Of a stretch of 64,000 nucleotides of DNA, positions 1-64,000 are shown piece after piece. Each line of letters begins with the position of its first letter. The stretch's first letter is position 1. The notes beneath the pieces were generated by a model. The model saw only the letters and a list, made by a program, of their open reading frames with translations. It ran no database searches and was not told the DNA's origin. The stretch is taken from the NCBI RefSeq assembly GCF_001542815.1, contig NZ_CP006992.1, forward strand, positions 248,001 to 312,000, read 5' to 3'. This stretch comes from Methylobacterium sp. AMS5 (lineage in GTDB: Bacteria; Pseudomonadota; Alphaproteobacteria; Rhizobiales; Beijerinckiaceae). The position numbers and the translations under genes are program-made.

Positions 1-1199
1 TGGAGAATGCCGGCGTCGCCGCCGTGATGACCGGTCAAGGCCTTTCGGATTCCAGTGGTGACGCGGACTGTCTCCGACTCGACACCGAGACGATCGCGGC
101 GATGAAGGCCGGCGAGCCGCTCGCCGACTATGCCGATACCGCCGCCGACGATCCGGCGACCCTCGTCTACACCTCCGGCACCACGAGCCGTCCCAAGGGC
201 GTGCTCCACGCTCACCGCGCCATCTGGGGCCGCCGGCCGATGCACGCGCATTGGCTCGGCCTCACCGAAGCCGACGTGATGCTGCATGCCGGCACCATGA
301 ACTGGACCTACACGCTCGGCGTCGGCATCACCGACCCCTGGGCCTGTGGCGCCACGACGGTGCTCTATCACGGCCCACGCGACCGTGGGATCTGGCCTCG
401 CCTGATCGCCGAGCAGGGCGCGACGATCTTCGCGGCGGTGCCGAGCGTCTACCGCCAGATCCTGAAATACGCCGACCTCTCCCAGCATGACCTGTCCCGC
501 CTGCGCCACGGCGTCACCGCGGGCGAGGCCCTGTCGGCCGACCTCCTCGATGCCTGGACGGAGGCCACGGGCAAGCCGCTCTACGAGGCGCTCGGCATGA
601 GCGAGATCTCGACCTACGTGTCGAGCGGCCCGACCATCCCCGTTCGCCCCGGTTCGCCCGGCCGGCCGCAACCGGGACGCCGCGTCGCGATCCTGCCCGT
701 CGATGGACCGCCCGAACCGTTGCCGCCGGGCGAGACCGGCCTGCTGGCGATCCACCGTTCCGACCCCGGCCTGATGCTCGGCTACTGGCAGCGACCGGAG
801 GAAGAGGCGGCGGTGATGCGCGGCGCGTGGTTTGCCGGCGGCGACCTCGCGAGCCTCGACACCGACGGCTATCTCTGGTTCCACGGGCGCAACGACGACT
901 TGATGAACGCCATGGGCTACCGCGTCTCGCCCGTCGAGGTGGAAGGCGTGCTGGCGGGCCATCCCGACATCGCCGAGGTCGGCGTGACGGAGCTTTCCGT
1001 CCGCGTGGACCTCCGGGTCATTGCCGCCTTCGTGGTTCTGCGCCCCGGCGCCGAGCCCGACGCGGAGGGACTGATGGCGTGGTGCGGCGAACGTCTGGCT
1101 GCCTACAAGGCACCGCGCGCGGTCCGCTTCGTCGAGGCGCTGCCCCGCACCGCCAACGGCAAGGTTCAACGCAAGCGGCTGGCGGAGGCTGTCGCATAG
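1..1199 (+). CDS. acyl-CoA synthetase / AMP-dependent ligase, 3' part (gene starts before the window)
   Basis: The reading frame is open from base 3, before the first in-window ATG at 24, so the N-terminus lies outside the window. About 398 residues are visible. The adenylate-forming P-loop YTSGTTSRPKG lies at about 168-200, the motif GMSEISTY at about 594, and the C-terminal PRTANGKVQRKRL carries the family's catalytic lysine (codon 1161-1163). Such enzymes activate a carboxylic acid to acyl-AMP and then acyl-CoA in the cytoplasm. The substrate cannot be read from this part; benzoate- or acetate/propionate-type ligases are both possible. The family is certain, the substrate is not. Confidence 0.9.
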   Translation, partial: ENAGVAAVMTGQGLSDSSGDADCLRLDTETIAAMKAGEPLADYADTAADDPATLVYTSGTTSRPKGVLHAHRAIWGRRPMHAHWLGLTEADVMLHAGTMNWTYTLGVGITDPWACGATTVLYHGPRDRGIWPRLIAEQGATIFAAVPSVYRQILKYADLSQHDLSRLRHGVTAGEALSADLLDAWTEATGKPLYEALGMSEISTYVSSGPTIPVRPGSPGRPQPGRRVAILPVDGPPEPLPPGETGLLAIHRSDPGLMLGYWQRPEEEAAVMRGAWFAGGDLASLDTDGYLWFHGRNDDLMNAMGYRVSPVEVEGVLAGHPDIAEVGVTELSVRVDLRVIAAFVVLRPGAEPDAEGLMAWCGERLAAYKAPRAVRFVEALPRTANGKVQRKRLAEAVA

Positions 1200-1259
1200 C
1201 CGCGCTTGTTCGCGCCGAATCGCGCCGGTACAGCGAAGGCCCCGCGCGCTTCGAGACCC

Positions 1260-2042
1260 ATGGCCCCGCTCCCGATCTCCGTCTTCATCATCGTCAAGAA
1301 CGAGGCCGACCGCCTCGGTGCGACCCTCGCGGCGGTGCGCGCATTGGCCGACGACATCGTGGTGGTCGATTCCGGCTCGACCGACGGCACCCAGGCGCTC
1401 GCCGCCTCGCTCGGCGCCCGCGTGATCCACAACGACTGGCCGGGCTACGGCCGGCAGAAGCGCTTCGCGGAAGAGCAGTGCCGCCACGACTGGGTGCTCA
1501 ACCTCGATGCCGACGAAGTGGTGCCGCCCGACCTCGCCGAGCAGATCCGCGCCGTCTTCGCCCAAGGCGCGCCGACGCACGCCGCATGGACCATCGCCAT
1601 CGCCGAGGTTTTCCCGGGCGAGACACGCCCCCACCCCTGGGCCTACGTGCTGACCCCGGTGCGGCTCTACCGGCGCGACTTGAGCACCTACTCCACTTCA
1701 CCGGTCCACGACCGGGTCGTGCTCGGCCCCGGCGTCACCACCGGGCGGATCAAAGGGCGCATCCACCATTTCTCGGTGCGCTCGCTGGGCGACCAGCTTG
1801 CCAAGCTGAACCGCTATTCGGACCAGCAGGCCGACGACCTCGACGCCCGCGGCGTCACGATCCCGGCCTGGCGCCTCTACGTCGAGCTGCCCGGCAACTT
1901 CCTGAAGGCCTATTTCGGCCGACGCCACTTCGTGCGCGGCGCCTACGGCTTCCTCACGGCCATGAACTACGCGATCTCGCGCCACCTGCGCGTCGCCAAG
2001 CATTACGAGCGCCGTGTCACAACTCCGCGCCGACCGGGTTGA
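1260..2042 (+). CDS. family 2 glycosyltransferase (WaaE/KdtX-like)
   Basis: The 260-residue protein has a GT-A fold start (ISVFIIVKNEADRL), the nucleotide-binding stretch DIVVVDSGSTDGT and a DxD-like NLDADEV. It resembles cytoplasmic LPS-core glycosyltransferases of the WaaE type, which transfer a sugar from an NDP-sugar. I start at the ATG at 1260 because the homologous part begins three residues later; the frame is open back to 1206. It lies 60 bp after the acyl-CoA ligase and ends 35 bp before tRNA-Ser. Donor and acceptor are unknown. Confidence 0.85.
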   Translation: MAPLPISVFIIVKNEADRLGATLAAVRALADDIVVVDSGSTDGTQALAASLGARVIHNDWPGYGRQKRFAEEQCRHDWVLNLDADEVVPPDLAEQIRAVFAQGAPTHAAWTIAIAEVFPGETRPHPWAYVLTPVRLYRRDLSTYSTSPVHDRVVLGPGVTTGRIKGRIHHFSVRSLGDQLAKLNRYSDQQADDLDARGVTIPAWRLYVELPGNFLKAYFGRRHFVRGAYGFLTAMNYAISRHLRVAKHYERRVTTPRRPG

Positions 2043-2077
2043 CCCGTCCCGCCGGAGCTTCTACAGCCAAGCGCAGT

Positions 2078-2170
2078 GGAGACGTGGCCGAGAGGCTGAA
2101 GGCACTCGTTTGCTAAATGAGCATACCCCTAATAAGGGTATCGAGGGTTCGAATCCCTCCGTCTCCGCCA
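2078..2170 (+). tRNA. tRNA-Ser (anticodon GCU)
   Basis: Acceptor arms GGAGACG (2078-2084) and CGTCTCC (2160-2166) pair, followed by discriminator G and an encoded CCA (2168-2170). The anticodon stem CTCGT/ATGAG flanks a loop with anticodon GCT at 2112-2114. There is a long variable arm (ACCCCTAATAAGGGT), as expected for a class II serine tRNA, and a T-arm GGTTCGAATCC. It borders a decayed mobile-element region, so it is a plausible former integration site. Confidence 0.97.
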
Positions 2171-2500
2171 CCTGCCTTTTTCACTTTCTCAACAGTCACA
2201 AGCACTTAGCGGTCATTCATTGACCGATCGTGCCCTATTTGGGTACTAAATCGTCCAACATTTCGTCCAACACAGGACGCCTTCGTGGGCGACATCACCC
2301 GGCGCCCCCTCCCCCGACCTCCTCACCGCCCGGCAGGGCGTGTGGCACTCCTCCCGGCACGTGCCGGCCGCGTTCGCTGAGGTCACCCGCGCGGCGTCAT
2401 CCGGCAATCGACCAAGATCCGGGTTATCGAAGCCCCCCGGAAGGTCCGCACCCGGGGCGCCGCGCAGAAAATCAACGACGAGCCGGAGACGTTCTGGCAC
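2171..2500. other. tRNA-flanking stretch without a recognisable gene
   Basis: Several short frames cross this stretch but none has a recognisable protein or a ribosome binding site. An imperfect direct repeat around TCGTCCAACA occurs at about 2252-2274. It is probably the decayed junction of an element that once entered at the tRNA gene. I see no integrase in it. Confidence 0.4.
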
Positions 2501-3419
2501 GCCCCCGTTTCATAAGTTTTGAGCGAGGCGTCTGACGAGGATCGTGGCGGCGGCCAAGACGAAGAAGGCGAGAGCGGAGGACGGGGTTGCCTCGTAGTCA
2601 AAGGCGAGCCTGCGGCATCGAGCGATCCAGCCGAAGGTTGGTTCGATCACCCAGCGGCGGGGCTGCCCGGCGACGCCCTTTTGGCCTTTGTCAGGCCTGA
2701 CGATCTCGACAGTGATGGCTGTAGCCGCGCCGACGCGCTCGCCCTGTTTGATCGGCAAAGCCGTGGGCCAGGAACGGCCAGAGCCGACAGGACGCCCGCA
2801 GCAGCGCAACCCCACTGTGGCTGTCGTGCCGACCAGCCGTCGAGAGGGTCGCGAGGAGCAGACGGCCGTCCGTATCGGTGAGCGCGTGGCGCTTGCGGCC
2901 GACGACGCGCCGGGCCGGATCGTAGCCGCGCTCGTCCTTGACGCCGACGCCGCCCGAGCGCGCCGCCCGCGCATCGAGGATGCCGCCGGTCGGGCTGGCC
3001 TCGCGCCCAGCGCGCTCGCGGTCGGCCAGGGTCGGGGCATGGGCCAGACGCTCGAACACGGCCGCCCTTCGACAGGCGCAGGAACCAGCGGTGAACGGTG
3101 GGCCAGGGCGGGAAATCCAGCGGCAGATGCCGCCAAGCGCAGCCGGTGCGCAGGACGGAACGGATGCCGTCCACGATCGACCGAAGCGGCCAGCGCCAGG
3201 GACGACCGGTGCGGGAGGGGGCGGGCAGCAGCGGGGCGATGAGCGCCCACTCCGCGTTTGTCGGGCTGCTTGCATAGGGCAGGTTCTCGCGCGCAAACTC
3301 GGCACGCGCGGCGGGTGTCCACATCGACGATCCGGGGCGAGCGTCAGATACTTCCTCAACGCTGACGGTGCTCGCCGCTCCCCCAAACGACCTTCCGACG
3401 CCCGTTAGGAAACGGGGTC
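2501..3419 (-). mobile_element. IS5-family insertion sequence, inactive
   Basis: A 919-bp element is bounded by imperfect inverted repeats: the left end reads GCCCCCGTTTCATAAG and the right end, on the other strand, GACCCCGTTTCCTAAC. It holds one broken transposase. The flanking bases (CAC left, TAA right) do not match, so no target-site duplication is left, which fits later rearrangement. The right boundary is within a few bases. Confidence 0.75.
2510..3324 (-). pseudogene. IS5-family transposase with two frameshifts
   Basis: The N-terminal part (start at 3324, residues MWTPAARAEF...) carries the usual NAEWALIAPLLP and DFPPWPTVHRWF segments. The match then moves to a second frame ([43 protein letters not shown]) and again to a third (GAATAITVEIV, PRRWVIEPTFGWIARCRRL), ending at the TGA at 2510-2512. 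No single frame encodes the protein, so it should be non-functional. In the final motif WVIEPTFGWI the DDE glutamate position is kept. Confidence 0.85.
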
Positions 3420-3726
3420 TAACGTCGAAGGTGGCCAGTAGGGATGCATATGTGACAAGTACTTGCGCAAAGCCTCAATGTTGGTCAGATGGATGCGTAA
3501 ATTTCATTATACACGGAATTAATATTTGAATTTATTGGCTAAATTGATTGCAAAATATCTACGATTCATTGTGTTGAATGCTATAAACATACAATTCGAT
3601 AGAATGAAGCGGTTTTTATGCAAGTTTGCGGCCTCGATTTTGATGTGAAAACTTGAGCCTTTTAGCCAAAAAATCCGATGAATATCGATGAATATATTTT
3701 TTTAGAGCTTGAAATCCGTATTTTCA
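3420..3726. other. AT-rich stretch, no gene seen
   Basis: Base composition drops sharply right of the IS boundary, with long A/T runs unlike the rest of the window. No frame has a convincing start and length. It may hold regulatory sequence or remnants of acquired DNA. Confidence 0.4.
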
Positions 3727-4020
3727 TTACCAAATATCGTATTGTGAAAGATCCATACCATCAAATTTGAGGATCGATCTATGGTCATGAACTTGTTCAA
3801 CCCCCCAGATTTCACCGGTATGGTTAAGCCGGCAAATCAGAATAAGATGATTTCCCGCTGCATCAGCGGAAGGCCAGAGGAAAGATCCAAGCCCGAATCG
3901 CATCGGCCGGACATTTCCAGTTCCGCTTGGTATCATGATGCGGCTGTCCAAGAAGACCTCGGTCGGAATTTCCGCACGAAACAGTAGCGCAATATGTGCT
4001 GGGCCAGCAGTTACATCCAT
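3727..4020 (-). CDS. hypothetical protein, 97 aa, AT-rich gene
   Basis: I do not recognise this protein. It starts at the ATG at 4020 and reads through a stretch of low GC with mixed codon use, including conserved-looking segments such as IMIPSGTGNVRPMRFGLGSFLWP and HDHRSILKFDG. There is no signal peptide or membrane segment and only a weak ribosome binding site. It is divergent from the 118-residue gene at 4073 and shares that gene's atypical composition, suggesting joint acquisition. It could also be a remnant. Confidence 0.5.
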   Translation of the reverse strand: MDVTAGPAHIALLFRAEIPTEVFLDSRIMIPSGTGNVRPMRFGLGSFLWPSADAAGNHLILICRLNHTGEIWGVEQVHDHRSILKFDGMDLSQYDIW

Positions 4021-4072
4021 TGATTTTCTGCTAAGGTCATAAATGAAAAACTATAAAGTCATGGAGTAGGCA

Positions 4073-4429
4073 ATGACACTCCCCAGACTAACTGGCTTAG
4101 AGTACTACTGGTTCGGAAAGAGCCAATCGATTATATCGGCTTTCTCGCATTACCGAAACATGGAGCTTGATCCAGCTGTCGCCGATGTCGTTCTTGCGAT
4201 AAAAAATGATGCTAAATCCTGTTATACGGGTCCTCAATCGTTGCGGCGGCTTGCTGAGCGCTTAGATAACGAAGCAGCTGACGCCACTTTCATGGAAGCC
4301 CTATCGACGCTTGACGACGGAAAGCATGAAGAAACCAGCCGTCGCGTCGAGGCGATACGCTGCCTTTCATCCCGTTTCCTTGCGACGGCCGATGAACTCC
4401 AGGCAGCGAAAGAGCAGCCTGTGATTTGA
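4073..4429 (+). CDS. hypothetical protein, 118 aa
   Basis: Not recognised. The start at 4073 has a good GGAG six bases upstream. The protein is soluble and mainly helical by composition, with no obvious catalytic motif. Composition is less GC-rich than the core genes. It is followed after 50 bp by another orphan gene in the same direction, and the pair is divergent from 3727-4020, so the three may have arrived together. Confidence 0.65.
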   Translation: MTLPRLTGLEYYWFGKSQSIISAFSHYRNMELDPAVADVVLAIKNDAKSCYTGPQSLRRLAERLDNEAADATFMEALSTLDDGKHEETSRRVEAIRCLSSRFLATADELQAAKEQPVI

Positions 4430-4479
4430 TGCGGTGTCGATCCTGCCCATTGCTACGGTAGTCGCGCTTCAGCGCCCTC

Positions 4480-4803
4480 ATGAAATCGGATGTGATGACC
4501 AGCTTTGGTAAGCGGCAACTGCTGAAATATCTCGGCACGATACGTGGGCGAGGGAAGCTGACGATCGGGGATGGTCAGCCCGGCGTCGGCGTCGTCACCT
4601 ATGAGATCGATAGCTATCTGGACCGAGAGGCATACTCTGCAAATGGCCAGATCGAGGGCAATACTGCGCTTCTGATGCACGCTTTCGAAACTGGCGGCGC
4701 ACGAATATTTTTGCCTAGCGGCCAATCTGTCGGAGTCGTACTCGCCAATCCAAACGGCAGTTCAACAGCCGAGGTCGTGATCCAAGGCCGGATCCCGATT
4801 TGA
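4480..4803 (+). CDS. hypothetical protein, 107 aa, probably beta-rich
   Basis: Not recognised. Alternating hydrophobic and glycine-rich stretches (KLTIGDGQPGVGVVTYEID, SVGVVLANPNGSSTAEVVIQG) suggest a small all-beta fold. No clear Shine-Dalgarno sequence precedes 4480; ATG codons at 4480 and 4495 are both possible. It lies in the same orientation as 4073-4429 and may be co-transcribed. Confidence 0.55.
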   Translation: MKSDVMTSFGKRQLLKYLGTIRGRGKLTIGDGQPGVGVVTYEIDSYLDREAYSANGQIEGNTALLMHAFETGGARIFLPSGQSVGVVLANPNGSSTAEVVIQGRIPI

Positions 4804-4891
4804 TTCGTCCTAAATTTTGAATATTTACGAAGCGCGTGCTGTGTTTTTGAAATCAGCGCGAGCAATAGCCTTTCCTATCTCATGCCTTGTA

Positions 4892-4972
4892 TCAGTATTT
4901 TTTGCGACCAGCTGTCGGGCTCGTGCGGAACTGCTCGTAGCAAAGGTCGAGGCTGCTCAGTTCGAAGCCTAG
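4892..4972 (-). pseudogene. 3' fragment of a host gene split by an IS (see 6749-7021)
   Basis: Read on the minus strand from the CTAG target duplication (4969-4972), this fragment gives LLGFELSSLDLCYEQF and then RTSPTAGRKKY before a TGA at 4892-4894. It joins in frame to the coding sequence that stops at the other side of the IS nest (...NPYLHIADLL, near 6749), once the element and one CTAG copy are removed. The join is inferred from frame and target duplication; the protein is not recognised. Confidence 0.55.
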
Positions 4973-5579
4973 AGCGTGTTATGAACTGATAGGCAGGATT
5001 GGCGTTGTGGATCATGCCTTCTGATCGCCGCTCCTATCCGTCCGACGTGTCTGATGAAGAATGGGCACTGGTAGCGCCCTACCTCGCGCTGCTGCGGGAG
5101 GACTCAGCTCAGCGCGACCACGAGTTGCGCGAGGTGTTTAACGGGCTGCGCTACATCGTGAAGACGGGGGCGCCCTGGCGGTTCATGCCGCACGATCTGC
5201 CGCCTTGGGCGGCCGTGTATCAGCAGACGCAGCGTTGGCTGTCGGCCGACAGTTTCGCGGACGTGGCCGGCGACCTGCGGGCGGTGCTGCGGATGGCGGC
5301 GGAGCGGGAGCCGGAGCCCTCGGCGGTGATCCTCGATAGCCGGACGCTGCGCTCCTCGCCCGAGAGCGGCGAGCGGGCCGGCTATGACGGGGCCAAGCGC
5401 AAGCGGGGTGCGAAGCTGCATCTGGCCGTTGACACGCCGGGCCATGTCGTGGCGCTGCACGTGACGCCCGCCGATGTCGACGACCGGGCCGAGGTCGGCC
5501 GGCTGGCCGCCGAGGTGCAGGCGGAGACGGGCGACAGCGTCGAGTTGGCCTTTGTCGACCAGGGCTATTCCGGGCCTAA

Positions 5580-6495
5580 GAGTCCGTCCGCTAAGTCATG
5601 ATGCTCGCCCGAGCCTTCGGACGAGGATCATGACGGCGGCGGCGTAGAGGAAGGCCTGGGCCGAGGCGAGGGTCGCTTCCGGGTCCTTCCAGAGGCGTCG
5701 GTTGCGGCTGATCCATCCGAAGAAGCGTTCCACCACCCATCGGCGTGGATGCACGGCGAAGCCGACCTGATCCTTCGGTTTGCGCACGATGTCGATGGTG
5801 ATGACGGTGGCGGTCGCGGGTCTGTCGCCGGCATAGCCTGCATCGGCGAAAGCTCTGACGATGAACGGGAAGGTCCGCCGCGACAGGCGCAGCACCGGTC
5901 CAGCCCCATCGCGATCCTGAATGTCGGCGGTCTGCGGATCGAGCACGAGGGCGCGCCCGTCCGTGTCGACCAGGGCCTGACGCTTGCGGCCCTTGACCTT
6001 CTTTCCAGCGTCGTAGCCGCGCGGGCCGCCGCTCTCGGTGGTCTTCACGCTCTGGCTGTCGAGCACGGCCGCCGTCGGCGAGGCCTCGCGACCGGCCCGC
6101 TCCCGGTCGGCCATGACCAGGGCGTGGTTGATCCGCCCGAACAATCCCTCGTCCCGCCAGCGGCTGAAGTAGCCGAACGTCGTGCTGCGCGGAGGGAGAT
6201 CCTTTGGGATCAACCGCCATGCGATGCCGCCGCGCAGCACGTAGAAGATCGCGTTCAGGACCTCCCGCATCGTCCAGACAGGCGGACGACCACGCGAGGC
6301 GGGCTCTGGCATCATGGGCGCGATCACCGCCCATTCCGTATCCGTCAGGTCGGTTTCGTATCGAAGGCGCGCACGGTTATGCTGCCGGCGAGTGGTCGGG
6401 GTCCACATGGCACGTCCAGATGAGGCTTCAGCACCCTTCTGGAATCACCGCCATTCCGGCCACTCAACCCCTGCCGGACGTTATCGGACGGGCTC
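5580..6495 (-). mobile_element. inner IS5-family element (complete)
   Basis: A 916-bp element has ends GAGTCCGTCCGCTAA (left) and GAGCCCGTCCGATAA (right, other strand) and is flanked by TAA at 5577-5579 and 6496-6498. The exact edge is ambiguous by up to 2 bp because CTAAG occurs on both sides. It sits inside the transposase gene of the outer element. Confidence 0.9.
5596..6408 (-). CDS. IS5-family transposase, intact, 270 aa
   Basis: This is a full-length DDE transposase. It has an N-terminal DUF4096-like region ([13 protein letters not shown], residues about 22-34; [14 protein letters not shown], about 71-84). The catalytic triad is probably D117 (VLDSQS), D189 (FADAGYAG) and E227 ([11 protein letters not shown]). 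There are no frameshifts and both terminal repeats are present, so this copy could still move. It starts at 6408, about 90 bp inside the right end. Confidence 0.93.
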
Positions 6496-6748
6496 TAAGC
6501 CCGCCGCCGCCGCGAGCGCGCACGGCATCGACTTGGAAGTGGTGAAGGCGCCTGAGGCCAAGCGCGGCTTTGTCCTGCTGCCGCGCCGATGGGTGGTGGA
6601 GCGCTCGTTTGCCTGGGCCACCCGCTGTCGGCGGCTGGTCAAAGATTACGAGCGCTACGCCAGCACGTTGGCTGGCCTGCACATGGTCGCCTTCGTCTGC
6701 CTCATGCTCCGACAAGCTGAAAAGCTTATGACAAGTGCATAACAGGCT

Positions 6749-7021
6749 CTAGAAGATCAGCAATATGAAGGTACGGGTTGACAGGGTCAACGTTTGGCGG
6801 AAGCCCGCGGACGTCGCTGGGATCGAAGATGAAAGTCGTCGGTGGCAGTATCTGCATTGGCTGCTGATGGCAGTCTTGCTTCGCGTGAAGTTCAATGATA
6901 AATCAAATTTGCTAATATCTTCTAGAGATCTTTCATAAATTTCAGTTTTTCCATTTTGTCTAGCAAGTTCTTTAATGACGTCGATGTGCTCCCTTCGATT
7001 AGGGCGCGATGACGGCGACAT
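6749..7021 (-). pseudogene. 5' part of a host gene interrupted by the IS nest, probably frameshifted
   Basis: From the ATG at 7021 the frame reads a charged, AT-rich N-terminus (REHIDVIKELARQNGKTEIY). After about residue 45 the more protein-like sequence is in another frame (FIIELHAKQDCHQQPMQILPP, then TFIFDPSDVRGLPPNVDPVN), which runs without a stop into the IS boundary and on into 4892-4972. I read this as one gene with a frameshift and an IS insertion. Alternatively the second part is a separate short gene starting at 6857. The product is not recognised. Confidence 0.5.
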
Positions 7022-7234
7022 TTGTATGACATGATGAATTCACGTCAGGCTGGTAGACATCGCAGCCCGGCTCACGAGCCGATGACATCGGTGCGCGATC
7101 CGCGCCTTCCATCAAGACATCCACCGTGCTGCAGTGCCGATCGAAGGCGGACCGGACGTACCGCCGCAGCCACGGCAATGGGTCGGGCGGCATCGGCGAT
7201 CAACGCGTGTGTTGGGCAGCTTGAGGAGGCGACC

Positions 7235-7594
7235 GTGCATAAACGCGAAGGCTCTGAGACCGAGGTCGCCACCGACGCACTCCTGCGGAGCATCGTCGAA
7301 ACCGAGCGCGTCGGCTCAACCTTCCTAGCCGTGTGCGATGGAGGAGTGCTTACGACATGGCAGGTGCCCGGGAGGGCACAGCTCGGGCCGGATCTCAGCT
7401 ATTGCGGCCCAGACCCAACCGGAGATGCCTACTGGAAAGAACTCCTTCTTATTGGCGAACGCATTCACGCAGCCGGCGGTCTCGATGCACTGGATGAAGC
7501 CAATATGCATATTGTGCAAATGGATCCGCAGCATTCAGACTGGCGCGCTATGGTGCTGGAGAGCGTGTGGTTTGATATCGGGCGCGGGTCTTAG
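7235..7594 (+). CDS. hypothetical protein, 119 aa
   Basis: Not recognised. The frame is open from 7022, but the GTG at 7235 has a strong GAGGAGG upstream and the sequence before it looks non-coding, so I start there. The protein is acidic and soluble (DPTGDAYWKELLLIGERIHAAGG, VLESVWFDIGRG). It lies between the IS nest and an IS5 remnant. Start choice is uncertain. Confidence 0.5.
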   Translation: MHKREGSETEVATDALLRSIVETERVGSTFLAVCDGGVLTTWQVPGRAQLGPDLSYCGPDPTGDAYWKELLLIGERIHAAGGLDALDEANMHIVQMDPQHSDWRAMVLESVWFDIGRGS

Positions 7595-7607
7595 GGAGGG
7601 AACTTTT

Positions 7608-7864
7608 TTGACGTCCATGCGACGACACAGGATCCTGGCAAACAAGCGCTGCCAGAGGCCGCGCTGAGCTCACCTGTTGTCGCGGTTGCAGATCGTGTTG
7701 TGTGGGCCGTGAGCTGAAGGGGTATCCTGCCAACGGCTCCGACCTTCAGCACGTGCAGGATGCCACTGATGACCCGCCTGTCGTCGACCCGAGGTTTAGC
7801 CGTGAGGCAGGTGTGGCTCAATCCGCGCCCAAGCCCTATGCGGGAGCCAGAACAGCCGTGCCAT
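7608..7864 (-). pseudogene. IS5-type transposase N-terminal remnant
   Basis: The minus strand from 7864 reads MARLFWLPHRAWARIEPHLPHG, a typical IS5/IS427-type N-terminus. It then continues in other frames with RVDDRRVISGILHVLK and RPLAALVCQDPVSSHG-like segments. At least two frameshifts and an in-frame stop are present, and the catalytic part is missing. Only about 85 residues of the family's roughly 270 remain. Confidence 0.7.
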
Positions 7865-7942
7865 CGCGGTCCTCCTGTGCGGGAAACCCCATACGCAGGA
7901 AGAAAACACAAGAGACGGCAATTGGTTGTATAAGTTCCCCAC

Positions 7943-8578
7943 CTAGACCTCCGGCAGGGACCGGTGGGCGCGCTGGGCAGCGGCGAACAGTGAGGCGACC
8001 GCACAGGAGGCGAGACGCGTGAGCCGAGAGTCGGCCCGGCTCGTCAGGATGATCGGGACCCGAGCCCCGAGCACGATCCCGGCCGCGTCCGCACGGGCCA
8101 GGAAGGTCAAGCTCTTGGCCAGCATGTTGCCGGCTTCCAAATCGGGGACCACGAGAACGTTGGCTTGGCCGGCCACCGGTGAGTGGATCTTCTTGATCCG
8201 AGCCGCTTCGAGGTCGATGGCATTATCGAGGGCAAGAGGGCCGTCGAGGATGCCGCCGGTGATCTGACCCCGGTCGGCCATCTTACACAGGGCCGCGGCA
8301 TCGAGGGTCGAGGGCATCTTCGCGTTGACGCTCTCCGTGGCCGACAGGATGGCGACCCGCACCGACTCGACGCCAAGGGCTTGCGCGAGGTCGATGGCGT
8401 TCTGCGTGATGTCGCGCTTTTCCCCCAGAGAGGGCGCGATGTTGACCGCGGCGTCCGTAATGATCAGGGGCGTCGCATGGCCCGGCACGTCTACGGGGAT
8501 GCTCGCTCTGTAGAGAACCGGGCCAACACCGGCAGAGGTCCGCAAGTCGACCACCCCGGACGCGCTGATCAGCTTCAT
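7943..8578 (-). pseudogene. phosphate acetyl/butyryltransferase, N-terminally truncated
   Basis: The 211 residues match the C-terminal two thirds of a Pta/Ptb-family enzyme (PLIITDAAVNIAP, DITQNAIDLAQALGVE, ITGGILDGPLALDNAI, VLVVPDLEAGNMLAKSL, TSRADSRLTRLASCAVA). Such enzymes interconvert acetyl-CoA and acetyl phosphate. The first part is missing: upstream of 8578 the frame hits a stop, and the left end of an IS1182-like element starts within about 45 bp. The remaining ORF could be translated but should lack a complete active site. Confidence 0.75.
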
Positions 8579-8676
8579 CGACCGCAGGCCCTACAAGACG
8601 CTCAAGCGGCATCTAACTAAGAGCCTGTCCGAGTCATTCCCTCGACGGCGGATCCGGCGGCCGATTTAGTTGGCTC

Positions 8677-9935
8677 TTGGCCAAGGTGTTTCGCGCGTGG
8701 GATGTCGATCAGGGCTGGCTGCTGCCGCCCTCACTGGACGAGTTCGTGCCACCCGGACATATGGCGCACTTCGTACGCGATACAGCGCGGGAGGCGCTCG
8801 AGCTCTCGGCCATTCTCGAAACCTGCACAGAGGAGCGCGGCTACCCGCCCTACCATCCCGGCATGATGGTGGCGCTCCTGCTCGACGGCTACAGCCGCGG
8901 CCTGTCCTGCTCGCGCCAGCTCGCCCGCGCCTGTGACGAGCGGGTCGATGTCATGGCGGTGATCGGCCTGAACCGGCCCGACTTCCGCACCATAGCCGAC
9001 TTCCGCGAACGCCACCTCGTGGCCCTGTCGGACCTGTTCGTGCAGGTGCTGCGCCTGTGTCCGGCGGCTGGTCTCGTCGAGTTCGCCACGTGGCGGTGGA
9101 TGGCACCACGCTGAAGGCGAACGCCTCCCGCCACAAAGCGATGCGCTACGGACGGATGATGACGGCCGAGCCGGCCCTGGCCGGCGAGGCGGACGCTTGG
9201 CTGGAGCGCGCACGAGGCTGACGCGGCCGAAGATCAGGCTGACGGTGCCAGCCGTCGGGGCGACGAGACGCCGGACTGGATGGCCGACAAGCCGCGGCGG
9301 CTGGAAGCGATCCGCGCCGCCAAGGCCGCGCTGGAGGCGGAGGCTGCAGATCCGCCCGATCCCGAGGACGAGAGCGGGCCGGGCGCCTCGTCGGGGATGC
9401 GTTGGCAGGGGCGGCCACTGCGCAGCAAAGACGGCGCTCCGCCCGACCGGGCGAGCGCAACTTCACCGAACCTGACATCCGGATTCTGCCCACGCGCGAC
9501 GGCTTCGTGCAGGCTATAACGGTCAGATCGCGGTCGACGCAGCCCATCAGATCATCGTCGTGCATCGGCTCGTGACCACCTCTGCCGACTACCGCGTCCT
9601 CGTGCCGCTTGTGGACGAGATCCGCACTCATCTTGGGCGCAAGCCGCGGGAAGTCTCCGGCGATGCCGGCTTTGCCAACGAGGCGAACCTCGCCGCGCTG
9701 AAGGAGCGGAGGATCACGGACTAGCTTGCTCCGGGCCGGGGGCATCATGGCGCAGCAGACGCGGCCGCCCGCCTGAAGCGGGCTGGGCGCAGCAGTCGGT
9801 ACCGTCTCAGAAAGCAGGGGAGCGAGCCGGTGGTCGGACAGATCAAGCAGGCCCGAGGCTTCCGGCCGCTTCTGATGAGAGGGCCCGATCAGGTCCGGGG
9901 CGAGTGGGCGATGGTGCGTGGCTGGCGCGCCGCCA
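8677..9935 (+). pseudogene. IS1182-family transposase, several frameshifts, 3' end lost
   Basis: The first 145 residues from the TTG at 8677 are well preserved (LPPSLDEFVPPGHMAHFV, YPPYHPGMMVALLLDGY, RPDFRTIADFRERH). The match then changes frame repeatedly: DGTTLKANASRHKAM, TRDGFVQAYNGQIAVDAAHQ, REVSGDAGFANEANLAALKER, and the C-terminal GQIKQARGFRPLLMRG. Near 9930 it passes abruptly into a different gene remnant. A GAGCCTGTCCGAGTC stretch at about 8624 is probably its left terminal repeat. Confidence 0.82.
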
Positions 9936-9959
9936 GCGCTTGCGCCGCCCGCCTCGCCG

Positions 9960-10178
9960 GCGCGGTCGTGCCTGGATCTCCTCCATCCGGTCGAGGCCAA
10001 CGGCGTGTCCCTGGGCATGTCCGAGGCCGCGGTCGCGCGCCTACGCGGCCGAGGCTGGCACTTCGACACCTTCATCGGCGGCGGGGTCCGGCTGATGTTC
10101 ATCCGGGACACCGGCGTCGACACCATGGACGCCCTGGGGGCTGACCTGCGTCGCCCCGTCGCCCAAGCAACAGCTTGA
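9960..10178 (+). pseudogene. C-terminal fragment of a threonine aldolase-like gene
   Basis: The frame ending at 10178 carries LHPVEANGVSLGMSEAAVAR and RGRGWHFDTFIGGGVRLMF, which matches the last segment of low-specificity L-threonine aldolases (PLP enzymes cleaving threonine to glycine and acetaldehyde). The catalytic lysine domain is absent. It is joined directly to the broken IS1182 transposase, so it looks like a deletion scar. Confidence 0.6.
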
Positions 10179-10228
10179 CTCGGTTTCGACCCTCTCAGGC
10201 CTTGGAGAACATCATCCTTCCCCGAACG

Positions 10229-12148
10229 TCACCGGCATCCAGTTGGGTGCGCGCTCTCGAAGGGTGGCCAAGCGCAGTTTCCTTCCAGCGCCAGCACAAA
10301 GAGGGTGTTGATCCGCGCGCGCTCCGCCTCGACGACGGGGCCATCGATGAGGACGGGCCGACATCTCGCGGTCCAGCCCGGCGCGACGAAGTCCGGATTA
10401 TGCAGGGCGTCATCGGATGCCTTGGCAAAGAAAGCGCGGTCGCCGCCATCGATGTAGCTTTCTGCCGGCAGATTCTCGGCGAGCAGGATGTCGTGTGCGT
10501 CGAGTTCGACGTGCCAGTAGGTGACCATGGAGGCCGGCTCGCGCATGATCGACGTGCCATTGATGAGACACATGATCGGGACGAGGACGCCTCCCCGGTT
10601 GTCCTCGTCCGCCGCGACCAGCACCGGATGGCCCTGCGACAGCCGCAAGTCCCGCACCGGAAGCAGGCGACCGCAGGGATCGCTCCCGAAGGCGCCGGCC
10701 CGCACGCGCACCGGCCATTGCTGCGACGGCACCGTGCATGTGGCCGGCACGACGGTCCGCTGGCCGATCCAGCGGATCTTGCGGCGTCCGCCCGTTGCCG
10801 TCACCGCCACGTCGCCGACCCGCAGCGCCTCCACCGCGACCTCGACCACGCCTCCGGCCCGAAACACGCGGAGGCGCGTTCCGCTCGTGAAGCAGACAGG
10901 CGCCGCGAACGCCATCTCCTGAACGTTCGTCAAGGTGTCGACGGCGCCCGTGGTCCTGTCCGTGACGATCGCGGCGTTCGCCGCGGTGCGGACGACCTGA
11001 TAGTCGGTTTCCGCTTTCGCGAAAATTACCCTGTTGGTGCCGCCGCCGCCATCGATCCGGTTGCCGTTGCCGTTGGTGTAGATGATGTCGTTGCCCGCCC
11101 CCCCGATCGCCGTGTCAATCCGGGTGTTGTAGGCGATGCCGATGTTGTTGATCAGGCCGCCAGCGGAGCTGAAGCTGCCCGGATTCAGGTTGATCGTCGA
11201 GCCCGTGCTGTAGCCCGACAAATCGAGAGAATTGCCGGTGCCTGTGTTGTAGATCGTGACGACGGGTGCGCTGTTGTAAGAAAAATTGTAGTAGGCATTG
11301 GAGGTGCCGGATATATTGGCGTTGAAGCCGTAGACTTGCCCCCCCGAGAAGGTGGAGGTCTTGGAGGCACCGTAGATGCGCTGCGCCGCCTCAATGTCCA
11401 GCATCATCGGCGTATGTGCTTCGGTCCAGTTGCTACCCTTGACCGGGTTCTCTGCGTAGAACGGCGTTCTTGTATTGTTGGCAGTAATGTAGGACATGAC
11501 GGACCATTGCTGGCTGTCATAGGCATTGAACTGGCTAGAGGCCGCCACGCCCGCATTGTAGGGACCAGCATGGCCGAGCCCCAGCATATGGCCGAGTTCG
11601 TGCGTGACCGTGCTGACGCCCCGGGTGGTGAAATCGCCGAGGACGCCGTAGCCGTTGTTGTTGTCCGGAATATTGACGTTGGCCGAGTAGCCCAACGGAT
11701 TCGTCACCGGGGTCAGGACCGAAGGAATTTCGGTCGCCCCCGGGTTCGTCCGCACCGAGCCCGGGGAGGTGGTCACCGCGCCTCGATCCACGTCCGTGTC
11801 CAGCACCAGATTGGAGCCGGGCGAGAGCGGGACCTCCTTGAACCGGATGTCGACGATGTCGGCCCAGAGGTTGAGGCCTTCGCGATAGGCCGCCTTGGCC
11901 AGTACCGAGACGCCGGGGGCGAACGAATACGTCACGACCCCGCCCGGCGTCCCGGCTTTGCTGCTCGCGCTCAGGGTGTTGCCGTCGGAATCGTTGTTCC
12001 ATTTGTTGACGAAGCTTCGGTCGGTCCAATAGGTCGCCGGGTTGTCCCGCCGCCAGCCCCGCCATGCGAGCGAGGCGATGGCACCGTTCTCATCCATCCC
12101 CGCGAGATAGGTTACGGATTTCCGTTGCTCGTCCGTCAGCGTTGCCAT
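10229..12148 (-). CDS. serralysin-type metalloprotease fused to a C-terminal Hint domain
   Basis: The 639-residue protein has three parts. Residues about 30-260 are an M10B metallopeptidase: HELGHMLGLGH at 183-193 supplies the zinc histidines and SVMSY at 216-220 is the Met-turn. Residues about 265-415 are a serralysin C-terminal beta-roll region with only one good RTX-like repeat (GGAGNDIIY, about 349). From C419 (VCFTSGTRLRV) a Hint_2-like domain follows (RKIRWIGQR, RLSQGHPVLV, YWHVELDAHDILLAENLPAESY). There is no Sec signal; serralysins usually leave by type I secretion using C-terminal signals, so the Hint domain at that end is notable. It lies in the same direction as the FecR/FecI-like pair about 300 bp upstream. 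Confidence 0.88.
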   Translation of the reverse strand: MATLTDEQRKSVTYLAGMDENGAIASLAWRGWRRDNPATYWTDRSFVNKWNNDSDGNTLSASSKAGTPGGVVTYSFAPGVSVLAKAAYREGLNLWADIVDIRFKEVPLSPGSNLVLDTDVDRGAVTTSPGSVRTNPGATEIPSVLTPVTNPLGYSANVNIPDNNNGYGVLGDFTTRGVSTVTHELGHMLGLGHAGPYNAGVAASSQFNAYDSQQWSVMSYITANNTRTPFYAENPVKGSNWTEAHTPMMLDIEAAQRIYGASKTSTFSGGQVYGFNANISGTSNAYYNFSYNSAPVVTIYNTGTGNSLDLSGYSTGSTINLNPGSFSSAGGLINNIGIAYNTRIDTAIGGAGNDIIYTNGNGNRIDGGGGTNRVIFAKAETDYQVVRTAANAAIVTDRTTGAVDTLTNVQEMAFAAPVCFTSGTRLRVFRAGGVVEVAVEALRVGDVAVTATGGRRKIRWIGQRTVVPATCTVPSQQWPVRVRAGAFGSDPCGRLLPVRDLRLSQGHPVLVAADEDNRGGVLVPIMCLINGTSIMREPASMVTYWHVELDAHDILLAENLPAESYIDGGDRAFFAKASDDALHNPDFVAPGWTARCRPVLIDGPVVEAERARINTLFVLALEGNCAWPPFESAHPTGCR

Positions 12149-12444
12149 CTCGGTTCAGGCCCTCTCCGGGAACGCGCCGACGCCACGCAACGGCCGAGCT
12201 TCCCTTCTCTCTGTGTGACGAGGCAGGAAAAATGGCAGCCGCCGAACGGGGCGTTTTTTCGAAACAGGCCTGCATGGGTTCTTCGCCCGGCGGCCGCGGC
12301 ACCTAGTCCTGAGACCGGCCGGGCGAAGGCGAGTGGCGCATCGTGTCGGCAACGGCTTCCGTGAGCCGCCTCGGGCGACCGCATCGAAATTCGAAAGACC
12401 GCCGCGGGCAAGGCCCTGCGGCGGATGCCGGTCCAGGCTTGACG

Positions 12445-13425
12445 CTACGCTTCGATCTTGATCCAGATGCCGGCGGTCTGCGTCATCTTGAGCTGGACGG
12501 ACCGGGCGAGCGTATCCAGGGCAGTGACGGGATCGAAAACGTTGAAGACACCGGTGGCGCGCCGGTCCCTCACTTCAGGGCTCAGCCTGATGAATCCGGC
12601 ATAGTAGGGACGGATCTGCTCGACGATGGCCGCGATGGACTCGTCGTCGAAGACCGCGAAGCCGGTCGTCCAAGACGCTTCGACTTCGGCGTCGACCTTG
12701 CTCCGGCTGAAAGTAGCTCCATCGTAGTTGAGACGCTCGCTGGTGCGCAGGTTCAGCCGACGTCCCCCGCCTTCGAGGGTGCCGCTGCCCTTGAGCCCTG
12801 AGACGGCCAGGCGGCCGTCGCGGCTGTCGAGAACGAAGTTTCCCGCCGAGGCGTCGAGGCGGAACGGGCCCAGATCGACCACGAAGGGGCGCGGGTCGTG
12901 CTCGGCGACTTCGAGCATCATCCGGCCATTGAGGAACTCGAGACGCCGTTCCTCGGCCGAGAGGGCGACGTTGATCGAAGAGCGCGGCGCGAGCACGACT
13001 TTGCTGCCGTCGTCGAGTTCGAACTGGTCGTGCTCCGCCGTGCGGGTGTATCGATCGTGCAGAAGGCCCTGAAGCGGGACGAAGCGCTCCAGCGAAAGGG
13101 TGCCTGCCCCCCCCACCGCGACGAGGCCGGCAAAGCCCGCCAGGATCGCCCGGCGGTCGCGGCGGACCGGCGCGTCCGACAACCGAGACACCGTCCCGCG
13201 GGGCAGAGCGGAGTGAGCCAGCACCTCGAAGGGCTGGAGTCCCCCCGACATGCGGTTCCACGCTTCCGCATTTCCGGCGCTGGCGCTGCGCCAGCGGTCG
13301 AAATCGCGAAGCTGGCGTTCGGTCATGGTGCCGGAGGTCAGCGCCACCATCCACTTGATGGCTGCCCGACCGCTGTCATCGATCCTCTTGTCGTCGACGC
13401 CCTCTCGCGCCCGGGCCTTGGCCAT
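12445..13425 (-). CDS. FecR-like anti-sigma factor / sigma regulator
   Basis: The 326-residue protein has an N-terminal DUF4880-like region (AAIKWMVALTSGTMTERQLRDFDRWRSAS, about residues 20-50), one membrane segment around 92-112 (RAILAGFAGLVAVGGAGTLSL), and a periplasmic FecR domain (DDGSKVVLAPRSSINVAL, EVAEHDPRPFVVDLG, DPVTALDTLARSVQLKM). FecR proteins relay an outer-membrane signal to a FecI-type sigma factor. It follows the sigma gene by 4 bp. No TonB-dependent receptor gene is nearby. Confidence 0.9.
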   Translation of the reverse strand: MAKARAREGVDDKRIDDSGRAAIKWMVALTSGTMTERQLRDFDRWRSASAGNAEAWNRMSGGLQPFEVLAHSALPRGTVSRLSDAPVRRDRRAILAGFAGLVAVGGAGTLSLERFVPLQGLLHDRYTRTAEHDQFELDDGSKVVLAPRSSINVALSAEERRLEFLNGRMMLEVAEHDPRPFVVDLGPFRLDASAGNFVLDSRDGRLAVSGLKGSGTLEGGGRRLNLRTSERLNYDGATFSRSKVDAEVEASWTTGFAVFDDESIAAIVEQIRPYYAGFIRLSPEVRDRRATGVFNVFDPVTALDTLARSVQLKMTQTAGIWIKIEA

Positions 13426-13429
13426 TCGT

Positions 13430-13945
13430 TCAACTTTCCATCTTGGCCAGATAGACTGCGGAAAAGCCTTGGGTCATGTACTTGCTCACGGCACTGAGCG
13501 AGACATTCAGTTCCTGGGCGATCTCCTTGTTGGACATACCATCGATCTGGCTCATGAGGAATGCCGCGCGGGCTCTCGGCGAGAGCGTAGCGAGGACCAT
13601 GTCGATCTTCTGCAACGCCTGGACGAGGATCAGCCGGTCCTCCGGTGAGACATCCATCGCCTCCGGGATGGCCGACAGGGCATCCTCGTAGGAGATCTGA
13701 AGCTTCTTGCGGCGGCGGGCCTCGAAGATGATCCGCTTGGCAATCGTGGTCATCATGGCGCGCGGCTCGCGCACGCTCGCCACGTTCGGCAGGGTCAGGA
13801 GCGACAGGAAGACGTCTGCTACGATGTCCTCGGGAGCGTGAACGGTCCAGGGCTGGCGCGACAGCCATGAGCCGAGCCAGGTGGAATGCTCCCGAAACAG
13901 CGTTTCGACCAATCGTGAGCTCGGTCCGACTGCGGTATTTGCCAT
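13430..13945 (-). CDS. ECF sigma factor, FecI-like
   Basis: The 171-residue protein has region 2 (LFREHSTWLGSWLSRQ, DIVADVFLSLLTLP, REPRAMMTTIAKRI) and region 4 (TLSPRARAAFLMSQIDGMSNKEIAQELNVSLSAVSKY) of an extracytoplasmic-function sigma factor. It directly precedes the FecR-like gene, the classical arrangement. Targets cannot be read from the sequence; the protease gene downstream is a candidate. Its own upstream region (13946-14100) is relatively AT-rich and probably holds the promoter. Confidence 0.92.
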   Translation of the reverse strand: MANTAVGPSSRLVETLFREHSTWLGSWLSRQPWTVHAPEDIVADVFLSLLTLPNVASVREPRAMMTTIAKRIIFEARRRKKLQISYEDALSAIPEAMDVSPEDRLILVQALQKIDMVLATLSPRARAAFLMSQIDGMSNKEIAQELNVSLSAVSKYMTQGFSAVYLAKMES

Positions 13946-14439
13946 CTGATAACCCCACCGCTTGACGCCTGCCCTGCGCCGTCCAAGCCCAGGCAGGCAG
14001 ATGTTTTGTTTGACCTGTGTGTCGGCAATGCTCGGACAACACTTTGTAATAAAAACATCAAGTCTCGCAATGTTTGCGGCTTAACTTAGAGCGCACTCCT
14101 GAGATCAATATCAAGTGTAAGATTTCCTTTTCCCCCCGATAAGAGTTGGAAATTCACACTTTGCAGGCCGTGCGCCGGTCGCAAAGCTGAATCCCGCACG
14201 CTTTGCACCATGCAGCATCCATGCCATCAAATGATGCAAAAGCGCCCAACCGCGCATCGAATCGAGGTTCACATGGCAGCGCGGGCTGCCGAACGATGGA
14301 TACATCAATGGCCGGTCTTACTAATGCACGATAAAGCGTGTGCAGCGTTGCACCTGAGTAAGATTGCGCAAAAGAGACCGTTCGCAGCCGTACAGCAACG
14401 CGGCGCTCTCGCACTGCCTGAGCACATCGAGAGGCGTTG
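13946..14439. other. upstream region of the sigma factor gene, no gene seen
   Basis: About 490 bp between the FecI-like gene and the IS701 remnant. Short frames on both strands show no recognisable protein or good ribosome binding site. The part near 14040-14130 is AT-richer and may hold the fecI promoter. Confidence 0.45.
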
Positions 14440-15115
14440 AGCGTTCCGATCCTGCGGTGGAACTGCCGGAGGCGGGAGCGGGCGCCTTGGTCGCTCCAGG
14501 ATCTCGACGCGTGGTTCGCCCCGTTCCTGGCCGCGATGAGACGCATGACGCGGCGGAACGGGGCGCCGCTATACCGGCGCGGCCTGCTCGGTTGGGGCGG
14601 CGCACCAGGACTGCGGTGCGCTCGGCAGGAAAGCCAACGGTCCGTCGCTCGTCGCCCTGGCGCGGGGCGAGGTGCCCGTGCCGGTGGGGCCGCACCTGTT
14701 CCTGTTGGAGGAATGGATCGCCCCCGGCGCGTTGCGCGCAGGTCGGCGCGCCGCAAGGGCGGGATCGCGCTCACCGAACTCGACCGCCTTCCGGTCGAGG
14801 GTATGGGCTTCGGTGTGATGCGGGCTGACGCCGGCGACGGAGCCAGCGCCGCGTTCCGCCACAGCCTCGACGTGCGGGCTCGTCTGGGCTGTGCGCATCG
14901 CCAAGAATCAAAAGGTGTACAATCAAAAGCTCTACGATCCCGGCATGCGGCTCGTGCCACCGCCCGTACGGGCCGCAAACCTGTGCCGGATCAGGTGCCG
15001 CGCGAGGCCGAAGCGGTGCTGGCGGCCTGTCCCCGGCGGCGCGTGACCTCGATGCCGAGTGTGGCGGCAGGGCACGAAGGACGGCCTCCTAACTTTGAAC
15101 TTGGACCACCGCGTG
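14440..15115 (+). pseudogene. IS701-like transposase remnant
   Basis: Pieces in shifting frames resemble IS701-type transposases: WSLQDLDAWFAPFLAAMRRM near 14487, CGALGRKANGPSLVALARGE then VPVPVGPHLFLLEEWIAP near 14612-14720, a stretch around ASAAFRHSLDVRARLG near 14850, and WRQGTKDGL near 15062. Several frameshifts and stops separate them, and no terminal repeats could be placed. It is inactive. Confidence 0.68.
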
Positions 15116-15562
15116 GAGGCGGATCAGCATCAGCTTGATCGAAACCTAAAGCCCTGCCGAACGTCTTGGACCGATTGGGTTGGGAGCTGCGGCGGACAGC
15201 CGATGCCTTATCTAAGCGACTTGGCGCTTGAACGCTCCAACACGCGACACGACCGCGTGTCCGACGAACGGCTGTTTGTCTGATATTCGAATGCAATCGC
15301 TTTCGATGGGGGGCCGGGGGAGAATACCGATCTTTCGGGATTGAAACGTGCCCGCGGAATGAAACCGCACATCAAAGTCGTGCGGATCGAGGGAAGCCAG
15401 CAACGCCGTTTTCGCCTGAAGTTCGCGACGGAGCGGTACGGTCCCCAGATATCAGCGGCATGGTCCTGATTTACCAAATTCGTTCCGGAACCGCTTTGCG
15501 CGCAATTCGTTTGAGCACCGCTGCCGATCTGGCAGCTTGGCGCGAGAGGGAGCGACGCGGGC
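15116..15562. other. intergenic region before the PAS-LuxR regulator
   Basis: A 30-residue stretch at about 15133-15228 (NVLDRLGWELRRTADALSKR) looks coding but ends at once and may belong to the preceding IS remnant. The rest shows no gene. The last 100 bp should contain the promoter of the regulator gene at 15563. Confidence 0.4.
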
Positions 15563-17023
15563 GTGACGGCGGACGTTGACAGGCATGAACTCCGGCAGAT
15601 CATCGCCGGCCTGAGCGAGGGCGTGATCCTGGTCGAGCCCGACCAGACCATCGCCTACGCCAACGAGGCCGCGCTTGCCATGCACGGCGTCGAGACCCTC
15701 GACGGACTGGGCGCGACCGTCGATGCCTACCGCGAGCGCTTCGCTCTGCGCTACCGCAACAATCGCGCGCCCGAGCATTATCCGATCGAGCGGGTCGTCG
15801 CCGGCGAGCGTTTCCACGATGTCGTCGTCGAGGTCCGGCGGCCCGACGCGCCGGACGTCTACTTCGTCCACTCGCTCCGCAGCTTGGTCGCCACGGATCG
15901 TGACGGCGGCCCGAGTTGCCTCGCCCTCATCCTCAAGGACGTGTCGGATCAGTTTGAGGCCGAGGAGCGCTTCGAGAAGACCTTCAACGCAAACCCGGCG
16001 CCCGCCGTCATCACCCGGCTGTCGGACCTGCGCCACGTCAAGGTGAACGCGGGCTTCCTGGAGATGACGGGCTATGTCCGTGATGCCGTCATCGGGCGCA
16101 GCGTCTACGAGGTCGATGTGCTGGCCGGCGCCCGCAACCGCGACCTCGCCGTGTCGCGCCTGAACGAGGGCGGCACCATCCCGCAGATGGAAGCCTGCCT
16201 CAACCTGCCGGATGGCGGTTCGCGTTTCGTCATCGTCGCGGGCCAGCCCATCGAGATGGGCGAAGAGCCCTGCATGCTGTTCACGTTCGCCGACCTCGAA
16301 CTGCGCCGGAAGGCCGAGACCGCGCTCCGGCAGAGCGAGGCGCGCTTCGCCACGGCGTTCCGGTTGACCCCGGTGCCGACGCTGCTGGCGCGCCTGGACG
16401 GCTTCACGGTGACCGGCATCAACGACGCATTCACCCGCGTCTTCGGCTACGGCGAGGACAGCGTGGTCGGGCGCTCCCCATCCGAGACGGGGCTGTGGGT
16501 TGCGGATGCAGCCCGCGAGCGGTTCGAGGAGGCGGTCGGGCGCACCGGTTTCGTCCCCGGGCAGGAGGTCTGCCTGCGCCACCAGGACGGGTCGGAACTC
16601 GACTGCCTCGTCTCCGCCGAGCGCGTCGAGATCGGCGAGGAGACCTTCGCTCTGCTCGTCCTGCAGGACATCACCGAGCGCAAGCGCGGCGAGCGCGACC
16701 TGTTCGAGGCCATCGAGGCGGTGATGGCTGACACCTCGTGGTTCAGCCGCGGGCTCATCGAGAAGCTTGCCAACCTGCGCCAGCCCGGCGGCCACGACGG
16801 CGACGGAGCGAGCCCGATCCTCACCGTGCGCGAGCGCCAGATCTTGAACTTGATTTGTACCGGACTCGATGACGACGCCATCGCCAAGCGGCTCAACCTC
16901 TCCCGCAACACCGTCCGGAATCACGGTGCCGCGCTCTACCGCAAACTCGGCGTCCACAAGCGGGCGGAGGCCGTGATCTGGGGACGCGAGAACGGCTTCC
17001 CGCTCCACCCCGCCGGTACATAA
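15563..17023 (+). CDS. triple-PAS transcriptional regulator with LuxR-type HTH
   Basis: The 486-residue cytoplasmic protein has three PAS-like sensor domains (about 8-120, 135-245 and 255-370) and a C-terminal LuxR helix-turn-helix (TVRERQILNLICTGLDDDAIAKRLNLSRNTVRNH, about 418-455). Connecting segments DVSDQFEAEERFEKTF and DITERKRGERDLFEAI are typical PAC-type linkers. It has no receiver or kinase domain, so it probably senses a small ligand or redox state directly. It lies directly upstream of a run of CsbD/DUF883-like genes in the same direction, which are its most likely targets. Confidence 0.88.
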   Translation: MTADVDRHELRQIIAGLSEGVILVEPDQTIAYANEAALAMHGVETLDGLGATVDAYRERFALRYRNNRAPEHYPIERVVAGERFHDVVVEVRRPDAPDVYFVHSLRSLVATDRDGGPSCLALILKDVSDQFEAEERFEKTFNANPAPAVITRLSDLRHVKVNAGFLEMTGYVRDAVIGRSVYEVDVLAGARNRDLAVSRLNEGGTIPQMEACLNLPDGGSRFVIVAGQPIEMGEEPCMLFTFADLELRRKAETALRQSEARFATAFRLTPVPTLLARLDGFTVTGINDAFTRVFGYGEDSVVGRSPSETGLWVADAARERFEEAVGRTGFVPGQEVCLRHQDGSELDCLVSAERVEIGEETFALLVLQDITERKRGERDLFEAIEAVMADTSWFSRGLIEKLANLRQPGGHDGDGASPILTVRERQILNLICTGLDDDAIAKRLNLSRNTVRNHGAALYRKLGVHKRAEAVIWGRENGFPLHPAGT

Positions 17024-17118
17024 AAACCGCTCTACTGGTACTTTGATACTATTGATTGGCGCGCGCGAGCGGACATCTCAAGCCGACCGGGTTTTTCCCA
17101 ATCACTCGCGAGGTGCTC

Positions 17119-17274
17119 ATGACCGACCGCGTGAAATCGAACTCCGCCACCGAAGCCAAGGGCTCGGTCAAGGAGGCCATCGGCAAGCTGACGGGTGATG
17201 CCCGCGTCGAGGCCGAGGGCAAGGCTCAGAAACGCCAAGTGCAGCCGCCCAAGGCAGCACCGCGCGGCAAATGA
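17119..17274 (+). CDS. CsbD-like small stress protein, 51 aa
   Basis: The ATG at 17119 is preceded by GAGGTG. The peptide carries the CsbD pattern KGSVKEAIGKLTGDARVEAEGKAQK. CsbD proteins are small, hydrophilic and induced by general stress in many bacteria; their molecular function is unclear. The C-terminus is shorter and more basic than usual. Confidence 0.8.
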   Translation: MTDRVKSNSATEAKGSVKEAIGKLTGDARVEAEGKAQKRQVQPPKAAPRGK

Positions 17275-17332
17275 CCCGAAGGTCATCCGGCACATCGGCG
17301 TGCCGGCCCATCAAGAATACGAGGAGAATGAC

Positions 17333-17674
17333 ATGGTCGATACGGATAGGATCACGGGCGCCGCGAAGGAGATCGGCGGCAAGGTTCAGAGCGCGGTCGG
17401 CGACCTGACCGGCTCGAAGAATGATTCCGTCGAGGGCCGCTTCCGCGAAGCGCAAGGCACCGCCGAGAACCTTTACGGTCAGGCCAAGGATGCTGTCCGG
17501 CACACCGCCGACGAGGTCTCGGAATACGCCGAGGACGCCTACGACCGGGGCCGCCGCACGCTGCGCGAGGGCTCCCGCGATGTCGGCGGGTACGTTTCCG
17601 AGGCGCCGGGCACCTCGCTTCTCGTTGCCGCTGCGATCGGCTTCGGCCTCGGCCTTCTCGTCAGCCGGCTCTGA
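17333..17674 (+). CDS. CsbD/DUF883-like membrane-anchored stress protein, 113 aa
   Basis: It starts at the ATG at 17333 behind GAGGAG. Residues about 1-45 are CsbD-like (AAKEIGGKVQSAVGDLTGSK, RFREAQGTAENLYGQAKDAV), followed by a charged helical stretch and a C-terminal membrane segment (LLVAAAIGFGLGLLVSRL), as in ElaB/YqjD-type DUF883 proteins. It probably anchors at the inner membrane. It is co-directional with the neighbouring stress genes. Confidence 0.82.
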   Translation: MVDTDRITGAAKEIGGKVQSAVGDLTGSKNDSVEGRFREAQGTAENLYGQAKDAVRHTADEVSEYAEDAYDRGRRTLREGSRDVGGYVSEAPGTSLLVAAAIGFGLGLLVSRL

Positions 17675-17716
17675 CACCTTCCTTTTTCCGACTTCTCTGA
17701 CCACCGGAGTAACTGC

Positions 17717-18628
17717 GTGACCACGACCACAAGCCTATCCCCCGTCGCCGCCGGCGACACGCGGGCCGTACTGCTCAACGAGGTGTCCTGGGGCGCCATC
17801 TTCGCCGGCGCCGTGACCGCCCTTGTGACCCAGGTCGTCCTGAATCTCGTCGGGGTGGGCGTCGGCTTGGCCTCCGTCGGCACCAACGCCGCCGACAATC
17901 CTGACGCCTCGACCTTCTCGCTCGGTGCGGGGCTGTGGTTCGTGGTCTCCGGCATCGTCGCCTCGCTGGCCGGCGGTCTCATCGCAGGCCGTCTCTCCGG
18001 CAAGCCGCTGCCCGGCGTGGCCGCCCTGCATGGCCTCGTCGCCTGGGCGGTGACCACGCTGGTGGTTCTGTACCTCATCACCTCGGCCGCGAGCGGCCTC
18101 GTCGGCGGCACGCTCGGCACGGTTTCGGGCGCGCTCGGTGGCGCCGGCAACCTCGTCGGCGGCACGGTGCAGACCGCGGCCCAGGCTGCGGCCCCCTCGC
18201 TGTCGAAGATCGCCAACCCGCTCGACGGCATCGAGCAGAAGGTTCGCGAGCAATCCGCCGGCCAGGACCCGCAGGCCGCTCGTGATGCGGCCGTCGCGGC
18301 GGTCCGTGCCGTCCTGTCGGGCGACCCCGCCCAGAAGGAGCAAGCCAAGAGCCGCGCCGCCGACGCGCTCGCCAAGGCGCAGGGCATCGCGCCCGACCAG
18401 GCCAAGGCGCAGATCGACGGCTACGAGAAGCAGTACGAGCAGGCGGTCGCCACGGCCAAGCAGAAGGCCGCAGCCGCCGCCGTCGCCGCCAAGTCCGCCG
18501 CCACCCAGGGCGCGTTCTACGCGGCCCTGGCCCTGATCCTCGGCGCACTTGCCGCCTTCTTCGGCGGACGCCTCGGTGCCCCGAAGCCCTCGACGCTCGT
18601 CGGCCCCTACGACGCCCGCCGCGCCTGA
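17717..18628 (+). CDS. PhnA-like multi-pass membrane protein, 303 aa
   Basis: The GTG at 17717 follows a CGGAGT ribosome binding site. Three membrane segments lie in the first 150 residues (GAIFAGAVTALVTQVVLNLVG, LWFVVSGIVASLAGGLIAG, LVAWAVTTLVVLYLITSAAS). A long Ala/Lys/Gln-rich helical region follows (about 175-265), and a last membrane segment (FYAALALILGALAAFFGG) near the C-terminus. Homologues are usually annotated only as membrane or PhnA-like protein. Function is unknown; position suggests a role in the stress cluster. Confidence 0.75.
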   Translation: MTTTTSLSPVAAGDTRAVLLNEVSWGAIFAGAVTALVTQVVLNLVGVGVGLASVGTNAADNPDASTFSLGAGLWFVVSGIVASLAGGLIAGRLSGKPLPGVAALHGLVAWAVTTLVVLYLITSAASGLVGGTLGTVSGALGGAGNLVGGTVQTAAQAAAPSLSKIANPLDGIEQKVREQSAGQDPQAARDAAVAAVRAVLSGDPAQKEQAKSRAADALAKAQGIAPDQAKAQIDGYEKQYEQAVATAKQKAAAAAVAAKSAATQGAFYAALALILGALAAFFGGRLGAPKPSTLVGPYDARRA

Positions 18629-18640
18629 TCCCCTCCCCTC

Positions 18641-18666
18641 GGCTCCCGCCGCCGTTGGCGGGAGCC
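18641..18666 (+). terminator. hairpin between the membrane protein and a CsbD gene
   Basis: A perfect 10-bp stem GGCTCCCGCC/GGCGGGAGCC with loop GCCGTT starts 12 bp after the stop codon. There is no T run after it, so it may attenuate or stabilise rather than terminate. Confidence 0.5.
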
Positions 18667-18716
18667 TCCACGACCGGCGCTGCCGGTGAACCTGACCGCC
18701 AGAAGGAGAGCATCCG

Positions 18717-18920
18717 ATGAGCAGCACGACCGACAAGATCAAGGGCCTGGCCAACGAGGCGGCCGGCAACGTCAAGCAGGGCATCGGCAACGTCACCGGC
18801 AACGACAAGCTCGTGGCCGAGGGCAAGGCGCAGGAGCTGAAAGGCGAGGCTCAGAAGACGGTCGGCGACGTCAAGGACGGTGCCAAGAACCTCGCCGACA
18901 AGGTCACCGGCAAGCACTGA
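18717..18920 (+). CDS. CsbD family protein, 67 aa
   Basis: A full-length CsbD-like protein: TDKIKGLANEAAGNVKQGIG, then NVTGNDKLVAEGKAQELKGE and AQKTVGDVKDGAKNLADKV. The ATG at 18717 has AAGGAG nine bases upstream. This is the most canonical CsbD copy in the cluster. Confidence 0.92.
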   Translation: MSSTTDKIKGLANEAAGNVKQGIGNVTGNDKLVAEGKAQELKGEAQKTVGDVKDGAKNLADKVTGKH

Positions 18921-18941
18921 ACCCAGCCCTGATCCTTGCGC

Positions 18942-18962
18942 GGGGCCGGCCGGGCCGGCCCC
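18942..18962 (+). terminator. GC hairpin after the CsbD gene
   Basis: A 9-bp stem GGGGCCGGC/GCCGGCCCC with loop CGG begins 21 bp after the CsbD stop. It is followed by a pyrimidine-rich stretch with isolated T pairs, so termination may be partial. Confidence 0.5.
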
Positions 18963-19000
18963 ATCCCTTTACCCTTCTCACTCGTCATTCGGAGAGAACC

Positions 19001-19384
19001 ATGAACCGCGATCAGTTCCGCGGCGCGTCCCGTCATATCAAGGGCCGCGCCCAGACCGCCGTCGGCGGCGTCACGGGTGACCCGGTCCGCCAAGTGCGCG
19101 GCGCCGCGAACCAAGTGGCCGGCGGAGCGCAATACGCCTACGGCAGCGCCCGCGACCGTATCGAGGATCTGGCCCGCGATGGCGAACACCTCGCCCATTC
19201 CGCACGCGAACGGGCCGACGACCTGATCCGGGACGGGCGCCGTTACGCCGGCGAGGCCCGCCGCCGCGGCCGGGATTACGGGCACCGCGCCGTCCGCTAC
19301 GCCGATGCCAACCGCACCACGACCCTGCTCGGCATCGCCGCGGCCGCCTTCACGCTGGGCTGGCTCGCGCGTCCGTCGCGCTGA
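19001..19384 (+). CDS. CsbD/DUF883-like protein with C-terminal membrane segment, 127 aa
   Basis: It starts at the ATG at 19001 behind GGAGAG. The N-terminus is CsbD-like (FRGASRHIKGRAQTAVGGVTG), the middle is highly charged (RDRIEDLARDGEHLAHSAR, RRYAGEARRRGRDYGHR), and a single membrane segment ends the protein (TLLGIAAAAFTLGWLA). It resembles the 17333 protein in plan and may be a diverged paralogue. Confidence 0.8.
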   Translation: MNRDQFRGASRHIKGRAQTAVGGVTGDPVRQVRGAANQVAGGAQYAYGSARDRIEDLARDGEHLAHSARERADDLIRDGRRYAGEARRRGRDYGHRAVRYADANRTTTLLGIAAAAFTLGWLARPSR

Positions 19385-19407
19385 CCGCCGCAATTCGGGA
19401 GACAACC

Positions 19408-19512
19408 ATGATCCGCAAGCTTCTCACCGCCCTCGTCCTGCCGAGGGTCATCGCCTTCGTCAGCCGCCGGCTCACCGGCAAGGCCACGACCCCGACGCGT
19501 CATAGGCGTTGA
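19408..19512 (+). CDS. 34-residue microprotein
   Basis: A short frame starts at the ATG at 19408, with CGGGAG seven bases upstream, and ends at TGA 19510-19512. It encodes a hydrophobic N-terminus (MIRKLLTALVLPRVIAFVSR) and a basic tail, so a small membrane-associated peptide is likely. It lies 23 bp after the DUF883-like gene and is probably the last gene of that transcript. No homologue is recognised. Confidence 0.5.
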   Translation: MIRKLLTALVLPRVIAFVSRRLTGKATTPTRHRR

Positions 19513-19587
19513 GCCTCCGGAACGGGCGCCGAGGGACCCTCGAGCGCGGCGACGACGGCACTGACCACGTCCCGCAGGGATGCGAGA

Positions 19588-20508
19588 CTATCGCAGCATG
19601 AACCGGTCGGCCTTCGGTGCCGCCCGGCCGGTCTCGCCCAGCGCATCGAGGATCGCAGCGTCGGCCGTGTGCAGCAGGGTATCGAGGGGCAGGTCGTTGG
19701 CATCGGTGCCGAACGGCTCCTCCAGTTCGTCGCCGAGTGCGTCGAGGCCGAAGAACGCGTAGGCCACGAGCGCGGCGATGATCGGGGTGGACCAGCCGAG
19801 CGAGCCGGCGAGCCCGAACGGAAGCAGCAGGCAGTAGAGCCAGGCGGTCCGGTAAAGCAGCAGCGTGTAGGCGAAGGGCAGCGGCGTTCCGTGAATGCGC
19901 TCGCAGGTTGCCTGGATCGCGGAGAGGCCGGCGATCTTTTGCTCCAGGCCTACGAACAGCACGTCACTCAGCGCGCCGGCTTTCGTCGCCCCGGCGAGAT
20001 CCCGCGTCAGCCCCGTCAACGCCGCGTCGGCCCCGCTCGGCCTCTGCCCGAGGGTCGCAAGTTCCTCCGAGGGCAGCCAGGGTGCGAGCGCCGCGGTCTC
20101 GTCGAGACCGCGCAGGCGGGCATGCAGGGCATGGGCGAAGCCGGCTCCTCGGCGCAGGCAGCGGCGGCGGAGGGCCTCGTGTTCAGGTTCCGGCAGCAGC
20201 GCCGGCAGCAGCCGCGCCAGGCCGCGCAACTCGACGATCAGGCTGCCCCACGCCCGCCGCGCCTCCCACCAGCGATCGTAGCAGGCGCCGTTGCGAAAGC
20301 TCAGGAAGATCGAGAGCGCGAGCCCGACCAGCGTGAAGGGGCCGATCCCGGCCGTGATCGGGAACCAGGCCGGGTGCCGCTGCTCGATCGCCACCACGAG
20401 GAAGGAGAGCGCGGCGATCGCGATCACCTGAGGCGCGACCTTGGGCAGGATCGAGCCGCGCATGGCGAACAGGATCGTCAGGAGGCCGGGGCGGGGACGG
20501 ACGATCAT
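19588..20508 (-). CDS. bestrophin-like (UPF0187) membrane protein
   Basis: The 306-residue protein has the bestrophin family layout: two N-terminal membrane segments (APQVIAIAALSFLVVAI, FTLVGLALSIFLSFRN), the conserved FRNGACYDRWWEARRAWG at about 75-92, a helical middle and further membrane segments (YCLLLPFGLAGSLGW, PIIAALVAYAFFGLDALGDE). Bacterial members form pentameric ion channels. I start at ATG 20508, since the conserved part begins soon after; the longer frame overlaps argE. It follows argE by 10 bp and may be co-transcribed. Confidence 0.87.
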   Translation of the reverse strand: MIVRPRPGLLTILFAMRGSILPKVAPQVIAIAALSFLVVAIEQRHPAWFPITAGIGPFTLVGLALSIFLSFRNGACYDRWWEARRAWGSLIVELRGLARLLPALLPEPEHEALRRRCLRRGAGFAHALHARLRGLDETAALAPWLPSEELATLGQRPSGADAALTGLTRDLAGATKAGALSDVLFVGLEQKIAGLSAIQATCERIHGTPLPFAYTLLLYRTAWLYCLLLPFGLAGSLGWSTPIIAALVAYAFFGLDALGDELEEPFGTDANDLPLDTLLHTADAAILDALGETGRAAPKADRFMLR

Positions 20509-20518
20509 GGCGCGTGTC

Positions 20519-21694
20519 TCAGCCGGCGCAGGCCGCGACCAGCCGGCGCATGAAGGCCTCGCCACGGGCGAGTTCGTCGAGGGTGATGAACTCGTCGGGC
20601 TGATGCGCCTGATCGATCGAGCCCGGCCCGCACACCACGGTCGGGATGCCGGCCCGCTGGAAGCGCCCGGCCTCGGTGGCGTAGGGCACGGTGATCGTCG
20701 CGTTGCGGCCGGCGAGCCGCAGGGCCAGCCGTTCGGCCTCCGAGCCCGGATCGGGCGCGAGCCCCGGCACGGAGACCTCCTCCACCGTCGCGATGCGCCC
20801 GAATTCGCCGTAGCGGTTGAGGCGTTCGCGGGTCACACGCTCGCAGGAAGCGGCGAAGAGAGCGGGGATCTCGGCCATGTCGAGGTCGGGCAGGCCGCGG
20901 AACTCCCAGAGGAAGGTGCAGAGCTTCGGCAGGATGTTGCGGGCGGTGCCGCCCTCGATCACGCCGACATGGACGGTGGTGTTCGGCGGGTCGAACCGGC
21001 CGGAGGCGTCGCCGCGGGCGACCATCGCGTCGGCGATGCGGTTCAGTTCGGCGATCAGGTCGGCCGCCGCCATCACCGCGTTGGCGCCGAGCCCGGGCTT
21101 GGCCGAATGCGCCGCGTGGCCGTGAACCGCGGTGTTGTAGGTCACGACGCTCTTGTGTGCGTCCGCCACCTGCATCTCCGTCGGCTCGCCGACGATCACG
21201 GCGCCCGGCCGCGGCAGGTCCGCGCCGAAGCGGGCGATGGTGTCGGCGACGCCGAGGCAGGTGGTCTCCTCGTCGTAGGAGAGCAGGATGTGGATCGGCC
21301 GTGTCAGCCCGGCCTCCAGCGCCGCCGGCACCATTGCGAGTGCGAGAGCGTCGAACCCCTTCATGTCGACGGCGCCGCGGCCGTAGGCGCGTCCGTCGGC
21401 CACGCGCAGGCGGAACGGGTCGGAGGTCCAGGCCTGCCCCGTCACCGGCACCACATCGGTATGGCCTGAGAGCACGACGCCGCCATCCGTCATCGGCCCG
21501 AGGGTGGCGAACAGGGCGGCCTTGTCACCCTCCGCGTTCGGCACCCGGAGATGGGGCACGCCCCAGCCGTCGAGATACGCGGCCACGAAATCGATCAGCG
21601 CGAGGTTCGACTTCGAACTCTCGGTGTCGAACGCGACGAGCCGCTCCAGAAGCTCCAGCGGCGTGAGGCGGGTGCCGCCGGCCGGCGCCGTCAA
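20519..21694 (-). CDS. argE: acetylornithine deacetylase, M20 family
   Basis: The 391-residue M20 metallopeptidase has zinc and catalytic motifs SGHTDVVPV (His, Asp), [10 protein letters not shown] (Asp) and [10 protein letters not shown] (Glu pair), plus the dimerisation domain with [17 protein letters not shown]. ArgE removes the acetyl group from N-acetylornithine in arginine synthesis. The start is taken as TTG 21694, overlapping the apaG stop by 3 bases (ATTGA); no better start exists before homology begins. Related M20 deacylases cannot be fully excluded. Confidence 0.85.
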
Positions 21695-22083
21695 TGGACG
21701 ACGCGGCGCAAATGGGGCGAGTCCAGCGAGAAGGCCGGGATCTCCGCCTCGAAGCTCTCGCCGCCGATCGTGGACATCGTGTAGCTGCCGGCCATCAGGC
21801 CGTCCGGCGTGGTGAGCGGGCAGCCGCTGGTGTAGCTGAACGACTCGCCCGGCTCGAGAACCGGCTGCTTGCCGACCACGCCCGCGCCGCGCACCTCCTG
21901 GCAGGCGCCGCGTCCGTCGATGATCCGCCAGTGGCGCGAGCGGAGCTGCACCTGTTCGCTGCCGTTGTTCACGATCTCGACCGTGTAGGCAAAGAAATAG
22001 CGGCTCTCGCCCGGCGAGGACTCCTCCTCGACGAATCGGGGCTCCACCGTCACCATGATGCCGCGCGTCTCGGCCTTGTACAT
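21691..22083 (-). CDS. apaG: Co2+/Mg2+ efflux protein ApaG
   Basis: The 130-residue single-domain protein matches ApaG/DUF525: [20 protein letters not shown], then [20 protein letters not shown] and HWRIIDGRG, ending with [17 protein letters not shown]. The role in bacteria is not firmly settled; it is linked to divalent cation handling. I use the ATG at 22083. It overlaps argE at its stop codon, indicating one transcript. Confidence 0.93.
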
Positions 22084-22208
22084 CGCGTGAAAGCATCTCC
22101 GTGGACGGCGCGCAGGCCGCATCGCGACATCTGCGACGCGCCGTGGTACGTGGCGCCAGAAACCTCGTCAATCACGGTATCCTACGGTGAGCGGAGGCCG
22201 GAGACCAC

Positions 22209-22700
22209 GTGCCGAACGCTTCGCACCGGGGAGAATTCGAGGGAGCCGTGACGGCTGCACGGCCCAATGGACCGCCGCTGGCGGCGGGGCCGGCTCTCGG
22301 CTCGGTCCTGATGCTCGTTCTCGCCCTCGCCTTCGCGTGGTGGGACCCGGCTCAGAACCGGTGGCCGGCGCTCGCGCTCGTGATGGCGCTCGGCCTCGAT
22401 ACCGCCGCACGGATCGCGGCCCGGGCCGTCCGGCAGCGGACGGGCGTGGAGACCGAGATCCGCGGCCTGCCCTCACCGATTCTGGCGCTCGGGAATGCGG
22501 CGTGGATCGCAGCAGTCGTGGTGGCTGTCGCGGCCGGCTTGCGGCCCGCGCTTTTTCCGCTGCTCGCAAGCGCGCTCGCCGGTCTCGTGGCGATGGGCGC
22601 CTGCGCCCGGCTGGCGCTGGCGCGGATGGTCGTGGCCATCGAGGCGGCAGAGCGCGCGGCGGCCGAGGCCATACGCAAAGGCGAGGATACGGGACGATGA
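22209..22700 (+). CDS. hypothetical membrane protein, 163 aa
   Basis: It starts at GTG 22209 and overlaps dcd by ATGA at 22697-22700. Four hydrophobic segments are visible (LGSVLMLVLALAFAWW, ALALVMALGLDTAARIA, AAWIAAVVVAVAAGL, LLASALAGLVAMGACARLA). No conserved catalytic motif was seen. The translational coupling to dcd is the only functional hint. Confidence 0.7.
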   Translation: MPNASHRGEFEGAVTAARPNGPPLAAGPALGSVLMLVLALAFAWWDPAQNRWPALALVMALGLDTAARIAARAVRQRTGVETEIRGLPSPILALGNAAWIAAVVVAVAAGLRPALFPLLASALAGLVAMGACARLALARMVVAIEAAERAAAEAIRKGEDTGR

Positions 22701-23815
22701 GCGGAGACGTGCCGGCAGCATCCGGTATCCTGCCGGCGCAGGCCATCACGGCGCTGACGCAAGCCGGGGCGATCCGCCCCGCGACCGCCTACGCCGCCGA
22801 CCAGATCCAGCCTGCCAGCCTCGACCTGCGGCTCGGCCGCCGCGCCTACCGGGTACGCACGAGCTTCCTGCCCAGCAGCGGGCGCTCGGTCGCGACCTGC
22901 GTCGAGGCCTTCGCGCTGCACGAGATCGACCTGACGCAGGGCGCCGTGCTGGAGACGGGCTGCGTCTACATCGCCGAATTGCAGGAAACCCTGGCGCTCC
23001 CCCCCGGCCTCAGCGCCAGCGCCAACCCCAAAAGCTCGACCGGGCGCATCGACGTGTTCACCCGCGTCATCACCGACCGCGCCAGCGCCTTCGACCAGAT
23101 CGAGGCGGGCTATGCCGGCCAGCTCTACGCCGAGATCTCGCCGCGAACCTTCCCGGTGCGGGTGAGGACCGGCTCGCGCCTTTCGCAGATCCGCTTTCGC
23201 CGGGGCGACCCGCGGCTGCGGGAGGCGGAACTCGCGGCGCTCCACGCCAACGACCCGCTGATCGATGTCGCAACCCCCTCGCTTCAGGGCGGCGTGCCGG
23301 TCTCGGTCGATCTCTCGGGTTTCGATGGGCTGATCGGCTACCGGGCCAAGCGCCACACCGGCCTGATCGACGTGGACCGGCCGCGCGGTCACCGCACCCG
23401 CGACTTCTGGGAGCCGCTGCCGGCCGACGGCAGCCGCACGCTGATTCTCGATCCCGGCCAGTTCTACATCCTGGCCTCGAAGGAGGCGGTGCGGGTGCCG
23501 GCCGACTACGCAGCCGAGATGGTGCCGTTCGATCCCCTCGTCGGCGAGTTTCGCGTCCATTATGCCGGCTTCTTCGATCCGGGCTTCGGCCTCAGCGAAG
23601 CGGGCGGGGCCGGCGCCCGCGCGGTGCTCGAAGTGCGCTCGCGCGACGTGCCGTTCCTCCTGGAAGACGGCCAGATCGTCGGCCGCCTCGTCTACGAGCG
23701 GATGCTGGAGCAGCCCGCGACCCTCTACGGCACGGGCGCCGGCTCGAACTATCAGGCGCAGGGTCTGAAGCTCTCGAAGCATTTCGCCAGCGAGCCGGAG
23801 CCGCCCGCGGCCTGA
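22697..23815 (+). CDS. dcd: dCTP deaminase, double-length form
   Basis: The 372-residue protein has two dUTPase/Dcd-like beta-barrel halves. The first holds IQPASLDLRLG (about 37-47) and the nucleotide-binding NPKSSTGRIDVFTRV (about 112-126). The second repeats the plan with LDPGQFYILASKEAVRVP and FRVHYAGFFDPGFGL. E. coli Dcd has about 193 residues and forms a trimer; this form looks like an internal duplication. Dcd converts dCTP to dUTP for dTMP synthesis. Whether both halves keep an active site is not clear. Confidence 0.88.
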   Translation: MSGDVPAASGILPAQAITALTQAGAIRPATAYAADQIQPASLDLRLGRRAYRVRTSFLPSSGRSVATCVEAFALHEIDLTQGAVLETGCVYIAELQETLALPPGLSASANPKSSTGRIDVFTRVITDRASAFDQIEAGYAGQLYAEISPRTFPVRVRTGSRLSQIRFRRGDPRLREAELAALHANDPLIDVATPSLQGGVPVSVDLSGFDGLIGYRAKRHTGLIDVDRPRGHRTRDFWEPLPADGSRTLILDPGQFYILASKEAVRVPADYAAEMVPFDPLVGEFRVHYAGFFDPGFGLSEAGGAGARAVLEVRSRDVPFLLEDGQIVGRLVYERMLEQPATLYGTGAGSNYQAQGLKLSKHFASEPEPPAA

Positions 23816-23903
23816 TCGATCCGCTGCCGGGGGCATCGACGCGCAGGCGTTCCCTCAGAACCTTGTCGAATGCCCCGGCCTTCCCAGCGGCGCCCGAGGA
23901 CGC

Positions 23904-24791
23904 TCAGGCGTCGACGCGGTTGTGCTCCTCGATGTCGGGCGCCACCTGTCCGAAATTGAGCACAGAGACCAGCGTCACGCCGCCGAGGATGTTGCCGAGC
24001 AGCGTCGGAACGAAGAACCCAGTGAGATACTTCGGAAAATCGATCTCGCCGATGGCGACGAGGTAATAGGCATCGACCGAGCCGGCGACGATGTGGGCGA
24101 GCCCGCACATCGAGACCAGCCACGTCATCAGGATGATGATGAAGGGCGCCGCCGAGCCCGTGGCCGGCAGGATCCACACCATCAGGGCGATCAGCCAGCC
24201 CGCGAACACCGCCTTGATCACCGTGGTCCAGAACGGGTCCTCGATGGTGTGGCGGCTGATCTCGGCGAAGGCTTCCCGCACCTCCGGTTTGAACGCGTCG
24301 GTATGGGCCAGCACCGAGGCGATGGCGATCGTTGCCAGGATGTTGGCGACGAGCACGATGCCCCAGAGCCGCACGACCCGCATCAACGCGCCGAACGTCC
24401 TCTCGGTGAGGAGCGGCAGGATCGGCGTAACCGTGTTCTCGGTAAAAAGCTGCTGGCGGCCGAGCACGACGATGAGGAAGCCGATCGAATAGCCCGCGCT
24501 CGTGACGAGTTCGGCCCAGGGCGCGTGCGGCAGATGCCCCTTGAGCACGCCGGGCACGATCAGCGAGAAGCCCATGGTGAGCCCGGCGGCGAAGCCCGAG
24601 AGCGAGAGGGCGAGCCATGTGCGGCGCATCTCCTCCTCGCCTTCCCGCCGGATGATCTCGTGCAGGATCACCGCGTCCGGTCGGTGGGCCTTCTCGACCT
24701 GCGCGTTGTCCGTCTCGCGGGTGTGGGCGCCGTGGGTCTTCGACTCACCCCGGTTGTCTGGCTCTCCGTACGTACGGGATTCCTGGGACAT
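23904..24791 (-). CDS. formate/nitrite transporter family protein (FocA-like)
   Basis: The 295-residue protein has a hydrophilic N-terminus (about 55 residues) and six membrane segments of the FNT fold, including LALSLSGFAAGLTMGFSLIVP, GFLIVVLGRQQLFTENTVTP and LVSMCGLAHIVAGSVDAYYL. FNT channels carry formate, nitrite or related anions across the inner membrane. The ATG at 24791 has GAGGG six bases upstream. The formate dehydrogenase locus lies about 13 kb away, so a formate role is suggestive, not shown. The long N-terminus resembles the YfdC-like subgroup. Confidence 0.85.
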   Translation of the reverse strand: MSQESRTYGEPDNRGESKTHGAHTRETDNAQVEKAHRPDAVILHEIIRREGEEEMRRTWLALSLSGFAAGLTMGFSLIVPGVLKGHLPHAPWAELVTSAGYSIGFLIVVLGRQQLFTENTVTPILPLLTERTFGALMRVVRLWGIVLVANILATIAIASVLAHTDAFKPEVREAFAEISRHTIEDPFWTTVIKAVFAGWLIALMVWILPATGSAAPFIIILMTWLVSMCGLAHIVAGSVDAYYLVAIGEIDFPKYLTGFFVPTLLGNILGGVTLVSVLNFGQVAPDIEEHNRVDA

Positions 24792-24902
24792 GCGGCCCTC
24801 GGCGGTCGTCTCGTCGCAGCCCAACGTATGGCAGCGCTTGCGCGCTCCCTGCGCGCAGAGATTTATTTCATGAGATCCGGTACGGGGATGGAAGCGAAAT
24901 GC

Positions 24903-25640
24903 CTAAGGCCGAAGCCCGGCCAGCAAGGCCTCCACGGCCGCCCGCGCCGCCGCCACCGCGTCCCTGTCCCGGCCGCGCACGACGATGCGATTGCGAAACC
25001 CCTCCGGCGTTATCGACGGATAGGAGCCGATCGAGACATCGCCATGCGCGGCGGCGATCTCGGAGAGGCCGCCGGCGAAGTTGCCCTCGGGGATCGCGCC
25101 CGCCTCGATCGTCTCGGACATCACCGGCGCGTTGCCCGTCAGCGTCGGGCGGATCTCATCGAGCATCGCCGCCATGATCTGCGGCACGCCGGCCATGACG
25201 AAGACGTTGCCGAGCCGGAAGCCCGGCGCCTTCGACACGGGGTTGGCGATCAGATCGGCCCCGTCGGGGATGCGGGCCATGCGCAGGCGCGCCGCGTTGA
25301 GATCTTCCGGGCGATGCCGCTCCAGCAGCATGGCGCGGGCCCGCGGATCGACGTCGATACCGACGCCGAAGGCCTCCGCCACGCTGTCGGCTGTGATGTC
25401 GTCGTGGGTCGGACCGATGCCGCCGGAGGTGAAGAGGTAGGTGTAGCGCGCCCGCAGCGCGTTCACCGCGGCGACGATCTCGTCCTTCACATCCGGCACG
25501 ATGCGCACCTCGCGCAGGTCCACGCCGATCTCGGTCAGCACCTCGGCGAGGGTGCCGATGTTCTTGTCCTTGGTGCGGCCCGAAAGGATCTCGTCGCCGA
25601 TGACGAGAATGGCGGCGGTGACGTCGGAACTTTGGGGCAT
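24903..25640 (-). CDS. CinA N-terminal (MoaB/Mog-like) domain protein
   Basis: The 245-residue protein begins with AAILVIGDEILSGRTKDKN and has the molybdopterin-binding-like TSGGIGPTHDDIT at 71-83. It is the stand-alone competence/damage-inducible protein A domain; the C-terminal nicotinamide nucleotide amidase domain of full CinA is absent. It is divergent from sfsA, with 83 bp between them. Confidence 0.87.
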   Translation of the reverse strand: MPQSSDVTAAILVIGDEILSGRTKDKNIGTLAEVLTEIGVDLREVRIVPDVKDEIVAAVNALRARYTYLFTSGGIGPTHDDITADSVAEAFGVGIDVDPRARAMLLERHRPEDLNAARLRMARIPDGADLIANPVSKAPGFRLGNVFVMAGVPQIMAAMLDEIRPTLTGNAPVMSETIEAGAIPEGNFAGGLSEIAAAHGDVSIGSYPSITPEGFRNRIVVRGRDRDAVAAARAAVEALLAGLRP

Positions 25641-25723
25641 GCGGCCTCGGGGGCGATGATCGGGGTGGAAGCTAGGGCGCGGATGCGCGAAAGCGAAAGC
25701 CCCTCGTTCCGCCCCGGCCCACG

Positions 25724-26488
25724 ATGCGTTTCCCCACTCCCCTGATCGAAGGGCGCCTCGTGCGGCGCTACAAGCGCTTCCTCGCCGATGTGCAGCTTCC
25801 CGACGGAACGACGGTGACGGCGCATTGCGCCAACCCCGGCGCGATGCTGGGGCTCAACGCCGAAGGGTTTCGCGTTCTGCTCTCGCCCTCGACCAATCCT
25901 TCGCGAAAGCTCGGGTTCTCGTGGGAGCTGGTGGAGGCGGAGCTGCCCGGCGGGCCGCAATGGGTCGGCATCGACACGGCCCGGCCCAATGCCCTCGTCG
26001 CCGAGGCTTTTCGCGAGAACAAGTTGGCGCCGTTGATCGGCTACGAGACGCTCCGGCCGGAAGTCGCCTACGGCAAGGCGAGCCGGGTCGATTTCCTGGC
26101 AAGCGGCGGCGGCCTCCCGCCCTGCCATGTCGAGGTGAAGAACTGCCACCTGATGCGGCAGGCAGGCCTCGCGGAGTTTCCCGACTGCAAGGCCGCCCGC
26201 TCGGCCCGCCACATGGAGGAGTTGGCCGGCGTCGTCACCGCGGGCGGACGGGCCATGCTGATCGTGGTGATCCAGATGCGGGCCGACGCCTTCGACGTCG
26301 CCCGCGACATCGACCCGGCCTTCGATCGCGCATTCCGGGCAGCGCTGGCGGCCGGCGTCGAGGCTTATGCTTATACCTGCACGGTGGGGCCGGAAGGTGT
26401 GGCGATCGATGCGCCCGTCCCGATCCTCACGCTGGCGACGGATACGTCGTCGATCCCGTTGATTGATGATACTTCAGGACTGATATGA
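25724..26488 (+). CDS. sfsA: SfsA family protein (DNA/sugar fermentation stimulation)
   Basis: The 254-residue protein has the SfsA pattern: LIEGRLVRRYKRFLADVQLP, TVTAHCANPGAMLGL, GIDTARPNALVAEAF and HVEVKNCHL, followed by FPDCKAARSARHMEEL. It has a PD-(D/E)XK-like nuclease fold and binds nucleic acid. The last 62 bp overlap the 3' end of the AT-rich gene on the other strand, and GC content drops exactly there. Confidence 0.92.
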   Translation: MRFPTPLIEGRLVRRYKRFLADVQLPDGTTVTAHCANPGAMLGLNAEGFRVLLSPSTNPSRKLGFSWELVEAELPGGPQWVGIDTARPNALVAEAFRENKLAPLIGYETLRPEVAYGKASRVDFLASGGGLPPCHVEVKNCHLMRQAGLAEFPDCKAARSARHMEELAGVVTAGGRAMLIVVIQMRADAFDVARDIDPAFDRAFRAALAAGVEAYAYTCTVGPEGVAIDAPVPILTLATDTSSIPLIDDTSGLI

Positions 26489-26945
26489 GTCGATTCATGT
26501 TCTCGTCAGTCGTGGCATGCGTGGGGACAATGATAGCGCCACCGACATGCAGATAAATGTATAAGGCACGATCTGATTTTATATATGATTTGATCATATC
26601 CCACTTATACAATATATTGATATCAGAACCGTCTATGCCAATACCATCGTCTTTATAATATACAGAACAACTTTTGCCAGCATAGCTGACCGCGTAAACA
26701 GCGGGAAACACAAAAGAAAAGGCAACAGTCATAAAACCTGCAAAAGTTATAAACCATAAATCGAATGCGATCCCATGCGCCACACAGATAGAAATTACTA
26801 TAATAAGGAATATTATCTTCGCTTTTATCGATATGGGACCGCCCCCAAAACGACCGAAGAAATTAGTAACGATCGCATCGACCTTACTCATAGTAAAAGG
26901 TCCAATTCTATCGAACCCTGCCCTTTCGCCACCTGACATAGGCAT
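26427..26945 (-). CDS. AT-rich YcxB-like membrane protein
   Basis: The frame is open from 27026; I use the ATG at 26945, with ATGs at 27026 and 26891 also possible. Two membrane segments (IIFLIIVISICVAHGIAFDL, ITFAGFMTVAFSFVFPAVYA) are followed by a soluble YcxB-like domain (VYYKDDGIGIDGSDINILYK, then SDRALYIYLHVGGAIIVPT). GC content is far below both neighbours and the 3' end overlaps sfsA, so it looks recently acquired. Function is unknown. Confidence 0.65.
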   Translation of the reverse strand: MPMSGGERAGFDRIGPFTMSKVDAIVTNFFGRFGGGPISIKAKIIFLIIVISICVAHGIAFDLWFITFAGFMTVAFSFVFPAVYAVSYAGKSCSVYYKDDGIGIDGSDINILYKWDMIKSYIKSDRALYIYLHVGGAIIVPTHATTDENMNRLISVLKYHQSTGSTTYPSPA

Positions 26946-27043
26946 CTCGCAAAAATCACCTTTATCGGCAAAGCACTTCTCATCGTGCCATGCAATTTGG
27001 CAGAACAACAGTATAAAATGAGACAAAATTCGGAAAGTTTAAA

Positions 27044-27871
27044 TTAGTGCCGCTCGAACATCAGGTTGAGCCGCGTGCGGGCGATCTGGCGGTAGCCGTA
27101 CTTTTGGAGCAGGTTCGGCAGGTCGATCTGCCACTGGTCGGCACCGTTCTCGATGACGAGCACCGACGGGAGCAGGGAGGCCGGTGCATCGCGCAGGAAC
27201 GGCTCCAGAATCAGATCCTCGGCGCCCTCGACATCGAGCTTGATCGCGTCGATGCGCTCGATCCCTTCCGAACGGCACAGCTCCACCAGCGTCACAGCCG
27301 GCACGCGCACCGTCGCGTTCTTGTGGGTGCCGACGATCTTCACGCTCGATTCGCCGCGGTTGCGCGGATCGATGAACAGGGTCAACTCACCGGACTTGTC
27401 GGCCACCGCGCAGGCGATGGCCTTCACCGTGCCGAACGGGTTCTGGCCGATATTGAAGGTCAGCCGGTCGAACACGTCGGGCTGCGGCTCCACCGCGAGG
27501 ATGCGCGCCCGCCGGCCGGTGAAGCCCGCCACGAACAGGGCGTAGGCGCCGATATTGGCGCCGATATCGAGGAACACCGCATCCTCGCGCAAGCGCTCCT
27601 TGAGGAAGGCCCGCTCCTGCGGATCGAAGAACTGCGGGGTGAAGAGCACCTTCTTCTCGCAGTTGTTGTTGTAGGGGTGCAGCCGCATCCGCGCGCCGTA
27701 GCGCTCGACGTCGAGCGGCCGGCCGCGCATCATCGAGATGGCGAGGCGGCGCAGGAACATCGCCATCCGCCGCGCGCGCCAGGAATGCTCCGGGAGCTTC
27801 TGCGTGCGCTCCGCGATCCGCGCAACGAGGCCGGTGGGGGCGTAGGTGCCGTAGGGCGAGGTGTCCGTCAT
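27044..27871 (-). CDS. FkbM family methyltransferase
   Basis: The 275-residue protein has SAM-binding motif I at about 99-112 (VFLDIGANIGAYAL), an acidic motif (ILAVEPQPDVFDRL) and the FkbM-typical IDAIKLDVEGAEDLIL near 207. FkbM proteins O-methylate polyketides, sugars or glycolipids. The ATG at 27871 is preferred over the longer frame from 28006, which is unlike the family. The target molecule is unknown. Confidence 0.87.
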   Translation of the reverse strand: MTDTSPYGTYAPTGLVARIAERTQKLPEHSWRARRMAMFLRRLAISMMRGRPLDVERYGARMRLHPYNNNCEKKVLFTPQFFDPQERAFLKERLREDAVFLDIGANIGAYALFVAGFTGRRARILAVEPQPDVFDRLTFNIGQNPFGTVKAIACAVADKSGELTLFIDPRNRGESSVKIVGTHKNATVRVPAVTLVELCRSEGIERIDAIKLDVEGAEDLILEPFLRDAPASLLPSVLVIENGADQWQIDLPNLLQKYGYRQIARTRLNLMFERH

Positions 27872-28010
27872 CGTGCCGGGGTGATGCCAGCCCGGCGCAG
27901 CCGCGGCAAGTCGGGCGCGATCGAGCGCGACGCGCCAAACGCCGTCCGTTGTCGCACGAAGCACCATCGCTGCCTTTGACAACGGCGCCCCGGCACCCGA
28001 AGACATCGGG

Positions 28011-28787
28011 ATGCAGAGCTTCGACTCCGACGGCGTGCAGATCGCCTATATCGACGTACCGGCCAAGGAAGACGCCTCCGGCGGCAGCGGCGATCCCATC
28101 CTCCTGATCCACGGCTTCGCCTCGAACCACGCGGTGAACTGGGTCAATACGCTCTGGGTCCGCACCCTGACCGAGGCCGGCTACCGGGTCGTCGCCCTCG
28201 ACAACCGCGGCCACGGGCAGAGCGAGAAGCTCTACGAGCCCGCTGCCTACACCTCCGACCAGATGGCCGGCGACGCGGTGCGGCTGCTGCGCCATCTCGG
28301 CATCGAGCGGGCGGATGTGATGGGCTATTCCATGGGCGCACGCATCGCCGCGCATATGGCGCTCGATTACCCGGCGGAGGTCCGCTCGCTGCTGATCGGC
28401 GGGCTCGGGTTCAACCTCGTGGACGGGCGCGGCCTGCCGCAGGGCATCGCCGAGGCGCTGGAAGCGCCCCCCGGCGCGCCCGCGCCGAACCCGACGGCCG
28501 CCTCCTTCCGCACCTTCGCCGAGCAGACCAAGAGCGACCTGCGGGCGCTGGCCGCCTGCATCCGCGCCTCGCGCCAGACCCTCTCGCGGGCCGAACTCTC
28601 GGCGATCGAGACGCCGACGCTGGTCTCGGTCGGAACGCTCGATACGGTGGCGGGCTCGGGCCCGGAACTGGCGAAGCTGCTGCCGAACGCCCGCGGCCTC
28701 GACCTGCCGAACCGCGACCACTCGACGGCGGTCGGCGACCGACTGCACCGGAAGGGCGTGCTCGAGTTCCTGGAGCAGCGGCCGTAG
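28011..28787 (+). CDS. alpha/beta hydrolase
   Basis: The 258-residue protein has the oxyanion-loop LLIHGFASNH (about 31-40), the nucleophile elbow GYSMG with S107, acid D211 (VGTLD) and H237 (NRDHS). It is cytoplasmic, with no signal peptide. Substrate specificity (ester, lactone, haloacid) cannot be deduced. Confidence 0.88.
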   Translation: MQSFDSDGVQIAYIDVPAKEDASGGSGDPILLIHGFASNHAVNWVNTLWVRTLTEAGYRVVALDNRGHGQSEKLYEPAAYTSDQMAGDAVRLLRHLGIERADVMGYSMGARIAAHMALDYPAEVRSLLIGGLGFNLVDGRGLPQGIAEALEAPPGAPAPNPTAASFRTFAEQTKSDLRALAACIRASRQTLSRAELSAIETPTLVSVGTLDTVAGSGPELAKLLPNARGLDLPNRDHSTAVGDRLHRKGVLEFLEQRP

Positions 28788-28925
28788 CGGCACGCTTCAC
28801 GGGGCAGAGCCTGTCCCGCCGTCTCCCGAGCGGGCCCGAACAGCCTATTGGTGGTAGATCGTTTGACGGACTGCGCCCGGAGCCCCATCCGCCCCTAAGC
28901 TATGACCATTCTTGAGGAATGGGCC

Positions 28926-29390
28926 ATGTCGGGTCGGACTTCGCAGACAGCCGCGGACGGCCTTCTTCGCTCGGTGGTGGCGGATGCGCTCGCCAGCATT
29001 CTGATCGTCCTCGCGATCCTCCTGCTGGTGTTCGGCGGCGCGGCGCTCGCGCAGCCGAAACTCACCTATGCCGCGGGCAAGGTCGTCGGCTTAAGCAACC
29101 TCTCGACCGATGAAGGCTGCCTTCCGGCCAAGCTGACGGGCCGGGTCGTGAAGCGGGCGTTCGGCCGCGACGGTCTCTATCTCGAGTCGGTCATCCTCGA
29201 GGAGAAATCCGGCCAGCGGACGTTCATCAACGTCGAGGACGGCTATCGCACTCTCGACGCCGCCACCAACGGCGCGGTCAAGCAATCCCTCGAAACCATG
29301 CTGAGCGCGGGCAAGACGGTGTCCGTGCGCGTTCTCGGGTGCGGGGCGGCGGCCCGGACGCTGACGCTCGACGCCGTGCGGCCGCTTTGA
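28926..29390 (+). CDS. hypothetical membrane-anchored/exported protein, 154 aa
   Basis: The ATG at 28926 has GAGGA seven bases upstream; the frame opens at 28902. A strong hydrophobic segment (ALASILIVLAILLLVFGGAALA, about 20-42) ends in a possible signal-peptidase site. The mature part (YAAGKVVGLSNLSTDEGC...) is periplasmic or extracytoplasmic and has two cysteines that could form a disulfide. Not recognised. Confidence 0.7.
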   Translation: MSGRTSQTAADGLLRSVVADALASILIVLAILLLVFGGAALAQPKLTYAAGKVVGLSNLSTDEGCLPAKLTGRVVKRAFGRDGLYLESVILEEKSGQRTFINVEDGYRTLDAATNGAVKQSLETMLSAGKTVSVRVLGCGAAARTLTLDAVRPL

Positions 29391-29414
29391 GCGGATCGGC
29401 ACCCCTGTCCGAAT

Positions 29415-30190
29415 TCAGCTCTTCAGCCGATACCCCGTGCGGAAAATGTAGGTCACGAACCCGAGGCACAGGGCGAGGAACGCCAGCGTCGCGGCGATGC
29501 TGACGCCGACCGCCACGTCGCCCTTGCCGAAGAAGGCCCAGCGAAAGCCGCTGACGAGGTAGACGACCGGGTTAAACAGGGTCACCGCGCGCCAGAACGG
29601 CGGCAGCATGTCGATGGAGTAGAAGCTGCCGCCGAGGAATGTCAGCGGCGTGACGATGAGGAGCGGCACCAGTTGCAGCTTCTCGAACCCGTCCGCCCAC
29701 AGGCCAATCACGAAGCCGAACAGGCTGAAGGTGAGCGCCGTGAGCAGCAGGAAGAACACCATCCAGACCGGGTGCTCGATGTGCAGCGGCACGAACAGCG
29801 AGGCCGTGCCGAGGATGATGAGGCCGATGATGATCGACTTCGTCGCCGCCGCGCCGACATAGCCGAGCACCACCTCGAACGGCGCGATCGGCGCCGAGAG
29901 CAGTTCGTAGATCGTGCCGGCAAAGCGCGGGAAGTAGATGCCGAAGGCCGCGTTCGAGACGCTCTGCGTCAGCAGCGAGAGCATGATCAGCCCCGGCACG
30001 ATGAAGGCGCCGTAGGGAACGCCGTCGACCGTCTGCATCCGCGAGCCGATGGCGGCGCCGAACACCACGAAATAGAGCGAGGTGGAGATCACCGGCGCAA
30101 CGATGCTCTGCAGGGCCGTGCGCCAGAAACGGGCCATCTCGAAACGGTAGATGGCGAGGACCGCCGGGACGTTCAGCATGGATACGCCCA

Positions 30191-30194
<4 letters not shown>
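29415..30194 (-). CDS. ABC-2 type exporter permease
   Basis: The 259-residue protein has about six membrane segments and the ABC-2 signature region ([62 protein letters not shown]). It overlaps its ATPase gene by ATGA at 30191-30194, so the two are translationally coupled. Families of this kind export drugs, lipids or polysaccharides; the substrate is unknown. Confidence 0.92.
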
Positions 30195-31117
<923 letters not shown>

Positions 31118-31295
31118 CGGGGCTCGGGGCTGGCGGGTGGGGCGCGCCCTATAGCACGGCGCTCGAACCGGTGAACCCTGCGGCCGTCGGTTACATGTCG
31201 CGCCGTTTTCTCCCATTCTTCACGGGCAGCCCGTGGAACCGGAGCGCGCCCCAGGGTTTGTCGAATTGTTCTCCTGCGACAATTGATCCCCTGCC

Positions 31296-31329
31296 CGACC
31301 TGCCCTCAACCGAAGGCAGGTCGTTTTTT
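31296..31329 (+). terminator. Rho-independent terminator in plus orientation, no plus-strand gene before it
   Basis: Stem CGACCTGCC (31296-31304) / GGCAGGTCG (31315-31323) with a 10-base loop is followed by six T. Both neighbours (ABC exporter and ferredoxin-like gene) are on the minus strand, for which there is no T run. It may end a small RNA or block antisense transcription into the ferredoxin-like gene. Confidence 0.75.
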
Positions 31330-31333
31330 GTCG

Positions 31334-33373
31334 TCAGCTCTGCAGCCGCTCCGCGGCCTCGCGCTCGCGCAGGTAATCCTCGGTGGTCCGCGGTTTCGTC
31401 GGCGGCACGGCGTGCGGGTCGAACCCCTGGGTCAGCGCCGACTCGACGCGGCAATCGTCGCACATCATCAGCGAGCGGATGCGCTGCTCGCCGGCCTCTC
31501 CCGAGAACATCCAGTGCCGCTCGCGCAGCTTGCCGATCACCCGCTCGATGGTGGCGCGGGTACCGAACGGCTTGGCGCAGGTGATGCAGCAGAACGGCTC
31601 CTCCTCCTTCACGATCCGGCGGGGCTCGCCCCACGCCTCGAAGTCGATCTGCGGCTTCAGGCTGATCACGTCCTCCGGGCAGGTGGCCGCGCATAGACCG
31701 CACTGCACGCACAGGCTCTCCTCGAAGGCGAGCAGCGGCCGGTCGGTGCTGTCCGACAGCGCGTGGGTCGGGCAGGCGCCGACGCAGGAGAGGCAGAGTG
31801 TGCAGCTCTCCGTGCGAAACGCGAGCCCGCCGAACGGCGCCCCGGCCGCCAGCGGCACCGCGGCCACCGGCGTCGGGGCCGCGGCGTGCATCTCGCGGAA
31901 GGCGAGGCGCAGCATCTCGCGCTTGCCGCCGACGGGCACGAAGCCGGCCGGCACCGTGGTCCCACGGCCGGGAACGTCCGAGCGGAGCGCCGCACCGAGC
32001 GCATCGGGGTCGTCGGTCTCGAGCAGGGCGACGGTCGGCGCCTCCGTGCCGGCACCGTAGCCGAGGGCGTCGGCAAGCGTCCGGGCGAGGGCCACGGTGC
32101 GGTGCAGGCTGTCGAGGTCATGCTTCGGGCGCTCGCGCACCAGCACCCGTGCCCCGGCCGCGCCGTAGGCGAACACGGCGGCGAGAACCTCGGGGCCGAA
32201 CTGCGTCACCTCGTTGACCCGCACCGGCAGGACGTGGGCCGGGAGGCCCTCGCCGTAGCGGCCGAGCGCGTCGATCAACGGCTCGCCATGGTCGCCGTCG
32301 TGGAACAGCACCACCGCGTCCGCACCGCCAGCCGCCCGGTAGGCGCGCATCAGGCTTCGCAGGCGGCGCATCAGCGCGTCGGCGGGCGGCAGGGCGTAGT
32401 TCGCCGCACCCGTGGGGCAGACGGCGGCGCAATTGCCGCAGCCGGCGCAGATATAGGGGTCGATCGCCACCGTATCGCCGGCCGGCGCAATGGCCCCGGT
32501 CGGGCAGACGTCGAGGCAGCGGGTGCAGCCGGTGATGCGCGAGCGGGAATGGGCGCAGAGTTCGCCGCGAAAATCGATGAAGCGCGTCTTGTCGAATTCG
32601 CCGACGAGGTGGGACGCCGCCATCACCGCGCGCTCGACCGACGCCGGGTCGCGCGGGTCGGCCCGCAGATAGCCGCTGCGCAGTTCGTGCGCGGGAAAGA
32701 GCGGCGTGCCGCCGGTCAGATCGAGGATCAGGTCGCAGGTCGAGGCCGCCCCGTCGCGCCCTGCCCCGAACACGAGGTGGGTGCGCGAGGACGGCGCCGG
32801 CAAGGCGTAGTCGTCGATGCGCAGGTCGAATGCGCCGAGATGGCCCGTCGCCCCGCGCACCGTGCCCCGGATCACCGGGAACTCGTTGCGATGGAGCGGC
32901 GCGACCTCACCCGGCCGGCTCAGGAGCACGGTGACGTCGAGATGCTCGGCCAAGCGCCGCCCGGCCTCGATGGCGGCCTCGTCGCGCCCGTAGATCAGGG
33001 CGACGCCGCGGCTCTCCAACGGCACCGTACCGGCAACGGGGACCGCCTCCGCGGCCGCGGCCAGCAGCGCCGCCATCTTCGGACCGGCCCGTTCGGCCTG
33101 AGACGACCATCCGGCGGTCTCGCGGATCTTGGCGAAGGTGACGCGCTCCTCCGCATCCATCTCGGCGGCGATTTCCTCGAAGAGCGGCGCCTGGAGCGTG
33201 CAGGAGACCGTGACGGGCAAGCCCGTCGCCAGAGCCTCGCGGTAACGGTCGAGCTCCCGACCGCAAAGCTGGTCGGCGGTGCGCACGCGGGTGCCGCAAC
33301 CCTTTTCCAGGGCCGCGACATCGAGCGGCATCGTCTTCTCGCAGGAACAGGCGAACACGAGACGATCGGACAC
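31334..33373 (-). CDS. multi-[4Fe-4S] protein of the formate dehydrogenase locus, 679 aa
   Basis: Two pairs of ferredoxin motifs lie in the middle and C-terminal third (GCTRCLDVCPTGA and CAGCGNCAAVCPTGA; CTLCLSCVGACPTHA and CVQCGLCAATCPEDV). Extra cysteine pairs follow near the end (CCITCAKPFGTR, MMCDDCRVE). The N-terminal half has LVFACSCEKTMPLD-type and LIYGRDEA segments, suggesting a HdrA- or NrfC-like redox core. It is cytoplasmic. It is divergent from the accessory operon starting at 33514; similar proteins accompany membrane formate dehydrogenases. It may pass electrons or supply Fe-S clusters; neither is shown. Confidence 0.85.
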   Translation of the reverse strand: MSDRLVFACSCEKTMPLDVAALEKGCGTRVRTADQLCGRELDRYREALATGLPVTVSCTLQAPLFEEIAAEMDAEERVTFAKIRETAGWSSQAERAGPKMAALLAAAAEAVPVAGTVPLESRGVALIYGRDEAAIEAGRRLAEHLDVTVLLSRPGEVAPLHRNEFPVIRGTVRGATGHLGAFDLRIDDYALPAPSSRTHLVFGAGRDGAASTCDLILDLTGGTPLFPAHELRSGYLRADPRDPASVERAVMAASHLVGEFDKTRFIDFRGELCAHSRSRITGCTRCLDVCPTGAIAPAGDTVAIDPYICAGCGNCAAVCPTGAANYALPPADALMRRLRSLMRAYRAAGGADAVVLFHDGDHGEPLIDALGRYGEGLPAHVLPVRVNEVTQFGPEVLAAVFAYGAAGARVLVRERPKHDLDSLHRTVALARTLADALGYGAGTEAPTVALLETDDPDALGAALRSDVPGRGTTVPAGFVPVGGKREMLRLAFREMHAAAPTPVAAVPLAAGAPFGGLAFRTESCTLCLSCVGACPTHALSDSTDRPLLAFEESLCVQCGLCAATCPEDVISLKPQIDFEAWGEPRRIVKEEEPFCCITCAKPFGTRATIERVIGKLRERHWMFSGEAGEQRIRSLMMCDDCRVESALTQGFDPHAVPPTKPRTTEDYLREREAAERLQS

Positions 33374-33513
33374 GATTGAACCTGAGACGATTGGGAGCGC
33401 GAGGGCCTTCGCGCGGAAGCCTGCCTTCCCTATACTCGTATCATTCTAAAACGACGAACGGACATGCGGGCGCAGGTACTCTTCCCAGGACCGTGCCCCG
33501 CCCGAGACCGCCT
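33374..33513. promoter_or_regulatory. divergent promoter region of the Fdh locus
   Basis: This 140-bp stretch separates the multi-Fe-S gene (minus) from the accessory operon (plus). It contains the AT-richer segment CCTATACTCGTATCATTC at about 33428-33445, a reasonable place for -10 elements. Shared regulation of both arms is an inference from geometry. Confidence 0.45.
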
Positions 33514-34272
33514 ATGACCCTCCCCCTCGATATCGGATCGCCGGGCTTGCGCCTCGCGCCGCTCGTCCTGCCGCCGGCCTTCACCGGTCTCGTCGCGGCG
33601 GGCTCTGCGGCGGGGCTGGCCTGCCGGATGGCGGAGAGCGGCGAGGCCGACGCCGCCACCCTCCTCATGGAAGAGCGCGACGACGTCATCGCCTTCGCGG
33701 TGGTGCTGGCGCCGACCGAGCCGCTGGCCACGGCGCGGCGTGCCGTCTTCGTCGGGATGCAGGCGCTCGCCGACGCGGTCGGCGCGTTCGGGCCGCCGGA
33801 GATCCCGGTGACGTTCCAGTGGCCCGCTACGCTGAGCTTCAACGGCGCCCGTCTCGGCGGCGGCGCGCTGCATTGGCCCGAAGGCTGCGACGAGACCGAG
33901 ACGCCGGACTGGCTGGTCTTCTCGGCGATGCTGCTCGCCTCGAAGCGGGATGCGGGCGACCCCGGCCTCACGCCCGACTCGACCTCCCTGGAGGAAGAGG
34001 GTTTCCCGAACGATCTGCGCGAACCCCTGGTCGAGAGCTTCGCCCGCCATCTCACCAAGGCGTTCGAGATCTGGGACGAGGACGGCGCCGCGCGCTCGAC
34101 GGGCCGCTATCTCACCCGCCTCACCCTTCCGCCGGGCGCGCGGGCGACGATCGAGCCGAGCGGCGATGCCCGGCTCGTCCACGCCGACGGCCGTTGCGAA
34201 ACGCTGAAGCTGCGGCCGGCGCTGATCTCCCCCTCCTGGCGTGACCCGGCCACCGGCACGGTGCGGCTGTGA
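33514..34272 (+). CDS. biotin/lipoate ligase-like protein with DUF4444-type C-terminus
   Basis: The 252-residue protein resembles the biotin/lipoate A/B ligase family: DAATLLMEERDDVIAFAVVL, VTFQWPATLSFNGARLGGG, DWLVFSAMLLASKRD. A C-terminal SH3-like part follows (RYLTRLTLPPGARATIEPSG). The usual lysine-containing ligase motif is not obvious, so it may be a degenerate ligase with a binding role. I start at ATG 33514. It is coupled to the next gene by GTGA. Its presence in a formate dehydrogenase operon is unexplained. Confidence 0.75.
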   Translation: MTLPLDIGSPGLRLAPLVLPPAFTGLVAAGSAAGLACRMAESGEADAATLLMEERDDVIAFAVVLAPTEPLATARRAVFVGMQALADAVGAFGPPEIPVTFQWPATLSFNGARLGGGALHWPEGCDETETPDWLVFSAMLLASKRDAGDPGLTPDSTSLEEEGFPNDLREPLVESFARHLTKAFEIWDEDGAARSTGRYLTRLTLPPGARATIEPSGDARLVHADGRCETLKLRPALISPSWRDPATGTVRL

Positions 34273-34835
34273 GTGCGGGCAAGCTGCCGCGGACCCTGCG
34301 GCTCGACCCCTCCGATACCTTCGTCTTCGCGCGGGCCGCCGAGGCCGGCGAATGGGCGGTGACGGGCTCGTTCCTGTTCTTCGATGCCGACCTCTCCGCG
34401 CTTGCGGGCAAGGAGCGGGCGGCGTTCCGCTCCGGTTTCGTCGGCGTGCGCTCGCTCGGCTTCTCGACCCTCGTCGTCGTCAGCGAGGCGAGCGATGCCG
34501 AGCGCGAGGCGGCGATCGAGGATCTCGCCCGCCACATCCACGAGCGCTTCGGCGCGCCGGATCGCGAGGCGGCCCGCGCCGCCGCGCGCGAGGAGATCGA
34601 GGTCGCGGCTTCGCTGTGCAATCTGCCGGTCGGCAGCGTCGTGGCCATGCACCGAAGCGCGCAGGATGGGGAAATCGCGGAAGAATTCCGCACCCTGCAC
34701 CAGCGCGCACCGGGCGCGGACCCGCTGCACGGACGCGCCTTCCACTTCGTCGAGACCGACGAGGACGGGCCCGACGAACAGGCCGACCTCGTGGGACTTT
34801 TGAGCAGCGCCTCCGCGGGGGCTGAGAGAGCATGA
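34269..34835 (+). CDS. DUF6505-like protein, Fdh locus
   Basis: The 188-residue soluble protein starts at GTG 34269, overlapping the previous stop by 4 bases, and its end overlaps the next start. It has LRLDPSDTFVFARAAEAGEW and GSFLFFDADLSALAG-type segments and a helical middle. The family name is my best recollection; no enzymatic motif is visible. The coupling on both sides argues for a function tied to the operon product. Confidence 0.7.
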   Translation: MSAGKLPRTLRLDPSDTFVFARAAEAGEWAVTGSFLFFDADLSALAGKERAAFRSGFVGVRSLGFSTLVVVSEASDAEREAAIEDLARHIHERFGAPDREAARAAAREEIEVAASLCNLPVGSVVAMHRSAQDGEIAEEFRTLHQRAPGADPLHGRAFHFVETDEDGPDEQADLVGLLSSASAGAERA

Positions 34836-35842
34836 CCGAGTTCTGGGTTTCGAGCGGCCACCATCTGACGCAGCGCACGGAAGGGGGCGGCCTCGCCGTC
34901 ACCGACGAGTTGATCCTCGCCTATCTCGCGCGCCCCGAACTGGTGCCGCCGGAGGAGGCCTGCATCGCCGAACGCGCGCTGCACGCCAGCCTTCTGAGCG
35001 ATCCGCGCCGACCGGTCTCGGGCGGCGAACTCCAAAAGATCGCGGACGCGGATGCGCGGGAGAACTGGGAGGTGATGCTGGCCTTCCGCGAACGGCTGCT
35101 CACGGCACGCTCGGTCGAGGCGGCCTATCTCGCACTCGTGCGCGGCGGGTTGCAGGGCGTGCCGGGGCTGTTCCTGACCCAACTCGTGCATCTCATCCTG
35201 CGCAATGCGCTCGACGGCTGCGAAGACCCGTTCGTGCTACGCGCCGCCGAACTGTTCTTCCGCTCGCAGCGCGCCAGCCTGCACGAGGGCGCGGTGCTGC
35301 TGGCGGACGCCGAGGTGATCGAGGCGCGGGAGGGCGGCGCGGCGCTCTCGCCCCTGGTCACGATGCTCGGCAAGGAGGCGGCGAGCGAACTCGACGTGCT
35401 GAACGAGGAGAACGCCTGGACCTATTGGAGCCGCTCGGACGCCTTCACCATGGCGCTGAACCTCGGCACCAGCGGCCGAAGCCGGGAGGGGCTGGCGCGG
35501 GCGATCGAAGCTTTCGTGCGTCACCTCCTCAATGCTGAGGTCACGGTCGCGCCCCTCGACCGGCTGGAGGATCCCGACTGGCGCTGGTTCGTCGGGCTCG
35601 ACGCGGAGGGTACGCGGATCGGCAACGCGCTCTGGCGCGGCGAAGCGCTGGACGACGCCGCCCGCGAGCGGGTGATCGCCGTGTTCAGCCTCACCTTCGC
35701 CGATCCGGCCCGCGTCGATCTGCGGGTCGGCGAGCGGCCGGTCTACCTCCTGCTCGCCATGACGCCGGACAAGACCGTGCAGTTCAAGCCACAGAACCTC
35801 GTCGTCGGATTGCCGCTGGCCTCCGACCGGGCCGCCGCGTGA
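34832..35842 (+). CDS. DUF6352-like protein, Fdh locus
   Basis: The 336-residue soluble protein begins FWVSSGHHLTQRTEGGGLAV, with a helical middle (GVPGLFLTQLVHLILRNALD) and a C-terminal beta part ending in YLLLAMTPDKTVQFKPQNLV. It overlaps both neighbours by ATGA/GTGA. No known catalytic motif is present. It is found in formate dehydrogenase operons of related bacteria (family knowledge); its role is unknown. Confidence 0.72.
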   Translation: MTEFWVSSGHHLTQRTEGGGLAVTDELILAYLARPELVPPEEACIAERALHASLLSDPRRPVSGGELQKIADADARENWEVMLAFRERLLTARSVEAAYLALVRGGLQGVPGLFLTQLVHLILRNALDGCEDPFVLRAAELFFRSQRASLHEGAVLLADAEVIEAREGGAALSPLVTMLGKEAASELDVLNEENAWTYWSRSDAFTMALNLGTSGRSREGLARAIEAFVRHLLNAEVTVAPLDRLEDPDWRWFVGLDAEGTRIGNALWRGEALDDAARERVIAVFSLTFADPARVDLRVGERPVYLLLAMTPDKTVQFKPQNLVVGLPLASDRAAA

Positions 35843-36369
35843 GGTCGGACATGACGCCGGAACAGATTCCGGAAGACCGCTTCGAAGTCGGCATCATCGT
35901 GGCGCGCCGCCGCCTGAAAGGGCCGTGGGCGAGCCATGCCTGGATGCCGATCGAGGCTCTTCCGGCAGCGCCGGAGACCGCGCCCTGGACCCAGCTCTCC
36001 GAGACCGAGGAGGAGGCGACCTTCTACGCGGGCGCCCACGAGGTCACTTTGCACATCGCCGAGACGGCGCATTACCGCGACAACCTCGTCTCCGGCCGTC
36101 CCTCGCTCTGGGTCACGCTGCACGCCACGGCGGAGGACACCTACACGGTGGCGAGCGTGACCGCCGATCCCTACGAGGGCGAATCGATGGCCGAGGGCAT
36201 CGGCGAGATCGTCGAGGCGGTGCCGATGCCGCCCGAGGTGCAGGCCAAGCTGCTCGCCTTCTTCGAGGCCTTCCACATCGAGCGCAAGTTCGAGAAGCGC
36301 AAGCGCGACCGCGCCGACCCCGAGGCCTTGGCGCGCCGCGCGCCGGGCAGGCAGGGGAAGCCGGAATGA
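35839..36369 (+). CDS. DUF3305 domain protein, Fdh locus
   Basis: The 176-residue protein starts at GTG 35839. The core FEVGIIVARRRLKGPWASHA, then WMPIEALPAAP and YAGAHEVTLHIAETAHYRDNL matches DUF3305. The C-terminus is strongly charged (IERKFEKRKRDRADPEALAR). It overlaps its neighbours by 4 bases on each side. DUF3305 and DUF3306 are typically paired beside formate dehydrogenase genes; function is not established. Confidence 0.82.
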   Translation: MRSDMTPEQIPEDRFEVGIIVARRRLKGPWASHAWMPIEALPAAPETAPWTQLSETEEEATFYAGAHEVTLHIAETAHYRDNLVSGRPSLWVTLHATAEDTYTVASVTADPYEGESMAEGIGEIVEAVPMPPEVQAKLLAFFEAFHIERKFEKRKRDRADPEALARRAPGRQGKPE

Positions 36370-37076
36370 GCGGCAGCTTCCTCTCTCGCTGGGCCCGCCG
36401 CAAGGAGGCCGTGCGCGCCACCGAGCGAACCGTTGCGCCCGCGATCACGGATCGGCCCGAGGCAGAGGTCGCTCTCAGGGCGGAGGCGCCTAACGGCGAG
36501 GAATCATCCGCGCCGCAGCCTCTCGCCCTTGCCGGCGACGAACCGGAGGCGGGGACGGACGATCTTTTGGCGCGGCTCCCCTCCCTCGACGCCCTGACGC
36601 CGGAGACCGATCTCACCGCCTTCCTCCAGGCCGGCGTGCCGACGGCTCTGCGCAACGCGGCCCTGCGGCGGATGTGGTCGCTCGACCCGGCGATCCGCGA
36701 TTTCGTCAGCGAGGCGCGGGAATACGCCTATGACTGGAACACGCCGGGCGGCGTGCCGGGCATGGGCCCGCTCCTGCCGACCGACGACGTGAAGGCGATG
36801 CTGAAGCGGATCATCGACGGTGTCCCCGTCGCGGCGGAGGAGGAACCGGATACTGAGCGGCAGGACGCTCCGACGGCGTCATCGGAGAGGGCCGCGGAGA
36901 TCTCTGACCCGGCGCCTCCAGAACCCGAGACCGACCCTGCAACCGACGGTGATCCGCTCCCGATGCCGGACCTGCACGCTCCGGTCGCGATTGCCGCCAT
37001 AGAGGCCCCTGAAGTCGTACAACCCGCCCTCCCCCGGCCTCGCCTGCGGCGCCATGGTGGGGCGATGCCCTCGTAA
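36366..37076 (+). CDS. DUF3306 domain protein, Fdh locus
   Basis: The 236-residue protein begins with FLSRWARRKEAV. It has the conserved LPSLDALTPETDLTAFLQAG and ALRRMWSLDPAIRDFVSEAR, followed by EYAYDWNTPGG. The rest is acidic, Pro/Ala-rich and probably disordered. The ATG at 36366 overlaps the DUF3305 stop. Together the two may form an assembly or regulatory pair for the dehydrogenase; this is inference. Confidence 0.82.
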   Translation: MSGSFLSRWARRKEAVRATERTVAPAITDRPEAEVALRAEAPNGEESSAPQPLALAGDEPEAGTDDLLARLPSLDALTPETDLTAFLQAGVPTALRNAALRRMWSLDPAIRDFVSEAREYAYDWNTPGGVPGMGPLLPTDDVKAMLKRIIDGVPVAAEEEPDTERQDAPTASSERAAEISDPAPPEPETDPATDGDPLPMPDLHAPVAIAAIEAPEVVQPALPRPRLRRHGGAMPS

Positions 37077-37163
37077 TTCACGCGCATTTCGATTGCGGCG
37101 AAGCCAAACGCTTTTTATTATCGGTCCAAACAAGCGGTCCTCCAGATGGGCCCGAGGGAAACG

Positions 37164-37799
37164 ATGGGTTCGGTCGCGTCGGTGATGGCACTTCCGGGAG
37201 ATGAGGTGTCTGGAGTCGTCGGCGTTCCGGACGACATCGACCTCCTGCGCGCACAGCAATACGATCTCTTGGCTGCGCTGCTTGGCCGTGCACCGGGTTC
37301 GACGCTGCTCGCGGCGCTTGCCGCCTTGAAGGAGGGCGACGGGGTTCTGGGCCGGCAGGTCGCGGCCCTGCGCCGTGCGGCGGACGAGACCGACACGGAG
37401 GCCGTCGAGCGCGAGTTCTTCGCGCTGTTCATCGGCGTCGGCCGCGGCGAGCTTCTGCCTTACGCCTCCTACTACCTCACCGGCTTCCTCAACGAGCGTC
37501 CGCTCGCCCGCGTGCGCGAAGATTTCGCCGCGCTCGGCATCGAGCGGGACGAGTCGATGAGCGAGCCGGAGGATCATCTCGCGATCCTTCTGGAGGTGAT
37601 GGCCGGACTCGCGGCCGGGCGGTTCGAGGCGGAGCCCGGCATGCAGGCGCGCTTCTTCGCCCGGCACGTCGAACCCTGGGCGGACCGTTTCTTCGCGGAT
37701 CTGGAAACGGCGAAGGCGGGCCGGTTCTACCGCGCGGTCGGGGGACTCGGACGCGCCTTCATCGAGATCGAGGCGGAAGCCTTCGCCATGGAAGGCTGA
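37164..37799 (+). CDS. TorD/DmsD-like molybdoenzyme chaperone
   Basis: The 211-residue all-helical protein has the TorD family pattern (LRAQQYDLLAALLGRAPGS, EREFFALFIGVGRGELLPYASYYLTG, EPEDHLAILLEVMAGL). These chaperones bind the Tat signal of a molybdoenzyme and hold it until the cofactor is inserted. The ATG at 37164 has GAGGG five bases upstream; a longer start at 37146 is possible. The likely client is the Tat-signal Fdh alpha subunit encoded 330 bp downstream. Confidence 0.88.
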   Translation: MGSVASVMALPGDEVSGVVGVPDDIDLLRAQQYDLLAALLGRAPGSTLLAALAALKEGDGVLGRQVAALRRAADETDTEAVEREFFALFIGVGRGELLPYASYYLTGFLNERPLARVREDFAALGIERDESMSEPEDHLAILLEVMAGLAAGRFEAEPGMQARFFARHVEPWADRFFADLETAKAGRFYRAVGGLGRAFIEIEAEAFAMEG

Positions 37800-37875
37800 A
37801 GGGCCGCTCCGTCGTGACAAATGGAATCGAGGCGTGTTGTCCCAAAGCAGGCAGCCGCCGAAGGAGATGAGGGTG

Positions 37876-38121
37876 ATGCGACAGGATCCGAAGACGCTCG
37901 GTCGTCGCCAGTTCTTTCGGGCGCTCGGCGGCAGCACAGTGGCCGCCGCGGCCGCCGTCGCCTCGCCGATGGGGGCGACCGAGGCCCAGGCCTACGATCC
38001 CGGCAACGACGAGACCAAGGCCCGTTACCGGGAGAGCGACCACGTGAAGGCGTTCTACCGGACCAACGGCTACGAGACGCTCAAGAAGAACACCGATCCG
38101 GCCTCGACCGGTCCGAAGTGA
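37876..38121 (+). CDS. Tat-signal small protein of formate dehydrogenase operons
   Basis: The 81-residue protein has a twin-arginine leader (GRRQFFRALGGS) followed by a hydrophobic stretch and AQA, so it should be exported folded. The mature part is only about 40 residues (DETKARYRESDHVKAFYRTN). The start at 37876 has AAGGAG nine bases upstream. It directly precedes the alpha subunit gene by 7 bp and may be a small subunit or escort; the mechanism is unknown. Confidence 0.85.
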   Translation: MRQDPKTLGRRQFFRALGGSTVAAAAAVASPMGATEAQAYDPGNDETKARYRESDHVKAFYRTNGYETLKKNTDPASTGPK

Positions 38122-38128
38122 GGCTGCC

Positions 38129-41071
38129 ATGCTGATCAAGCGCAAGAGCGGCGACGCTGCTCGCACCAAGCACCAAGCCGTCGCCGCCGGCCTCGCCGCG
38201 GGCGTGCTCGACCGCCGTGCCTTCCTCCGTAAGTCCGGGCTGACCGCCGGCGCGCTCGCCGCGGCCGGCACGATCCAGCTCGGCTCGGTGCGCAAGGCGC
38301 AGGCCGCCGGCTCGTCCGCCGTCGGGCCGGACACGGTCATCAAGAAGAACGTCTGCACCCACTGCTCGGTCGGCTGCACGGTGACAGCCGAGGTCGTGAA
38401 CGGCGTCTGGGTCGGCCAGGAGCCGTCCTATGCCAGCCCGATCAACCGCGGCACGCACTGCGCCAAGGGCGCGGCGATCCGTGAGCTGGTCTCGTCCGAC
38501 CGCCGCCTCAAGTACCCGATGAAGCTCGAAGGCGGGCAGTGGAAGCGGATCTCGTGGGATCAGGCCTACGAAGAGATCGGCGACAAGCTGATCCAGATCC
38601 GTGAGAAGAACGGCGCGGATTCGGTCTACTGGCTGGGTTCGGCCAAGTTCACCAACGAGGCCGCCTACCTGATGCGCAAGTTCGCGGCCTTGTGGGGCAC
38701 GAACTCGATCGACCATCAGGCGCGCATCTGCCACTCGACGACGGTGGCGGGCGTGGCCAACACCTGGGGCTACGGCGCCCAGACCAATTCCTACAACGAC
38801 ATCCGCAACGCCAAGACGATGATCATCCTCGGCGGCAACCCGGCCGAGGCGCACCCGATCTCCATGCAGCACGTGCTGTCGGGCAAGGAGATCAACCGCG
38901 CGAACATGATCGTCATCGATCCGCGCTTCACCCGCACCGCGGCGCACGCCACCGAGTATGTGCGGATCCGCTCCGGCACCGACATCCCGGTGGTCTGGGG
39001 CATCCTCTGGCACATCTTCCAGAATGGCTGGGAGGACAAGGAGTTCATCGCCCAGCGCGTCTACGCGATGGACGACGTGCGCAAGGAAGTCGCCAAGTGG
39101 ACGCCCGACGAGGTCGAACGCGTCTCCGGCGTGCCGGGCGAGCAGCTCCGCCGGGTGGCGGAAAAGTTCGCCAAGGAAAAGCCGGCGACCCTGATCTGGT
39201 GCATGGGCGCGACCCAGCACACGGTCGGCACCGCCAACGTGCGCGCGCTGTGCATCCTTTGCCTGGCCACCGGCAATGTCGGCAAGCCGGGCACCGGCGC
39301 CAACATCTTCCGCGGCCACACCAACGTGCAGGGCGCGACCGATCTCGGCCTCGATGTGACGTCGCTGCCGCTCTATTACGGCCTCGTCGAGGGCGGCTGG
39401 CGCCATTGGGCCCGCGTCTGGGACGTGGAGTACGAGTGGCTGCAATCGCGCTTCGATGAGGTTCCGGCGAAGGACGGCCGCAAGGCGCGCACCCGCAAGG
39501 AAAACATGGAGGCGCCCGGCATCACCTCGACCCGGTGGTTCGATGCCGTGAACCTGCCGCCCGAGCAGATCGACCAGCGCAGCCCGATCAAGGCGTTCAT
39601 GGTGTTCGGCCACGGCGGCAACACCGTCACCCGCATGCCCGAAGCCATCGACGGCATGAACAAGCTCGAGCTGCTGGTCGTCGCCGATCCGCATCCGACC
39701 ACCTTCGCGGCGCTCGATGCCCGGCAGGACAACACCTACCTCTTGCCGATCTGCACCTCGCTGGAGATGGACGGCTCGCGCACGGCCTCGAACCGCTCGA
39801 TCCAGTGGGGCGAGCAGATCGTGAAGCCGGCCTTCGAGTCGAAGAGCGACTACGAGGTCCTCTACCGCCTCGCACAGAAGCTCGGCTTCGCCGACAAGCT
39901 CTGCAAGACCATCAAGATCGTCAACGGCGCCCCGGAAGCGGAAGACATCCTGCGGGAGATCAACCGCGGCGGCTGGTCCACCGGCTATTGCGGCCAATCG
40001 CCGGAGCGGCTGAAGGCGCATATGCGCAATCAGCACAAGTTCGACCTCGTGACGCTGCGCGCCCCGAAGGACGATCCGGAGGTCGGCGGCGATTATTACG
40101 GCCTGCCCTGGCCATGCTGGGGCAAGCCGGAGCTGCGCCATCCCGGCTCGGCGATCCTCTACAACACCAACCTCCACGTGAAGGACGGCGGCGGCGGCTT
40201 CCGCGCGCGGTTCGGCACCGAGCGCAACGGCCAGACCCTGCTCGCCGAGAACTCCTTCTCGAAGGGCTCGGACCTGACCGACGGCTACCCGGAATTCACC
40301 TTCGGGGTGTTCAAGAAGCTCGGCTGGGACAAGGACCTGACCCCGGACGAACTCGCCACCATTCTCAAGATCGGCGGTGAGAAGCCGGACACCGTGAGCT
40401 GGGCGACCGACCTCTCGGGCGGCATCCAGCGCGTCTGTCTCGACCACGGCGTCGCGCCCTTCGGCAACGGCAAGGCCCGGGCCAATGCCTGGAACCTGCC
40501 CGACCCGGTGCCGGTGCACCGCGAGCCGGTCTACTCGCCCCGCCCCGAACTCGTGGCGAAGTACCCGACCCGGCCCGACGAGCGGCAATTGCGCATGCCG
40601 AATATCGGCTTCTCGGTACAGAAGTCGGTGGTGGACCGCGGCGTCGCCAAGGACTTCCCGATCATCCTCACGTCGGGTCGACTCGTGGAATACGAGGGCG
40701 GCGGCGAGGAGACCCGCTCGAACCCGTGGCTCGCCGAGCTGCAGCAGGACATGTTCGTCGAGATCAACACCGGCGATGCCGCCGCCCGCGGCATCAAGGA
40801 TGGTCAGTGGGTCTGGGTCTCGGGTGCCGAGAACAACGCCAAGACAAAGGTCAAGGCGCTGGTGACCGACCGCGTCGGCAAGGGCGTGGCGTTCATGCCC
40901 TTCCACTTCTCCGGTTGGTACCAGGGCAAGGACATGCGCGACTTCTACCCGAAGGGCACCGACCCGGTGGTGCTCGGCGAGAGCGTGAACACCGTAACGA
41001 CCTACGGCTTCGATCCTGTGACGGGCATGCAGGAAACGAAGTGCACCCTGTGCCAGATCGCAGCGGCGTAA
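38129..41071 (+). CDS. fdh3A: formate dehydrogenase alpha subunit (molybdopterin, Cys form)
   Basis: The 980-residue protein has a Tat signal (R29R30AFLRKSG), an N-terminal [4Fe-4S] ligand set C76, C79, C83 and C111 (CTHCSVGC, THCAKG), and the molybdopterin oxidoreductase and dinucleotide-binding domains. In the active-site motif ARICHST the metal ligand is C201 (TGC codon), where Sec-containing enzymes have UGA. It oxidises formate to CO2 on the periplasmic side of the membrane. GAGG lies five bases upstream of the ATG. The name follows the Fdh3 system of Methylobacterium and is an inference. Confidence 0.94.
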   Translation: MLIKRKSGDAARTKHQAVAAGLAAGVLDRRAFLRKSGLTAGALAAAGTIQLGSVRKAQAAGSSAVGPDTVIKKNVCTHCSVGCTVTAEVVNGVWVGQEPSYASPINRGTHCAKGAAIRELVSSDRRLKYPMKLEGGQWKRISWDQAYEEIGDKLIQIREKNGADSVYWLGSAKFTNEAAYLMRKFAALWGTNSIDHQARICHSTTVAGVANTWGYGAQTNSYNDIRNAKTMIILGGNPAEAHPISMQHVLSGKEINRANMIVIDPRFTRTAAHATEYVRIRSGTDIPVVWGILWHIFQNGWEDKEFIAQRVYAMDDVRKEVAKWTPDEVERVSGVPGEQLRRVAEKFAKEKPATLIWCMGATQHTVGTANVRALCILCLATGNVGKPGTGANIFRGHTNVQGATDLGLDVTSLPLYYGLVEGGWRHWARVWDVEYEWLQSRFDEVPAKDGRKARTRKENMEAPGITSTRWFDAVNLPPEQIDQRSPIKAFMVFGHGGNTVTRMPEAIDGMNKLELLVVADPHPTTFAALDARQDNTYLLPICTSLEMDGSRTASNRSIQWGEQIVKPAFESKSDYEVLYRLAQKLGFADKLCKTIKIVNGAPEAEDILREINRGGWSTGYCGQSPERLKAHMRNQHKFDLVTLRAPKDDPEVGGDYYGLPWPCWGKPELRHPGSAILYNTNLHVKDGGGGFRARFGTERNGQTLLAENSFSKGSDLTDGYPEFTFGVFKKLGWDKDLTPDELATILKIGGEKPDTVSWATDLSGGIQRVCLDHGVAPFGNGKARANAWNLPDPVPVHREPVYSPRPELVAKYPTRPDERQLRMPNIGFSVQKSVVDRGVAKDFPIILTSGRLVEYEGGGEETRSNPWLAELQQDMFVEINTGDAAARGIKDGQWVWVSGAENNAKTKVKALVTDRVGKGVAFMPFHFSGWYQGKDMRDFYPKGTDPVVLGESVNTVTTYGFDPVTGMQETKCTLCQIAAA

Positions 41072-41088
41072 GAGGAGCGACCTGAACC

Positions 41089-41685
41089 ATGGCCCGGATG
41101 AAGTTCCTCTGCGACGCGGACCGCTGCATCGAATGCAACGCCTGTGTCACGGCCTGCAAGAACGAGCACGAGGTGCCGTGGGGCATCAACCGCCGCCGCG
41201 TCGTCACCCTCAACGACGGCAAGCCCGGCGAGCGCTCGGTCTCGATGGCCTGCATGCACTGCACCGACGCGCCCTGCGCGGCGGTGTGCCCGGTGAACTG
41301 CTTCTACACCACGGCCGATGCCGTGGTGCTGCACTCCAAGGACATCTGCATCGGCTGCGGCTACTGCTTCTACGCCTGCCCCTTCGGCGCGCCCCAGTAC
41401 CCGCGGGTCGGGAATTTCGGTTCGCGCGGCAAGATGGACAAGTGCACCTACTGCTCGGGCGGCCCCGAGCCCGACTTCTCGACCGCCGAGTACGAGAAGT
41501 ACGGCTCGAACCGCCTGGCCGAAGGCAAGCTGCCGCTCTGCGCCGAAATGTGCTCGACCAAGGCGCTGCTCGCGGGCGACGGCGAGATGATCGCCGAGAT
41601 CTACAAGCAGCGGGTGATCAAACGCGGTTACGGCTCCGGCGCCTGGGGCTGGAAGACGGCCTACCGCGAGACCGTCGCGATCTAA
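41089..41685 (+). CDS. fdh3B: formate dehydrogenase beta subunit, four [4Fe-4S] clusters
   Basis: The 198-residue protein carries four cysteine clusters (CIECNACVTACKNEHE, CMHCTDAPCAAVCPVN, CIGCGYCFYACPFG, and CTYCSGG with CAEMCSTKA). It passes electrons from the alpha subunit to the cytochrome b subunit. There is no signal of its own, so it is presumably exported with the alpha subunit. It begins 17 bp after fdh3A behind GAGGAG. Unlike FdnH it lacks a C-terminal membrane anchor. Confidence 0.94.
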   Translation: MARMKFLCDADRCIECNACVTACKNEHEVPWGINRRRVVTLNDGKPGERSVSMACMHCTDAPCAAVCPVNCFYTTADAVVLHSKDICIGCGYCFYACPFGAPQYPRVGNFGSRGKMDKCTYCSGGPEPDFSTAEYEKYGSNRLAEGKLPLCAEMCSTKALLAGDGEMIAEIYKQRVIKRGYGSGAWGWKTAYRETVAI

Positions 41686-41689
41686 CGCT

Positions 41690-41716
41690 CGGTTCGAGGG
41701 CATCGCCCTCGAACCG
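41690..41716. repeat. 12-bp perfect hairpin between fdh3B and fdh3C
   Basis: CGGTTCGAGGGC and GCCCTCGAACCG are separated by three bases and start 4 bp after the fdh3B stop. No T run follows. It could modulate the beta/gamma message ratio or protect the 3' end. Confidence 0.6.
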
Positions 41717-41718
41717 TT

Positions 41719-41784
41719 GTCCCACCCCCGACCTCCTCCGAGGCCGCAGCGCGGCACCTCTGGATGAGGGGGGTCGGGTGGGAC
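41719..41784. repeat. long imperfect inverted repeat before fdh3C
   Basis: The arms GTCCCACCCCCGACC (41719-41733) and GGTCGGGTGGGAC (41772-41784) pair except for a CC bulge, and flanking TCCTC/GAGG can extend the stem. The loop region contains a second small GC stem. It directly follows the first hairpin. Confidence 0.55.
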
Positions 41785-41841
41785 GCAAACGGCGTGCGCA
41801 GGCTCGGCGGCGTCTCGACAAGGATACGGAAAGGAACGCCG

Positions 41842-42879
41842 ATGCGGCGGGCAGTGACCTTCCTCAACACTCTCATCCTGGCAGCGATGCTCGTCGCGGG
41901 CCCGGCGGCGCTTGCGCCTGCCTTCGCGCAGAACCCGATCCAGGCCGACGGCCAGAACCCGATGGGTGCCCGGCCCACCGCGGATTCGGTCAACGAGGAA
42001 TTCCTGTTCAAGCAGGAATCCAAGATCCGCGGCCGGGTCTCGATCCCCGACGGCAAGTCGGCCAACCTGATCCAGCCGCAGGGTCGCGAGTATCAGAACT
42101 TCCGCGAGCGCTGGCTGCCGTGGATCGGTGCGCTGACCATCCTCGGCATGCTCGCCGCGCTGGCTGCGTTCTTCCTGTTCCGCGGCCGGATCATGATGGA
42201 CCACAGCCAGGAATCGGGAAAGAAGATCCTGCGCTTCAACGCCTTCGAGCGCTTCACGCACTGGATGACGGCGGTATGCTTCATCATCCTGTCGCTGTCG
42301 GGCCTGAACTACATTTTCGGCAAGCGGCTGCTGATGCCGCTGATCGGGCCGGAGGCGTTCGGCGCGATCGCGCAATGGGCGAAGTACAGCCACGTCTACC
42401 TCGCATGGCCGTTCATGCTCGGCGTGGCCTTCATGTTCGTCCTCTGGATCCGGGACAATATCCCGAACAAGGTCGATTGGGCCTGGATCAAGGCCGGCGG
42501 CGGCTTCATCGGCAAGGGCCATCCCCATGCCGCCCGCTTCAATGCCGGCCAGAAGGGTGTGTTTTGGATGGTCGCCGGATTCGGCGCCGCCATGGCCGCC
42601 ACCGGCCTGATGATGCTGTTCCCGTTCGCGCTCACCGACATCAACGGCATGCAGGTGATGCAGGTGATCCACTCGGTGATCGGCATCGTCTTCATCGCGG
42701 GCATCCTCGCCCACATCTATATCGGCACGCTGGGCATGGAGGGCGCCTACGACGCCATGGGCAGCGGCAAGGTCGATCTCGCCTGGGCGCGCGCGCACCA
42801 CGACCTCTGGGTCGAGCAGGAGCAGGCGCGCACCGGCAGCGGCCCACAGCTCAAAGGGCATCCCGCCCCCGCGGAGTGA
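41842..42879 (+). CDS. fdh3C: formate dehydrogenase gamma subunit (cytochrome b)
   Basis: The 345-residue protein has a signal peptide ending near AFAQ and a periplasmic stretch of about 70 residues. Membrane segments follow: WIGALTILGMLAALAAFFLF, AVCFIILSLSGLNYIFG, WPFMLGVAFMFVLWIR, FWMVAGFGAAMAATGLMMLF and VIGIVFIAGILAHIYIG. Histidines in ERFTHW, KYSHVYLAW and LAHIYIG are the likely heme b ligands. It delivers electrons to quinone. I start at ATG 41842 behind AAGGAA. Confidence 0.92.
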   Translation: MRRAVTFLNTLILAAMLVAGPAALAPAFAQNPIQADGQNPMGARPTADSVNEEFLFKQESKIRGRVSIPDGKSANLIQPQGREYQNFRERWLPWIGALTILGMLAALAAFFLFRGRIMMDHSQESGKKILRFNAFERFTHWMTAVCFIILSLSGLNYIFGKRLLMPLIGPEAFGAIAQWAKYSHVYLAWPFMLGVAFMFVLWIRDNIPNKVDWAWIKAGGGFIGKGHPHAARFNAGQKGVFWMVAGFGAAMAATGLMMLFPFALTDINGMQVMQVIHSVIGIVFIAGILAHIYIGTLGMEGAYDAMGSGKVDLAWARAHHDLWVEQEQARTGSGPQLKGHPAPAE

Positions 42880-42974
42880 TGAGAGGGGAGACCGGCGGCG
42901 CAGGCCGGTCCCCCGTCCAAGGGCAAGACCACCTGCGCTGACCGAGGCCCGAGGCCTCCAGGGAAGACACGACC

Positions 42975-43214
42975 ATGAAAGCCTTCCTCGCCGCCGTGAT
43001 GGCCGCCATCGCCCTCGGGGTGCTGGCGATGTTCGCGCTCACGAGCAACCAGAAGTTCGCCTATCAGGCCTTCGCGACCTCCGGGGCGCGGGTGTCGGAG
43101 CCCGGCACCAACCTCGTCGGTCCCCGCTGGAACGGCGATCCGAAGCCGGACGAGTACAACGGCGAGCCCCACGGCAAGGCCGAGGGTGAGGCCTCGAACC
43201 CGAAGCGCTCCTGA
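42975..43214 (+). CDS. small single-pass membrane protein, Fdh locus, 79 aa
   Basis: An N-terminal hydrophobic segment (MKAFLAAVMAAIALGVLAMF) is followed by a Gly/Pro/Asn-rich periplasmic tail ending in KRS. It lies 95 bp after fdh3C in the same direction, probably on the same transcript. No enzyme motif is visible. It could be a small subunit or stability factor of the membrane complex. Confidence 0.7.
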   Translation: MKAFLAAVMAAIALGVLAMFALTSNQKFAYQAFATSGARVSEPGTNLVGPRWNGDPKPDEYNGEPHGKAEGEASNPKRS

Positions 43215-43258
43215 GCGAACTCGAGAAACCTGATAACGAGGATGGGGGAGTGAGCCCG

Positions 43259-43837
43259 ATGAAGCCTTCGCCGATCATCCGGCACCTCGCCGGCGGCCTC
43301 GCGGCCTGCGCGCTTTTCGCGGGCAGCGCCATGGCCCAGGATGCAAGCCCGAGCGCGCCCGCTGCGCAGCAGGCTTCGGGCAAGCCGGCCAATCTCTGCC
43401 AGGAACTGGTCACGTTCGTGAAGCAGCCGGAGCCGGCCAACAAGGCCGCGGCGACGCCTCCGCAGCAGGCCACCGCCGTCTCGAACCCCTCCGGCAAGAC
43501 CGAGGGCGGAAAGCCGGCGGATGGCGGTGAGCCTCAGAAGACGTCGGGCCTCAGCGGCGCCGTCAACGAGACCGCACCAAGCCGCGCGACCGGCAATCCG
43601 GCGGACAACCCGAACGCCAAGGCGAACGCGGCGGCGAAGAATCCCCCTCCCCCGGCGGCGCCCGCGCCGGCCCCGAAGCCGGACCCCGCCACGGTGGAGA
43701 AACTCGAAGCCGCGGCCGGCGCCAACGATCTCGCCGCCTGCCGCGAAGCCGCCCGGTCCATGCGCGTGGCCGGCGTCGTTCTCCCCCCGCCCCTGCTCGC
43801 GCTCGCGGCGTTGGATCTCAAGTTCTTCCAGCCGTAA
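43259..43837 (+). CDS. exported Ala/Pro-rich protein, end of the Fdh operon
   Basis: It starts at ATG 43259 behind GGGGGAG and has a clear signal peptide (LAGGLAACALFAGSAMAQDA). The middle is low-complexity (Ala/Pro/Lys/Asn), and the C-terminus forms a short helical domain (EKLEAAAGANDLAACREAAR, SMRVAGVVLPPPLLALAALD). It has two cysteines in the mature part. Not recognised; it is the last plus-strand gene before a convergent gene. Confidence 0.7.
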   Translation: MKPSPIIRHLAGGLAACALFAGSAMAQDASPSAPAAQQASGKPANLCQELVTFVKQPEPANKAAATPPQQATAVSNPSGKTEGGKPADGGEPQKTSGLSGAVNETAPSRATGNPADNPNAKANAAAKNPPPPAAPAPAPKPDPATVEKLEAAAGANDLAACREAARSMRVAGVVLPPPLLALAALDLKFFQP

Positions 43838-43873
43838 GAAACAGGGGGCGGAGCCGTCGGGCTCCACCTCCGG

Positions 43874-44467
43874 TTAGGCGGCACCCTGCAGCGGTGCCAC
43901 CGGGTTGGCGGCGGGTGCCGGCCTCTCCGCACCGCCCCGCACCAGTGCGATGATCAGCGCCGTCAGTGTAAGCAGATCGCAGGTCAGGCCGAAGACCGAG
44001 CCGACCAGCGTGTTGTGGATCGCCCAGCACGAGGACGCGCCGAGGAAGAAGCGGCGCATCGCCTGTGATTTTCCCTGCAGGCGGGCCGTCGTCGCCAGCA
44101 GCGAGCCGAGCCCGGCGCAGGCCGACGGCCATCCGTTCCAGGTGGCGAGCGTGAGACCCAGCGCGACGAGGCTGCTTGCCAGGAACAACGGGGCGACCCA
44201 GGTCGCGCGGGAATCGGGCCCGATCCACCGGGCCGCCACCACGCTCTGCATGACCGAGACGAGGCACATCGCAGTGCCGGTTTGGGCGCCGAGCCGTAGG
44301 AAATGCAGCGCGAAGCAGGCTGAGCAAGCCGCCGAGGTGAAGAGGATCAAACTTCGCCGCGGCATCATTCCGCCGGCAAAACCCAGGCAGAGCCCCAGGC
44401 TTCCAAACAGGTCGAGGTGTTCACGCGCGGCATTCCACGCGAGGGGGGCGAGATCTGAGGGGGACAT
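43874..44467 (-). CDS. YgjV-like inner membrane protein
   Basis: The 197-residue protein has about six short membrane segments (LFGSLGLCLGFAGGMMPRR, LILFTSAACSACFALHFLRLG, VAPLFLASSLVALGLTLATW) and ends with LTLTALIIALVRGG. This fits the YgjV family of uncharacterised inner-membrane proteins. I choose the ATG at 44467 because the upstream part of the frame (to 44596) is unlike the family. Confidence 0.7.
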   Translation of the reverse strand: MSPSDLAPLAWNAAREHLDLFGSLGLCLGFAGGMMPRRSLILFTSAACSACFALHFLRLGAQTGTAMCLVSVMQSVVAARWIGPDSRATWVAPLFLASSLVALGLTLATWNGWPSACAGLGSLLATTARLQGKSQAMRRFFLGASSCWAIHNTLVGSVFGLTCDLLTLTALIIALVRGGAERPAPAANPVAPLQGAA

Positions 44468-44716
44468 GATGAGGGTCTCGAACGACGCGTTCGTTATTCG
44501 CTGCGACGGGCGTTCTGTTGACGTTGTTCTCCGGACTTCCTTCGCGGTCCGTGCGGTCCGCCGCGAAAGCAGTGCCGACCGTGTGCAGAGCCCCACGGGT
44601 CTTGCCCGTTGCGCTATTCCTGCGTGGTAACCGGTTCGTTAACGCGGCGATAAGGTTCTCTCGGCGTGGCGCCGACGCCTCACCTGTGGAGCGAAGCGCG
44701 ACTCCCCGGCAATGAG

Positions 44717-44752
44717 AATGAACGTTCATTGACACGAGAATGAACGTTCACT
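44717..44752. promoter_or_regulatory. tandem TetR-type operators upstream of the efflux operon
   Basis: A perfect 14-bp palindrome AATGAACGTTCATT (44717-44730) is followed 22 bp on by AATGAACGTTCACT (44739-44752), which differs at one base. Both lie 32-67 bp before the first gene. The TGAACGTTCA core is typical of TetR/AcrR operators. The two-turn spacing suggests cooperative binding. Confidence 0.82.
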
Positions 44753-44783
44753 ATCAAGCTCGAGGCAGCGTAGGAGTTGGGCC

Positions 44784-45098
44784 ATGAGCATGATTGTCGG
44801 TGACCGGGCGTCCTACCCTCAGGCCGCCGGGCTCGGTGCCGATCTCGCCCCCGCGCAGGAGGGCTTCAGCCCGGCGCGGTTGGTCAAGGCGGTCTGCACC
44901 CCGGCGAACCTGCTCGTCTGCGCCGTCGTCGCGTTCGGTTGGTTTGCGCTGCTGGGCTGGACCGGTGCCGGGCCGGATGGCTGGCAGGCCCGCCTCTGTG
45001 CCGATCTCGACCTTCAGCCGCGCTCCTGCGCCGCCGTTCAGTTCCTCAGCGAGCCGGGCCGCACCGCCGCCACGGACACCGTCGGAACCACGTCATGA
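44784..45098 (+). CDS. small membrane protein leading the efflux operon, 104 aa
   Basis: There is one clear membrane segment (LLVCAVVAFGWFALLGW, about residues 43-59) and a hydrophilic rest with two cysteines. It is the first gene after the tandem operators, and its TGA overlaps the TetR start (ATGA). Not recognised. The coupling suggests it belongs to the operon and is not a chance frame. Confidence 0.62.
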   Translation: MSMIVGDRASYPQAAGLGADLAPAQEGFSPARLVKAVCTPANLLVCAVVAFGWFALLGWTGAGPDGWQARLCADLDLQPRSCAAVQFLSEPGRTAATDTVGTTS

Positions 45099-45730
45099 GT
45101 GCTGTGGCCGGCGCTGTTATCGACGCCCGGAGCGGACAGGCGGCGCGGCGCGAGCATATCCTCGACGCGGCGGAGGCCTGCTTCGCCCGCAACGGCTTCC
45201 ACCGCACCACGATGCAGGATCTTGCCCGCGAGGCCTCGATGAGCCCAGGCAACATCTACCGTTACTTCGATTCCAAGGAGGCCGTCGTCCTCGGTCTGGC
45301 CGAGCGCGACCGCGAACGCGGTGTCGTCCTCGTCGAGTCGCTGGAGCGGGCCGGCGACAAGCGCACCGCGCTGATGGGCGTGCTCGCCCGCTTCTTCCTC
45401 GACCTCACCCGCGGGGCAGCGATCCTACGTCTCGACGTCTGGGCGGAGTCGAGCCGCAATCCGGCCATCGGCGCCATGGTCGCGTGCAGCGACGAAGAAG
45501 GCCGGACCTGGCTCATCACGATGTTCGACGCGATCAAGACTTCGCCCGATTGCGATTCGGCCGCCCTGTTCGATGCGGTCGCCCCGCTGATGAAGGGCAT
45601 CATCGTGAGCCGTGCGCTGAGTGACGATTACGATGCCGGCCCGGCCGTGGCGCAGCTTCAGGCCGTGATCGATGCCGGACTGTCCGGTCCGTTCCCCCTT
45701 TCCCACCTCGATCTGGAGACCGGCCGATGA
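45095..45730 (+). CDS. TetR/AcrR family transcriptional regulator
   Basis: The 211-residue protein has an N-terminal HTH (REHILDAAEACFARNGFHRTTMQDLAREASMSPGNIYRYF, about 19-58) and a helical ligand domain. It starts at ATG 45095, overlapping the previous stop, and its own stop overlaps the adaptor gene. It very likely represses this operon by binding the operators at 44717-44752. Confidence 0.92.
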   Translation: MSAVAGAVIDARSGQAARREHILDAAEACFARNGFHRTTMQDLAREASMSPGNIYRYFDSKEAVVLGLAERDRERGVVLVESLERAGDKRTALMGVLARFFLDLTRGAAILRLDVWAESSRNPAIGAMVACSDEEGRTWLITMFDAIKTSPDCDSAALFDAVAPLMKGIIVSRALSDDYDAGPAVAQLQAVIDAGLSGPFPLSHLDLETGR

Positions 45731-46968
45731 AAAGCGTCCGGGCCCTCGCCGTCCCCGCCTTCCTGCTCGCCGCCGCGGGCTTCGCTCCGGCCCGGGCCGA
45801 GACCGCCCCGCCCCCGGCGAAGACGGCCCCGGCTCCAGCCGTCAGCGTGGTCGAGGCCGCGCGTCAGGAGATCGTGGAACGGGTCGTCGTGACCGGGACG
45901 CTGGTCCCGCGCGACGAGATTCTCGTGACGCCCGAGATCGACGGCTACCGTCTCGTCGAGCTTCTGACCGAGGAGGGCATGCGCGTCGAGAAGGGGCAGG
46001 TGCTCGCCCGCCTCAACCGCGACCTGATCGACCGCCAGCTCACCCAGCAGAACGCGCTGATCGACAAGGTGAGCGCCGCCGTGCTCCAGGCGCAGAGCAA
46101 CATCGAACAGGCCGAGGCCGCCGAACTCGAAGCGCGGCTGGCCCATGATCGCGCCAAGCAACTGATCCAGACCGGCATCACCACCGCCGCCGTCATGGAG
46201 AACCGCACCGCCGCCCTGCGGCAGACGGAGGGTAAGCTCGCCTTCGCCCGCAACGGCTTGGCGATGGCCAAGGCGGAGCTGGCGCAGGCCAAGGCCGTGC
46301 GCGACGAACTCGAACTGCGCCTCGCCCGCACCGAGATCCGCGCGCCGGAAGCCGGCATCGTCAGCCGCCGCACGGCGCGGGTCGGAATGGCCACGTCCTC
46401 ATCGGCCGAGCCGCTGTTCCGGCTGATCGCCCGTGGCGAGATCGAGCTGGAGGCCGAGGTCATCGAGACCAAGCTTCCGCTGCTGCGCGAGGGAGCTCCC
46501 GCCTTCATCGAGATCGGCGAGGGCGAGCGCGTCACGGGCACCGTCCGTGCGGTCTATCCGGAGGTCGACAAGGCGAGCCGGCTGGGCAAGGTCCGCGTCC
46601 GCCTCGATCCCGATCCGCGCCTGCGCATCGGCACCTTCGCCCGCGGCGCCGTTGAACTCGCCCGCACCCGCGGCGTCACGGTGCCCCAGGCCTCCGTCCT
46701 CTACGGCGGCGGCAAGCGCAGCTCCGTCCTCGTCGTCGCGGAGGACAAGGTCGAGTCCCGCGAGGTCCGCACCGGCCTGTCCGACGAAGACGACATCGAG
46801 ATCCGCTCCGGCCTCTCCGAAGGCGAACGGGTCGTGGCCCGCGCCGGCAGCTTCCTGCGGGACGGCGACCGCGTCCGTCCGGTTCCGCTCGCGCGGGAGG
46901 GCCAGATACCGGCCGCAATCTCCGCAGCCCCCTCGCCGCAGGCCACCGCCGACGCCGGCTCGCGCTGA
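45727..46968 (+). CDS. RND efflux periplasmic adaptor (HlyD/MFP family)
   Basis: The 413-residue protein has a signal peptide (LAVPAFLLAAAGFAPARA), a lipoyl-like half (VTPEIDGYRLVELLTEEGMRVEKGQVLARL), a helical hairpin with heptads (about 105-200), the second lipoyl half (TEIRAPEAGIVSRR) and a beta-barrel domain. It bridges the inner-membrane pump and an outer-membrane channel. It is coupled to tetR by ATGA; the pump follows after 50 bp. Confidence 0.93.
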   Translation: MKSVRALAVPAFLLAAAGFAPARAETAPPPAKTAPAPAVSVVEAARQEIVERVVVTGTLVPRDEILVTPEIDGYRLVELLTEEGMRVEKGQVLARLNRDLIDRQLTQQNALIDKVSAAVLQAQSNIEQAEAAELEARLAHDRAKQLIQTGITTAAVMENRTAALRQTEGKLAFARNGLAMAKAELAQAKAVRDELELRLARTEIRAPEAGIVSRRTARVGMATSSSAEPLFRLIARGEIELEAEVIETKLPLLREGAPAFIEIGEGERVTGTVRAVYPEVDKASRLGKVRVRLDPDPRLRIGTFARGAVELARTRGVTVPQASVLYGGGKRSSVLVVAEDKVESREVRTGLSDEDDIEIRSGLSEGERVVARAGSFLRDGDRVRPVPLAREGQIPAAISAAPSPQATADAGSR

Positions 46969-47018
46969 GGCACTCTAAGCCTCGGCCCCATCGACATTCC
47001 TTCTGACGGGTTGCCCCG

Positions 47019-50000
47019 ATGCGCCTGAACATCTCCGCCTGGGCGATCCGGAATCCGATCGCGCCGCTCGTCCTGTTCCTCGTGCTGATGGTGCTCGGCC
47101 TCGTCAGCTTCCGGGGGCTGCCCGTCACCCGCATGCCGAACGTGGACGTGCCCATCGTCTCGGTGATGATCACGCAGGCCGGCTCGGCGCCGGCCGAGTT
47201 GCAGACCCAGGTCACGAAATGGGTCGAGGACTCGATCGCGGGCGTGCGCGGCGTCAAGCACGTCACCTCGGCGATCACGGAAGGCTCGTCCGTCACCACC
47301 GTCGAGTTCCGCCTCGAAGTGAACACCGACCGGGCCGTCAACGACGTCAAGGATGCGATCTCGAAGATCCGCATCAACCTGCCGCGCACCATCGACGAGC
47401 CGGTGATCCAGCGCGTCGAGATCACCGGCCTGCCGATCCTGATCTACGGCGTGACCTCGCCCGCGATGACGCCGGCGGAACTGTCGTGGTTCGTGGAGGA
47501 CAACGTCGCCCGCACGCTCCAGGGCGTGAAAGGCGTCGGCGGCGTCGAGCGCGTGGGCGGCGTCGCCCGCGAGATCCGCATCACCCCCCTGCCCGACCGG
47601 TTGCTGGCGCTCGGCATCACCGCCGCGGACGTGAACCGGCAGGTGCGCGTCACCTCCGCCGACATGGCGGGCGGGCGCGGCGAGGTCGGCGGGCGGGAGC
47701 AGTCGATCCGCACGCTGGCCGCTTCCCGTACCATCCGCGACCTCAAGGCCACCTCGATCGTCCTGCCCGGCGGCCGCAAGGTGCGCCTCGATGACCTCGC
47801 CACCGTCGAGGACGCAATCGAGGAACCGCGCACCTTCGCCCGCTTCAACGGCGAGCCGGTCGTCGCCTTCTCGGTCTCGCGCGGCTCGGGCGCCAGCGAT
47901 GCCGAAGTCGCCGCGGGCGTCGAGAAGAAGATCGCCGAGTTCAGCCGGGGTTATCCCGAGATCCGCTTCGAGACCATCGACTCCTCGGTCGCGGCGACGA
48001 TCGGCAGCTACGATTCGGCCATGCACACGCTGATCGAGGGCGCCGCGCTCGCCGTCCTCGTGGTGTTCCTGTTCCTGCGCGACTGGCGCGCCACGCTGAT
48101 CGCGGCGGTGGCGCTGCCGCTCTCGGTGCTGCCGACCTTCTGGGCGATGGACGCACTGGGCTTCACGCTCAACGGCATCAGCCTGCTCGCGATCACCCTA
48201 GTGACCGGCATCCTCGTGGACGACGCCATCGTCGAGATCGAGAACGTCGTGCGCCACATGCGGATGGGCAAGTCGCCCTACCGCGCCTCGATCGAGGGGG
48301 CCGACGAGATCGGGCTTGCGGTGATCGCCATCACCGCGACGCTGATCGCCGTCTTTGCCCCCGTCTCCTTCATGGGCGGCATCGCCGGCCGCTATTTCAT
48401 CCAGTTCGGGCTCACCATCGCCGTCTCGGTGTTCATGTCCCTGCTGGTGGCTCGGCTGATCACGCCCCTGCTCGCGGCCTACTTCCTGCGCGACCACGGC
48501 CACGCCGAGGAGCGGGAGGGGCCGGTGATGCGCGCCTATACCCGCCTCGTCGGCTGGTCGGTGCGCCACAAGTGGATCACCCTGTTCGTCGGGCTCGCGC
48601 TGTTTGCCGGCTCGCTCGCCTCGACCCGGCTCCTGCCCTCGGGCTTCATCCCGAAGCAGGACAACGCCCGCACCCTGTTCATGATCGAGCTGGCGCCAGG
48701 CGCGCGGCTCCCCGACACCATCGCCGTCGCCGACCGTGTGGTCGAGCGCATCCGCACGCTGCCTGAGGTGACCTCCGTCTTCGTGGATGGCGGCCGTCAG
48801 GCCGGCGGCAAGAAGGAGACGCGTCTTGCGACCCTGATCGTCAATCTCAGCCCCAAGAGCCAGCGCGCCAAGCGGCAATGGACGATCGAGACCGAGATCG
48901 CCGCTCTGCTGGCGCAGGAGCCCGACATCCGCTCCTGGAACCTGCGCGAGAACGGCCAGCGCGATCTCGCCCTCGTGGTCGGCGGCCCGGACGTCGAGGT
49001 GGTGACCGAAGTCGCCGCCCGGCTCCAGCGCGACATGGCCGCGATCCCGCACCTCGTCTCGGTGATGTCCACGGCGCCCCTGAACCGCACCGAGGTGCGC
49101 ATCCGCCCCAAGCCCGGCGCGGCGGCCGATCTCGGCGTCTCCACCGACGTGATCGCGGAGACGGTGCGGGTCGGTACCATCGGCGACATCGGCATCAACC
49201 TCGCCAAGTTCAACGCCAAGGACCGTCAGGTTCCGATCCGCGTCCAGCTGCCGGAGAGCGCCCGCGGCGCGGTCTCGCGGCTGGAGAACCTGAAAGTTCC
49301 GGCCAAGAACGGTACCGCGGTCCCGCTCGCCGCGGTGGCCGACATCGAACTCGACCAGGGCCCCGGTGCCATCGAGCGCTACGACCGCGTGGTGCGCGTC
49401 GCGGTGGAGGCCAATATGGAGGGTTCGGACGCGCTGGGCTCGCTAATCGAGCAGGCGCTCGCCACGCCGACGGCGAAAAACCTGCCGCCGGGCGTGACCA
49501 TCCGCCAGACCGGTGACGCCGAGATCATGCAGGAGGTCTTCTCCGGCTTCCTCATGGCGATGGGCGCCGGCATCATGATGGTCTACGCGGTTCTGGTGCT
49601 GCTGTTCGGCTCGTTCCTCCAGCCGCTGACGATCCTGTTCTCGCTCCCGCTCTCCATCGGCGGCGCCATCCTCGGCCTGCTGATCTGCCACATGCCGATC
49701 TCGATGCCGGTCGTCATCGGCATCCTGATGCTGATGGGCTTGGTGACGAAGAACGCGATCATGCTCGTAGACTTCGCCGTCGAGGAAATGCGCTCGGGCG
49801 TCGATCGCGTCACCGCCATCGTCGATGCCGGCCGCAAGCGGGCGCGCCCCATCGTGATGACCACCATCGCCATGGCCGCCGGCATGGTGCCGTCGGCACT
49901 CGCGCTCGGGATCGGCGGCGAGTTTCGCGCGCCGATGGCGGTGGCGGTGATCGCCGGCCTCATCGTCTCGACCCTGCTCTCGCTGGTCTTCGTCCCCGCG

Positions 50001-50117
50001 GTGTTCCTGCTGATGGACAGCCTCGGCAGCCTGATCGGCCGCGGGCTCGGCCGCTTTGTCGGCCCGCGCGACGAGGCCGGGGACGCACCACCCGCCCCGG
50101 CCGCCCATCACGGCTGA
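47019..50117 (+). CDS. RND efflux pump (AcrB/MexB-like), 1032 aa
   Basis: The full-length inner-membrane transporter begins ISAWAIRNPIAPLVLFLVLM and should have 12 membrane segments and two large periplasmic loops. The proton-relay aspartates lie in TM4 (LVTGILVDDAIVEIENV, about residue 400). The C-terminal half has GLVTKNAIMLVDFA. It exports drugs, solvents or similar by proton antiport. No outer-membrane factor gene follows, so the operon probably borrows one from elsewhere. Confidence 0.94.
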   Translation: MRLNISAWAIRNPIAPLVLFLVLMVLGLVSFRGLPVTRMPNVDVPIVSVMITQAGSAPAELQTQVTKWVEDSIAGVRGVKHVTSAITEGSSVTTVEFRLEVNTDRAVNDVKDAISKIRINLPRTIDEPVIQRVEITGLPILIYGVTSPAMTPAELSWFVEDNVARTLQGVKGVGGVERVGGVAREIRITPLPDRLLALGITAADVNRQVRVTSADMAGGRGEVGGREQSIRTLAASRTIRDLKATSIVLPGGRKVRLDDLATVEDAIEEPRTFARFNGEPVVAFSVSRGSGASDAEVAAGVEKKIAEFSRGYPEIRFETIDSSVAATIGSYDSAMHTLIEGAALAVLVVFLFLRDWRATLIAAVALPLSVLPTFWAMDALGFTLNGISLLAITLVTGILVDDAIVEIENVVRHMRMGKSPYRASIEGADEIGLAVIAITATLIAVFAPVSFMGGIAGRYFIQFGLTIAVSVFMSLLVARLITPLLAAYFLRDHGHAEEREGPVMRAYTRLVGWSVRHKWITLFVGLALFAGSLASTRLLPSGFIPKQDNARTLFMIELAPGARLPDTIAVADRVVERIRTLPEVTSVFVDGGRQAGGKKETRLATLIVNLSPKSQRAKRQWTIETEIAALLAQEPDIRSWNLRENGQRDLALVVGGPDVEVVTEVAARLQRDMAAIPHLVSVMSTAPLNRTEVRIRPKPGAAADLGVSTDVIAETVRVGTIGDIGINLAKFNAKDRQVPIRVQLPESARGAVSRLENLKVPAKNGTAVPLAAVADIELDQGPGAIERYDRVVRVAVEANMEGSDALGSLIEQALATPTAKNLPPGVTIRQTGDAEIMQEVFSGFLMAMGAGIMMVYAVLVLLFGSFLQPLTILFSLPLSIGGAILGLLICHMPISMPVVIGILMLMGLVTKNAIMLVDFAVEEMRSGVDRVTAIVDAGRKRARPIVMTTIAMAAGMVPSALALGIGGEFRAPMAVAVIAGLIVSTLLSLVFVPAVFLLMDSLGSLIGRGLGRFVGPRDEAGDAPPAPAAHHG

Positions 50118-50260
50118 CCCCCTCCCCGCATCCGCCCCTGCGATGGGCTGGCGCGGGATAGGCCGGGCGGGCAGACGGCCGCGCTTCGACACCGTCGCGC
50201 CCTTTCCGAGCGGATGCGCCGCCGCCGGCGACGGAACACCTCGGGTTCGTCTCCGACCGC

Positions 50261-51220
50261 TCAGATATCCCGGCCCTGATAGAGTCCGGGCTCTTCGATG
50301 GGCCGTCGCCTCACGCGCTTGAGAACCCGTCCGTCGATGGCCGCGAGACCGCCCCCGATGAGGGCCATGCCGATGATGTGACGAACCTCCAGGGACTCGC
50401 CCAGCACCAGCGTGCCGAGGAGGATGGCTGTCACCGGGATCAAGAAGGTGACGAGCAGGAGATTGGTCGCCCCGGCCGTCGCCAGCAGGCGAAAGTAGAG
50501 CAGGTAGGCGAGCGCGGTGGAGAGCGCCGCGATCCCGAGCACCGCACCCCAGACCGTTGCGCCCGGCATCGGCAGCGTCCACGGCCGGTCCGCGAGCAGC
50601 GCAACGGGCAGAAGCAGGAGCGTGGACGCTGTCACCTGGCCGGTCGCCGTCGCGAGCGGCGGGACGCCCATGCGCTGGAAGCGCCGTCCGAAGACGCCGG
50701 CCAGGGCGTAGGACAGGGCGGCGCCGAGCACCGCGAGCTGCGCCAGGAGAGGGCGTCCTTCGTCGGCGAATGCCGCGGCGCCGATCATGACGGCCACACC
50801 CAGGAGGCCGGTGAGCGCCCCCGCCAGCCTGTTCCCGGTCATCCGCTCGTCGGACGTCAGCAGGTGGGCGACGACGACGGTGAAGAGCGGTGTCGTGGCG
50901 TTGAGGATGGCCGCGAGCCCCGAGGCGATCTGGGTCTGCCCCCAGACGATGAGACAGAAGGGCATGACGTTGTTGAGGAGTCCCATCCCGAAAAAGGCAA
51001 CCCAAACGTCTCGGCCGCGGGGGAGGCGGATACCGGCCAGAGGCAGGGCGGCATTGAGGATCAGCGCGGCCAATCCAACGCGCAGGACGACGAGCGTCAG
51101 AGGCGGCAGCGCGGACAAAGCCACGCCCGCGAAAAAGAACGATCCGCCCCAGAGTACGGACAGTCCAAGCAGCATCGCCCATTCGAACGGCGACATGGTG
51201 TGGTTGACGACGGTTGGCAT
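50261..51220 (-). CDS. EamA/DMT family transporter
   Basis: The 319-residue protein has ten membrane segments in two EamA repeats (FEWAMLLGLSVLWGGSFFFAG; LLAQLAVLGAALSYALAGVFG) and the typical PLFTVVVAHLL and LLVTFLIPVTAILLGTLVLGE. Such carriers export amino acids or metabolites; the substrate is unknown. It is convergent with the RND pump gene. Confidence 0.9.
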   Translation of the reverse strand: MPTVVNHTMSPFEWAMLLGLSVLWGGSFFFAGVALSALPPLTLVVLRVGLAALILNAALPLAGIRLPRGRDVWVAFFGMGLLNNVMPFCLIVWGQTQIASGLAAILNATTPLFTVVVAHLLTSDERMTGNRLAGALTGLLGVAVMIGAAAFADEGRPLLAQLAVLGAALSYALAGVFGRRFQRMGVPPLATATGQVTASTLLLLPVALLADRPWTLPMPGATVWGAVLGIAALSTALAYLLYFRLLATAGATNLLLVTFLIPVTAILLGTLVLGESLEVRHIIGMALIGGGLAAIDGRVLKRVRRRPIEEPGLYQGRDI

Positions 51221-51449
51221 GAGGAGGCTCCGGCAAGTCCGAGCCCGTGCCTACGGCCCCATCCCGACGCCGCGCATCCCGCTTCCTGCTTTCGAATCCC
51301 CCTGCGCCGCCGCTCGAGCCGCGTCCGGCCCGATGGCATCAGGCCGGCATCTCCCGGTCTTTGTCTGAGGCGCATTCTTTCGACGAACCGGTGATCGCCT
51401 CATCGCAATTCGCTTGCGCGTGATACTCGGGAACGGCCGAAGCGACGCC

Positions 51450-52517
51450 CTACCGTGACCGGTCGAGCAACCCCGAGACCACGCGGGCGGTGTAGTCCAC
51501 CATCGGCACGATGCGGGAATAGTTGAGCCGCGTCGGGCCGATCACGCCGACGACACCGACGATCTTCTGCGCGCTGTCGCGGAAGGGGGCGGCGATCATC
51601 GAGGAGCCGGAGAGCGAGAACAGCTTGTTCTCCGAGCCGATGAAGATGCGCACACCGTCGCCCTGCTCGGCCCGCGCCAGCAGCTCGATCACATCCTTCT
51701 GCGTCTCGAGATCGTTGAACAGCAGGCGGATGCGCTCCAAGTCTTCGGCGGCGCGCAGGTCGTCCAGAAGATTGGCCTGTCCCCGCACGATGAGCTGGCG
51801 CGCCTCGGACGGGCCGACCGTGGTGGCGAGCCCGGCATCGACCAGACGCTCGGTCAGAGCGTCGAGCTCCTGCTTCATCTCCTTGCGGCCGTTCTCGATA
51901 TCGGCACGCAGGGTGTCGAGGGTGCGGCCGCGCAGGCGGGCGTTGAGGAAGTTCGACGCCTCCTGCAGCGCCCCTGCCGGAAGACCCGGCGGCAGATCGA
52001 CGAGGCGGTTCTCCACCGTGCCGTCGATCGACACCAGAACCACGAGCGCCCGTTCGGCATCGAGCCGCACGAACTCCACATGCTTGAGCCCGGCATCGAC
52101 CTTGGTGGTCAGCACCACGCCCGCCCCGCGGGAAATGCCCGAAAGCAGCGAGGACGCCTCGGCCAGGGCCGAATCGAAGGTGTGGCGCGAGGCGGCCGCC
52201 TGCATCTGCGCCTCGATGCGCGCCTTCTCGGCGAGATCGACGTCGCCGATCTCCATCATCGCATCGACGAAGAAGCGCAGGCCCAGCTCCGTCGGCAGGC
52301 GCCCGGACGAGGTGTGGGGCGCGAAGATCAACCCGGAATGCTCCAGATCCGCCATCACGTTGCGGATCGAAGCCGGAGACAGGCTCATCGGCAGGATGCG
52401 CGCGAGATTGCGCGACCCCACCGGCTCGCCGGTGGTGACGTAGCTCTCGACGATCTGCCGGAAGATCTCTCGGGAGCGCTCGTTGAGGGCGGCGAGCGCT
52501 TGGGTTTGAGGATTCAC
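51450..52517 (-). CDS. hrcA: heat-inducible transcription repressor HrcA
   Basis: The 355-residue protein has a winged-helix N-terminus ([22 protein letters not shown], then [36 protein letters not shown]), a GAF-like middle and the C-terminal [24 protein letters not shown]. HrcA represses heat-shock chaperone genes by binding CIRCE. No CIRCE (TTAGCACTC-N9-GAGTGCTAA) was seen in this window. It is divergent from the rph-rdgB-hemW run, a common alphaproteobacterial arrangement. Confidence 0.95.
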
Positions 52518-52951
52518 GATGGGCTAAAGGGCCTCGATCAAGGAGATGAGCACCTGACGAATGCAGGATCCTGACGAATGATTGTGGGCGCTTGGGCGCC
52601 GCCGATCAATCCTGCTCTGCCGCGACGTTGCGGACGAGCGCCGGACCACACCCAACCGGCGAACGACGCCCCGCGCGGCTTTAGCAGGCGGCTGCAGACG
52701 TCTGACGAGGGAGAACGATCATCTCCATCTCGGTCGAACTTCGCGCCGAGCGTGAGGCGTGCTGACGGGATGAAGCGTCGGCTGCCGCACTGCCCGACAT
52801 CGACAACCGGCTTCCAGAGAATGGTTCACTCCGCCCCGAGACTTCTCCAGCAGCCTGCTAGCCGAGAAATGATTGGGATCGTTCTGCGTCCCCGAGGCGT
52901 TTCATCACCAGGGCAGCGTTTCGAACCGCGATTCGCTGCCCCATTGCCCGA
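52518..52951. other. divergent intergenic region between hrcA and the His-rich gene
   Basis: About 430 bp without a convincing gene. Frames crossing it have no recognisable content. It should hold the promoters of hrcA (leftward) and of the gene at 52952 (rightward). Confidence 0.45.
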
Positions 52952-53260
52952 ATGAAGATGGAGCTTCCGATAGTGCTGACTGGCGCACGAAAGACCCTGG
53001 TCAAGGTCGCCGCACTGGCGATTGCGGTCACCGGCTTGAGCCTCGCTTCGGCGCCGCGCGCTGCGCAGGCTGCCCCGCTCCCGATCCAAACCGAGGCGAC
53101 CGCACCCGCTGGCGATATGATCGAGCAGGCGCAGTACCGCGGCGATCGCCGTCACTACCGCCGCCACATGCGTCACCGTGGTCATTGGCACCGCCACCAC
53201 CGCTTCGGTGGCCCGCGCCATCACCACCACCGCGGTCACATGAACCACCGCCGCTGGTGA
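52952..53260 (+). CDS. exported His/Arg-rich small protein, 102 aa
   Basis: A signal peptide (LVKVAALAIAVTGLSLASAP, cleavage near AQAA) is followed by a short linker and a C-terminal third dominated by His, Arg and Gly (RHYRRHMRHRGHWHRHH, HHHHRGHMNHRR). Such sequences bind divalent metals such as Ni, Zn or Cu; a periplasmic metal sink is a reasonable guess. It ends 24 bp before a strong terminator. The start could also be the second ATG (52958). Confidence 0.75.
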   Translation: MKMELPIVLTGARKTLVKVAALAIAVTGLSLASAPRAAQAAPLPIQTEATAPAGDMIEQAQYRGDRRHYRRHMRHRGHWHRHHRFGGPRHHHHRGHMNHRRW

Positions 53261-53283
53261 CCGGCCGGAAGGTCGTCTGAAGG

Positions 53284-53311
53284 GCCGCCGTCGCGAGACG
53301 GCGGCTTTTTT
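53284..53311 (+). terminator. Rho-independent terminator of the His-rich gene
   Basis: A 9-bp perfect stem GCCGCCGTC/GACGGCGGC with loop GCGA is followed by six T. It separates the His-rich gene from rph. Confidence 0.93.
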
Positions 53312-53597
53312 CATGCCGGAGGCTGGTCTGGCGCGAAAAGGCGCGAGTCCAGGGACATCGTTCGAAGTCGCCTGAGCGGCTTCGCGGCGCGAAGAGCGCC
53401 GTACGGAGCGGGCTTTTGAGGACTTCGATCCTGAAAAGCATCGAACGGAGCGGAAGCCCGAAAAACCGAGACTGTTCGCGCAGGCGGGCGCCGGCGACGA
53501 AGGCCGGCACGAAACCAGAGCCGGGCGACGGTTGCCGCGGAGGCGGGCAGCGCCTAAGAGCCCGGGCTTCGATTTCCGATACGGGAGCTTACCAAGC
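53312..53597. promoter_or_regulatory. rph upstream region
   Basis: The 286 bp between the terminator and rph contain no recognisable gene. Because the terminator isolates it from the left, the rph-rdgB-hemW promoter should lie here. No clear -35/-10 pair is visible. Confidence 0.4.
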
Positions 53598-54311
53598 ATG
53601 CGGCCCTCGAAGCGCGCGGCGGACGCGATGCGCGACGTCACGCTGGAGCGGGCCGTCGCCCGCTACGCGGAAGGCTCCTGCCTCGTCACCTTCGGCAACA
53701 CCCGCGTGCTTTGCACCGCCTCGCTGGAAGAGCGCGGCCCGCCGTGGCTGCGCGGTTCGGGCAAGGGCTGGGTCACCGCCGAATATGCGATGCTGCCCCG
53801 CGCCACCCACGAGCGCACCCGCCGCGAGGTCAATTCCGGCAAGCCGTCGGGCCGGACGCAGGAGATCCAGCGGCTGATCGGCCGCTCCCTGCGCGCGGTC
53901 ACGAACCTGCCGGCCCTGGGCGAGCGCCAGATCACCGTCGATTGCGACGTGATCCAGGCCGACGGCGGCACCCGCACCGCCTCGATCACAGGTGCCTGGG
54001 TGGCGCTCCACGATTGCTTCGCCTGGATGCGGGCCCGCTCGATCATCTCGGTCGATCCCCTGAAGGACCATGTCGCGGCCGTCTCCTGCGGCATCTACAA
54101 GGGCCAGCCGGTGCTCGACCTCGACTACGCCGAGGACTCGGCGGCCGAAACGGACGCGAACTTCGTCGTCACCGGCAAGGGCGGCATCGTCGAGGTGCAG
54201 GGCACCGCCGAGATGGAGCCGTTCACGGACGAACAGTTCCTCGAATTGCTGCGGCTCGCCAAAGGCGGCGTGGCGCAGCTCGTCGAGCTGCAGCGGAAGG
54301 TCATCGCGTGA
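53598..54311 (+). CDS. rph: ribonuclease PH
   Basis: The 237-residue protein is full-length: [56 protein letters not shown], then [20 protein letters not shown] and [18 protein letters not shown]. It is a phosphorolytic 3' exonuclease that trims tRNA precursors and rRNA. I use ATG 53598; the upstream frame is unlike the family. It overlaps rdgB by GTGA. Confidence 0.97.
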
Positions 54312-54943
54312 GCGGGCATCGCATCCTCTCGGGCAAGGTCGTCATCGCGACCCACAATGCCGGCAAGCTCGTGGAGATGCGCGAGCTGCTGGCCCCGTTC
54401 GGGGTCGAGGCGGTCTCGGCCGGCGAACTCGGCCTTCCGGAGCCGGACGAGACCGGCACGATGTTCTCGGAGAACGCGGCGATCAAGGCGCACGCCGCGG
54501 CCAAGGCCTCGGGCCTGCCGGCCTTCGCCGACGATTCCGGCCTCTGCGTCGATGCGCTGGACGGCGCGCCCGGGCTGTTCTCCGCCCGCTGGGCCGGCCC
54601 GGACAAGGATTTCTCCGGCGCGATGGCCCGGATCGCCGCCGAACTCGACACGCGCGGCGCCGCGGACCGGCGTGCCCACTTCGTCTCGGCCCTGGTTCTG
54701 GCGTGGCCCGATGGCCATACCGAGCTGTTCGAGGGCCGCGTCTTCGGTGATCTGGTGGAGCCGCGCGGTAACCTCGGCTTCGGCTACGATCCGATGTTCC
54801 GTCCCGAGGGCATGGACCGCACCTTCGGCGAGATTTCCTCGGAGGAGAAGCACGGCGTCGATTGGCAGAGCGGCAACGCGCTCTCGCATCGGGCGCGGGC
54901 CTTCGTCGAGCTTGCGAAGGCGTGCCTGCGTCGGCCGGACTGA
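54308..54943 (+). CDS. rdgB: RdgB/HAM1 family XTP/dITP pyrophosphatase
   Basis: The 211-residue protein starts at GTG 54308, overlapping the rph stop. Motifs are [65 protein letters not shown] and SHRARAF. It hydrolyses non-canonical purine nucleotides (dITP, XTP). The rph-rdgB-hemW order is typical of the class. Confidence 0.96.
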
Positions 54944-55020
54944 GCTTCCGCCCGGCGTTTGGCGTGCATACATCAAGCGTGAAAGATGGAAGGCGCTCCG
55001 CTCGAACGCCGACATCCCAT

Positions 55021-55078
55021 CCGCCGCCCTCACCCTGAGGTGCCCGCGTTCTCGGCCACCTCAGGGTGAGGGCGGCGG
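55021..55078. repeat. 22-bp perfect intergenic inverted repeat
   Basis: The arms at 55021-55042 (starting CCGCCGCCCTCACCCTGAGG) and 55057-55078 are exact reverse complements with a 14-base spacer. The core CCTCACCCTGAGGTG resembles dispersed palindromic elements known in several alphaproteobacterial genomes. It has no T run. Confidence 0.85.
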
Positions 55079-55108
55079 GTTGGACGAGTGCGCGGTTCAA
55101 GCGGCTCG

Positions 55109-56305
55109 ATGACACAAGACAGGCCGATGCCCCCCGCGACACCGCCCGACCATCCGACCCGCGACGCGGGATTCGGCATCTACCTGCACTGGCCGTTCTG
55201 CGCCGCGAAGTGCCCCTATTGCGACTTCAACAGCCACGTTCGCCATGCGGGCGTGGACCAGCCGCGCTTCCTTGACGCCTTCCGGCGAGAGATCGCCCAC
55301 GCCGCAGCCCTCGCACCGGGACGGACGGTCACCAGCATCTTCCTTGGCGGCGGCACACCCTCGCTGATGGCGCCGGACACGGTGGCGGGCCTGCTCGATG
55401 CCGTGGCCGGAGCCTGGAGCGTGGCGCCGGACGCGGAGGTGACGCTGGAGGCGAACCCCACCAGCGTCGAGGCGACCCGCTTTCGCGGCTATCGCGCCGC
55501 CGGCGTCAACCGTGTTTCGCTCGGCGTTCAGGCGCTCGATGACGGCGACCTCAAGCGGCTCGGGCGGCTGCACAGCGTAGCGGAAGCGCTGGACGCCGTG
55601 CGCACCGCGGCGGCGCATTTCGAGCGCTTCTCCTTCGACCTGATCTACGCGCGCCCGGAGCAGACACCGAAGGCCTGGGCGGCAGAGCTACGCCGGGCGA
55701 TCGATTATGCCGCCGAGCATCTCTCGCTCTATCAGCTCACCATCGAGCCCGGCACGCCGTTCTTCGGCCTTGCCCAGGCCGGCCGCCTCGTGCCGCCCGA
55801 CGACGACGCCTCACGCGCCCTCTACGACGTGACGCAGGAGATCTGCGGGCTCGCGGGCCTGCCGGCCTACGAGATCTCGAACCACGCCCGGCCCGGTGCG
55901 CAGTCGCGCCATAATCTCCTCTATTGGCGCTATGGCGAATATGCCGGCATCGGCCCCGGCGCCCATGGCCGCCTCGTCCTGCCGCAGGGCCGTACCGGCA
56001 CGCTCACCGAGAAAGCGCCCGAAGACTGGCTCGCCCGCGTCGAGCGCGACGGCCACGGCATCGTCGAGACGGAAATGCTGTCCGCCGAGGATCAGGGCGA
56101 CGAGTTCCTGATGATGGGGCTGCGGCTGACGGAAGGCATCGACCCCGCCCGTTACGCGACCTTGAAGGGGCGCCCTCTCCAGGCCGATCGCCTCGACGCG
56201 CTGGTGAAAGACGGCCTCGTCGCGCGGCGCCCCGACGGCCGCATCGCCGCGACTGCCCGCGGCGCTCCGGTGCTCAACGCCGTGGTGGCGGAGTTGGCGG
56301 GCTGA
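55109..56305 (+). CDS. hemW: radical SAM heme chaperone HemW
   Basis: The 398-residue protein has the radical SAM cluster C31-x3-C35-x2-C38 (FCAAKCPYCDF), GGGTPSLM, EANPTS, GVNRVSLGVQALD and the C-terminal HemN-like domain (RHNLLYWRYGEYAGIGPGAHG, then DQGDEFLMMGLRLTEG). The CxxxCxxCxF spacing followed by a non-Cys matches HemW, a heme-trafficking chaperone, not the anaerobic oxidase HemN. I start at ATG 55109. Confidence 0.93.
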   Translation: MTQDRPMPPATPPDHPTRDAGFGIYLHWPFCAAKCPYCDFNSHVRHAGVDQPRFLDAFRREIAHAAALAPGRTVTSIFLGGGTPSLMAPDTVAGLLDAVAGAWSVAPDAEVTLEANPTSVEATRFRGYRAAGVNRVSLGVQALDDGDLKRLGRLHSVAEALDAVRTAAAHFERFSFDLIYARPEQTPKAWAAELRRAIDYAAEHLSLYQLTIEPGTPFFGLAQAGRLVPPDDDASRALYDVTQEICGLAGLPAYEISNHARPGAQSRHNLLYWRYGEYAGIGPGAHGRLVLPQGRTGTLTEKAPEDWLARVERDGHGIVETEMLSAEDQGDEFLMMGLRLTEGIDPARYATLKGRPLQADRLDALVKDGLVARRPDGRIAATARGAPVLNAVVAELAG

Positions 56306-56309
56306 ACCG

Positions 56310-57521
56310 TCAAATCCCCGACGGCCCGAGCACCTTCGGGGCCGGGCTCACCACATTCGCCGCGTTGTTGCGGATCTCGTAGACCGCCAAGGTCCGCTCG
56401 CTGACACCCTCGGGCAGGAAACGGAAGGTGCCGTCGAGGCCGGAGAAGCCCGCCGGGTTGGTGAGCGTCGCGTCGGCGAAGCGCTGCGAGCCGTATTGGC
56501 GCACCAGGGCGGCCGTGAGCGAGACGGCATCGTAGCCGAGCGAGGCGGTCCGCGGCGGCATCGTCCCGAAGCGGGTCTGATAGCGGTGGGCGAAACCGGC
56601 AAAGCCGGCCATGTCGGGCGCGGCGAAGCGACCGCCCTGGAACGCCGCCTGCGACAGCACACGCGGGTCGTTCCACAGGGCGAGCCCGAGGGGTCGGACC
56701 CGCGCGGGCGAGAACCCGACCTTGGTCAGCGCGGGCGCGACGGCCATCAGGCCTTCGGCGGTGTCGGGTACGAACAGCGCGTCGGCCTGGGCGCCGCCCC
56801 CCGCGATCACGCCGTGCAGCCGGTCGACCGCCGGGCCGGGATTGCCGGCCGGGTAGCGCTCGATGCCGACGAGCCGGGCGCCGCGCCGGGCCACCGCCTC
56901 ACGAAACTGCGCCTCGACGGCATTGCCGTAGGTCGTCTCGGGGATCAGCGCGGCGAAGGAGCGGCGACCGCCCGCGCTCGCCTCGTCGACGATGCGGTCC
57001 ACCTCCGATTGCGGCAGGAAGCTGATGAGGTAGATGCCGCGCGCGGCCACCGCCGCGTCGGTCGAGAAGGCGATGACCGGCTTGCCCGCCCCGCGGGCGA
57101 CGCCCCCGGCCGCCTGGACACTGGCGGCGAAGAGTGGGCCCAGCACCATCTCGGCGCCCTCGGCGAAGGCCGCCTGCGTCGCCTCGCGTGCGCCCTCCGG
57201 CGTGCCGCGGTCGTCCTTCACGAGGATCTGGAGGTTCGGCTTCTGGAAATCGTCGTAGGCGAGTTCGGCGGCGTTGCGCAGGGCGGCGCCGACCGCCGCC
57301 CCCTGCCCGCTCAACGGGACGATCAGCGCGACTTTCACCGTGCCCGCGCCGATGACGTTGCCGGCGGTCACGGTGGGGTTGGGCTCGACCTCCGGCGCCG
57401 CCCGAGCCGCCGGCCGCGGCGCGTCCGGAACGCCGAGGCAGCCCGCGAGCCCGATCGTGAGCCCGAGGCCGAGAAGCGCGGCACCCGCGCGGGCCGTCCA
57501 CCGTCCGCCGCGTCGCGCCAT
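56310..57521 (-). CDS. penicillin-binding protein activator-like lipoprotein (LpoA/LppC family)
   Basis: The 403-residue protein has a lipoprotein signal (GAALLGLGLTIGLAGC) and a periplasmic-binding-protein type I fold (VKVALIVPLSGQGAAVGAALRNAAELAYDD, MVLGPLFAASVQAAGGVARG, then KPVIAFSTDAAVA). In other bacteria such proteins activate peptidoglycan synthases or bind amino acids. It is divergent from rsmI, the usual neighbour of this family, which supports the call. Confidence 0.87.
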   Translation of the reverse strand: MARRGGRWTARAGAALLGLGLTIGLAGCLGVPDAPRPAARAAPEVEPNPTVTAGNVIGAGTVKVALIVPLSGQGAAVGAALRNAAELAYDDFQKPNLQILVKDDRGTPEGAREATQAAFAEGAEMVLGPLFAASVQAAGGVARGAGKPVIAFSTDAAVAARGIYLISFLPQSEVDRIVDEASAGGRRSFAALIPETTYGNAVEAQFREAVARRGARLVGIERYPAGNPGPAVDRLHGVIAGGGAQADALFVPDTAEGLMAVAPALTKVGFSPARVRPLGLALWNDPRVLSQAAFQGGRFAAPDMAGFAGFAHRYQTRFGTMPPRTASLGYDAVSLTAALVRQYGSQRFADATLTNPAGFSGLDGTFRFLPEGVSERTLAVYEIRNNAANVVSPAPKVLGPSGI

Positions 57522-57642
57522 CGCGACCCTCCTGTGCGAGCGCAATTCGCGGTCACGATGCGGAGGGGCTTGCGAAAAGTAAATGTGAGGCCATGCCTTT
57601 CCCCGGTCTCCAAAGGCGCGCGGGCATGGCATTGTCGCGGCG

Positions 57643-58593
57643 ATGACACAGCGACTCGACAAGCGCTCCGAAGGGGCCCCGCGCAGCCCCGCCACCTTCA
57701 CGGCCTTCGGCCTCGCCGCCGAGGCCGAGTCTCTGGCGCCGGGCCTCTACGTGGTGGCGACCCCCATCGGGAACCTGCGCGACGTCTCGTTCCGCGCTCT
57801 GGCGACGCTCGCCGCCGCCGATGCCGTGCTGGCGGAGGACACCCGCGTCACCCGCACCCTGCTGATGCATTACGGGATCACGACGCCGCTTCTCTCCTAC
57901 CACGAGCATTCCAACGAGGCCGTGCGCGAGCGGATGGTGCTGCGGCTGAAGGCTGGGGAGACCCTGGCGCTGGTCTCCGATGCCGGCACGCCGCTGGTCT
58001 CGGATCCCGGCTTCAAGCTGGTCCAGGCGGCGATTGCCGCCGGCATCCCGGTGACGCCGATTCCCGGCCCGTCCGCGGTGATGACCGCCATCGTCGCCGC
58101 CGGCCTGCCGACCGATCGGTTCTTCTTCGAGGGGTTCCTGCCCCAGAAATCGGGCGCCCGGCGCAACCGTCTGGAGGCGTTGGCCACGATTCCCGGAACG
58201 CTGGTGGTGTTCGAGTCCCCCCATCGCCTGCCCGAGATGCTGGCCGATGCCGCCGCCACCCTCGGGCCGGAGCGGCCCGCGGCGGTGGCCCGCGAGTTGA
58301 CCAAGCTCTACGAGACCATCCGGCGCGACAGCCTCGGCGGGCTGGCCGAAGCCTTCGCCCAGGAGGGTCCGCCCAAGGGTGAGGTGGTGGTGGTCATCGG
58401 CACGGCACCGGAGGACGCCGCTCCGCGCGAAGCCGATACCGGGCTCGACGCCCGGATCGAGGCGGCGCTCGCCCGCCACTCGATCAAGGATGCGGCGGCG
58501 CTCGTCGCCGACGAGACCGGCCAGCCCAAGCGCGTCGTCTATGCCCGCGCCCTGGCACTCACCCGCCGGGCGGACGATGAGACCTCCGGCTGA
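57643..58593 (+). CDS. rsmI: 16S rRNA 2'-O-ribose C1402 methyltransferase RsmI
   Basis: The 316-residue protein has the tetrapyrrole-methylase-like fold: [52 protein letters not shown] and [20 protein letters not shown], ending with [12 protein letters not shown]. It methylates the ribose of C1402 in 16S rRNA. It overlaps yraN by 17 bp. Confidence 0.96.
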
Positions 58594-58963
58594 TCCGGAG
58601 GCGCGGCGCCGCGCCACCCACGGACGGGGCATCTCGGCCGAGGGGTTGGCGCTCCTGGCGCTGATGCTGAAGGGCTATCGGCCGCTCGCCCGGCGCTTCG
58701 CGGCCGCGGGCGGGGAGATCGACCTGATCGTTCGGCGCGGGCGCACCATCGCCTTCGTCGAGGTCAAGGCCCGTGCGACGCTGGACGCCGCCGCGACCGC
58801 CATCGACGCACGCAAGCGGGCGCGACTGTCGCGGGCTGCGCGGGCGTGGCTCGCGCGTCACCCGTTTGCCGCCGACGCGACCTTGCGGGCGGATGCCGTC
58901 TTCGTGGCGCCGCGCCGCTGGCCGCGCCATCTGCCCGATGCGTTCGAGATCGAAGGTTTATGA
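58577..58963 (+). CDS. YraN/UPF0102 family nuclease-like protein
   Basis: The 128-residue protein has the restriction-endonuclease-like core: [42 protein letters not shown], then [14 protein letters not shown]. It normally follows rsmI, as here. ATG 58577 lies inside the rsmI end, so the two are coupled. The function is not well known. Confidence 0.92.
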
Positions 58964-58992
58964 GCGTCCGGCCAGGAGCCGGCCGGGCCGTG

Positions 58993-59382
58993 TCAGCCCT
59001 CGGCGGCGGCGATGGCCGCGGCAAGGGTGCGCTTGAGGTCGGCTTGGCTGAACGGCTTCTGCACCACGAGCCGGTCGCGGAACGGCTCGCGGATGCCTGC
59101 GCCGCCGTAGCCGGTCGAGAACACGATGGGCAGGTTACGCTCGGCGATGGCCTCGGCCACCGGGTAGATCGGCTCACCCGCCACGTTCACGTCGAGGATG
59201 GCGACCGTGAAGCTCTCGCTGCGGGCCATCTCCAGGGCGGTCGCGAGCCGGGCCGCCGGCCCGACGATCTCACAGCCGAAATCGAGCAGCATATCCTCGA
59301 GAAGCATCGAGATGGCCGCTTCGTCCTCGACAACCAGCACCCGGGCGCCGGACAGACGATCCTCGTTCGAATCCACACTCAC
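58993..59382 (-). CDS. single-domain response regulator
   Basis: The 129-residue protein is a receiver domain only: acidic pocket VLVVEDEA (about 15-22), phospho-acceptor D64 (AILDVNVAG), switch threonine in VFSTGYG, and the lysine in VVQKPF. There is no output domain and no kinase gene nearby. It may act as a phosphate sink or through protein contacts. It is divergent from the osmolyte uptake operon. Confidence 0.92.
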   Translation of the reverse strand: MSVDSNEDRLSGARVLVVEDEAAISMLLEDMLLDFGCEIVGPAARLATALEMARSESFTVAILDVNVAGEPIYPVAEAIAERNLPIVFSTGYGGAGIREPFRDRLVVQKPFSQADLKRTLAAAIAAAEG

Positions 59383-59596
59383 GCCGGATCGTCTTCCCTA
59401 TCGATTCATTCCCGATCCGGAGCGCCGTCTCGAGTCTGTCAGTCGCGCCAGGATTGTTCCGGAGGAATTCCTTCCGGTACGCTTCGAGAGCGGATGAGCG
59501 ACCCGGAAAACGCTGCCCGGCACCGCGAGCCGTCGCCCGTAAAGCTGGGCGTGTCAAGCGCCGCACCGCTCTGTCTGTGCTAGGCTGATCAGCCCA

Positions 59597-60586
59597 ATGT
59601 TATTCCGCAAAACATTTCCCGCCCATTGTCGCAACCTAGCGACAGCCCCGGCACGAGGCGATCCCCACTCAACCGTGAGTCGGCGGGGCCTCCTCGCCTC
59701 GGCCGCCGCCGCGATGCTTCCGGCCCGCGCCCTTGCCGCATCGGAGGGTCCGATCGTGATCGGTTCGAAGAGCGATACCGAAGGCGCGCTTCTCGGAAGC
59801 CTGATTGCTTCGGTCCTTGAGGATCTCGGCTTGCGCGTCGAGCGACGCCTCGGCCTCGGGCCCACTCTGATCGTCCGCTCGGCCCTGCTGGCCGGAGAGA
59901 TCGACCTGTATCCCGAATATACCGGCAACGTCGCGTTCTTCTCCGGCACCGAGACCGATCCCGCTTGGAAGAACGCTGCGGAGGCTTACGGCCTCGCCCT
60001 GCGGCTCGACGCCGCGCACGGGCTGGTCTGGCTCGGTCGGGCACCGGCCAACAACACATGGCTGATCGCGGTTCAGGGCCGTCTCGCCCGTGAGCGGGGG
60101 CTCGCCACCATGGCGGATTTCGCGGGTGCCGTGCGGGAGGACGTTATCCGCCTCGCCGCCTCGACGGAGTTCGTGGAGAGTCCCGCCGCCCTGCCCTCCT
60201 TCGAATCCGCCTACGGCTTCTCCCTGCCGCTCTCGCGCATCGTCAGCCTGCCGGGCGGCGACACGGCGGTGACCGCCCGCGCTGCGGCGGAAGGCATCAG
60301 CGGAATCAATGCCGGCATGGTCTACGGCACCGATGGGGCGCTGGCTGCCCTCGACCTCGCCGTGATGAGTGATCCCAAGGGGGCGCAGATCGTCTACGAA
60401 CCCGCCCCCGTGATCCGCGCCGCGACGCTCGAACGCCACCCGCATATCCGCGACGCCCTCGACCCCATCTTCGCGCGTTTCGACGCCGAGACGCTGCGGC
60501 GGCTCAACGCGGCGATCACCGTGGAGGGGCGCACCGCCGAGGCAGTGGCCAAGGCGTGGCTCGCTGAAGCAGCAAGCCGCCCGTGA
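59597..60586 (+). CDS. glycine betaine/osmolyte ABC substrate-binding protein (YehZ/OpuBC-like)
   Basis: The 329-residue protein has a Tat-type leader (SRRGLLASAAAAMLPARALA) at about residues 28-47, which is late; a GTG start at 59678 just before it is a good alternative. The mature part has PIVIGSKSDTEGALLGSLIA, then LGLGPTLIVRSALLAGEIDL and YPEYTGN, typical of the OpuBC/YehZ group. It captures betaine-like solutes in the periplasm. It overlaps the first permease by GTGA. Confidence 0.88.
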   Translation: MLFRKTFPAHCRNLATAPARGDPHSTVSRRGLLASAAAAMLPARALAASEGPIVIGSKSDTEGALLGSLIASVLEDLGLRVERRLGLGPTLIVRSALLAGEIDLYPEYTGNVAFFSGTETDPAWKNAAEAYGLALRLDAAHGLVWLGRAPANNTWLIAVQGRLARERGLATMADFAGAVREDVIRLAASTEFVESPAALPSFESAYGFSLPLSRIVSLPGGDTAVTARAAAEGISGINAGMVYGTDGALAALDLAVMSDPKGAQIVYEPAPVIRAATLERHPHIRDALDPIFARFDAETLRRLNAAITVEGRTAEAVAKAWLAEAASRP

Positions 60587-61725
60587 CGGCACGCCTCCTC
60601 GCCGGCCTCGCCGCAGCGGCTCTGCTCCCGGCGGTGTTGGCTGGGCTGCCCCTGCTGCATCTCGCACCGAACCGGCTGGTGACCGGTGCGCCCATCGCCG
60701 CGTCGGCCGCGCTCGGCACCGGCCTCTGGCCCATCGCCGCCCTCGCCGCCGGGGGACTCGGCCTGCTCGCGGCGGGCCGGGGGCGGAGAAGTGCTGGTCT
60801 CGCCGGGCTCGCCTGCCTCTGCGCCCTCTTTCTCTTGCTGGCAGGGCTCGGCGCCGGAGCCGCGGACCTGACCGCCGGCCAGCCGTTCGCGACGCGGGCG
60901 CGCCTCGCCTCCGGCGCCTGGACCGGTGTGGTCGTGCTGGTCTGTGCGCTGACTCTGGCCGCTCGGCGCACCGGCCTGCCCGGCGGCGGCCTCATCGCGG
61001 CGACCGCCGTCCTGGCGCTGATCGGGGGCCTGTGGGGCGGCGGTCGCCTCAATGCGCTCTCGCTCGTCGTCGAGGGGCGCGCCCGGTCCGATGCCCTCGG
61101 CGCCGCCATCCGCGATCATCTCGTCCTCGCCCTCGGTGCCCTGGTGCTGGCCGCCGGTCTCACCGGGGGGCTCGCGCTGTGGCGTCGGGCGCGCGGGGTG
61201 GTCGAACTCACCGTCAGCGGATTGCAGCTCGTGCCGGCGGTCGCCCTGCTCGGCGGCCTCGTCGCCGGCCTCTCGGCGCTGCTCACGGCGGCCCCGGCAC
61301 TGCGCGGCTACGGGGTCTCGGCGCTCGGCACCGGGCCGGCCCTGATCGGCATCGCGGCCTACCTGCTCCTGCCGCTCTGGCGCGGCCTTCAGGCGGCAAA
61401 CCGCGCCACCGGTCCCGATAGCCTCGCCGCCGCGCGGGCCCTCGGACTCACGTCGGGCCCGATCCTGACGACCATCCGCCTGCCGCTCGGGGCCCCGGCC
61501 CTCATCGGCGGCCTGCGGGTCGCCACGGTCCAGGCACTCGGTCTCGCGACTCTGGGAGCGCTGGTCGGGGCGGGCGGCCTCGGTACCCTCGTCTTCGACG
61601 GCATGGCGCAGTTCGCGCCGGACCTGATCCTGCTCGGCGCCCTGCCGATCATCGCGCTCTCGCTCGCCGCCGAGGGGGCGCTCGGCAGGCTGGAGGCGGC
61701 GATGCGCCGACGGTGGCCGCGATGA
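60583..61725 (+). CDS. ABC permease, YehY-like, 380 aa
   Basis: The protein starts at GTG 60583. The first half (about 1-150) holds extra membrane segments. The second half is a standard binding-protein-dependent permease with the EAA-like LAAARALGLTSGPILTTIRLPLGAPALIGGLRVATVQALG. This length and layout fit YehY, the larger permease of the YehZYXW system. It overlaps the next permease by ATGA. Confidence 0.88.
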   Translation: MTARLLAGLAAAALLPAVLAGLPLLHLAPNRLVTGAPIAASAALGTGLWPIAALAAGGLGLLAAGRGRRSAGLAGLACLCALFLLLAGLGAGAADLTAGQPFATRARLASGAWTGVVVLVCALTLAARRTGLPGGGLIAATAVLALIGGLWGGGRLNALSLVVEGRARSDALGAAIRDHLVLALGALVLAAGLTGGLALWRRARGVVELTVSGLQLVPAVALLGGLVAGLSALLTAAPALRGYGVSALGTGPALIGIAAYLLLPLWRGLQAANRATGPDSLAAARALGLTSGPILTTIRLPLGAPALIGGLRVATVQALGLATLGALVGAGGLGTLVFDGMAQFAPDLILLGALPIIALSLAAEGALGRLEAAMRRRWPR

Positions 61726-62432
61726 ACCGCGTCGTCCCGGCCCTCGGACCGCTCGCGCTCGGCCTTGCGCTGGCCGCTGCGAGCCATCCGGCCTTTGCCG
61801 GTTGGATCGGCGCAGGCGGCCGACCCCTCACCGTCGGCCACCTGACCGAACTGGCGCTCAACCACCTCACCCTGGCCGCGACCGGACTCGCCCTGGTCGC
61901 CGCACTTGGAATCGGACTCGGCCTGATCGCCACGCGGGCGCGCTTGGCGGGGTTTCGGACCAGCATCGACACGCTCGTCGCCTTCGCTCAGGCGGTGCCG
62001 CCGGTGGTCGTCGTGGCCCTGGCTCTGCCGGTGCTCGGCTTCGGCGGGCCGCCGACCCTGCTGGCGCTGACCGCCTACGGCATCATGCCGACCCTGCGCG
62101 GCACGGTCGGCGCGCTCGACGCCGTGACCGCCGAGGCCCGCGAATCGGCCCAGGCCATCGGGCTGACGCCGACGCAGACCCTCATCCATATCGAACTGCC
62201 GCTCGCCGCCGCGGGGCTCGTGGATACGCTGCGCACCGCCCTGATCCTCGCCGTCTCCGTCACCGCCGTCGGAGCGCTGGCAGGGGCCTCGACGCTGGGC
62301 ACGCCGATCGTCGCCGGGCTCCAGAACCAGAACATCGCGGCGATGCTCCAGGGCGCGCTGGCGACCGCGGCGCTGGCCTTCCTCGGGGATGCGCTGTTGC
62401 TTGCGATCGGAGGGATGCTGCGGCGGGACTGA
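61722..62432 (+). CDS. ABC permease, YehW-like, 236 aa
   Basis: The protein has five to six membrane segments (LTLAATGLALVAALGIGLGLIA, VVVVALALPVLGFGGPPTLLAL) and the EAA loop ESAQAIGLTPTQTLIHIELPLAAAGLVDTLR. It is the partner of the 60583 permease. The operon stops here: the next gene is convergent and no ATPase gene is present. Confidence 0.88.
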   Translation: MNRVVPALGPLALGLALAAASHPAFAGWIGAGGRPLTVGHLTELALNHLTLAATGLALVAALGIGLGLIATRARLAGFRTSIDTLVAFAQAVPPVVVVALALPVLGFGGPPTLLALTAYGIMPTLRGTVGALDAVTAEARESAQAIGLTPTQTLIHIELPLAAAGLVDTLRTALILAVSVTAVGALAGASTLGTPIVAGLQNQNIAAMLQGALATAALAFLGDALLLAIGGMLRRD

Positions 62433-62600
62433 GCAGTTCGGGTCAGGGGACGACCGCCCTTCGAGCGGCCGACGCCGACCGCCTCTCTCGCGATCGCCGC
62501 GGCTTGACGCACCGGCCCGGCCGCTCGATCCAGGACGGCGCTCCGGGCGCGGCTTTCGCATCATCGCGAAAGCCGGAGGCGACCTCTCGGGACGGTGCGT

Positions 62601-63248
62601 TCAGGCGCCCGTCGCCGCGGGCGGGACGGAGCCGCGGACGGCGGCATAGCTCGTCATCAGGTTGCGGTAGTCCGGAATGTGGTCGCCAAGCAGCGTCGCC
62701 AGCCCCTCGACATCCCGGCGCCAGTCGCGGTGCAGTTCGCACGCGACCGCGAACCAGTTGACCAGCTGCACGCCGGCCGCCGACATCCGGTTCCAGGCTC
62801 CCTCACGCACCACCGGATTGAAGGTGCCGGATGCGTCGGTGACGGCAAACACCTCGTAGCCCTCCGCGATGGCCGAGAGGGCCACGAAGGCAACGCAGAC
62901 TTCGGTGACGACGCCGGCGATGATGAGCTGCTTGCGGCCCGTCGCCTTCACGGCGGCGACGAAATCGGGGTTGTCCCAGGCGTTGATCTGGCCGGGCCGG
63001 GCGATGAAGGGCGCGTCCGGAAACTTGGCCTTCAGCTCGGGCATGATCGGACCGTTCGGGCCGTCCTCGAAGCTGGTGGTGAGGATGGTCGGGAGCTGGA
63101 AATAGGCGGCGAGATCGGCGACGGCGAGGACGTTGTTCTTGAATCGGTCGGGATCGAAATCGCGCACCAGCGACATCAGCCCGGCCTGATGATCGACCAG
63201 CAGGACGACGGCTTGGTCGAGGTCGAGGCGGTTGTAGGGCTTGCTCAT
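62601..63248 (-). CDS. isochorismatase-like hydrolase (YcaC group)
   Basis: The 215-residue protein has D19 (VVLLVDHQAGL), RPGQINAWD at about 84 and C118 (GVVTEVCVAFVALSAIAEG), the catalytic set of cysteine hydrolases of the YcaC group. The ATG at 63248 is chosen because GGAG lies six bases upstream; an ATG at 63260 is also open. The substrate is unknown. Confidence 0.9.
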   Translation of the reverse strand: MSKPYNRLDLDQAVVLLVDHQAGLMSLVRDFDPDRFKNNVLAVADLAAYFQLPTILTTSFEDGPNGPIMPELKAKFPDAPFIARPGQINAWDNPDFVAAVKATGRKQLIIAGVVTEVCVAFVALSAIAEGYEVFAVTDASGTFNPVVREGAWNRMSAAGVQLVNWFAVACELHRDWRRDVEGLATLLGDHIPDYRNLMTSYAAVRGSVPPAATGA

Positions 63249-63597
63249 CTCGGTCTCCATCGGGGCGGACTGTGCGGCGCGGCGTCGATGGAGAGACTAT
63301 GACACGGTGCTCTAATCACCGAAACGGAAACGATCGAAACGGATCGTTTCAGGAATGAAAGCATGATCGCGGGATGATCGCCGCGGGTCCATCCGTACCC
63401 CGTCACGGCGGACGTGGTTGGCCCATCACACGAGATCTCGGTGCGGCGCTCGAACCACGATGGTGGCGAGCCCACGCCCCTCGAAGGGCGCTCAGGTCTC
63501 GCCGCCGGCATCCACGCGCGGCAACCGGGCTTCGAGCGGGGCCAAGCAGCTTTCGGCTTCGCATCGCCGGCCGGACGGCCAGCCGGCAACGGGCCTC
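63249..63597. other. intergenic region with operator-like repeat, no gene seen
   Basis: About 350 bp between the isochorismatase-like gene and the L,D-transpeptidase end. Apart from the inverted repeat at 63321-63350 it shows nothing recognisable. Confidence 0.45.
63321..63350. promoter_or_regulatory. GAAACG-rich inverted repeat, probable operator of the hydrolase gene
   Basis: GAAACGATC (63327-63335) and GATCGTTTC (63342-63350) form a perfect 9-bp inverted repeat around a 6-base spacer that is itself GAAACG. A further GAAACG precedes it at 63321. It lies 80-100 bp upstream of the minus-strand hydrolase gene, a normal operator position. Confidence 0.65.
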
Positions 63598-64000
63598 CTA
63601 CTTGTCCAAGAACTCGACCTTCGCGCCCTTCTGCGTATGGCTCGCGAGGTCGCGCGCGTCCCAGTTCGTGAGGCGGATGCAGCCATGCGACTCGGTCTTG
63701 CCGACCTTCTCCGGCTCCGGCGTGCCGTGAATGCCGTAGGAGGGAATCGACAGGTCGATCCAGACGAGGCCGACCGGGTTGTTCGGCCCCGGATGGATCG
63801 AGAATTTCTTCGTCGCCTTCACACCTTTGAACTTGTACTTCGGGTTGTAGGTGTACCAGGGATCGAAGGCGACGGCCTTCACCTTCGCCGACCCGTCCGG
63901 CGCCGGCTTCTCCGAACTGCCGATCGAAGCGGGGTAATCCGCCGTCAGTTTGCCGTCCTCCGCAAAGGCGCGCACCCGCTTCGTGCGCTTGTCGACCTCG
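63598..64000 (-). CDS. L,D-transpeptidase (YkuD), 3' part; gene continues past the window
   Basis: The minus-strand frame is open to the window edge. The visible 134 residues hold the YkuD catalytic region: IHPGPNNPVGLVWIDLSIPS, then YGIHGTPEPEKVG and the active-site SHGCIRLTNWDARDLA. The enzyme makes 3-3 crosslinks or attaches proteins to peptidoglycan in the periplasm. The N-terminus with any signal or LysM domain is outside the window. Confidence 0.92.
   Translation of the reverse strand, partial: EVDKRTKRVRAFAEDGKLTADYPASIGSSEKPAPDGSAKVKAVAFDPWYTYNPKYKFKGVKATKKFSIHPGPNNPVGLVWIDLSIPSYGIHGTPEPEKVGKTESHGCIRLTNWDARDLASHTQKGAKVEFLDK

Follow-up and report, generated by a model that had tools for sequence, protein, structure and literature searches.

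The five genes that precede the formate dehydrogenase genes in the window, the 64,000-nucleotide stretch of Methylobacterium sp. AMS5 DNA analyzed here, probably encode accessory proteins that act in the cytoplasm and serve specifically the formate dehydrogenase FDH3, most likely in its maturation or proofreading (rough probability for this reading, 0.6). Two parts can be distinguished. The core would be DUF3305 (with DUF3306), which is tied to FDH3 almost without exception in counts that rest on DUF3305, and the add-on module, which in these draws occurs mostly in Alphaproteobacteria, would consist of a pseudo-ligase, DUF6505, and DUF6352.

Gene content of the FDH3 locus

A preliminary description had placed five genes with 4-base overlaps ahead of TorD and the Fdh genes, and the reading frames together with the Pfam and NF038355 matches confirm this layout. 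By these matches, the operon's formate dehydrogenase is an FDH3-type enzyme with a predicted Tat signal. The genes are as follows.

31334-33373, minus strand: divergent polyferredoxin (4Fe-4S) gene; Pfam Fer4 matches
33514-34272, plus strand: ligase-like protein, predicted pseudo biotin protein ligase (BPL), 252 aa; PF16917, 1.8e-59, 200.8 bits, cut-off 27
34269-34835, plus strand: DUF6505 protein, 188 aa; PF20115, 1.7e-54, over cut-off
34832-35842, plus strand: DUF6352 protein, 336 aa; PF19879, 1.7e-56, over cut-off
35839-36369, plus strand: DUF3305 protein, 176 aa; PF11749, 5.1e-38, over cut-off
36366-37076, plus strand: DUF3306 protein, 236 aa; PF11748, 2.6e-20, over cut-off
37146-37799, plus strand: TorD/DmsD-type chaperone; PF02613, 3.2e-32, over cut-off
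37834-38121, plus strand: small formate dehydrogenase region TAT target; TIGR02811; RRQFF motif
38129-41071, plus strand: FdhA, FDH3 alpha subunit, Cys type (ARICHS); RRAFL twin-arginine motif at residue 29
41089-41685, plus strand: FdhB, FDH3 beta subunit; NF038355 FDH3_beta, 342 bits, cut-off 240
41764-42879, plus strand: FDH3 gamma subunit, cytochrome b561 type; PF01292

The end of DUF3306 and the start of TorD are separated by 69 bases. The ligase-like frame has a further in-frame TTG upstream at 33376; an ATG aligned with 33514 in four of four near relatives (L003 to L006), which were retrieved with a single-protein query of genome contigs (an alignment query might reach further). A hydropathy scan found no hydrophobic or signal-like stretch in the five proteins (highest 19-residue value, 1.55), and they therefore look soluble. 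RR motifs are present on FdhA and on the small Tat protein, so that FdhA, judged by its motif, should be exported.

Accessory genes co-occur with FDH3

Four families (DUF3305, DUF6352, DUF6505, and the pseudo-ligase) were counted against FDH3 beta in 153 Alphaproteobacteria (class sample) and 259 Pseudomonadota (phylum sample), with one genome per species. FDH3 beta scored over the cut-off in 23 of the 153 class genomes, although G001 did so only just (fragment at a contig end). DUF3305 was present in 24 class genomes, comprising all 23 with FDH3 and G107 (P = 2e-26), DUF6352 in 20 (P = 2e-19), and DUF6505, over its cut-off, in 15 (P = 5e-13; a match below the cut-off in G076 was excluded), in tests that ignore descent and whose draws are species, not independent lineages. 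In the phylum sample, DUF3305 and FDH3 beta occupied the identical 41 genomes, and DUF6352 was found in 18. The pseudo-ligase occurred in 34 of 59 FDH3 genomes and in 0 of 155 others (P = 8e-24, likewise ignoring descent), most of the latter being judged by PF16917 score rather than by sequence reading. Pseudo-ligases scored at least 125.8 bits and BPLs at most 114.7 bits. The PF16917 matches of the class sample were read at 31 loci, including those of nine genomes without FDH3, all nine of which were real BPLs; the remaining matches, among them those in G104 (80.7 bits) and G020 (64.8 bits), were judged on score alone. Among 25 further genomes without FDH3 there were two PF16917 matches, and both were read as BPLs. 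Profile matches in G023, G133, G109, and G072 proved on sequence reading to be BPLs and are not counted as pseudo-ligases.

The proposal of an accessory module dedicated to formate dehydrogenase is supported by these counts. The preliminary description had asked whether the genes are common without the enzyme; FDH3 beta accompanied DUF3305 in 23/24 class and 41/41 phylum genomes, DUF6352 in 19/20 and 18/18, DUF6505 in 14/15 class genomes, and the pseudo-ligase in 34/34. The exceptions were G107 (DUF3305 without FDH3 beta), G006 (DUF6352 without FDH3, in a draft of 810 contigs), and G101 (DUF6505 with an internal stop, without FDH3). Within the genus of the window, three of six genomes had FDH3, DUF3305, DUF6352, and the pseudo-ligase, and three had none of them. 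We conclude from this computation that the module is dedicated to FDH3.

Lineages with FDH3 can do without the add-on genes. Among the 23 FDH3 Alphaproteobacteria, 7 were without the pseudo-ligase (present in 16), 9 without DUF6505, and 4 without DUF6352; one genome, G060, had DUF3305 alone of the four families. The pseudo-ligase was also missing from 18 of 36 further FDH3 genomes, and three genomes (G018, G081, and G131) had the pseudo-ligase and DUF6505 with DUF6352 missing.

The ligase-like protein is a predicted pseudo-ligase

The GxGRxGR nucleotide/biotin loop and the lysines of the KWPND and KxxGIL motifs, which we take to be BPL signatures, were read in aligned sequences of 16 pseudo-ligases and 15 BPLs, two of the latter (L071 and L081) being incorrectly trimmed; the reading was repeated, free of this fault, on 18 new pseudo-ligases and 9 BPLs. 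The loop was deleted in all 34 pseudo-ligases, the window protein included, and both motif lysines were lost (retained in 0/16 of the first set and 0/18 of the second); the window protein has QWPAT and RLGGGA in their places. The loop was visible, in variants, in 9/9 BPLs of the second set, only 2/9 of which matched the strict pattern. In a tree, a single branch (support, 99/96) separated 27 pseudo-ligases from 14 BPLs. The two groups share a homologous scaffold, but the pseudo-ligase lacks the loop and both lysines and, in these draws, occurs only with FDH3. Judged from these alignments, the ligase-like protein appears to be related to BPL, with the scaffold retained but catalysis lost, in agreement with the earlier idea of a degenerate ligase. 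A relative of this kind would most likely be a protein-binding part.

The protein might instead modify an Fdh component, as had also been suggested, by acting as a biotin or lipoate ligase; only the Pfam and database names favor this. However, the catalytic lysine, the KWPND lysine, and the GxGRxGR loop are gone in all 34 homologues, leaving modification unsupported, and a BPL is encoded elsewhere in the same genome (GRGR-type loop by eye, KWPND, and KLAGIL); short of an unprecedented mechanism, we reject the active ligase on the loop and lysine tests. It is also quite unlikely that the pseudo-ligase has a remodeled pocket in which a small molecule or cofactor (e.g., a pterin or nucleotide) is bound for delivery to FDH3. 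The fold of the BPL scaffold does bind ligands, and cofactor genes are among the neighbors of the module, but 34/34 sequences have a deletion of the loop with which BPL closes over its ligand, and the nine fully conserved columns among the 16 pseudo-ligases (four P, two W, one A, one G, and one R) hold no new polar motif in its place.

The pseudo-ligase also matched PDB 3bfm (E = 5.3e-22, residues 17-191), crystallized as a "Biotin protein ligase-like protein of unknown function." This structure appears to be a pseudo-ligase of the same family whose molecule name carries no function, and a text search of the papers available found none that contains both "3bfm" and "formate dehydrogenase."

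Structure models of DUF6352 and DUF6505

AlphaFold models of DUF6352 (pLDDT 86.1, pTM 0.87) and DUF6505 (pLDDT 80.1, pTM 0.72; residues 151-188 of low confidence) are fairly confident as predictions; the sequences behind them were all close relatives, with identities of 69-92% and 65-94%, respectively. A PDB fold search with both models gave no match, a weak negative given the close-relative alignments, and a PDB sequence search returned nothing useful for DUF6505, DUF6352, DUF3305, or DUF3306. With no fold relative found for DUF6352 or DUF6505, nothing structural points to a chaperone.

Neighboring genes and alternative roles

In other genomes the module has maturation genes as neighbors. MobA and FdhD stood directly before DUF3305 in four of the seven loci holding them, other neighbors were MoeA, an ABC transporter, and Mrp/NBP35, and NCBI has a model of a MobA-DUF3305 fusion (NF011058). 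The window's DUF3305 protein matches the C-terminal part of this model (3.8e-21, 75 bits, model positions 221-371 of 382; the cut-off for the whole fusion, 820, lies far above).

Several other roles were weighed against maturation. Instead of assisting in assembly, some or all of the five proteins might be lasting cytoplasmic partners or subunits, either of FDH3 or of a cytosolic electron branch that includes the divergent polyferredoxin. The strict co-occurrence of DUF3305 with FDH3 beta fits a subunit equally well, and a polyferredoxin homologue was found in 20 of 28 fetched long loci holding FdhA. Nevertheless, FdhA with its Tat motif should be exported and the five proteins have no signal-like stretch, and the add-on genes are often missing while FDH3 is present, which makes this reading unlikely. 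It is very unlikely that the module is regulatory, with Mo/W or formate as the signal and fdh3 expression as the target: a helix-turn-helix protein with a PBP_like domain was present in 6 of 50 long loci and adjoined the module in several of these, but this regulator is a separate gene that was not found in the window, and none of the five proteins has a DNA-binding domain over the cut-off in Pfam. Finally, gene order is variable and some of the genes are unlinked, as expected if they had merely clustered or hitchhiked next to fdh by chance. However, accessory genes that lie far from FDH3 are still in the same genome (in the one-contig genome G023, distances of more than 95 kb separate DUF6505, DUF6352, and FDH3), an outcome not expected from hitchhiking, and this gene order recurs in the annotation of Sinorhizobium meliloti and Bradyrhizobium records, arguing that the arrangement is not chance. 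We therefore consider chance clustering highly improbable.

Relation to known maturation systems

FdhE is an accessory protein of the periplasmic FDH-N and FDH-O (PMC10609526, in the part available). The set proposed here would resemble it in role, a late cytoplasmic step for an exported formate dehydrogenase, but the five proteins gave no FdhE row up to an E value of 1 in the Pfam scan. FdhE (PF04216) scored over the cut-off in 5/153 Alphaproteobacteria and in 0/23 with FDH3, although FdhE is rare throughout the class and its absence with FDH3 is thus not significant by itself (P = 0.44). The genome of the window has no PF04216 match. According to the available text of a 2015 survey of the NarJ subfamily, FdhD/E were detected in trans in 97% of the species that have TorD-fdh operons (PMC4464133), a figure that sits badly with the absence of FdhE here if FdhE itself is meant. 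The TorD/DmsD/NarJ chaperones are represented in the operon by TorD, and FdhM, from a periplasmic fdh operon of Campylobacter, is described as homologous to TorD in the part of PMC10609526 available; the five proteins differ in having no match to that family (PF02613), which the sixth gene, TorD, alone matches.

The preliminary description had proposed an undescribed maturation system. The accessory module dedicated to formate dehydrogenase stands, but the placement of DUF3305 and DUF3306 beside fdh is already known. The accessible portion of the 2015 survey reports this pair in 60% of linked dmsD-fdhGHI operons (DUF3305-DUF3306-dmsD/torD-fdhGHI), an arrangement that the present locus shares (PMC4464133). 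That portion treats both as putative membrane proteins, whereas neither has a hydrophobic segment here, and does not name the ligase-like gene; DUF6505 and DUF6352 are absent from the text. In the related M. extorquens, a MoeA1-MobB-MobA-FdhD tungsten pathway serves cofactor maturation of MeFDH1 (PMC13197769, as far as its available text goes). This pathway differs in that it concerns FDH1, and the main text does not contain "FDH3," "TorD," or "DUF." A literature search found no papers on the ligase-like protein, DUF6505, or DUF6352, and no assigned function was found for the accessory proteins other than TorD.

Proposed role of the accessory set

The role in maturation, the step at which the set acts, and all physical contacts given here are our inference. 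The set would most likely hold, load, or proofread the apo catalytic subunit during insertion of bis-MGD (Mo or W) and Fe-S, before Tat export and in organisms without an FdhE match. The pseudo-ligase would most likely be a non-catalytic, protein-binding part, with DUF6505 as its likeliest direct partner. More tentatively, FDH3 maturation might be FdhE independent and without known parallel, with a disabled biotin ligase as docking platform and two proteins of new fold (DUF6352 and DUF6505) acting together with DUF3305/MobA so that Tat export is coupled to the loading of the W/Mo cofactor and of Fe-S.

Should the set prove necessary, it could account in part for the difficulty of making some exported formate dehydrogenases in other hosts, and it would illustrate clearly how a relative of biotin ligases became a non-catalytic partner. 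The crystal structure 3bfm gains a biological setting, and DUF6505 and DUF6352 become directly testable in a laboratory methylotroph.

Gene overlaps and conservation of the locus

The four junctions between the five genes (34269-34272, 34832-34835, 35839-35842, and 36366-36369) overlap by exactly 4 bases each (GTGA or ATGA), from which a stoichiometric complex had been proposed. The overlaps were found at all four junctions in the four near relatives and in Bradyrhizobium sp. 184. In contrast, S. meliloti LMB1 had one at only 1/4 junctions, and there were none at the tested junctions of G053 (four), G064 (four), G116 (two), and G091 (two). In one record, the identical 4-base overlap is also seen between ABC transporter genes unrelated to the module (98-101 and 16040-16043). 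Because the overlaps vary by lineage and occur between ABC transporter genes, they provide no argument for a complex, and this claim is not upheld.

Searches of plasmid records listed the ligase-like protein in 84 and DUF6352 in 10, with surroundings read at three places. The promoter region was well conserved among the five close relatives compared.

Five overlapping genes lie beside FDH3 in the window

Five reading frames joined by four 4-base overlaps had been described, and the window's reading frames bore this out at 33514 to 37076; the observation of an overlapping block is sound. The encoded proteins carry the Pfam names PF16917 (the ligase-like protein, below called the pseudo-ligase), DUF6505, DUF6352, DUF3305 and DUF3306. 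The block (here, the module) is flanked as follows, FDH3 being the formate dehydrogenase type marked by the beta subunit NF038355:

From 33373, divergently transcribed: polyferredoxin gene
Downstream of the module, in order: TorD; TIGR02811 Tat-target peptide; Cys-type alpha subunit (FdhA); FDH3 beta subunit (NF038355); cytochrome b subunit

Two small genes lie 3' of the cytochrome b subunit, one without a Pfam match (42975 to 43214) and one encoding a Pro/Ala-rich protein of 195 aa with a signal-like start (43250 to 43837). The closest named relatives are Methylorubrum and Methylobacterium. Sinorhizobium meliloti LMB1 and Bradyrhizobium sp. 184 carry the five genes in the window's order, followed by TorD and FDH3. 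The order in Sulfitobacter dubius is polyferredoxin, DUF6494, Mrp/NBP35, pseudo-ligase and DUF6505, with DUF6352 not listed.

The module accompanies FDH3 in two genome samples

Co-occurrence was scored in two draws of whole genomes (completeness at least 90%; 153 Alphaproteobacteria and 259 Pseudomonadota), which overlap in part and have five FDH3 genomes in common; Fisher values were computed without regard to shared descent. The FDH3 beta subunit exceeded the cut-off in 23 of the 153 Alphaproteobacteria, in one of them (G001) barely and on a fragment. DUF3305 was found in 24, namely all 23 FDH3 genomes and G107. DUF6352 occurred in 20 (19 with FDH3) and DUF6505 in 15 (14 with FDH3), the latter count leaving out a match under the cut-off in G076, a genome without FDH3. 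Among the 259 Pseudomonadota, the 41 genomes with FDH3 beta and the 41 with DUF3305 were identical, and all 18 with DUF6352 fell inside this set. Within the window's own genus (n = 6), three genomes had FDH3 beta, DUF3305, DUF6352 and the pseudo-ligase, and three had none of these. The proposed tie between module and formate dehydrogenase held in both draws for the module genes counted there, and the case for dedication of the module to FDH3 is strong. A survey published in 2015 had described DUF3305 and DUF3306 adjoining fdh genes (PMC4464133); among open-licence papers, none was found linking DUF6505 or DUF6352 to formate dehydrogenase.

Physical linkage was assessed by mapping genes on 43 stretches fetched from the sampled genomes. 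The pseudo-ligase shared a stretch with FdhA in 13 of the 16 alphaproteobacterial genomes having it (window genome counted). A contig end falls between DUF3305 and DUF3306 in G020, and module and FDH3 lie on different contigs in the drafts G089 and G116. In G023, a single contig, DUF6505, DUF6352 and FDH3 are all present, more than 95 kb from each other; in G133, about 67 kb separates DUF6505 from DUF6352, and FDH3 is on other contigs. Because genes this far from FDH3 still co-occur with it, the association is more than linkage alone.

G107 and G006 carry module genes with no FDH3 beta over the cut-off. In G107, the sole DUF3305 exception, the genes for DUF3305, DUF3306 and the polyferredoxin adjoin those for MobA and FdhD (L165:6695-11062). 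In G006, a draft of 810 contigs, genes for a transporter binding protein and a WD40 protein lie close to DUF6352 (L163); its FDH3 may be lost or unassembled.

The PF16917 protein has lost the biotin protein ligase motifs

Searching with PF16917 alone is misleading, since true biotin protein ligases (BPLs) match it too; we told the two kinds apart by reading 31 sequences. Pseudo-ligases were present in 16 alphaproteobacterial genomes, all having FDH3, and all 16 proteins have a deletion of the GxGRxGR loop and other residues in place of the KWPND and KxxGIL lysines. In an extra test, 18 of 36 other FDH3 genomes had a pseudo-ligase, compared to 0 of 25 without FDH3, and all 18 showed the same losses. 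Loop and lysines were visible in the aligned letters of the nine BPLs compared with them, a strict loop pattern flagging just two of the nine. The window genome's own BPL (C1:901000) likewise has a GRGR-type loop, KWPND and KLAGIL. Pooled, pseudo-ligases occurred in 34 of 59 FDH3 genomes and in 0 of 155 others, most of the latter assessed by score and 11 by reading a match.

The earlier suggestion of a degenerate ligase is upheld by these losses in every pseudo-ligase examined, and on sequence grounds the reading of the PF16917 protein as a pseudo-ligase is close to certain. When 27 pseudo-ligases were placed in a tree with 14 BPLs, one branch parted the two kinds (99/96; 98% of 200 bootstrap trees), which is compatible with the inactive form having arisen once. 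Pseudo-ligases at L233 to L235 (G298, G213, G274), from another class of the phylum, most resemble the G018 protein (family f19), a sign that the module may have been transferred. A structure of this fold exists as 3bfm, whose deposited name is biotin protein ligase-like protein of unknown function; among open-licence papers, none was found joining 3bfm, or any ligase-like protein or pseudoenzyme, with formate dehydrogenase.

A likely role in FDH3 maturation

Twin-arginine motifs are present in the window on FdhA and the small Tat protein, whereas no strongly hydrophobic segment was seen in the five module proteins, which should therefore work in the cytoplasm, ahead of FdhA export. A review states that fdhE systematically accompanies operons for periplasmic formate dehydrogenases (PMC10609526), and FdhE was not found in the 23 FDH3 Alphaproteobacteria. 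However, FdhE is rare across the class regardless (5 of 153 genomes over the cut-off), and the 2015 survey gives 97% as the share of its TorD-fdh species with FdhD/E in trans (PMC4464133). With these caveats weighed, the expected location and the lack of an FdhE match lead us to propose that the core (DUF3305 and DUF3306) and the add-on (pseudo-ligase, DUF6505 and DUF6352) would hold or check apo-FdhA during cofactor loading, the pseudo-ligase most likely serving only as a binding surface. A maturation role for FDH3 is likely from gene content and sequence.

Neighbours were counted over 50 long loci around the module or FDH3, some without FDH3. These included MobA with FdhD (7), MoeA (4), Mrp/NBP35 (7) and a helix-turn-helix/PBP_like regulator (6). 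MobA/FdhD lies immediately 5' of DUF3305 in four genomes (G041, G133, G109, G107), and the window's DUF3305 protein aligns with the C-terminal part of NF011058, an NCBI model for MobA carrying a DUF3305 domain. DUF6494 (about 67 aa) adjoins the module in many genomes, but its tie to FDH3 is looser: of the 25 genomes that have it among the 153, 17 have FDH3 and 8 belong to the 130 without. It had no match in the window genome. Examples from fetched loci are:

L150:6528-6728, minus strand, DUF6494, neighbour of module
L196:12713-12916, plus strand, DUF6494, neighbour of module
L143:11219-12568, plus strand, WD40-repeat CxxCH protein, near FDH3 or module
L195:4258-5547, plus strand, WD40-repeat CxxCH protein, near FDH3 or module
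L194:4281-5576, plus strand, WD40-repeat CxxCH protein, near FDH3 or module
L196:15231-17454, minus strand, ABC transporter
L194:622-2891, minus strand, ABC transporter

The WD40-repeat protein bears a single CxxCH haem motif. Twenty of the 50 loci encode it close to FDH3 or the module, and the window has no copy; it is a possible periplasmic cytochrome partner of FDH3. A 2026 study of tungsten cofactor assembly in M. extorquens is about FDH1, its main text mentioning neither FDH3 nor TorD (PMC13197769). Between 10 and 12 of the 50 loci contain an ABC transporter, apparently of the tungstate type, whose binding protein is PBP_like_2; this is a hint that tungsten may be used by some FDH3 enzymes.
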